Positions 1 to 34,862 of a stretch of DNA of 34,862 nucleotides are shown here, in pieces. The DNA comes from Candidatus Peribacteria bacterium (GTDB lineage Bacteria > Patescibacteriota > Gracilibacteria > UBA1369 > 2-02-FULL-48-14): the NCBI GenBank assembly GCA_943354505.1, contig CALRCE010000002.1, positions 2,585-37,446 of the forward strand. Reading direction: 5' to 3'. Below the pieces are notes generated by a model. The model worked only from the letters and a program-made list of their open reading frames with translations, ran no database searches and was not told the DNA's origin. The position numbers were made by a program, and so were the translations under genes. Each line of letters starts with the position of its first letter. The stretch's first letter is position 1.

Positions 1-1
1 C

Positions 2-337
2 GTTCCAAAGTCCCTCGCCTCTAAACTCTGTGACTTGCTGCAAATCAAGGAAGAAAAGACCTTCGCCGAACTCAGCAAAAAAGAATTCAACAAAATTCTC
101 GATCTTTTAAAGAATTGCCCCATTCATCTCATCGGCCGTGCCGCCGGAGACGAATTCGTGACCGCCGGGGGAGTGGACACCGACGAAGTGGATCCGCGAA
201 CAATGGAATCCAAACTCTGTCCGGGACTGTACTTTGCCGGTGAGCTCCTCAACATCGATGGATTCACAGGAGGATTCAACTTACAAGCGGCCTGGGCCAC
301 AGGTCACTTAGCCGGAGTCAGCGCGGGCTCAAATTAA
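2..337 (+). CDS. HI0933/BaiN-like flavoprotein (NAD(P)/FAD-dependent oxidoreductase), C-terminal fragment truncated by left edge
   Basis: Frame is open to the window edge (VPKSLASKLCDLLQIK...); C-terminal GLYFAGELLNIDGFTGGFNLQAAWATGHLAG motif typical of HI0933-like flavoproteins. Confidence 0.85.
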   Translation, partial: VPKSLASKLCDLLQIKEEKTFAELSKKEFNKILDLLKNCPIHLIGRAAGDEFVTAGGVDTDEVDPRTMESKLCPGLYFAGELLNIDGFTGGFNLQAAWATGHLAGVSAGSN

Positions 338-918
338 AACTTGAAACCGTAGTGGAGGACGAGACCCAAGACGGGCATGCCCAGCACCGCCATGCTGCTG
401 AGATTTGGGTTTTGAAGTTGGTCTCCCAGTAAGAGCAGAGCCAGCATCAAAACTCCACTGCTCAAAAGCACCCAAGCTGTTTTTTTAGTCGTGGGCATGA
501 GAGCACGATAAGCGACCCAGAATCCTAAAAAGCTTGAGACACAACCAAACACAAGGCCGGTGGATTCATAGCCTTCCAGTCCAGCCCAATCAAAATAAAC
601 CATACCGTTTCCACCCAAAGTCGCTCCCACCACAACACCCAAAATAGACATGAAAGCAGTGAACAAGAAAAGGACCAAGGAGGTGAGCAAGGCTTTGTTC
701 AAGCCCTCCATTTTGGACCACCCTTTTTCGAGCAAGAATCCTAGAACAACCCCAGCAAGAAAGCTCAGTCCCAAAACATTATTTGGTACACCCACACTAA
801 AATAACCCAACTTCTCCCCAAAAATCATGGTGAAGAAACTCACTAAAAAACCGTAAGATAAAGCAAAGACAGAGCAAGCCAGCCAGCGACATTTTTCTTG
901 TTTTTTTGCAAAGAGCAT
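334..918 (-). CDS. polytopic membrane protein, unknown function
   Basis: About 6 hydrophobic segments; ATG at 918 preferred over GTG at 939; 3' end overlaps the upstream gene by 4 bp. Confidence 0.65.
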
Positions 919-933
919 AGAGTGGTTTATAAT
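906..933 (+). promoter_or_regulatory. predicted promoter of msrB: TTGCAA-N16-TATAAT
   Basis: -35 TTGCAA 906-911, -10 TATAAT 928-933, ATG at 955. Confidence 0.55.
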
Positions 934-954
934 GGACACGCTTCACTCTACCCC

Positions 955-1350
955 ATGCCACAATTTAATAAAGATGAACTCAAGTCTCGTTTAACGGAGG
1001 AACAATTTCGTGTGACCCAAGAAAAAGGCACCGAAGCCCCCTTTTCGGGAAAGTACAACGAAACCAGCGAAGAAGGAACCTACCACTGCGTCGTTTGTGG
1101 GGAAGAATTATTCAAGTCCGAAACCAAATACAATCCCGGTTGTGGCTGGCCCAGTTTTTGGGCACCTTCCAAAGACAAAGCGGTGGGTGAAAACAAAGAC
1201 GTGTCTCACGGCATGGTGCGCACCGAAGTGGTCTGCAACAATTGTGGGGCTCATTTGGGGCACGTTTTTCCCGATGGTCCCAAAGAGAAAACAGGGCTTC
1301 GTTACTGCATCAATTCGGCTTCCCTCAATTTAAATAAAACCAACTCCTAG
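955..1350 (+). CDS. msrB: peptide-methionine (R)-S-oxide reductase MsrB
   Basis: Two Zn CxxC motifs (CVVCGEE, CNNCGAH), GCGWPSFW, catalytic RYCINSASL. Confidence 0.96.
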
Positions 1351-1351
1351 C

Positions 1352-1837
1352 ATGGAAAAATCTAAAAAAGTGACCAGCCTAAAAGCAAAAATGAATTTAA
1401 AGCGCACGCTTTCAGACCGTTGTGCGGATCGCATCAACTCCACGTTCGGCAGCACGGCCTTCTTCGCTTGTCATGTTTGTTTCTTTGCACTGTGGGTGGC
1501 CATGAACACGGGACTCATTCCGGGGGTTGAAACCTTTGACCCCTATCCCTTCAGTTTTCTCACGATGGTGGTTTCTTTAGAAGCCATTTTTCTCTCTATC
1601 TTCGTGCTCATCAGTCAAAATCGTGAGTCCGATGTGGCCGATTTACGTGAAGAAGTGGATTTGCAGCTCAACATCAAGGCGGAACAAGAAGTCACTCGAA
1701 TCCTCATCATGTTGGATGAGATTCACGACAAGTTGGGCATCACTCCAACAAAAGACGACCGAGAGTTGAAACAAATGAAAAAACGCACCAACTTGGATAA
1801 AATGGAAAAGGAAATCCTAAGAGAAATCAAAGAATAA
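1352..1837 (+). CDS. DUF1003 domain membrane protein
   Basis: FGSTAFFACHVCFFALWVAMN ... DPYPFSFLTMVVSLEAIFLSIFVLISQNR signature. Confidence 0.85.
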   Translation: MEKSKKVTSLKAKMNLKRTLSDRCADRINSTFGSTAFFACHVCFFALWVAMNTGLIPGVETFDPYPFSFLTMVVSLEAIFLSIFVLISQNRESDVADLREEVDLQLNIKAEQEVTRILIMLDEIHDKLGITPTKDDRELKQMKKRTNLDKMEKEILREIKE

Positions 1838-1838
1838 T

Positions 1839-2525
1839 TCATCGGCTCGCCTCGGGTGGAACAAATTGATACCCAAGACAAGGCACCGTTTGGATGAGGA
1901 GTTTTTTAGGATCCGCTTTGATCTTCTTTCGCAGTCGACTGATGTAAACATCGATGGTGTTGGCACACACATAGCTACTCTTGTCCCACACATAATCCAC
2001 GATGCTTTCTCGACTCGTGACACGACCCATGTTTTGCAAAAGCAGTTCGAGGAGAAAGAACTCTTTTTTAGTGAGGAAGCTTTCTTGTTCCTTGTAGCGG
2101 GCCAGTCTTTGACCTCGATCCAAACTGAAGTCACCGACTTGCAAACACTTACCCTGTTCCAACAAAGGACTTTTGAGCAGAAGGTCTTTGATCAAAATCG
2201 GAATGTCATCCACAGACAGCATATCGTCCAAAAAAACAGCTTGTTTTAGAAAACTTTTCAAAGGTTGTTCCGAAAACTGAGACTGAGCTGTTTTGCCTTT
2301 AAAAATCAGCGGAAGTTTAGGGCTGACATTCAAAAGAAAAGGAAAGAGGCTTTTCCATTGTTCGCGATTCAGCAGATCAGGGAAAACCAAGGCATCCGTT
2401 TGAGGTTGCCAGTCCCCAATCAAACTCGAAGGCATACAAAGAAGGCTTTTAATGTTGTGCCGTTTCAAGGCATTTTGCAGCAGAGTATTCTGCAAAAGAT
2501 GTGGGGTGATGATGAGGACATGCAT
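1839..2525 (-). CDS. OmpR/PhoB-type winged-helix regulator with degenerate receiver domain
   Basis: C-terminal LTKKEFFLLELLLQNMGRVTSRESIVDYVWDK...TIDVYISRLRKKI...VPCLGYQF is Trans_reg_C; alternative starts at 2546 or 2570. Confidence 0.82.
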   Translation of the reverse strand: MHVLIITPHLLQNTLLQNALKRHNIKSLLCMPSSLIGDWQPQTDALVFPDLLNREQWKSLFPFLLNVSPKLPLIFKGKTAQSQFSEQPLKSFLKQAVFLDDMLSVDDIPILIKDLLLKSPLLEQGKCLQVGDFSLDRGQRLARYKEQESFLTKKEFFLLELLLQNMGRVTSRESIVDYVWDKSSYVCANTIDVYISRLRKKIKADPKKLLIQTVPCLGYQFVPPEASR

Positions 2526-2726
2526 GGGGTGGGGGTTAAGGGATTCCATTGTAGTGAGCCAAGAAAGCAATCAAAAAAACTCAAATCTATTTCAAGGTTA
2601 AAACGACGTTGTTGGCGCAGCAAAAACACCCGGATAAATCCTAAACTGTCAGCATCGCATGACAACAGCAGAAGCTTTACAATTTGAAGGCGTTCACCCA
2701 AGCTACGGTTGACTCTTACCACTGCC

Positions 2727-3491
2727 ATGGTTGAGAACCTTACAAAGCTCGGTTTTTCCGAAAAGGAGGCCAAGATCTATTTGATTTTGCTCCGAAACGG
2801 ACCTGCTTTAGCGAGCACCCTCGCCGCACGAACAGGCCTCAAGAGGGTTTCTGTTTACAGTATCCTTGATGGGCTCTGTTCACGAGGAGTGGTGAGCTAC
2901 GAGGCAACAGAACTAGGACGACGTTACCTGCCTCACGACCCAGAGTGTCTCCTCTACAGCCTTGAGAGAGAAAAAGCAGAACTTCAAGTCAAATGGGATC
3001 TTGCAAAGGAGTGCGTCAACTCCCTGGCAGAAATCAATATCGTTCAACAACTGGATGCCAGGCGGGTGATTTTTTTAAAAGATCTCACGACAATCCAAGC
3101 CGCTCTATCGGAGCTCTTCGACAAGAACGAAAAACTTTATGGACTGTGTTCGGAAACCCTGAGCCAAGATGAAGAGCGGTTTTTAACTCATATATTTTCA
3201 AGCTCACACGCCTTCTTTAAGGAAGGCTTTATTCTCACACCCAAATGCTCCATGCAGTGGCTGAACAAAGCAAAAATCGCCTGCATAGAACATCCTCATC
3301 CTTCCGAAAAAGGACAAATTCTGGTGCAAGGAGCTAAAGTTTTTTTCCTCTGCCAAAGAGAGCAGCTGGAACTCATGCTCATCCGAGACGCATCCTACGC
3401 AAAAACCGTGCTAGAGGTCATGATCAAACCCTACTGCAAAACCTCCGGCGTACTGGCGCTGAGCTCCATCAGCTCCTTTTTAAAAGGATGA
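2727..3491 (+). CDS. TrmB-family transcriptional regulator
   Basis: N-terminal LTKLGFSEKEAKIYLILLRNGPALASTLAARTGLKRVSVYSILDGLCSRGVV winged helix. Confidence 0.85.
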   Translation: MVENLTKLGFSEKEAKIYLILLRNGPALASTLAARTGLKRVSVYSILDGLCSRGVVSYEATELGRRYLPHDPECLLYSLEREKAELQVKWDLAKECVNSLAEINIVQQLDARRVIFLKDLTTIQAALSELFDKNEKLYGLCSETLSQDEERFLTHIFSSSHAFFKEGFILTPKCSMQWLNKAKIACIEHPHPSEKGQILVQGAKVFFLCQREQLELMLIRDASYAKTVLEVMIKPYCKTSGVLALSSISSFLKG

Positions 3492-4096
3492 AAAAAAGTG
3501 AGCTTCCAGGAATGTAAAAAAAACTGTCCTTTGCCTTTGAGTTTGCGTTGGTAGTTGTTGTTGAAAATTCGATCTCCATATTCACGATCCAAAACCAAAG
3601 GGTGGCCAATCATGGCCATGTGCTGACGAATTTGATGTTTTCGGCCGGTTTCAATGCGCACCGAAAGCAAGGAGATGTTCGCCATTTTTTTGAGCACGGT
3701 GTAATGGGTGAGGGCAGGAACTTTTTTGTCCACACTGCGCGCCTGCAAAGGAATGCGCACAGTGCCTTCATTCTGTTTGGGAATCCATTTCACCAAAGCC
3801 AGATACTCTTTTTTGGTGCGCGGATCTTTGAAAATAGCCTCTAGAGCCTCTCGATCTCTGGGGTATTTGCCAAAAAGCAAAATCCCGGAAGTGGGCTGAT
3901 CCAAACGGTGCAAAGCATAGGGTTTAAAATCTTTCTTCCCGTTCAAAGCCCACAGTCGAACAAAACCCTGCAAAGTCTTGGACTCAGGGATACGATCCGC
4001 AGGAACGGTCGCCATTTCAGCGGGTTTCTCAAAAGCCAAAAGGTGCTCGTCCTCATAAAGCAAAACAGGATCGGGTATTTTTTTTACCTTTTTCAT
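3431..4096 (-). CDS. RluA-family RNA pseudouridine synthase
   Basis: ALHRLDQPTSGILLFGK catalytic motif; ETGRKHQIRQHMAMIGHPLVLDREYG. Confidence 0.93.
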   Translation of the reverse strand: MKKVKKIPDPVLLYEDEHLLAFEKPAEMATVPADRIPESKTLQGFVRLWALNGKKDFKPYALHRLDQPTSGILLFGKYPRDREALEAIFKDPRTKKEYLALVKWIPKQNEGTVRIPLQARSVDKKVPALTHYTVLKKMANISLLSVRIETGRKHQIRQHMAMIGHPLVLDREYGDRIFNNNYQRKLKGKGQFFLHSWKLTFFHPFKKELMELSASTPEVLQ

Positions 4097-4656
4097 TTGC
4101 CACTGAGTTGCTGTTCCACGGGAACCCCATTGATCAAAACAGTCACCGTGAGGGGACTGTTCAGTCCAACGTTGTTTTTTGCCGTTTCTTTGATCTGTTC
4201 CACAATGCGCGGATCGTCACAAACTCCTCCAGAAGAAAGAGTTCCCGACAACTTCACTTCCAACTGGTCATCTTCTAGATGAACGGAATCGACGATGAGT
4301 TCCGCCGCATCCAAAGCCGTGTACAAGCCAGATTCACCGTAGGTCGAATCCTTGATGGCAAACAGAGCTTCAAGTGCCTTTTGAACCTTTGCTTCAGCCG
4401 TTAAAGGCCCCGCAACAGTTTCTGTCACAAAAATGAGAGAGTCTCCACACCCAACAAGTGGGCCGTTCTCACCATTGTCTTCCAAGGCGATCAGGCCCAT
4501 TTGCAAAGTTAAATTTTCAGGAGTCTCTGGGCTAGAAGTTGCGTCGTCTCCCTCATCCACTTCTGTGCCCGGACGGTCTTCAACCGGAGGCTTGACGGGG
4601 TGCGCACATCCCGTCACCAAAACAGACAGAAGAAAGAGAGAAAGAAAGGATCGCAT
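4093..4656 (-). CDS. lipoprotein with GerMN-like domain
   Basis: Lipobox LSVLVTGC near N-terminus; GerMN-like ALEALF...TALDAAELIVDSVHLEDDQLEVKLSGTLSSGGVCDDPRIVEQIKETA. Confidence 0.75.
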   Translation of the reverse strand: MRSFLSLFLLSVLVTGCAHPVKPPVEDRPGTEVDEGDDATSSPETPENLTLQMGLIALEDNGENGPLVGCGDSLIFVTETVAGPLTAEAKVQKALEALFAIKDSTYGESGLYTALDAAELIVDSVHLEDDQLEVKLSGTLSSGGVCDDPRIVEQIKETAKNNVGLNSPLTVTVLINGVPVEQQLSGK

Positions 4657-4952
4657 TATTTTCGTTTAGAAGTTTTCTTAGCTGTTTTTTTAGGAGCAAC
4701 TTTCGGAGCAGGCATATCGCAGGAACATTCCATACTGCCGCAGTCTCCACAACCCGATTCACAGGAACCCATGTCGCAAGACATTGCTCCGCCACAACTC
4801 AGCATCCATTTGAGTCCACTCACAACGAGAATGCTTGGCCAGAGGTAGTCCCAAGTTTCCATGGGAACAAATTCAAAACGTTGCAGAAGCACAACGGCTC
4901 CAACAACAAAGGCTACGAGACCGAACCAAAGACGATCATCTTTTGAGGACAT
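4656..4952 (-). CDS. small membrane protein with cysteine cluster and Lys-rich tail
   Basis: Two TM segments then CGGAMSCDMGSCESGCGDCGSMECSC, then KKTAKKTSKRK; alternative start 4961. Confidence 0.7.
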   Translation of the reverse strand: MSSKDDRLWFGLVAFVVGAVVLLQRFEFVPMETWDYLWPSILVVSGLKWMLSCGGAMSCDMGSCESGCGDCGSMECSCDMPAPKVAPKKTAKKTSKRK

Positions 4953-4989
4953 GGCACACATAGGGGGCGTGGTTAGATGTTACGAGTTC

Positions 4990-5017
4990 ATTATGCCTCT
5001 AATAATTTCTTTTGCAA
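4990..5017 (-). promoter_or_regulatory. predicted promoter of Cys-rich/GerMN/rluA-like operon: TTGCAA-N16-CATAAT
   Basis: -10 complement 4990-4995, -35 TTGCAA 5012-5017. Confidence 0.45.
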
Positions 5018-5021
5018 GCAC

Positions 5022-5050
5022 GTGACAGCAATCTAGATCTATGCTACAAT
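5022..5050 (+). promoter_or_regulatory. predicted promoter of DUF3467 gene: GTGACA-N17-TACAAT
   Basis: -35 5022-5027, -10 5045-5050, ATG 5083. Confidence 0.5.
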
Positions 5051-5082
5051 TAAGAGAAATAAACCTATAACCAAACGCCCTT

Positions 5083-5547
5083 ATGGCAGACGATACAACA
5101 AATCCTCAAGCTGGACAGCAAGGAGGACAGCCACCCCTTCAGGTTAAAGTTCCAGATGAGGTACAAAAAGGAGTCTACAGCAATGCCGTATCTGTGAACG
5201 TGAACTCCAACGAAGTGGTTCTCGATTTTGGATATCTTTTGCCAAACACTCCCGCTCCCGTCATTGAAGTGGTCAGCCGTGTGAATATGAATCAACGCAC
5301 CGCGGAATCCTTCCTCAATGTGCTTGCCGGTGCCATCGACGACTTCAAAAAGAAACAAGCCGCTCAACAACAAGCCCCTGCTCCAATGGGCCCAGCACCC
5401 ATGCCTCAGCAGCCTATGGGACCAGCGCCAATGGGAGGAATGCCTCAACAACCAATGGGCCCAGCTCCTATGGGACCAATGGGACCCGCACCGATGCCTG
5501 GAGCTCCAATGGGCCCAGCACCCATGCCTTACCCAACGAACGCCTAG
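5083..5547 (+). CDS. DUF3467-like protein with Pro/Met/Gly-rich C-terminal tail
   Basis: YSNAVSVNVNSNEVVLDFGYLLP...NQRTAESFLNVLAGAIDDFKKK resembles DUF3467; APMGPAPMPQQPMGPAP repeats. Confidence 0.75.
   Translation: MADDTTNPQAGQQGGQPPLQVKVPDEVQKGVYSNAVSVNVNSNEVVLDFGYLLPNTPAPVIEVVSRVNMNQRTAESFLNVLAGAIDDFKKKQAAQQQAPAPMGPAPMPQQPMGPAPMGGMPQQPMGPAPMGPMGPAPMPGAPMGPAPMPYPTNA
5380..5535 (+). repeat. imperfect tandem repeat encoding (A)PMGPAPM units
   Basis: 27-nt exact copies GCTCCAATGGGCCCAGCACCCATGCCT at 5380-5406 and 5503-5529, degenerate copies between. Confidence 0.85.
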
Positions 5548-5549
5548 CC

Positions 5550-5578
5550 CTGTAAACAGGACAACGACCTGTTTACAG
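5550..5578. terminator. hairpin after DUF3467 gene (perfect 11-bp stem, 7-nt loop)
   Basis: CTGTAAACAGG-ACAACGA-CCTGTTTACAG; weak U-tract follows. Confidence 0.55.
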
Positions 5579-5597
5579 TCTGTTCCCGCCCTCTTCC

Positions 5598-5626
5598 TTG
5601 ATTAAAGAGCTTAAGTCTCCTAAACT
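5598..5626 (+). promoter_or_regulatory. predicted glyS promoter: TTGATT-N17-TAAACT
   Basis: -35 5598-5603, -10 5621-5626, ATG 5649. Confidence 0.4.
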
Positions 5627-5646
5627 AGCGAGCACTTAAGCTCTTT
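5604..5646. promoter_or_regulatory. perfect 13-bp inverted repeat spanning glyS -10 region and leader
   Basis: AAAGAGCTTAAGT (5604-5616) / ACTTAAGCTCTTT (5634-5646); T-run continues to 5648. Confidence 0.8.
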
Positions 5647-5648
5647 TT

Positions 5649-7010
5649 ATGTCCAATTTGATGGAAGATGTCATGTCCCTCTGCAAACGCCGTGCTTTTG
5701 TGTACCCCGGCAGTGAAATTTACGGTGGATTGGCCAACACCTGGGATTACGGGCCCTACGGTTCCCAGCTCAAAAAGAACATTCTGGATTTTTGGTGGAA
5801 AACCTTTGTCCAGGATCGTGACGACATGATGGGACTCGACAGCGCCATTTTGATGAATCCTCGCGTGTGGGAAGCCTCAGGACACGTGTCCAACTTCTCC
5901 GATCCGCTCATGGACTGCAAGAGCTGCCAAGAACGTGTACGCGGAGACAAAATCCTCGAAGAACACCTCAAAACCACCATCGCCGGACTCTCCAACGCAG
6001 AGATCTACAACAAGATGATGGAAGAGAAAATTCCTTGCCCAAAATGCAAGAAGGTCAACTGGACGGAACCCCGTTCCTTCAACCTCATGTTCAAGACCTA
6101 CCAGGGAGTGATCGAAGACACGGCCGCTCAAGTCTACCTTCGTCCCGAAACCGCTCAAGGAATCTTTGTGAACTTTAAAAACATTCTCGATTCCACTCGC
6201 AGTCGCCTTCCATTTGGAGTCGGGCAATACGGAAAATCCTTCCGTAACGAAATCACACCGGGAAACTTCATTTTCCGCACCCGTGAATTTGAACAGATGG
6301 AAATCGAGTACTTTGTTCGTCCTGAAGAAGCCGAAAAATACTTCGATCAATGGGTGGAGGACTACAAAGCCTTCTTCAAAGCCTTGAACATTCCCGAAGA
6401 TAAATTGCGTCTTCGCTACCACGAGAGGGATGAACTTTCTCACTACTCCAGCAAAACGGTCGATTTTGAATACGAGTTCCCCTTTGGTTGGGGAGAATTG
6501 ATGGGAATTGCTCACCGCGGCTCTTTTGACCTCGATCAACACATGAAGTTCTCAGGAGAAAAATTGCAATACCGCGACCCGCAAAGCAACGAAGTGCTCA
6601 CGCCTCACGTTGTGGAACCAGCGTTGGGTCTCACTCGTGCCTTTCTCATTGTTTTGCTCAGCGCCTACGAAGAACAGACGCTCGAAAACGGTGAAACGCG
6701 CACCGTATTGCACTTCGCGCCCCAAATCGCTCCGGTTCAAGTGGCGGTATTCCCTCTGCAAAAACAACAGTCTGAACCCGCAACCCAGCTTTACCGTGAC
6801 CTCAAAAAGCACTTCCGTGCGGAATACGACGAAAGCGGGGCCATCGGTAAACGCTACCGCCGCCAAGACGAAATCGGAACACCCTTCTGTGTGACCTACG
6901 ACTTCGACTCCGAAGCCGACGGCTGCGTCACCGTTCGCGAGCGCGATTCGATGAAACAAGAACGCATGAAGATAGAAGAGCTGAGGGCTTACCTAAACGA
7001 ACGCCTCTAA
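5649..7010 (+). CDS. glyS: glycyl-tRNA synthetase (single-chain class II)
   Basis: SLCKRRAFVYPGSEIYGGLANTWDYGPYG; LRPETAQGIFVNFKNI; GQYGKSFRNEITPGNFIFRTREFEQMEIEYF; GELMGIAHRGSFDL. Confidence 0.97.
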   Translation: MSNLMEDVMSLCKRRAFVYPGSEIYGGLANTWDYGPYGSQLKKNILDFWWKTFVQDRDDMMGLDSAILMNPRVWEASGHVSNFSDPLMDCKSCQERVRGDKILEEHLKTTIAGLSNAEIYNKMMEEKIPCPKCKKVNWTEPRSFNLMFKTYQGVIEDTAAQVYLRPETAQGIFVNFKNILDSTRSRLPFGVGQYGKSFRNEITPGNFIFRTREFEQMEIEYFVRPEEAEKYFDQWVEDYKAFFKALNIPEDKLRLRYHERDELSHYSSKTVDFEYEFPFGWGELMGIAHRGSFDLDQHMKFSGEKLQYRDPQSNEVLTPHVVEPALGLTRAFLIVLLSAYEEQTLENGETRTVLHFAPQIAPVQVAVFPLQKQQSEPATQLYRDLKKHFRAEYDESGAIGKRYRRQDEIGTPFCVTYDFDSEADGCVTVRERDSMKQERMKIEELRAYLNERL

Positions 7011-7033
7011 GCCAATCCCAACAATTCACAGAG

Positions 7034-7060
7034 AACCCCTTCCAAAAGAGGGGGTTTTTT
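7034..7060 (+). terminator. Rho-independent terminator of glyS
   Basis: AACCCCTT-ccaaaag-AGGGGGTT followed by T-run. Confidence 0.8.
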
Positions 7061-7062
7061 GC

Positions 7063-7068
7063 TATAAT
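7063..7068 (+). promoter_or_regulatory. predicted -10 box (TATAAT) of the VirD4-like gene
   Basis: GCTATAATAA just after terminator, ATG 7089; weak -35 TTCCAA 7040-7045. Confidence 0.5.
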
Positions 7069-7088
7069 AATAAGATTAAATTCAACGT

Positions 7089-9818
7089 ATGGCGAAGCTC
7101 AATGAAATTTGGGAAAAAATCCTAGGATGGTGGGATAAAATCAAAGAACTTTGGATGGCTGTATCAAGCCATTTTCCTTGGATTCAAGAACATTACAAGG
7201 AACTCATTGGGGGTCTGCTGGCATTGTGGCTGCTTGTACGCGTAGGGCCTTGGTTTGTTCGTCAAGTCTACGAAGGCATCGTCTCTCGCAAGCGAGTCGT
7301 GATTCAAATCACCATGCCTCGTGAAGAATCCACAAAGGACAAAGAAAACGCCACCGAAAAAGATTTCCGCGAAAAAATGGGAATCATGGAACAGCTCTAC
7401 CGCGCGATTCATGAAATGCACGAACTCAATTTATGGAATCAGATTATTGTCAAAATCTTTCAACGAGACACCCTCAGCCTAGAAGTCTTTGCCAAACACA
7501 AGGACATCACTTTTTATTGCACGGTTCACCCTTACTACAAGGATCTTCTAGAGAAACAGGTCACCTCTTTTTACCCAACCGCCGACATCGCCTATATCAA
7601 TTCCCCAAACCTGAAAGGAGACGGCGATAAGAAATGGTTGAGCAAAAAAGGCTACTACTTGTTCACCAAGAACATCAACTGGCTTCCGCTAAAAACCTAT
7701 AAAACCATTGAAAACGATCCACTCAACGATTTGACCAACGTGCTCTCCCAGCTCCAAGAAGATGAAAAAGCGGTGATCCAAATCATGCTTCGTCCTAGAG
7801 ATGCAGCCTGGCAAAAAGAAGCAAATGCTTTTGCGACGGCCAAATTCAAAAATCAGGACACCAAACCCAAAGGGATTCTAAGGACAATCTTCAGCCCCTT
7901 CAGTTGGCTCTTCACCGCCATGGTTTTTGGCTATGAGGCCGCTGAAAAAAACAATCCTCCTCCTGGAGCAAAAAGTGGAGACTCGTATGTGCGTATGCTC
8001 CAAACCGATGAAGAACTGGCCAAACGAATCGGTGAAAAGTCCAATCAAGTGGGCTTTGACACAGTGGTGCGTATCATGGCGGCTTCTCCCAATGGGGAAG
8101 CGCGTTGCGACTCCATTTTGGATGGACTCTTTGTGGCTTTCAACACCACTAAAGACGCCGCTTCCAACTGGTTTCAGGCACGACGTCTCATCCCCATCGA
8201 CTTCATCAACAGTCCTATTCTCTACGGCAGTTTGCTTCAGCGTGGCTTTCAGTTTGGAGAAAAGTCCTCCATCCTAACTCCTGAAGAACTCGCGACCGTC
8301 TTCCATTTCCCGAACAGTCGTTACAACTACACGCCGCTCATCAAATGGATGTCTTACAAAGTTTTGCCTGCACCCACCGACATGGGGGAGGAAGGAATCT
8401 CACTCGGGTACAACGTCTATCGTGGAATTAAAAAAGAAATCCATTTCGCACGAAAAGACCGCCGCCGTCACCACTACATCATCGGACAAACCGGTACTGG
8501 TAAATCCGCCTACATCAGCCAAATGGCGCGCCAAGACATTGCGCGTGGGGATGGAGTCTGCGTGGTGGATCCTCACGGAGATTTGATTGAAGACATTCTG
8601 CAATACATCCCTAAGGAACGCGCCAAGGACGTGATCGTCTTTGATCCTTCCGACGCCGAGCGTCCAATGGGACTCAATATGCTCGAAGCCAAGACCGCTG
8701 AACAACAAGACATGGCCTCCAGCCAAGCCACCGAAATCTTCATCAAAATCTTCGGAGACGAAATCTTTGGTCCTCGCATTCAGCACTACTTCCGAAACGC
8801 GTGTTTGACATTGATGGAAGATCCCGACGAAGGGGCCACCCTCATCGATGTGCCTCGTATATTTGTGGATGAAGAATTCATGCGCTACAAGGTTTCTAAA
8901 GTGAAGAATCCCGTCGTGAAATCCTTCTGGGATCATGAGTACGCCAACACCGGAGACCGTGAACGTCAGGAAATGATTCCGTACTTCTCCGCGAAGTTTG
9001 GTCCTTTCATCACGAACTCGACCATGCGCAACACCATCGGACAAGCCAAATCCGCCTTCAACATTCGTGAGTGCATGGATGGACAAAAGATCCTGCTCGT
9101 GAACCTTTCCAAAGGTAAACTCGGAACGCTCAACACTCAGCTGCTCGGACTGGTGCTCGTGGCTCAAGTGCAAATGGCGGCCATGGGACGTGTGGACATG
9201 AACGAAGCCGATCGTAAAGACTTCTACCTCTACGTGGATGAGTTCCAGAACTTTGCCACCGACACCTTCTGTTCCATTCTCTCTGAAGCCCGTAAATACC
9301 GCCTGATTTTGACCATGGCCCATCAGTACATTGGTCAGCTCACCGTCACCAAAGGAGGCAGCAGCAACACCCAAATCCGTGACGCCGTATTCGGTAACGT
9401 GGGAACTCTGCAATCCTTCAAAGTCGGTGCCGAAGACGCCGAATACTTGGCAAAAGAATACGCCCCGGTGCTCACCGAACAGGACATCATCGGAATCGCC
9501 AACTACAAGGCTTACATGAAGATCAACGTGAACAACGCTACTTCTCGTCCTTTCTCTCTCGAAACCGTCTTCGACGAAACCAACAAGAGTGAAAAAGTTC
9601 GTCAAGTCATCAAAGAATACTCTCGTATGAAATACGGACGAAAACGCAGCTTCGTGGAGCAAGAGATCGCGGCTCGCATTGGAATCAGCGTAGATGATCT
9701 TGGAAAGGATGTGAAAGCCGATTACACTGCAGAGGTGCCAGCAGCCGCTGCCAGTGCTGCGGCTCCAGAAGCGCCCCACGCGCCCATCACCTCGCCGACT
9801 CAAAATGCAGGTTCCTGA
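7089..9818 (+). CDS. type IV secretion/conjugation-type DUF87/VirD4-like ATPase with N-terminal TM
   Basis: Walker A IIGQTGTGKSAYI, VDPHGDLIEDIL, Walker B-like FYLYVDEFQNFATD, ILSEARKYRLILTMAHQYIGQL. Confidence 0.88.
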   Translation: MAKLNEIWEKILGWWDKIKELWMAVSSHFPWIQEHYKELIGGLLALWLLVRVGPWFVRQVYEGIVSRKRVVIQITMPREESTKDKENATEKDFREKMGIMEQLYRAIHEMHELNLWNQIIVKIFQRDTLSLEVFAKHKDITFYCTVHPYYKDLLEKQVTSFYPTADIAYINSPNLKGDGDKKWLSKKGYYLFTKNINWLPLKTYKTIENDPLNDLTNVLSQLQEDEKAVIQIMLRPRDAAWQKEANAFATAKFKNQDTKPKGILRTIFSPFSWLFTAMVFGYEAAEKNNPPPGAKSGDSYVRMLQTDEELAKRIGEKSNQVGFDTVVRIMAASPNGEARCDSILDGLFVAFNTTKDAASNWFQARRLIPIDFINSPILYGSLLQRGFQFGEKSSILTPEELATVFHFPNSRYNYTPLIKWMSYKVLPAPTDMGEEGISLGYNVYRGIKKEIHFARKDRRRHHYIIGQTGTGKSAYISQMARQDIARGDGVCVVDPHGDLIEDILQYIPKERAKDVIVFDPSDAERPMGLNMLEAKTAEQQDMASSQATEIFIKIFGDEIFGPRIQHYFRNACLTLMEDPDEGATLIDVPRIFVDEEFMRYKVSKVKNPVVKSFWDHEYANTGDRERQEMIPYFSAKFGPFITNSTMRNTIGQAKSAFNIRECMDGQKILLVNLSKGKLGTLNTQLLGLVLVAQVQMAAMGRVDMNEADRKDFYLYVDEFQNFATDTFCSILSEARKYRLILTMAHQYIGQLTVTKGGSSNTQIRDAVFGNVGTLQSFKVGAEDAEYLAKEYAPVLTEQDIIGIANYKAYMKINVNNATSRPFSLETVFDETNKSEKVRQVIKEYSRMKYGRKRSFVEQEIAARIGISVDDLGKDVKADYTAEVPAAAASAAAPEAPHAPITSPTQNAGS

Positions 9819-11007
9819 AGAATACAACGTCCTTCACATTGGCCTAGAAGCCTCCAGCTTACAGGACAAAAAAATCGCGTCCGAAGCGCAAAAAATGAAG
9901 CTCGCAAAAGTTGGAACGCGAGTTTTAGTGGGACTGGCTATGGTCGTCGTTTTTGCTTTTGGGTCTTCACTCTACTCTTCAGTCTACGAAAACGAATCCA
10001 AAGTAGAGTCCTTGATCGACGAACTGGGGGGACTCAGCCAAGCCAATTTTTTGCTCCAAGAACAAGTCACGTCTCAAGACGCAGTGCTCCGCTCCATTCA
10101 AGAAGATTTTTCAAATTTAGGCACGGCCTTAGAAGGCGGCGACAAAGATGAAATCGCAGCGCTCTTCACAAATATTTTGCAAAAATTTGAAGACGACAAA
10201 ACAAAACCGGAAGGAGTTTCAAGCTTGAATCCCGAGGTCACACTCAGCGAAACCTCAGACGAAGAAGATCAAACCATCGATATTTTGCTTTTAGGAACCA
10301 ACGGATCCCACACCGACACCATCATGGTCGCCAGCATCAATCCCGACGAAGAAAAAATTTCTCTCTTTTCTATCCCTCGAGACATTTACATCAATGGCCG
10401 CAAAATCAATGAGTACTACGCCTATTACGGCGTTAGCACTTTAGAGCGCATGGTGGAAGAAGTATCGGGGCTGACCATCGATCATTACGCTCAAGTGGAT
10501 TTGGATGGCTTCGTTCAAATCGTGGACTTGCTCGGGGGAGTGGACGTACACGTCGATAAGGCCATTTACGACGGGCTCTACCCAAATTCTTCAGGGGGTT
10601 ACTCGCCTTATTCCATCGATGAGGGCGATCATCATTTTGATGGAGAAGAGGCTCTGCGCTACGCCCGCAGCCGTGAATCCACCTCCGACTTTGATCGTGC
10701 GGGACGCCAGCAAGAAATTCTTTCGGCGGTGCGCACCAAGGTCACTCAACTGGACTCTGTGATGGACCTCAAAGAACTCAGCGAAATCTTCCAAACGGCA
10801 CTCAGCACCAGCACCACCGACCTCAACGTCTTGGACATCGCCAGCTTTTACTACGACTACCACGACTTTGATCTCAACACCGGCTTTGTGCTGACGAGCG
10901 GAAACTACTTGTACTCTTTGATCAACGAAGGCGGCGCCTACATCTTATTGCCCCGCACCGGCAACTACGACGAAATCCACGACGTGATTTCCACCCTAGT
11001 GAATTAG
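9805..11007 (+). CDS. LytR-CpsA-Psr (LCP) family protein
   Basis: TM segment; IDILLLGTNGSHTDTIMVASINPDEEKISLFSIPRDIYI; ALRYARSRESTSDFDRAGRQQEIL; start overlaps upstream stop by 14 bp. Confidence 0.92.
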   Translation: MQVPEEYNVLHIGLEASSLQDKKIASEAQKMKLAKVGTRVLVGLAMVVVFAFGSSLYSSVYENESKVESLIDELGGLSQANFLLQEQVTSQDAVLRSIQEDFSNLGTALEGGDKDEIAALFTNILQKFEDDKTKPEGVSSLNPEVTLSETSDEEDQTIDILLLGTNGSHTDTIMVASINPDEEKISLFSIPRDIYINGRKINEYYAYYGVSTLERMVEEVSGLTIDHYAQVDLDGFVQIVDLLGGVDVHVDKAIYDGLYPNSSGGYSPYSIDEGDHHFDGEEALRYARSRESTSDFDRAGRQQEILSAVRTKVTQLDSVMDLKELSEIFQTALSTSTTDLNVLDIASFYYDYHDFDLNTGFVLTSGNYLYSLINEGGAYILLPRTGNYDEIHDVISTLVN

Positions 11008-11010
11008 TGC

Positions 11011-11039
11011 TTGAATTTACAAGGCCTGAGCTATACGAT
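11011..11039 (+). promoter_or_regulatory. predicted promoter of the exonuclease gene: TTGAAT-N17-TACGAT
   Basis: -10 ends 8 nt before the nucleotide preceding ATG 11048, so mRNA may be leaderless. Confidence 0.35.
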
Positions 11040-11047
11040 CCTTTTCG

Positions 11048-11656
11048 ATGATTCAGAATACCCCTTTTATCGTAGTCGACCTTGAGACCACCGGCCTAGA
11101 GCCCAACCTCGACAGCATCATTGAAATTGCAGCAGTAAAAGTCGTCAACGGACAAATCGTGGACGAACTGACTCATTTGGTGAATCCTCACATTTTTGTT
11201 CCTCAAGAAACCACCGACATCACCGGCATCACCACCGAAATGCTCAAGGATTCCCCTTTGTTTGCCGACGTAGTGGACGAGTACCTGAGCTGGTTTGCCG
11301 AAGGCGGCGTCTTCGTGGCTCATAACGCCGATTTTGATCGAGCTTTTTTCAACTCTCACCTTCGTCGCATGGAACGAATGGAGTTACCCAATCCCTATCT
11401 TTGTACCTTTAAGTTGGCCAAAGCTGTGCATCCCAACCTTCCTCGCTACGGCCTGGGAGTGCTGGCAGAAACCTTCGGAGTGGAATTGCCTCAAGCTCAC
11501 CGCGCCATCCACGACGCCCGTGCCACAGCGGATCTTCTCGTCAAATTCATGAGCACCCTTCAATCCGGTGGACTGCGTCATGTGAAAGACATCCCCGGCA
11601 TCTTAAATCTCCCAAAAGCCGTTGCCAGCCAAGAAGGTCAAGGAAGTTTGTTCTAG
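11048..11656 (+). CDS. DnaQ-like DEDDh 3'-5' exonuclease
   Basis: FIVVDLETTGLEPNLDSIIEIAAVKV; VAHNADFDRAFF; HRAIHDARATADLL. Confidence 0.93.
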   Translation: MIQNTPFIVVDLETTGLEPNLDSIIEIAAVKVVNGQIVDELTHLVNPHIFVPQETTDITGITTEMLKDSPLFADVVDEYLSWFAEGGVFVAHNADFDRAFFNSHLRRMERMELPNPYLCTFKLAKAVHPNLPRYGLGVLAETFGVELPQAHRAIHDARATADLLVKFMSTLQSGGLRHVKDIPGILNLPKAVASQEGQGSLF

Positions 11657-11665
11657 CAGCAACTC

Positions 11666-11965
11666 CTAAACCCTCGGCATCGCATCCAAGCCACCTTCGA
11701 TGTGATAAACCGTCGAGTAGCCTTTGCCAATCAAAAAATGAGCGGCTTTCCCACTGCGAATCCCGTGCAAACAGTAGACCACAACCGGTCGTTCTTTCGG
11801 CACGTCCTCGACCTTATAGGGCAAAGCATCCAAAGGAATATTCACCGCCTTTTCAAGATGCCCGCCGCGAAACTCATCCATGGTCCGCACGTCCAAAACA
11901 AAAGCCTTCTGCTCTTGGATGAAAGCGAGTGCTTCCGTGGATTTGAGGGTTTGAACTTGTACCAT
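11666..11965 (-). CDS. rhodanese-like domain protein
   Basis: FVLDVRTMDEFRGGHLEKAVNIPL; active-site loop YCLHGIRSG. Confidence 0.92.
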   Translation of the reverse strand: MVQVQTLKSTEALAFIQEQKAFVLDVRTMDEFRGGHLEKAVNIPLDALPYKVEDVPKERPVVVYCLHGIRSGKAAHFLIGKGYSTVYHIEGGLDAMPRV

Positions 11966-11973
11966 AAATGAGC

Positions 11974-12285
11974 TTAAAGACCACTGCCATTACGAGTTGA
12001 TCCAGAAGCGGCACTTGCATCATGAGTACCGACTACTCTGGCTTTGGTCCAAAGAACCCATCCTTCTGGAGCTTGAGTGGCCTCATACGGTAATCCGCCT
12101 TCAGCAGCTGAAAGCAAGGCAGCACGAAAGCCTGCAGCGGCATTAGGATCATAATTAGAAAACGCCTGAGGTCTAAATCCCTCCCTTCTCAAGTCATCCA
12201 TCCTAGCTAGGACACCCTGTAAATCCTCCAAATCAAGTACAGTCATCGGTTCAGATTCAGAAGGGACATTCGCTTTAAGGTACAT
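11974..12285 (-). CDS. hypothetical protein
   Basis: 103-aa ORF in an otherwise uncovered interval, oriented with rhodanese gene. Confidence 0.5.
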   Translation of the reverse strand: MYLKANVPSESEPMTVLDLEDLQGVLARMDDLRREGFRPQAFSNYDPNAAAGFRAALLSAAEGGLPYEATQAPEGWVLWTKARVVGTHDASAASGSTRNGSGL

Positions 12286-12339
12286 AAACTAAAATTAACC
12301 AGAGTGTTAGATTAACAATAAAAGGCGTATTCGTCAAAC

Positions 12340-12414
12340 TGGTTGCGGGGGTTGGATTCGAACCAACGACCTCCGGGTTATGAGCCCGACGAGCTGCCAC
12401 TGCTCTACCCCGCA
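12340..12414 (-). tRNA. tRNA-fMet (CAT), initiator, CCA encoded
   Basis: Cloverleaf TGCGGGGTAGAGCAGTGGCAGCTCGTCGGGCTCATAACCCGGAGGTCGTTGGTTCGAATCCAACCCCCGCAACCA with three G-C pairs at anticodon stem base and A11-U24. Confidence 0.92.
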
Positions 12415-12505
12415 GAGGGACTATACGTAAAAGTGCCAGAACTGGCAAGCCATCTTGACCTCAAACAAAAGGAGGCTTAACCTTAGGGCACCTAACCCAC
12501 GCCCT

Positions 12506-12898
12506 ATGATGTTTGGTTCATCTTTTTCAGGAGTTGAATGGATCGGATTTCACCTCCACTGGATTTCTTGTGTCTTATTTTTCTTCGGCCTCGTGGCCAC
12601 AGTAATTTGGTTCGCCCGTTTCGCCACCAAACAGCAGCTCAAAAAGATGGTTTGGACAGGTCTCTTGCTAGGAGGCATCGGGATGATCCTCACCGCTGGT
12701 CTGGCCTTCAATGGTATGCGCGAAATGATGGACGGGGAATGGGACGAGGATTCTGATGAAGTGAGTGAACCGGAAGAAGAAGAGGATTTCGACGACATGA
12801 AGGATTTCATGGAATACATGATGGATTACGAAGACAGTGAAGACAGCGATGAAGTCGCTCCCGTCGAATCCACGACAGACACGAGCACAGTGCAATAA
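12506..12898 (+). CDS. small membrane protein with strongly acidic C-terminal tail
   Basis: Two TM segments then DEDSDEVSEPEEEEDFDDMKDFMEYMMDYEDSEDSDE. Confidence 0.65.
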   Translation: MMFGSSFSGVEWIGFHLHWISCVLFFFGLVATVIWFARFATKQQLKKMVWTGLLLGGIGMILTAGLAFNGMREMMDGEWDEDSDEVSEPEEEEDFDDMKDFMEYMMDYEDSEDSDEVAPVESTTDTSTVQ

Positions 12899-12914
12899 GT
12901 CTCACTAAAGATCA

Positions 12915-12941
12915 AAAAAAGCCCCTTCTTGGGGCTTTTTT
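12915..12941. terminator. bidirectional Rho-independent terminator
   Basis: AAAAAAGCCCC-TTCTT-GGGGCTTTTTT. Confidence 0.88.
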
Positions 12942-12952
12942 AATGTTTAATC

Positions 12953-13029
12953 TGGTGGCTGGGAGTGGATTTGAACCACCGACCCCGGGCTTATGAGTCC
13001 CGTGCTCTAACCAACTGAGCTACCCAGCC
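12953..13029 (-). tRNA. tRNA with CAT anticodon (elongator Met or Ile2), CCA encoded
   Basis: GGCTGGGTAGCTCAGTTGGTTAGAGCACGGGACTCATAAGCCCGGGGTCGGTGGTTCAAATCCACTCCCAGCCACCA folds as cloverleaf. Confidence 0.93.
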
Positions 13030-13070
13030 ACGTGGGCGTATTTTAGGTAAACTTGTTCTTCCTGACAAGT

Positions 13071-13484
13071 CTAACTCTTGTAGGGATTAGAGCTAAAGAA
13101 AAACTTCCACCATTTTTTAGGATTGGACCAGCTTTGTCGGATCTGTTCCGAGAGAGCGGCCGTATCCTCATCTTGAGAGAGCACCACCAAGTCTTCGTCC
13201 GGAATCACGATCACCTTTTCACCTGGATTGATGAGGTTCAAATTTTGTTTGGCAACCTTGTCGATATACTCGTCCGAAATGTAGTACTGCAGGTCATCCA
13301 TCTTCTGTTGATTGTCTTCTTTCAGAGCCGCATTGCGCTCTTTAAAATCGGCGATGTGTTGTTCAATCTGATAATTCTCGTAAATGGACACGGTGAGGTT
13401 GTAGAGCATGTACGCCACCACAAAAAAACCAACCACCAGCGTGATGCGCATCATGTCGAAGGGACTCTCGTAGCTTTCGGGCAT
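13071..13484 (-). CDS. FtsB/DivIC-like septum formation initiator
   Basis: Single TM (ITLVVGFFVVAYMLYNL), coiled coil, YYISDEYIDKVAKQNLNLINPGEKVIVIPD. Confidence 0.85.
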   Translation of the reverse strand: MPESYESPFDMMRITLVVGFFVVAYMLYNLTVSIYENYQIEQHIADFKERNAALKEDNQQKMDDLQYYISDEYIDKVAKQNLNLINPGEKVIVIPDEDLVVLSQDEDTAALSEQIRQSWSNPKKWWKFFFSSNPYKS

Positions 13485-13523
13485 AGTCTTTGTTAAACTC
13501 GTGTGCAGAAGTCTAACAAGATT

Positions 13524-14759
13524 ATGGAAAATTTCAAAGACGCAAACAAGTTTTTCTTCATCGGGATCGGAGGCATCGGAATGAGTGGTTTGGCACGTCT
13601 GCTGCAAGCGCGAGGCAAAGAGGTGAGTGGCAGCGACAGCACCCACAGTTCCACCATCGATGAACTGGAAGAAGAAGGCTTTGGCATCAGCATCGGACAC
13701 GATGCTCATCACTTGGACGAAGACACGGACTGTGTGATTTACAGCGAAGCCGTTCCCGAAACCAATCGAGAACTGCAAAAAGCCAGAGAGCTCGACATTC
13801 CAACGCTCACCTATTTTGAAGGACTTGGAGAAGTGTCCAAAGACTACCGTGTTCTAGCCGTAGCAGGCAGCCACGGCAAAACCACCACCACGGCCATGGT
13901 GGCGCTGATTTTAGAGGCAGCAGGCAAAGACCCCACCGTGATCGTGGGCAGCAAGCTGAAAGAATTTGGAAATCGAAATGTGCGTGTGGGGGAGAGCGAT
14001 CTTTTTGTGGTGGAGGCCTGCGAATACCGACGCAATTTCATGAGCCTCAAACCCGATCTGCTCGGCATCACCAACATTGAACTCGATCACCTCGATTATT
14101 TTAAGGATCAAGCCGACTACGAAAACGCCTTCAATCAAATCGCAGCGCAAAGCAAGGAGGTTCTCTGGCCCGAAGACACCAGCGAATACGAAGGGGAATT
14201 GGCCATTCCGGGTGAGCACAATCAAAGGAATGCCGGCCTCGCCGCTGCCATGGCTCGCCGAGTCGGAGCCTCGGAATTAGCGATTGCCGATGCCCTAGCC
14301 GCTTATCAAGGAGCTTGGAGGCGCTTTGAATTCAAGGGCACGACACTCTACGGAGCAAAAGTCTACGACGACTACGCCCATCATCCCACTGAAATCCAAG
14401 CGACCTTGGCGGGAGCACGCGAAAAATTCCCAGAAGCACGCATCGTAGCCGTTTTTCAGCCCCATCAATACAGTCGAACCGCAGCGCTTTTCGACGAGTT
14501 CGTGAATTCCTTTGAAGACGCCGACGAAGTCATCATTCCCAATATTTACGCGGCCCGTGATTCGGAAGCTCACAAAAAAGCCACCTCCGCAGAAGAACTA
14601 GCCGAGGCCATCGCAGAAGTTCATGAAAATGCACACCATGAAGCCGGACTCGAAAACACCGCCAGCTATTTAGAAGACAGCCTCGAAGAGAACGATGTGC
14701 TCATCGTGATGGGAGCGGGGGACGTGAACAAAATCATTCCTATGATTCTGAGCGCATGA
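13524..14759 (+). CDS. murC: UDP-N-acetylmuramate--L-alanine ligase
   Basis: FFFIGIGGIGMSGLARLL; AVAGSHGKTTTTAMVALIL; VYDDYAHHPTEIQATLAGAR; VFQPHQYSRT. Confidence 0.96.
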   Translation: MENFKDANKFFFIGIGGIGMSGLARLLQARGKEVSGSDSTHSSTIDELEEEGFGISIGHDAHHLDEDTDCVIYSEAVPETNRELQKARELDIPTLTYFEGLGEVSKDYRVLAVAGSHGKTTTTAMVALILEAAGKDPTVIVGSKLKEFGNRNVRVGESDLFVVEACEYRRNFMSLKPDLLGITNIELDHLDYFKDQADYENAFNQIAAQSKEVLWPEDTSEYEGELAIPGEHNQRNAGLAAAMARRVGASELAIADALAAYQGAWRRFEFKGTTLYGAKVYDDYAHHPTEIQATLAGAREKFPEARIVAVFQPHQYSRTAALFDEFVNSFEDADEVIIPNIYAARDSEAHKKATSAEELAEAIAEVHENAHHEAGLENTASYLEDSLEENDVLIVMGAGDVNKIIPMILSA

Positions 14760-15385
14760 AACTCTATCTCTCTTCTTATAAATTAGGTAGCGAAACAGAA
14801 ACCTTGAAAAAATGGTTGGCTTCCACACAAAAAAGAGTGGGATATATTTCAAACGCTCTGGATCTTTACGAAAACGATGCCGAATGGTTCATTCCTTTCA
14901 CACAAGAAGATAAAGCTGAATTGGAAAATTTAGACTTAAAAGTGGAAAACTTGGACCTGAGAAACTATTTTGGAAAAAAAGAGGAGCTTCGCACCAAACT
15001 CAACAAGCTCGACATGCTCTGGGTGAGCGGAGGCAACACTTTCATACTCCGACAAGCCATGCGTCTCTCAGGCTTCGATGAACTCATTGAGGAGCTCAAA
15101 TCCCGCTCCGACTTTGTGTACGGCGGCTACAGCGCTGGCTGTTGCGTGCTTTCCCCCAGTCTCAAGGGATTACAAATCGTGGACGACCCTTCTAAGCATC
15201 CTTATCAAGATTTTAAAGAAGTGATTTGGGAAGGCTTGGGTCTCATCGATTATGCCTTTTTGCCTCACTACGATTCTGACCATTCCGAATCCGAAGACAT
15301 CAACAAAGAAGTGGCATACTGCACACAAAACAAAATCCGCTTCAAGACCGTGAGAGACGGGGAAGTGATTCTAATTGACGGATAA
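14756..15385 (+). CDS. peptidase S51 (dipeptidase E-like)
   Basis: LWVSGGNTFILRQAM; YGGYSAGCCVLSPSL; ATGA overlap with murC. Confidence 0.9.
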   Translation: MKLYLSSYKLGSETETLKKWLASTQKRVGYISNALDLYENDAEWFIPFTQEDKAELENLDLKVENLDLRNYFGKKEELRTKLNKLDMLWVSGGNTFILRQAMRLSGFDELIEELKSRSDFVYGGYSAGCCVLSPSLKGLQIVDDPSKHPYQDFKEVIWEGLGLIDYAFLPHYDSDHSESEDINKEVAYCTQNKIRFKTVRDGEVILIDG

Positions 15386-15422
15386 CACTATAAATACTAT
15401 AATATTTACATATTATATTTAT
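15375..15422 (+). promoter_or_regulatory. TA promoter TTGACG-N17-TATAAT with overlapping palindromic operator
   Basis: -35 15375-15380, -10 15398-15403; IR TATAATA(15398-15404)-N6-TATTATA(15411-15417). Confidence 0.7.
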
Positions 15423-15426
15423 TTTG

Positions 15427-15678
15427 ATGAATACTTCCGTCACCTACACCAGCACACTCTCTCCCAAGCTTATGACTTGGTTGGACGAACATGCGGCTAC
15501 AGAGGGTTTGAGCAAAAAAAACATTATTGAAGCAGCATTGAACCTTTACAGAATTCAAGAAAAGAAGAAAGAGTTGGCTCAAATGTTTACAGAACTCAGT
15601 CAAGAAGAAGAAACCCTCACTTTGGCTGAGTCAGGCCTCGGGGATTATGTCGAACAACTAAAAAAACAGGATGAATGA
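15427..15678 (+). CDS. ribbon-helix-helix antitoxin
   Basis: VTYTSTLSPKLMTWLDEHAATEGLSKKNIIEAALNLY RHH; overlaps toxin by ATGA. Confidence 0.82.
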   Translation: MNTSVTYTSTLSPKLMTWLDEHAATEGLSKKNIIEAALNLYRIQEKKKELAQMFTELSQEEETLTLAESGLGDYVEQLKKQDE

Positions 15679-16007
15679 AACAAAGAGAAATTTATTTAGC
15701 GGATCTTGAGCCCATCAAAGGACAAGAACAAAAAGGCACGCGTCCTGTGGTGATCGTTTCAGGTCCAAGCATGAACAGCTATTTCAATCTCGTTACAATC
15801 TGTCCACTTTCCACCAAAATTAAAAATTATCCAGTTTGCGCAGTGATTAAGAAAAATGCTCGCAATGGACTAAAGTCCGATTCAGAAGTCCTCACTTTTC
15901 ACATTAGAACTGTTTCAAAAGATAGACTTATTAAAAAAATGGGAGAAATAAGCGGAGATCAACTTGAACAGATCTTTCAAGGCTTGAACGACATTCTGCG
16001 CTATTAA
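15675..16007 (+). CDS. MazF/PemK-family endoribonuclease toxin
   Basis: REIYLADLEPIKGQEQKGTRPVVIVSG; NLVTICPLSTKIKNYP; SEVLTFHIRTVSKDRL. Confidence 0.92.
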   Translation: MKQREIYLADLEPIKGQEQKGTRPVVIVSGPSMNSYFNLVTICPLSTKIKNYPVCAVIKKNARNGLKSDSEVLTFHIRTVSKDRLIKKMGEISGDQLEQIFQGLNDILRY

Positions 16008-17332
16008 ATCCTAGGCTTCACCGTGCTGCCCTCTTTTTTATCGTCCACATCGTAACCTAGACCAGCGAGTTGATCGCGCAGAGCATCGGAACGGCTCCAA
16101 TCTTTTGCAGCGCGCACCGTTTCACGTTCTTCAAGCAGAACCTTGGCTTCCTCACTCACCACAAAATCGACGGGGAAAATCTGCAGCACAAGATTCACAC
16201 GCTCCAAAGTGCCCTGAGTATTGGTCTTGGCTTGATTCATCCATTCAAACAGAACCGCAAGCGCACCCGCCACATCAAAATCATTTTGAAGCTTCTCGCT
16301 GAACGCTCGCATCAACTCTGAATCCACTTCGCCTTCGAGTTCACGACTGCCATCTAAATGGCTCAAATAAAACTCATCCAAGCCCTTCAAAGTGTTTCGC
16401 GCTTGTTCCAACATTTCTGTGGAATATTCAATCGGAGAGCGGTAATGCGTGCTGAGCAAAAAGAACCGCACCACACGAGGATGGTGTTCTTTAAAAATCT
16501 CTTTGAGCGTAAAGAAGTTGTTGAGCGATTTGCTCATCTTTTCCTGATTCACAGTGATGTAACCGTTGTGCATCCAAATGTCTGCCAAAGGTGTGCCGCT
16601 CGCCGCCTCACTTTGAGCCAACTCACATTCGTGATGAGGGAACTTCAAATCCAAGCCTCCACCATGAATATCAAAATGGTCTCCCAGCAAGGTCGAGCTC
16701 ATGGCGCTGCATTCGATGTGCCAGCCCGGCCGTCCATCACCCCAAGGGCTTTCCCAAAAAGGTTCCCCTTCTTTTTTAAACTTCCAAAGCACAAAATCTT
16801 GATGGTTGCGTTTATCTTTTCGCTCTTCCATACGAGCGCCCGCGTTGAGCTCTTCCAACTTTTGATGAGACAATTTTCCGTAGTCCGCAAAAGTGGTGAT
16901 GTCGAAATAAACCCCATCCTCTAAAACATAGGTGCAACCCTTTTCTTCCAATTTTTGAATGATCCTAATCATCTGTGGAACATACTCCGTTGCCCGAGGA
17001 TTGTGAGTGGGAGCCTTCACACCCAAAGCGGCGTAATCGGCTTTGTACTCAGGGATGATGCGCTCGGCCAAGTCGTCCACACTGATGCCTTCTTTGGCAG
17101 CCCTATCGATCATTTTGTCGTCGATGTCGGTGGTGTTGAAGGTGAAGGTCACTTCGTAGCCCGAAAACTCCAAAAAGCGTCGGATCAAATCAAACGCCAC
17201 GGCGCTGCGTCCGTGTCCAAGGTGGGCAAAGTCATAAACCGTGGGGCCACACACATACATACCCACCTTTTCACCGGCTTGTTTAGTGAAGGGAACTTTT
17301 TCTCCACGCAGACTGTCGTAGAATTGAATCAT
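16004..17332 (-). CDS. cysS: cysteinyl-tRNA synthetase
   Basis: [68 protein letters not shown]. Confidence 0.97.
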
Positions 17333-17577
17333 AGATAAACATTAACAATTTTGCGTATCACATCCAACAAAATAATGGCAAACATGGGCGAGAAATCAAT
17401 CATTCCAACCATGGGCAGCACTTTTCGAAGCGGAACAATAAGGGGATCCGTAGCCTGAATCAAAAAATGCATCAGCGCCCCGCGTTCACGCACCATCCAA
17501 GAAAAAATCACACGCAAGAAAATCAGGACCGTGAAGAGGTCCAGAAAGATGTTGAGCGTTTGTTTGATAAAATCCAT
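17329..17577 (-). CDS. YggT-family membrane protein
   Basis: VLIFLRVIFSWM...ATDPLIVPLRKVLPMVGMIDFSPMFAIILLDVIRKIV; ATGA overlap with cysS. Confidence 0.88.
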   Translation of the reverse strand: MDFIKQTLNIFLDLFTVLIFLRVIFSWMVRERGALMHFLIQATDPLIVPLRKVLPMVGMIDFSPMFAIILLDVIRKIVNVYL

Positions 17578-17610
17578 AGTGCAGAATGTGCACGGATTCT
17601 AGCAGAAGGT

Positions 17611-19737
17611 TTACGCGCGTGCACGTCGTCTTAACAGAACATAGCCCAGAGCGCCTAAAGTGCTCAAAAGGATGAGGCCAGTGGCGGCAGGACCCGTTTC
17701 AGGAGTTTTGCTCACGTTGGTGTCCAAATTGGTCGCAACAGGGTAGGTGGGTGCAGGAAGCGTTTGCGTGGTGTCTTCTTCAGGAACTCCCAAAACCGCT
17801 TCTCCTGCGTCGCTTTCGGTTCCTTCAATGTCCACGGCGGTCACGGCAAAATAGTAGAGTTCATTGGCGGTGAGGTCGGGTATGGTCCAGTTGGTGCTGG
17901 AATCGGTGGTCTCAGAAAGTGCAAAGAGTGCCGAAGGGGAAGGACCGTAATAGATTCGATAAAAGGCAATGGCAAGTGCACTGTCTGGAGCGTCCCAGCT
18001 CAAAGCCACCAGTTCCACGCCACCCTTAGCCGTCACGTTGGTGACGGTGTCCACACTACTTTCCACAACGACAGGAGGAGTTTCTTCAACGGGTACTTCC
18101 TCGGCGGCCCGCACGGTGAGCGTGGCTTGATCTCGATATTGAACTTCATTGCCCAGCACATCCACCAGAAGAACATCCAAGGCGTACTCGCCTTCAGTGT
18201 TTGGAGCGACCAAAGTGACTTGATACTTTCCGGAAGTGGTCGTTTCTTCGGCCGTATAAACCTCCTCTTGAAAGAGCACAGAAACTTCATCCAAATCCGA
18301 TTCACTCAAGACCACCACATTCACAGAACTGCCGGGGTCTACCGCTGTCTCAGGAGTCACACTGATCGAAACAAGAGTGGGGGCGGCCGTGTCAATGGTC
18401 ACCGTTTCTGAACTGGAAGATTCAATCACCGTGTCTTGGTCACTTCGGATTTCCACATAAATCACATAATCTCCATCTTCCAAGTCTTGCAAGGTGTAAG
18501 AGAAACTGTTGTCGAATTCAATGTCAGTTTCACCAGCCTCTTCACCATTCACAAAGATGAAGGCGGTGTTTCCATATTCAGCTTCCCCTTGAACTTCAAC
18601 AGTATTGGAGGAGTAGCTGCCCGTGGCAGGACTGATGAGTTCGAAATCCCCTTCACGAGTGAAGTCGGTGGTCTCAAAGTCCGAACCGTAGTCGGTGGAA
18701 GCCTGCTCATCGGTGGTGACTTCGGTGTCTTCTTCGCCGTTCACGCGAACGTTCTCGATGTCGGTTGCAGTCAAAGTCTGATCACCCGGAGTGACGAACT
18801 TAACGCCCAAGCTGAAATCGTGTTCCCCCTGATCTTCCGCGAGGAAGGTGTAATCGTTTGGCAAACTGGCTTGATCATCACTGGAGGAAAAGCGAATGGT
18901 TCCCGTGTAGTCGGTGACCGTGAATCCATCGGCATCAATGGCTTTGACCGTCACGCTCAGGTCCTTTCCTGCTAAACTTTCACTGTCGAGTCCACTGATC
19001 ACAAAACCGTCCACGGGGCCGCTTTCAGCCAGCATCACAGAATCATTCACGGCGGGGCCACCTTTGAGAGCCAGTTGAGTAGGGCCTAAAATCATTTGTC
19101 CCAAGGTGGAATCGAAAATATGCATTTGGACCACACCGTCTCCATTTCCTAAAACAGAAAAGCTCATTTGGCCTTTTTCGTTGGTTCCAAATTCAGAAGT
19201 GAACACTTGCACGGCGCTGGAATCAGGAACGATGCTGAGCAAATGTCCTTCAACGGGGTTCCCAAAAGCGTCTTCTAAAAGCACACTCATGATGGAGCTT
19301 TGATCCGGTTGCAGCACGTTGCTGCTAAAGGAGATGCGAGAATGAGTCAGATCCGGTTCCGCAGCCAAAACATCAAAACTTTGAGAAACAGAAAAGTCCG
19401 TTCTTAGGGTCTTGTAGGCCACGGCCAAACTATAGTTGCCGGCACTTTCTAAATCTTCACCGGGAATCTCTAGACTGGCTTGTCCTTTGCCATCGGTCTC
19501 TGCTTCATAACTTTTGACCAAGCCATTCACCATTTCAAGTTCAAACTCCAGGGTGGAATCGGGTTCGGCTTGAACCGCCACCAGAGTGCTTTGTCCCGCT
19601 TCCAAGTCACTGAGCGCAGTCATGCGCACTTCCTCAAAAGGAGTGAGCGCTTTGATCAAACCAAAGACACTGAGCACACCCACAACCACAAGCAGCAGTC
19701 GAAGGGATTTAGCACGAAGTGAAAAGAATTCTGCCAT
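17611..19737 (-). CDS. large secreted/surface protein with Ig-like and fibronectin type III repeats and C-terminal sorting-like anchor
   Basis: N-terminal TM/signal; Ig-like strands; FN3 SWDAPDSALAIAFYRIYYG...WTIPDLTANELYYFAVTAVD; C-terminal TPETGP-hydrophobic-RRRARA. Confidence 0.82.
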   Translation of the reverse strand: MAEFFSLRAKSLRLLLVVVGVLSVFGLIKALTPFEEVRMTALSDLEAGQSTLVAVQAEPDSTLEFELEMVNGLVKSYEAETDGKGQASLEIPGEDLESAGNYSLAVAYKTLRTDFSVSQSFDVLAAEPDLTHSRISFSSNVLQPDQSSIMSVLLEDAFGNPVEGHLLSIVPDSSAVQVFTSEFGTNEKGQMSFSVLGNGDGVVQMHIFDSTLGQMILGPTQLALKGGPAVNDSVMLAESGPVDGFVISGLDSESLAGKDLSVTVKAIDADGFTVTDYTGTIRFSSSDDQASLPNDYTFLAEDQGEHDFSLGVKFVTPGDQTLTATDIENVRVNGEEDTEVTTDEQASTDYGSDFETTDFTREGDFELISPATGSYSSNTVEVQGEAEYGNTAFIFVNGEEAGETDIEFDNSFSYTLQDLEDGDYVIYVEIRSDQDTVIESSSSETVTIDTAAPTLVSISVTPETAVDPGSSVNVVVLSESDLDEVSVLFQEEVYTAEETTTSGKYQVTLVAPNTEGEYALDVLLVDVLGNEVQYRDQATLTVRAAEEVPVEETPPVVVESSVDTVTNVTAKGGVELVALSWDAPDSALAIAFYRIYYGPSPSALFALSETTDSSTNWTIPDLTANELYYFAVTAVDIEGTESDAGEAVLGVPEEDTTQTLPAPTYPVATNLDTNVSKTPETGPAATGLILLSTLGALGYVLLRRRARA

Positions 19738-19759
19738 ACGTTCGTTATTCAATCTGTTT

Positions 19760-19788
19760 ATTATAGCAGAAAAGAGCATGAAGTACAA
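19760..19788 (-). promoter_or_regulatory. predicted promoter of surface protein: TTGTAC-N17-TATAAT
   Basis: -10 complement 19760-19765, -35 complement 19783-19788, ATG 19737. Confidence 0.6.
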
Positions 19789-19789
19789 G

Positions 19790-20947
19790 TCAGTGAACCA
19801 AGGGGGTCGCGTCGTGCCAGTCTGTGCTAGAAACAGGATTCTGCACAGGTTTTTGAGTATGTTTCAAGACGATCAAAGTCATGTCGTCCAATTGGATCTG
19901 CCCTTCCATGAAGCGCCCCACGTCAATCGCGATCTTTTCAAAGAGTTCATCAGGAGTGGTTTGAGCGCTCACTTGGCTCTGCATAAACGTTGTGAGTCGT
20001 TCCAAGCTGTAAATGTCGCCAGCCATGTTTTTGGCCTCCACAATTCCATCCGAATACAGCACTACAAAATCATTCTCTTCCAAAACCACTTCTTGCTCAT
20101 GCACATAAGGCGCATTGTTGGCCAGCATTCCCACGGCAATACCGCCGGCTTTGAGGGTTTGGACTTCATTGCTTTTAGCCTTCAAATGCACAAGGTATTC
20201 GTGCCCCGCTCCACTCCAACGAAGGGTTTTCTTTTCAGGCAACCATTCCATCAAAATCATGGTCATGAACATGGTCGGCTTCAGATGGGGCTTCAAATAC
20301 TTGTTCAAAGAAACCAGAATATCGGTGAGAGTGTCTTTGAGGTCGATAAAAGTCTCGAGCAAAGCATCCACCATCACCATCACAATGCCCGCCGGGATTC
20401 CGTGCCCCGTGGAATCTCCAATATAAATCAAATAACGGTCGTTTTTTTGATAAAAATCAAAAGTGTCGCCTCCTATTTCTGAAGCAGGACGCGTCTTGGC
20501 ACTGATACTCAGCCCCGGTACAAGGGGAGGCTGTTTGGGAATGAGCAGTTGTTGGATGTCTTGAGCGGAATCGAGTTCTTTGCGAAGGCGTTGGTGGTTC
20601 TTCACATCGCCAGAAATGCTCTCCAAGCTGCGAGTCACTTCGTTAAAAAAGTGCGCCAAGACACCCACTTCATCTTGTTTGGAAGTCATCAAACGGTGGT
20701 AAGGACGCCCGGTTAGCAAGGCTTTCATTTCACGAATGATCTTTTTGAAAGGACGTTGAATGAGCCAGTAAAAAGAAACGATGCTGATCAAACAAAAAGC
20801 ACCGACCACCACGGGAAGTCGCCACACCTCAGGAACCCACACTTCTTTTTCAATGACAAAGCTCAAGGCGACACTAAGTCCGCCCAAGAGCAAGAGTAGA
20901 AAAAGATAAAAACTGAAAAGGTGGCGGCGGAAGAGCATCACCCCCAT
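19790..20947 (-). CDS. membrane-anchored PP2C-type SpoIIE/RsbU-like serine phosphatase with HAMP-like region
   Basis: Two N-terminal TMs; EIGGDTFDFY, GDSTGHGIPAGIVM, LYSDGIVEAKN, QLDDMTLIVLK. Confidence 0.9.
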   Translation of the reverse strand: MGVMLFRRHLFSFYLFLLLLLGGLSVALSFVIEKEVWVPEVWRLPVVVGAFCLISIVSFYWLIQRPFKKIIREMKALLTGRPYHRLMTSKQDEVGVLAHFFNEVTRSLESISGDVKNHQRLRKELDSAQDIQQLLIPKQPPLVPGLSISAKTRPASEIGGDTFDFYQKNDRYLIYIGDSTGHGIPAGIVMVMVDALLETFIDLKDTLTDILVSLNKYLKPHLKPTMFMTMILMEWLPEKKTLRWSGAGHEYLVHLKAKSNEVQTLKAGGIAVGMLANNAPYVHEQEVVLEENDFVVLYSDGIVEAKNMAGDIYSLERLTTFMQSQVSAQTTPDELFEKIAIDVGRFMEGQIQLDDMTLIVLKHTQKPVQNPVSSTDWHDATPLVH

Positions 20948-20958
20948 TATAAGGAGTT

Positions 20959-23286
20959 CTAATCCGTTGAATCAAGCACCTTTTGAACCTGATGAGCCTC
21001 ATGATGAGCAGAAATCTTGGAATAGAGCAGGGCCAAAACCTCCAAACTCTCACGACCCAAGTCCTCCAAAGTCTTGCCTTGATGAGGCGCAAGCAGGTGG
21101 CGAATAGTTTCTGAAACATATTTTTCAAAAGCGACTTTCACTTCCGCAGCAAAACGAGTGGGAAGGGAACTGAGCACCGAGTTCATTTCTTCAAACCATT
21201 CATGGTTGGGGTCTAAGAATCGATGAATGAGCTTCGAAATCACTTCAGAATCTTCCAGTTGAGCCAATGAAAGCAAGGCCGCCTTTTGCAACTCAGGGTG
21301 CGAAGGATCGTCGGCGACTTGGCGTAAAAAGGCTTGTGCAGGCTTGTAGTGAGTTTCACCCGCTGCAAGCACCCCTGCGTGAACAAAGGATTCCTTTGGA
21401 CTGCTGAGCAGTTGTTCCAAGTGGTGAACCAAAGTGCTCTGCATACTCACGTCCTTCCAAAGAGCCACGATGGCGGCGGCTCTGACTTCAGGGTCTTTGT
21501 CTTCTAAGGCAGGAGCAAGGTAGTGTTTCAAATTAGGATCAGTGAACAACTTGAGCATGCGAATGAGTTTGGCTTTGTGCGCAGAATCGTCTTGAAGTTC
21601 ACGCAAAACAAATTCCGTGAAGCGTTGAGGATCGATTTCAAACAAGCGCGACACAATGGCTTCTCGCACCCATTCGTCTTTCTCGGGCAAGAGGTGTTTT
21701 TCTAAGGTGTGCAGGACACGAGTTCGAGTGAAAGAATGAGACAAAGAACTCTTCTTTAAAAGGGTGAAATTTTTGAGTGAGTGCAACACTTCAAAACGCA
21801 AACGATCGGAAGGATCATCCAAAAGGGTCAAGAGGCTTTCAATGGCGGTGACGTCTTCACGGAGTCCTAGAGTGCTCACGATTTTTTCTCTCAAAATAAG
21901 GGGTTCTTGAGGGCGTTTTAAAATCTTCTGCAAAGAACTGGTGAGGTGCGCGTGTCCTTTTTGCCCCAAAATCTCCACTGCATTGAGTCGAGTAGAAAGA
22001 TCCAGCTTGTGACTGAGGTTGTGTTCGCACATTTCTGTGTACAGTCCCGACATCTTTTGGAGTAAAAGGAACATCACAAGCGATAAGCCAAGAATGAGAA
22101 AATTGAGAGCCAAGCCCAGTCGAGCAGAACTTAAAAATAAAGAAACCAGGATCATGCTGCCCGTCCCCAAAATAGCACCCAAAGGTTTCACCATTCCTTG
22201 CAGCACTTCTTTGGCATCGTCACGCAGTTCGTGAGGAATCGCATAAAACGAGGAGTCGTAGCCATTTTTAAAGAAAATATTGGTGAATTCAAATCCTCCT
22301 TTCACCAAAGCGGCACTCGCAAAACTGTAGTGATAAGTCATGGCCAGCACATTCAAAATCACTCCAATGGGGTGCAGCACCATGCTCCACACCACGCCAA
22401 GCGTGGTCAAAACGCGACTCGCGGCAATGAGTTGGATGAAGAGCGCGACCGAGAAGAAGACCATGTGCAAGGTTCCCAGTCGACTGGTCAGGTCTTCCTC
22501 GTAATGCGCGGAGTGAGCAACGGCTTCCTGCAAGGCATTGGTGTACTGGAACTCGATGATGTTCATCACCGCCCAATGCATCAAAACAACCAAGATCAAA
22601 GCCTTTAGAAAAGGAACTTTCTTAATGGCATTGAAGCTTTCCATCAGTTTCTTGGGCCCATGTTTATGTTTACTCTCCAACTTCGGCACCTCTAAGGTAC
22701 GAGAGTTGAAAAGCAAAACAATCGGAATGATCATCAGGAGCAAGATCACCCAAAACACCATGAATTTATAAGCCGGAACACTGTGAGAAAATTGGCTGAG
22801 CAGAAACCCGGCCAAGATTCCCCCCAAAGTCTCTGCCGATTCAATCACAGGGAAGACGCGCTGACTTTCAAGAGGGGAGAAGAGTTCTTCGTTGAACAAA
22901 GAGATCAAAATGCTCAGTTGCGTCACAAAAATGCCTTGCCCAATCATATAAAACACAAAGAATGCGGAGTTTCCTTGTGGCAAAAAGGCGACGGAAGCGA
23001 TCAAAAAAGCCGCGGAATAGAGCACGGTGTAGGTGATGAGCAGTTCACGGCGAACTCGATGTAAAAGAGGCCGATAGAGAAAAGTCCCGAGCATCACCAA
23101 GGCCGCATTGACCAAGAAAAACACAGGGAGCAAATGCGCTCCGCTCTTGGTTAAAAAGGTAGCCAAGAGGATGGTGGAGCCAATGATGAACCCGATGCGA
23201 GTCAAAAAAGTCATGAGCCAGCCCACAAAGACTCGAGGCCATTCATGTTGTTGAAGATTGAGGACGCGATTTAAGGTTTGGAGCAT
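20959..23286 (-). CDS. MFS/NTP-transporter-like membrane protein fused to C-terminal HEAT repeats
   Basis: About 10-12 TMs in residues 1-420, FFKNGYDSSFYAIPHELRDDAKEVLQGMVKPLGAILG, then helical HEAT-like repeats to the end. Confidence 0.78.
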   Translation of the reverse strand: MLQTLNRVLNLQQHEWPRVFVGWLMTFLTRIGFIIGSTILLATFLTKSGAHLLPVFFLVNAALVMLGTFLYRPLLHRVRRELLITYTVLYSAAFLIASVAFLPQGNSAFFVFYMIGQGIFVTQLSILISLFNEELFSPLESQRVFPVIESAETLGGILAGFLLSQFSHSVPAYKFMVFWVILLLMIIPIVLLFNSRTLEVPKLESKHKHGPKKLMESFNAIKKVPFLKALILVVLMHWAVMNIIEFQYTNALQEAVAHSAHYEEDLTSRLGTLHMVFFSVALFIQLIAASRVLTTLGVVWSMVLHPIGVILNVLAMTYHYSFASAALVKGGFEFTNIFFKNGYDSSFYAIPHELRDDAKEVLQGMVKPLGAILGTGSMILVSLFLSSARLGLALNFLILGLSLVMFLLLQKMSGLYTEMCEHNLSHKLDLSTRLNAVEILGQKGHAHLTSSLQKILKRPQEPLILREKIVSTLGLREDVTAIESLLTLLDDPSDRLRFEVLHSLKNFTLLKKSSLSHSFTRTRVLHTLEKHLLPEKDEWVREAIVSRLFEIDPQRFTEFVLRELQDDSAHKAKLIRMLKLFTDPNLKHYLAPALEDKDPEVRAAAIVALWKDVSMQSTLVHHLEQLLSSPKESFVHAGVLAAGETHYKPAQAFLRQVADDPSHPELQKAALLSLAQLEDSEVISKLIHRFLDPNHEWFEEMNSVLSSLPTRFAAEVKVAFEKYVSETIRHLLAPHQGKTLEDLGRESLEVLALLYSKISAHHEAHQVQKVLDSTD

Positions 23287-23370
23287 GATTGGATGAGATC
23301 ATGTTATTATGACATAATTTTGCTAATTTGAAAAGGGTATGTGGGCCGCAAAGGAAAAGAGTTTGATAAA

Positions 23371-24888
23371 ATGCCACCGATGTGGAAATTCCTAAAAAAA
23401 GACGCCGTACACTTTGGAGCCATTCTTTTAGCGGTCTCTTCTTTGCTGAGCCGCGTCCTAGGCGTGCTCAGAGATCTTGTTTTTTCGGCCATCTTTGGAG
23501 TGGGAACTCAGGGAGGGGATTTCGCCCTAGACGCCTACTTTGTGGCCTTCAAAATTCCAGACTTTCTCTACACGCTGCTCATTTTTGGAGCCATGTCGGC
23601 GGCCTTCATCCCGCTCTACGCAGAACTTAAAAAGAAAGAAGGAAACGAGCCCGCTTCACAGTTTGCCAGCCAAGTGCTCACCGGTTTGATGGGCTTTTTA
23701 GTGGGCTGCTCGGCTCTGGCTTGGATCTTGGCGCCGTGGATCATTCCACACTTGGCTTCGGGCTTTGACCCTGAGCTTCAAGCCTTAGCAGTGACGCTGA
23801 CTCGCATCATGCTCCTGTCACCGATTTTCATGGGACTCAGCAGCATTTTGCAAGGCATCGAAAACGCACATCAATCCTTTTATGGAACAGCCCTGGCCCC
23901 CTTGCTGTACAACGGCAGCATCATTGCAGCCGCAGCCTTTTTTGGAAGGGAATGGGGCGTCTACGCTCTGGCCTACGGAGTCGCCTTCGGAGCCTTTCTG
24001 CACTTCCTCGTACAAATTCCTGGAACGCTCCGCAGTGGTTTCACATATCGATTTCACTTTCAGAAAAAAGATCCCAAATGGCGTGAATTCATCCGCCTGA
24101 GTCTCCCGCGACTCTTTGGAGCTTCTGCGCTTCAATTCGCTTCCTTCGCAGACGTTTACATGGCCAGTTTCCTAGCCTTAGGAAGTCTTTCGGTCTACAC
24201 CTATGCGTTCAACCTGCAAAGTTTGCCTTACGGGGTGGTGGCGGTGGCCGTCTCCACAGCCATTTTTGCTCGCTTGTCGGAGCAAGCGGACGAAAAAAAG
24301 GAATTCCTAAAATCGATCCAACAAAGCCTTTCTCAAATTCTCTTTTGGGTGCTGCCCGCCATCTTAGGTTTATTCTTAATACGCGAGCCTTTGATCCGTT
24401 TGCTTTTGGAACGAGGAGCTTTCGATGCCGAAGCGACGCAGCGCACCGCCGCCATGCTGGGCTTCTTTGTCTGGGCCGCCTTGCCTCAAAGTTTCATCCC
24501 GCTCTTCACGCGAGCCTTTTATGCTTTGAAAAAGACCGCTTTCCCAGTGCTGTGTGCCTGCGTCTCCATTGTGCTCACCATTGGGTTCAACGCCATCGGT
24601 ATTTGGGTCTACAAAGGGGATGTGACCACGCTGGCCTTAGGAAATCTGCTCGGTTCCACCCTCAACGCCAGCCTGCTGTATTTAGGCTTGGCCCGCGAAC
24701 TCAAAGTTTCCCCCTTTGTCTTTTTGAACTTTAAAAAACTGACAATGCAATTGATCGCGCTCGCGCTCATGACTTTGATGATTTTCGCCACAAAAGAACA
24801 ATCGGTGCTCATCCAAATGGCACTCGCGGGAGGGATTTACTTAAGCACACTCTCGCTTTTCAAAGTGAGGCCGGCCCGTCAACAATAA
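23371..24888 (+). CDS. murJ: lipid II flippase MurJ/MviN
   Basis: SSLLSRVLGVLRDLVFSAIFG...DAYFVAFKIPDFLYTLLIFGAMSAAFIPLY; multiple TMs. Confidence 0.95.
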   Translation: MPPMWKFLKKDAVHFGAILLAVSSLLSRVLGVLRDLVFSAIFGVGTQGGDFALDAYFVAFKIPDFLYTLLIFGAMSAAFIPLYAELKKKEGNEPASQFASQVLTGLMGFLVGCSALAWILAPWIIPHLASGFDPELQALAVTLTRIMLLSPIFMGLSSILQGIENAHQSFYGTALAPLLYNGSIIAAAAFFGREWGVYALAYGVAFGAFLHFLVQIPGTLRSGFTYRFHFQKKDPKWREFIRLSLPRLFGASALQFASFADVYMASFLALGSLSVYTYAFNLQSLPYGVVAVAVSTAIFARLSEQADEKKEFLKSIQQSLSQILFWVLPAILGLFLIREPLIRLLLERGAFDAEATQRTAAMLGFFVWAALPQSFIPLFTRAFYALKKTAFPVLCACVSIVLTIGFNAIGIWVYKGDVTTLALGNLLGSTLNASLLYLGLARELKVSPFVFLNFKKLTMQLIALALMTLMIFATKEQSVLIQMALAGGIYLSTLSLFKVRPARQQ

Positions 24889-25860
24889 ATCTTTACCCAG
24901 CACTTTAGTATGCATGCCTTCCAAAGAAAATCCAGAGTCCAGTTCGACAAAATCCAAAGCCTTTGGACCCAAAAACCGTGGAGCCAGCAAAAGCTGCATT
25001 TCATCCACAAGTCCTGCTTTTAAAAAAGCGGTGAACACGGCTTGGCCTCCTTCCACCAAAACAGAATGCACATCGAGTTCAGCCAGTTTTGCTAAAACCT
25101 CTTCAACCTTCATTTCTTCCAAAATGAGGACATTTTTATCTCTAAAAATCTGAAGTTTTTTGGGCAGAGCTTTCTTGCCTTTTAAAATCACGCGCAAAGG
25201 GTCTCGTCCTTCCACTTCTCGAACACCCAAATGAGGGTCGTCCGCAAGCACGGTTCCAGCACCCACCAAAATAGCTTGATGCTCGTGACGCAGGCCATGC
25301 ACATAACGCTGCGCCACTTTCCCCGTCAGAGCAGTCTCTTTTCCCGGTGCTTCTGCAATTTTTCCATCCAAACTCAACGCCGCTTTCAAGGTCACCCAAG
25401 GGCGTCCCGTCTCAAAAAAGTGATAAAAAAATCGATTGAGCTCTTTTGCCGCCTCGGCAAGCAAACCCACGGACACTTCAATGCCCGCCGCTCTCAACGC
25501 CGCGATGCCTTTCCCGGCAACTTTAGGGTTCGGGTCTTCCGCCGCAATCACCACACGGCTCACGCCACTCGCAATCACCGCCTCGACACAAGGGGGTGTT
25601 TTTCCCTCGTGGCAGCACGGTTCCAAGGTCACGAACAGCGTCGCACCTCGTGCATCCAATCCGGCCGCTTCACAAGCCTTCAAAGCCTCCACTTCGGCAT
25701 GAGCGGCTCCATAACGACTGTGGTAGCCTTCACCAATGCGTTCTCCATCCTTCATCAAAACCGCACCCACCATAGGATTGGGCTCGGTCCAACCGCGGCC
25801 TTTCTCAGCCAAGCGCAAGGCCCGATTCATCGTCCACGCATCGGGAGGGATTTTGATCAT
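24841..25860 (-). CDS. ribD: bifunctional riboflavin deaminase/reductase RibD
   Basis: [66 protein letters not shown]. Confidence 0.95.
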
Positions 25861-27056
25861 ACCTGATCCAGTAAATGACCCAGCTTATCCTTTTTGGTTT
25901 TCAGATAAGCTCGGCTGCTTTTCCCAGGTTCCATTTCGATAGGGATCCTAGCCGTCACTTGGAGACCGTGCCCTTCCAAGCCCACAATTTTTTGAGGATT
26001 GTTGGTCAGCAATTGAATGGTGTTGAGCCCGATGTCTTTGAGCATTTGAGCTCCAATTCCGTATTCTCGCAAATCCGCTTTGAAGCCGAGCTTTTGGTTG
26101 GCTTCCACCGTGTCCATTCCTTCTCGCTGAAGTTGATAGGCCTTGAGTTTATTGATGAGTCCAATCCCACGCCCTTCTTGGCGTAAGTAAAGAAAAACAC
26201 CTTCCCCTTTTGCCGCGATTTGTTTGAGCGCCGCATCCAGTTGGGGCCCACAATCGCAATATTCCGAATGAAACACGTCTCCCGTCATGCATTCGGAATG
26301 AGCCCGAACAAGAACATTCTCTTTTCCAGCCACTTCTCCCTTCACGAGCAAGACATGTTCACTGGCATCGATTTGATTGCTGTACACAAGAATCTTAAAT
26401 TCTCCATGCTCGGTCTGCAGCACCGTTTCCACCTCACGAGTGATGAGGCGTTCTTTGAGTCGTCGATAGGCAATCAAATCCTGAATGGTGATCATTTTGA
26501 GATCGTGCACTTTTGCAAATTCCATCAAATCGTCGCGTCGTGCCATTTCGCCGTCGTCTTTAATGATTTCACAGATGAGTCCTGTTTCACCAAACCCAGC
26601 GAGTCGCGCCAAATCCACAGCCGCTTCCGTGTGACCGGCACGCACTAAAACACCGCCTTTTTTTGCTCGAAGAGGGAAGAGGTGACCGGGCTTCATAAAA
26701 TCCTTCGCCTGACTTTCTTCAGAGGCCAGGGCTTGAATGGTTTTCGCTCTATCACTGGCCGAAATCCCGGTGCTAGTGCCATCAATCACATCCACCGAAA
26801 CCGTGAAGTTGCAACGTTTGGCATCCACATCCTCTCCTAGCATGGGAGGCAAGTCCAAACGATCCGCTTGCCCCGAATTCATCGGCACGCAAATCAGCCC
26901 GCGTCCGTGCTTCATCATGAAGTTGACATGGGCTGGAGTGCAAAGTTGTGCAGGCATCACGAGGTCTCCCTCGTTTTCACGGTCTTCATCATCCAAAACA
27001 ATGAGCATTTTGCCCTGTCTCAGCTGATCGAGTGCGTCTTCAATGGGTGTCCACAT
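25857..27056 (-). CDS. ribBA: RibBA: DHBP synthase / GTP cyclohydrolase II
   Basis: [55 protein letters not shown]. Confidence 0.95.
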
Positions 27057-27065
27057 AGGAGGACA

Positions 27066-27827
27066 CTATACCTCAAACCTCCAGAATCCTTCAATCTTTT
27101 CGCTGCCGATCAAATCTTTGATGAGTTGATCAGGATTCTTAACAAAGGCTTGAGTGAGCAAGGCGAATTCCTCGCGGAACTTCTTTTCCTTGCCGTCCAT
27201 GATCTTTGCAATGATTTGTTCAGGTTTTCCTTCTTGTTTGAGTTGTTCGGTCCAAATTTCACGTTCCTTGGCAACGAGATCCGCACCAATATCCTCAGGG
27301 GAAAGCGTCTTGGGAGACATCGCGGCAATGTGCATCGCGAGGTCCTTTCCAAGTTCGTCGCTGCCTCCGCTCACAGAGACGAGCACCCCGATACGGTTGT
27401 TGGAATGTTTGTAGGATCCCAATTTCACACCAGAAACCACCTTGCGGTTTTTGATCTCAACTTTTTCACCCATGGTGATGTTGAGGTCTGCAATTTCTGC
27501 AGAAAGGTCGGTGTCTTCGCCTTCCTTCAAAAGGCGTTCTGCAAGAGCTTCAGCTTTTTTGATGAAATCCGCATTCTTGGCCACAAAGTCGGTTTCGCAA
27601 GCCAGCGCAATCATGCCGGCTTTTCCATCTTTTTCGACGATAGCAACCACTCCATTGGCGGTGTTGCGGTCGCTGCGTTCAGCAGCCTTGGATTCACCCT
27701 TTTTTCGGAGGATATCGACAGCGAGGTTCTCATCTCCATTCGCTTCTTCGAGAGCGGACTTACAAGAGGACATAGACACACCCGTGCGTTCACGGAGACT
27801 TTTAATTTGATCGATAGTGACTGACAT
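27066..27827 (-). CDS. tsf: elongation factor Ts
   Basis: IKSLRERTGVSMSSCKSALEEANGDENLAVDILRKKG; ALACETDFVAKN. Confidence 0.96.
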   Translation of the reverse strand: MSVTIDQIKSLRERTGVSMSSCKSALEEANGDENLAVDILRKKGESKAAERSDRNTANGVVAIVEKDGKAGMIALACETDFVAKNADFIKKAEALAERLLKEGEDTDLSAEIADLNITMGEKVEIKNRKVVSGVKLGSYKHSNNRIGVLVSVSGGSDELGKDLAMHIAAMSPKTLSPEDIGADLVAKEREIWTEQLKQEGKPEQIIAKIMDGKEKKFREEFALLTQAFVKNPDQLIKDLIGSEKIEGFWRFEV

Positions 27828-27849
27828 AGTTTTTTAAAAAATTCAGGAA

Positions 27850-28503
27850 TTAAACAGTGGGCGCTGGAGGAGTGGGTTCAGTAGGGGCCACGGGTGCAGC
27901 AGGTTCGGCAGGGGCTGCTGGAGCTTCGACAACTGGTGCTGGAGCAGCAGGGGCTTCCGCAACAGGAGCAGGAGTGGGTTCAGGCATCGGAGCTGAAGCG
28001 GGTGCCGGAGTTTCAACAACAGGAGTTGGGGTAGGTGCTGGGCTTGCCTCAACTGGAGCAGCCTGTGCCGCTGGAGTTACAGGAGCGGGAGCTGCTGCAG
28101 GTGCAGGACTGACTGCGCTCGCATCTTTGGGATGGAACCATTTTTCCAAAGGAATCTTTTGACCAAAGTTGGTCACAAAAGGGATCACAGCTTGTTTTCC
28201 GCTCCAAGTTTGCCAAAGTGCGTAAACGGACATGAGTCCCATAGCCACTCGAGCCAATAAATTGATGAGATTGAAAACGGAAAGGATACTGACAGGCATT
28301 AGGATCGCTAAAACATACATGAATATATACAAAGCCACATCAACAGCGAAAATTCCAGCGGCATTTTTAGCGTGCCACACGTAGCTAGGGTTGTCGCCAT
28401 GTTTCATCATGGTCCAAATGAAGATAGGACCAAGGTATGCAAAGAGAGCATCGGTATCCTTTGCAGGAGTGGGAGCGGGCATTTGTAATGGAGTATCGGT
28501 CAT
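27850..28503 (-). CDS. DUF4870-like membrane protein with long Pro/Ala/Glu-rich C-terminal tail
   Basis: AYLGPIFIWTMMKHGDNPSYVWHAKNAAGIFAVDVALYIF...; tail AAPAPVTPAAQAAPVEASPAPTPTP. Confidence 0.8.
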   Translation of the reverse strand: MTDTPLQMPAPTPAKDTDALFAYLGPIFIWTMMKHGDNPSYVWHAKNAAGIFAVDVALYIFMYVLAILMPVSILSVFNLINLLARVAMGLMSVYALWQTWSGKQAVIPFVTNFGQKIPLEKWFHPKDASAVSPAPAAAPAPVTPAAQAAPVEASPAPTPTPVVETPAPASAPMPEPTPAPVAEAPAAPAPVVEAPAAPAEPAAPVAPTEPTPPAPTV

Positions 28504-28522
28504 AAAGCGTGGAGGTTAAAAA

Positions 28523-29221
28523 TTATTTACGATTTTTTTTCTGACCTTCTTGGATGGAACCACTGAGTTCACCCACAAAGTATTCAATGGATTTGATCGC
28601 ATCGTCGTTTCCGGGGATCACGTATTGAATTCCATCTGGATCTGCATTGCTGTCCACGACTCCAACCACGGTCACCCGCATTTTAATGGCTTCTTGCACA
28701 GCGATTTTATCGCGGTGGCAGTCCATGATGAAAACCACGTCGGGCATGCGATCCAAAGTCGCGACTCCTCCGAGTGCATTTTCGAGTTTTTCAATCTGTT
28801 TGTTGAAGTTCACCACTTCTTTTTTGGTGTACTTATCAAAGCCTCCGTTTTCACGTTGGTCTTTGAGGTCGAGCATGTACTTCACACGAGAACGGATGGT
28901 CTTGAAGTTGGTCAAGAGTCCTGGAATCCACTTGGAAGTCACGAAAGGCATTCCGCACTTTTCTGCCGCTTCTTGAACCAGCGCCGTAGCCTGAGGCTTG
29001 GTGCTGACAAAAAGGATGGTCTTCCCGTTCATCGCCGCAGCGGTGAGGAATTCTTTGGCCGCCATCAGACCTTGGTAGGTTTGGTTGAGGTCAAAGATGT
29101 GCACTCCGTTCCTTTTGCCGAAAAGGTAAGGGGCTACTTTAGGATTCCACTTGGCAGTCTTGTGACCGAAGTGGACGGCGTTTGCAAGCATGTCTTGCAT
29201 AACATTTTTCTGATCGGACAT
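28523..29221 (-). CDS. rpsB: 30S ribosomal protein S2
   Basis: ANAVHFGHKTAKWNPKVAPYLFGKRNGVHIFDLNQT; PDVVFIMDCHRDKIAVQEAIKM; VVDSNADPDGIQYVIPGNDDA. Confidence 0.97.
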   Translation of the reverse strand: MSDQKNVMQDMLANAVHFGHKTAKWNPKVAPYLFGKRNGVHIFDLNQTYQGLMAAKEFLTAAAMNGKTILFVSTKPQATALVQEAAEKCGMPFVTSKWIPGLLTNFKTIRSRVKYMLDLKDQRENGGFDKYTKKEVVNFNKQIEKLENALGGVATLDRMPDVVFIMDCHRDKIAVQEAIKMRVTVVGVVDSNADPDGIQYVIPGNDDAIKSIEYFVGELSGSIQEGQKKNRK

Positions 29222-29329
29222 GGTTCCTTGGGGTTAATGCTTCACTCCGTCGTTTTCCGCCCAGGATCCTCTCATAGAGTAGGACAGGAAGGCCGAATCG
29301 GGAGCAAAACTAAAGATAAATACGGGGCG

Positions 29330-29357
29330 ATTATACCTGTCAGAATGTGTTTGGCAA
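29330..29357 (-). promoter_or_regulatory. predicted rpsB promoter: TTGCCA-N16-TATAAT
   Basis: -10 complement 29330-29335, -35 complement 29352-29357; about 100-nt leader to ATG 29221. Confidence 0.55.
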
Positions 29358-29361
29358 GAGA

Positions 29362-29390
29362 TTTACAAACCTGGAGCAATATGATACAAT
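29362..29390 (+). promoter_or_regulatory. predicted promoter of RsbW-like operon: TTTACA-N17-TACAAT
   Basis: -35 29362-29367, -10 29385-29390, ATG 29412. Confidence 0.55.
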
Positions 29391-29411
29391 ACTAGGAACC
29401 TTGAATTTTCT

Positions 29412-30011
29412 ATGGACTCCACACCTCTTCCCACTCAACTCGAACAGACCGTCGTTCAGGCTCAAACAGAAATTTCTCCTGCTGAGGTGAAAGACCTGCC
29501 TTTGGATGAGCGCCCCACCGAAATTCGAATTGCGATCCCCACTCAAGCTTACTTTCTTTCAGGAATCCGAGACTTCGTGGTGAATTTGACCAAAAATCTC
29601 ACCGGATTTTCTTCTCAATGGGCCTTTCGTTTTCAGGCCGTCGTGGACGAACTCTGCAACAACGCCATTGAACACGGCAGTAAACCCGGAGAATTCATCA
29701 AAGTGTCTCTCATTAGTACTAAAAATAAATCGCTTGAAGTGATTGTAGAAGACACTGGTACAGGAAAAGAAAAAATGAACGCGCAACAACTCACGGCTCT
29801 CTTGCAAGAACGCAAACAAATGATGACTTCGCAGTATTTGGGTTTCCGTGGCCGTGGATTGCCTAAAATTGTAGGCGAATGGACGGACGAACTTGTTTTT
29901 GAAGACCTTCCAGAAGGAGGAATACGGGTAAAAGTAAAAAAATATTTACGAAAGGAAGAGGACAAGGTAGTCTCTACCCAGAAAAATTCTACTAGCCATC
30001 TCTACGTATGA
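29412..30011 (+). CDS. RsbW/SpoIIAB-like HATPase serine kinase (anti-sigma-type)
   Basis: N-box VVDELCNNAIEHG, G1 VEDTGTGKE, G2 GFRGRGLPKIV. Confidence 0.87.
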   Translation: MDSTPLPTQLEQTVVQAQTEISPAEVKDLPLDERPTEIRIAIPTQAYFLSGIRDFVVNLTKNLTGFSSQWAFRFQAVVDELCNNAIEHGSKPGEFIKVSLISTKNKSLEVIVEDTGTGKEKMNAQQLTALLQERKQMMTSQYLGFRGRGLPKIVGEWTDELVFEDLPEGGIRVKVKKYLRKEEDKVVSTQKNSTSHLYV

Positions 30012-30379
30012 CCTCCGTACAAATCACCATCGAAGACCTTTCGGGTGCACCTCAAGGTAAAGTACTCAAATTGATTCGCATTGTCGGACAGTTGGACGAA
30101 AGCAATGTGGATGAACAAGCCAAGACCATCTACACCTTGATCGAAAGCGGCATCCAAGGTCTCAGCTTGATTTTTGATTTCACGGGGCTCGAATACATGA
30201 ACAGCAAATCCATTGGTTATTTGACCGATTGGTACAGCAAGGTCTCCACCACCGGAGGAAAAGTGGTCATCGCTGCAGCACGTGAAAACATTCTTGATAT
30301 TCTACAGGTCGTAGGACTCACACAACTGATCCCCGCTTACGCAACTTTAGAAGAGGCGAAGATGGCCGTTCTCCAGTAA
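30008..30379 (+). CDS. STAS-domain anti-anti-sigma-type protein
   Basis: SLIFDFTGLEYMNSKSIGYLTDWYSKVSTTGGKVVIAAARENILDILQVVGLTQLIP; ATGA overlap with kinase. Confidence 0.9.
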   Translation: MTSVQITIEDLSGAPQGKVLKLIRIVGQLDESNVDEQAKTIYTLIESGIQGLSLIFDFTGLEYMNSKSIGYLTDWYSKVSTTGGKVVIAAARENILDILQVVGLTQLIPAYATLEEAKMAVLQ

Positions 30380-30398
30380 ATACTTCCAGACTTTATTG

Positions 30399-31526
30399 AT
30401 GCTTGAATCCTTAAAAGTCGCTTTGGTGTGTGATTGGCTCACGGTCTTTGCGGGAGCAGAGCGAGTGGTCCTAGAATTGCATGAGCTTTTTCCAAACGCG
30501 CCCATCTACACCACGCTCTACAACGCAGAAAACTGCCCCCAGTTCAAAAACGCGGATGTGCGCGAATCCAAATTGAGATTCATTCCTGGAGCCAGGCATT
30601 TTCATCGGCTCCTCTTGCCCTGGATGCCCAAGGCTTTTGAAAGCATGGATTTGGATGAGTACGATTTGGTGATCTCTTCCTGTCATTCCACTTCAAAAGG
30701 AATACTGACTTCACCCAACACCCTGCACATTTGTTACTGCCATTCACCCATTCGTTATGTCTGGGATCAGTCTCACGCGTATCAAGCTCAGTTCAAATCC
30801 TTCTCTCCCTTCCGATTTCTTTTCACACCCTTACTCAACAAACTTCGCCTGTGGGATCGCTTGGCGGCAGAGCGGGTGGACGACTACATCGCCAACTCCA
30901 GCTACGTGGGAGAACGCATCCAAAAATACTACGGCAGAAAAAGCACGGTGATTCCTCCTCCCGTGGATTTGTTTAAGTTCACCAGTACTTCGGGCGAACG
31001 AGACGACTACTACCTAGCGGTGGGGCGTTTAATTCCTTATAAACGTTTCGACCTCATCGTGGACGCCTGCAAAGCGGCAGGGAAAAAATTGAAAGTGGTC
31101 GGAGTGGGCCCCTCTTTAAAAGAGTTGAAGAAAAGAGGAAACGAGAACATTGAATTTTTAGGAAAAATTTCAGACGAAGAATTGAAAGCGGTGTACCAGA
31201 AAGCCAAGGCGCTCATTTTTCCGCAACTTGAAGATTTCGGGATCGTGCCCTTGGAAGCCATGGCTTGTGGCACGCCGGTCATTGCTTATAAAAAAGGAGG
31301 CGCTTTAGAAACGGTCACAGAAGGAGTTTCTGGGCTCTTCTTCGAAGAACAAACGGTGGAAAGTTTGGTGAAGGCGCTTCATCGTTTTGAAAAACACAGC
31401 TGGGATCCCACGGAAGTTTCGAAAAGCATCGAGCAATTTTCTTCAGCACGTTTCAAATCCGAGCTCCTTCATCATATTGAGAAAGCTTGGAAGCAGCACA
31501 CACAGTCTCACTCCCAACCGGCATGA
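30399..31526 (+). CDS. GT4-family glycosyltransferase
   Basis: VCDWLTVFAGAERVVLELHELFPN; YCHSPIRYVWD; AVGRLIPYKRFDLIVDA; FPQLEDFGIVPLEAMACGTPVIAYKKGGALE. Confidence 0.93.
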   Translation: MLESLKVALVCDWLTVFAGAERVVLELHELFPNAPIYTTLYNAENCPQFKNADVRESKLRFIPGARHFHRLLLPWMPKAFESMDLDEYDLVISSCHSTSKGILTSPNTLHICYCHSPIRYVWDQSHAYQAQFKSFSPFRFLFTPLLNKLRLWDRLAAERVDDYIANSSYVGERIQKYYGRKSTVIPPPVDLFKFTSTSGERDDYYLAVGRLIPYKRFDLIVDACKAAGKKLKVVGVGPSLKELKKRGNENIEFLGKISDEELKAVYQKAKALIFPQLEDFGIVPLEAMACGTPVIAYKKGGALETVTEGVSGLFFEEQTVESLVKALHRFEKHSWDPTEVSKSIEQFSSARFKSELLHHIEKAWKQHTQSHSQPA

Positions 31527-32584
31527 AGCCAAGAATCGCCATCGACTTGCGCCCTCTCTTGGATCCGCACGAAAGCGGAGTGACCATGTACACGAAAAAC
31601 CTGGTAAAAAGGCTCATAAAGTCCCACGAAGCAAACTGGACATTGTTTTACCAAGCTCGAAAACGCTGTGACCGCATCCATGAGCTGTTCCCTCAGGTAC
31701 AGCACGTCCAAAGGTCCAACACCGTTTTTCATCTCAGAAGTCTTTTTAGATTTCTTAAACTACCCTCAAATTACTTTGAGGAGCAGCCCGATCTACTGTG
31801 GATGCCGGATCGTCGTCCTTTCTACCGTTGTGCTTTTCCAGTCGTGATGACCGTTCACGATCGCATCCCAGAATCTGAAAAAAGTACATTGTCACTCAAA
31901 AGCCGCCTGTGGCACCTTGTTTTCAGCCTCGACCGCTTGCTCAAGTTGACCAATGGTCTTCTATTACCAAGTCTGACTGTTGCGCAAAATGTTCGCTCCC
32001 GAAATCCAAAAGAAGTGACCTACGAAGGAGTGGAAGATTTCCAGAAACCAGTAAGACCCTTGGCTTTATCAAAAAAAATCAAAGCGAAAGATTTCTTTTT
32101 TTCACTCAGCCCTGCGGACCCTCGTAAACGGCTGGAGTGGATTGTGAGAGCCGCACAGCGCTTTCCAAAATTGAACTTTGTGATTGCGGGAGTGAAACTC
32201 AAGGACCGTCGCTTTAGGAAACTTAAAATTTCAAAGAAAGAAAATCTTTTCTTGCTGGCCTCCGTCACCGAAGAAGAAAAAGCATGGCTCTACCGCAACG
32301 CACGTGCGCTCTTAGCTCTCAGTCGCTCCGAAGGCTTCGACTTACCGGTTTTAGAGGCTGTGCACGCCAAGTGCCCAGTCTTGCTTTCTGACATTCCTGT
32401 TCACCACGAACTTTATAAAGAGGCGGAATGGATCCGCACGGAAGAAGATTTATGGAAAAGTCTGTACTTAGCAAAAACCACGAACTTAAAAGTCCCAAGC
32501 CCTCGAGGAACTTACACCTGGGACAAAGCGGCAGAGCGCAGTCTACTTTTCTTTTTGCGCGTACTCCTTAACAAAGATCGATAG
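31523..32584 (+). CDS. glycosyltransferase family 4-like protein
   Basis: IDLRPLLDPHESGVTMYTKNLVKRLI; FFFSLSPADPRKRLEWIVRA; ALLALSRSEGFDLPVLEAVHAKCPVLLSDIPVHHELY; ATGA overlap. Confidence 0.87.
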   Translation: MKPRIAIDLRPLLDPHESGVTMYTKNLVKRLIKSHEANWTLFYQARKRCDRIHELFPQVQHVQRSNTVFHLRSLFRFLKLPSNYFEEQPDLLWMPDRRPFYRCAFPVVMTVHDRIPESEKSTLSLKSRLWHLVFSLDRLLKLTNGLLLPSLTVAQNVRSRNPKEVTYEGVEDFQKPVRPLALSKKIKAKDFFFSLSPADPRKRLEWIVRAAQRFPKLNFVIAGVKLKDRRFRKLKISKKENLFLLASVTEEEKAWLYRNARALLALSRSEGFDLPVLEAVHAKCPVLLSDIPVHHELYKEAEWIRTEEDLWKSLYLAKTTNLKVPSPRGTYTWDKAAERSLLFFLRVLLNKDR

Positions 32585-33760
32585 CGTGGTGGCCACAGGA
32601 ACGGCCATGATCATTCCGACCACGCCCAAAGTTTCCAATCCAACGAGCATCGCCAAAATAATGATGATGGGATTGAGTCCCACGGCTTTTCGCATGACCA
32701 AGGGCACCAAAATGTGACCTTCAATTTGTTGAAGCAAAACAATGAGTCCAATCATCCACACGGCGAGCCAAGGCGATTCATTGAAGGCCACCAACACGGC
32801 AGGAATTCCAGCAGCAATGGGGCCGACGACAGGGAGCAACTCCGCGATTCCAGTCATCATGGCCAAGGTGAGAGCGTTGTCGATGCCTAAAATGAGCAAA
32901 CCGGTGAGGCTGAGAGTGAACATGATCAGCATCAAAGTCAGTTGGCCTTGCAGCCAATAACCGACTTTATTTTGAATCGTTTTGATCTTATTGGCGATGT
33001 AAGAATTGTGCCTGGAAGGGAAGAGTGAAATGAAGAATTCACTCACCGATCGTTCGTTGACGACCAAGAAGAAGGTGAGCACCAGGACCACCACAAAATG
33101 CACCACTCCATTGAAAATGCCTTTGATGGCACCCACGGTATTTCCGGCGATTCCTTCAAGTTGTGTGGAAAGATTCTCCAAACCCGATTTGAGCTGCGCC
33201 ACCAAGGTTTCTCTATCGATTTGTTGAAGGAAGTCTTGGAGCATAGGCTGCAAACTCTTCCCAAAAGGCAGTTGTAGTTCTTCACTCGCAAGTTTGTCCA
33301 ACATGCCATTGAGGCTGTGGGCCAATTCCATGAGCTGAGTCGCCACCAAAGGAATGAGTTGAGAGATGAAGAATCCAAACAAGAACAAAAGTCCAAGATA
33401 CATGAGCAGCACGCTCACGGCTCTAGGCAGACCTTTCTTTTCCATGAAGTTGACGGCCGGATTGAGCGCGGAAGAAAATAAAACAGCAATAAAAAATACG
33501 ATGAGCACAGAACTGATCTCTGATAAAAATCGACTGAGAGCCATCAAAACAAGAACCGTGATCGTGGCCTTCGCCACATTGACCATGGAAAAATAAATGA
33601 CGAATTCTTCAGGTGCACCGCTTTTACTCTCTTCGTGAACCAGAGCTCGAACAGGGTGCAATTGCGCCTCACGTTCTTTCTTAAGCTCCTTCAGTGTTTT
33701 ACGTAAATTCTTAAAATTATCCGAAGTGAAGCGAATAAAGTGGGAAAGGTTTTTTTCCAT
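32543..33760 (-). CDS. AI-2E family transporter (PerM-like)
   Basis: LIVFFIAVLFSSALNPAVNFMEKKGLPRAVSVLLMYLGLL; GIAELLPVVGPIAAGIPAVLVA; EGHILVPLVMRKAVGLNPIIIILAML. Confidence 0.92.
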   Translation of the reverse strand: MEKNLSHFIRFTSDNFKNLRKTLKELKKEREAQLHPVRALVHEESKSGAPEEFVIYFSMVNVAKATITVLVLMALSRFLSEISSVLIVFFIAVLFSSALNPAVNFMEKKGLPRAVSVLLMYLGLLFLFGFFISQLIPLVATQLMELAHSLNGMLDKLASEELQLPFGKSLQPMLQDFLQQIDRETLVAQLKSGLENLSTQLEGIAGNTVGAIKGIFNGVVHFVVVLVLTFFLVVNERSVSEFFISLFPSRHNSYIANKIKTIQNKVGYWLQGQLTLMLIMFTLSLTGLLILGIDNALTLAMMTGIAELLPVVGPIAAGIPAVLVAFNESPWLAVWMIGLIVLLQQIEGHILVPLVMRKAVGLNPIIIILAMLVGLETLGVVGMIMAVPVATTLSIFVKEYAQKEK

Positions 33761-33762
33761 AA

Positions 33763-34263
33763 CTATTGGGTGACAGCGAGTAGGAGGGCGTTGACGATGA
33801 ACCAAGAAATCAAGACCAAAGCATAACCTCCAATCGCATAAGTGATGATGGTCTTACCTTTATCTTTATCCTCCGTCACAGCTCCATAAATGTAGTAGTA
33901 ACCTCCGATCACAATCATGAGCACCACCAGAATTCCCGCCACATTGATCACAAATTCCAAAGCATAATTCACAAAATAGGGCACCATCCAGAAACTCATA
34001 TTGCCGGACTTTAGAGCACAGGCGAGCATTTGAGTGGAAGTGACGGAATTTAGAGTTGTAGGCATGCCCGCATAACCCGATTCTGAATACTTTTCGGTCC
34101 ATGCATCCACAATTGTAAAACACTCATCGGCACTATAACTTCCAGTTCCACTTGGCAAAACCCCCACGGCATTCGCGGTGGGGGTTAAAAAAGAGGCAAA
34201 GACTAAACCACCCACCAAAAATAGAGTGAGGATCTTGTTGAGGAATTGTTTTTTGAGACTCAT
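33763..34263 (-). CDS. secreted two-TM pilin-like protein (TrbC/VirB2-like)
   Basis: Signal peptide (LVGGLVFASFLTPTANA), two C-terminal TMs (VINVAGILVVLMIVIGGYYYIYGA, AIGGYALVLISWFIVNALLLAV). Confidence 0.7.
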   Translation of the reverse strand: MSLKKQFLNKILTLFLVGGLVFASFLTPTANAVGVLPSGTGSYSADECFTIVDAWTEKYSESGYAGMPTTLNSVTSTQMLACALKSGNMSFWMVPYFVNYALEFVINVAGILVVLMIVIGGYYYIYGAVTEDKDKGKTIITYAIGGYALVLISWFIVNALLLAVTQ

Positions 34264-34284
34264 GGATGTGCGTGTGTTTCCACT

Positions 34285-34862
34285 CTACTCAAAAATCACA
34301 CTTTTCGGCAACCCTTCTTGGAAAAGAACACTTCCCAAGCGCAGCATTGTGGAGCCTTCCTCAATGGCAGAGGGGTAATCTTGAGACATCCCCATTGAGC
34401 ACTCGGGCAAAGCGCCTTGTAGAGATTTGAGCAGCTTAAACTCTCTACGCGCCAGTTCGGGATTCACGCTCGCCATGCCCATCACTCCCAGAAGTTCAAG
34501 ATTGGGAAGAACTTGAATATGCTTAATAAGCTGAGCCACTTCAGCAGGAGTTGATCCACTCCGCTGGGCAAGTCCAGAAAGGTTGACTTCAATAAAAACG
34601 CCCAGCGTTTTGCCAAGAGCCATGGCGGCTTCAGATAATTTTTGGGCCTGCGAAAAATTCTCCACACTTTGCACCACGTCAAAAAGCTCAGCCACTTCAC
34701 GGATTTTTCGCGACTGGAGTTTACCGATGAAGTGCTTCTCCACGCGTTCGAAATTCGCCCCCAAAAGCTCCTGAAGTTGCTCGAATTTCACCTTTGCCTC
34801 CTCAATTCGATTTTCTCCGATTCGACAAACAGCAGGGTAAAGTTGAAGCAATTTTTCAACTT
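34285..34862 (-). CDS. YggS/PLPBP-family pyridoxal-phosphate protein, N-terminus cut by right edge
   Basis: IGENRIEEAKVK; HFIGKLQSRKIREV; FIEVNLSGLAQRSGSTPAEV; LLGVMGM; SMGMSQDYPSAIEEGSTMLRLGSVLF; frame open to the edge. Confidence 0.92.
   Translation of the reverse strand, partial: VEKLLQLYPAVCRIGENRIEEAKVKFEQLQELLGANFERVEKHFIGKLQSRKIREVAELFDVVQSVENFSQAQKLSEAAMALGKTLGVFIEVNLSGLAQRSGSTPAEVAQLIKHIQVLPNLELLGVMGMASVNPELARREFKLLKSLQGALPECSMGMSQDYPSAIEEGSTMLRLGSVLFQEGLPKSVIFE

Follow-up and report, generated by a model that had tools for sequence, protein, structure and literature searches.

The window analysed here, a 34,862-nucleotide stretch of a Candidatus Peribacteria genome (1.16 Mb, 43 contigs, 98% complete), encodes a protein that joins a transporter-like membrane domain to a helical tail, raising the question as to whether it moves nucleotides across the membrane or serves some other purpose. 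A first-pass annotation, made from the sequence alone, had likened it to NTP/NDP exchange transporters and proposed an import or sensing role should the host be a nucleotide auxotroph. The gene and its parts are:

20959 to 23286, minus strand: MFS-HEAT gene (NTT-like MFS domain plus HEAT solenoid), 775 aa, the main subject of this report.
22015 to 23286, minus strand: membrane domain of 12 helices, residues 1 to about 422-424, whose best PDB matches are NTTs.
20962 to 22002, minus strand: HEAT-repeat alpha-solenoid, residues ~429-775, predicted to be cytoplasmic (Pfam, AlphaFold2, loop charges).

The reading frame is real and occupies exactly 20959-23286 on the minus strand; stop codons crowd the plus strand. 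At E≤0.001, 83 of 99 related genomes have a relative of the protein (~20-54% identity), mostly near full-length with the frame intact, so the ORF is a conserved gene, not a product of chance. Those relatives that carry organism names place the host with Candidatus Peregrinibacteria/Peribacteria. The full-length AlphaFold2 model, built with 29 orthologues (mean pLDDT 86.9), has twelve long helices at residues 13-422, a positively charged central loop, and helix pairs from 430 to 775, bearing out both the earlier description of a membrane domain followed by a HEAT-like tail in a single ORF and the expectation that this tail folds as an alpha-solenoid. Loops of the membrane domain carry 16 K+R on the cytoplasmic side versus 3 on the opposite side, placing the tail in the cytoplasm. 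The profile comparisons proposed as a check gave a mixed outcome: HEAT is recognized clearly (HEAT_2, 7.6e-23), MFS_1 (6.6e-7) lies slightly below the Pfam cut-off, and TLC is not reached.

Because direct searches with the window protein (Pfam, NCBIfam, single-sequence PDB) returned only HEAT and a weak MFS_1 match, and a PDB profile search with the membrane domain returned no match, its kinship was judged through relatives and fold. A model of the membrane domain alone (AlphaFold2, pLDDT 87.8) ranks AtNTT1 with ATP (9j3l), AtNTT1 with ADP (9j3m) and Chlamydia pneumoniae NTT1 (9j3n) as its first three PDB matches, with TMq values of 0.81, 0.80 and 0.73 and E-values of 5e-10 to 8e-9; the next-ranked non-NTT has a TMq of 0.65, and the highest non-NTT value within the top 50 is 0.73 (8qsl). 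AtNTT1 also ranks first with the full-length model. At the sequence level the connection comes from intermediates: a protein of a Verrucomicrobiota-set genome (G587, locus L111) is matched by a profile of CPR and Sphingomonas membrane domains at 1.5e-47 and itself matches AtNTT1 (1.7e-7) and TLC (3.2e-11), and several HEAT-fused relatives score 21.7-43 bits against TLC. One orthologue (G011) reaches 24.4 bits in the genome profile search, where the cut-off is 21, and has no TLC match by hmmscan; an unrelated gene reached 20.2 bits by chance. TLC matches of ~20 bits in other CPR genomes were likewise set down to chance, one being an aminotransferase-like ORF, and are not used as evidence. The membrane-domain tree separates HEAT-fused proteins from unfused NTTs with support of 99/91, several of its branches being long. 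The segment FFKNGYDSSFYAIPHELRDDAKEVLQGMVKPLGAILG singled out in the first-pass annotation spans residues ~338-374 and indeed aligns with a conserved NTT stretch, KVKGKAAIDVVCNPLGKSGG, and the proposed likeness to exchange transporters is upheld by fold, by intermediates that pass the TLC cut-off or match AtNTT1, and by the tree. We conclude that the window protein, with its MFS domain of the ATP/ADP-translocase type and its cytoplasmic HEAT solenoid, belongs to the NTT-HEAT family as a divergent member.

NTT-HEAT and NTT-HEAT-cNBD fusions were described by Major et al. in 2017, as were cNBDs adjacent to NTT-HEAT fusions, with no function assigned (PMC5381601). The proteins studied here agree with that description in that an NTT-type membrane domain precedes HEAT repeats in one chain, the non-CPR homologues carry or adjoin a cNBD, and the HEAT-fused forms constitute one clade (99/91); they depart from it in that the CPR branch is long, no cNBD was found with that branch, and the window protein falls below the TLC cut-off. 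With the translocases themselves (AtNTT1, 9j3j/l/m; C. pneumoniae NTT1, 9j3n/o) the window protein shares the fold, the E385 position, and the P and G of the PLGK motif, but K155 and K527 are replaced, a HEAT tail is added, and identity is only ~15%.

Transport by AtNTT1 is reported to need four charged residues, K155, E245, E385 and K527 (PMC4256464, PMC10654386), which we placed in the PDB sequence, deducing their numbering from how all four are spaced. The corresponding residues of the window protein are F, Q, E and A. Across 29 CPR orthologues the K155 position is F in 26 and otherwise I, L or Y, the K527 position has A, T, S or I, glutamate stands at E245 in 13, and the E385 position has E in 28 and, in the remaining one, D; the K427 and K431 chain positions stay basic. 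No other HEAT-fused homologue in the alignment has K155 or K527, and neither do the three unfused bacterial relatives aligned, so the loss is not confined to the fusions. Since E385 and, in 13 of the 29, E245 are retained, the alignment is consistent with a residue of transport activity, which may persist. The host has purH and two DHO_dh genes, and Peribacteria have been described as making nucleotides (PMC4736985); on the genes checked, the supposed auxotrophy finds no support, and we have set it aside as a motive. With that premise unsupported and two of the four transport residues lost across the family, nucleotide import by the MFS-HEAT protein is unlikely, and of the two roles suggested at the outset it is sensing that the gene neighbourhood favours. 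The neighbours concerned are:

19790 to 20947, minus strand: HAMP/coiled-coil-like linker and SpoIIE-type PP2C phosphatase, 385 aa (SpoIIE, 3.6e-43).
29412 to 30011, plus strand: HATPase_c_2 protein (RsbW-like switch kinase), 199 aa, the same neighbour being present in CPR loci.
30008 to 30379, plus strand: STAS protein (RsbV-like), 123 aa, overlapping the kinase gene.
23341 to 24888, plus strand: murJ, divergent, a syntenic neighbour in relatives and probably outside the module.

The SpoIIE gene starts 11 bp past the MFS-HEAT stop codon, and its product has intact PP2C active-site motifs. Its two transmembrane helices are parted by a loop of ~20 residues, as against ~170 in the proteobacterial counterparts, and the local phosphatase is therefore without a periplasmic sensor domain. 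A distance of 6 kb separates the MFS-HEAT gene from the genes for the RsbW-like and RsbV-like proteins. These components resemble RsbU, RsbV and RsbW of Bacillus and Chlamydia, with a HAMP/linker plus SpoIIE PP2C phosphatase, a STAS antagonist and a HATPase_c_2 kinase, but here the phosphatase has no periplasmic sensor and its partner gene encodes a transporter-like protein. We also considered CT589, the neighbour of chlamydial RsbU, as a possible NTT-HEAT protein, and rejected it as an RsbU paralogue. The third gene of the run (17611-19788, minus strand) abuts the SpoIIE stop and encodes a 725 aa Ig/FN3 surface protein with a tail, PETG-hydrophobic-RRRARA, resembling a sorting signal.

Among the matches listed, SpoIIE lies downstream on the same strand in at least 64 of 80 CPR genomes, and four more on fetching raise this to 68 of 80; five genomes seem to be cut by contig ends and are not counted as linked, and a sixth was set aside. 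A genome of this group, ~1.2 Mb long, has only about two SpoIIE genes. A STAS gene often stands between MFS-HEAT and SpoIIE, and a HATPase-STAS pair is found 4.5-7.7 kb upstream in 14 of the 16 CPR loci that have 10 kb of upstream sequence. The order murJ/MFS-HEAT/STAS/SpoIIE/queA is a block of conserved synteny, however, so the 68 linked genomes are not independent observations. Four genomes keep STAS and SpoIIE with no MFS-HEAT gene detected alongside, which fits a dispensable input, and six keep MFS-HEAT and lack the short SpoIIE gene; the partnership is thus common and not obligatory. Three of the genomes with STAS and SpoIIE but no MFS-HEAT gene beside them also have HATPase-STAS nearby. 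The host genome encodes, in addition, a distant MFS-HEAT paralogue with HEAT repeats (G000:C5:12598-14769; 752 aa, 24% identity); SpoIIE, STAS and HATPase gave no match in the 20 kb around it.

Outside CPR, the same phosphatase accompanies homologues in Sphingomonadales, Caulobacterales, Lysobacter and one Verrucomicrobiota-set genome in other arrangements, most of them with STAS and kinase genes as well. In Sphingomonadales and Caulobacterales SpoIIE is divergent, within ~100 bp or overlapping, in 11 of 11 loci; the order there is divergent SpoIIE, MFS-HEAT, HAMP protein, cNBD, HAMP protein, followed in 10 of the 11 by STAS plus HATPase, 5-7 kb on. In Lysobacter SpoIIE is downstream, as it is for a homologue (G604) flanked by STAS, HATPase and SpoIIE. 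No SpoIIE gene was found in the stretches examined around the NTT-HEAT-cNBD genes of L059, L062, G587 and G539, and no MFS-HEAT relatives were found in viral contigs. The HAMP-type membrane proteins of the proteobacterial cluster (L048 8525-9802 and 10185-11435) have no Pfam catalytic domain, the second resembling, by eye, a degenerate phosphatase. G587 (Verrucomicrobiota set) has three NTT-HEAT(-cNBD) copies, at L111, L112 and L113, one of which adjoins a HAMP histidine kinase instead.

Because the linkage recurs in differing arrangements, the local phosphatase has no built-in sensor, and the residues for transport have been partly lost, the reading that fits best is that MFS-HEAT is an NTT-derived receptor, or 'transceptor', acting as the input subunit of a partner-switching system with the SpoIIE phosphatase; we give this a probability of about 0.58. 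The combination suggests a transporter turned sensor, not a nucleotide importer. In such a system a small molecule, possibly nucleotide-like or phosphorylated, would be bound in the central cavity of the NTT-like domain, and the resulting change in conformation would be relayed to the HEAT tail; the tail could dock on the HAMP/coiled-coil linker of the adjacent phosphatase and switch its dimer on or off. RsbU-type phosphatases are activated via their linker coiled coils (PMC12143880). The phosphatase would then dephosphorylate the STAS protein or proteins, and dephosphorylated STAS would bind the RsbW-like kinase, freeing the kinase's target, which may be a sigma factor of this genome. A sigma factor as the target is possible but unproven, there being five sigma-70 region 2 matches in the host genome.

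Two other explanations deserve consideration. The protein could be a functional NTT-type transporter that exchanges or imports nucleotides or some other phosphorylated metabolite, its flux being regulated by the HEAT tail and the phosphatase; the NTT fold, the retention of E385 in 28 of 29 orthologues, the basic residues at the K427 and K431 chain positions, and the lifestyle of relatives, thought to be symbiotic (PMC4736985), all speak for it. We nonetheless consider it unlikely, as K155→F and K527→A, lost across the family, remove two of the four residues reported to be needed (PMC4256464), purH and DHO_dh are present, and the nearby STAS and kinase genes point to regulation of something else. 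It could also be a cell-envelope transporter or scaffold whose adjacency to SpoIIE reflects only old synteny, as the likewise conserved neighbours murJ and queA and the Ig/FN3 surface protein gene downstream of SpoIIE might indicate. This is less probable still, since phosphatase, STAS and kinase genes accompany homologues in Proteobacteria and Verrucomicrobiota in a different order, and murJ is absent from the genes listed around the Sphingomonas homologue. A role in anti-phage defence was considered and rejected, the match being a generic HEAT/ARM one only.

The NTT-HEAT architecture is already known (PMC5381601), and the recurrent partner-switching linkage is the new part; no description of NTT-HEAT genes linked to SpoIIE, STAS and kinase genes turned up in the papers searched, a collection with little from subscription journals or preprint servers. 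In 2017 these fusions were provisionally taken for transporters, and the recurrence of the linkage in CPR, Alpha- and Gammaproteobacteria and a Verrucomicrobiota-set genome points instead to sensing, a question that becomes testable in culturable Sphingomonas. By analogy only, the arrangement recalls E. coli UhpC/UhpB, in which an MFS protein interacts with a membrane signalling enzyme, according to work cited in PMC5703999. The partner of UhpC differs, however, in being a histidine kinase. UhpC is not known to have a HEAT tail.

For a group of uncultured small-genome bacteria, the input-subunit reading names a candidate for what feeds a signalling switch. A broader proposal, that HEAT-fused NTTs are widespread receptors which arose from ATP/ADP exchangers, sense nucleotides or metabolites, and control PP2C phosphatases via the HEAT scaffold, is speculative and on present evidence doubtful. 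If true, such receptors would mirror in bacteria the HEAT scaffold that PP2A has, and uncharacterised NTT-HEAT proteins, including one reported in Chlamydia, would gain a signalling role. Elsewhere in the window, a short ORF at 15675-16007 on the plus strand resembles, by eye, a MazF/PemK-type toxin.
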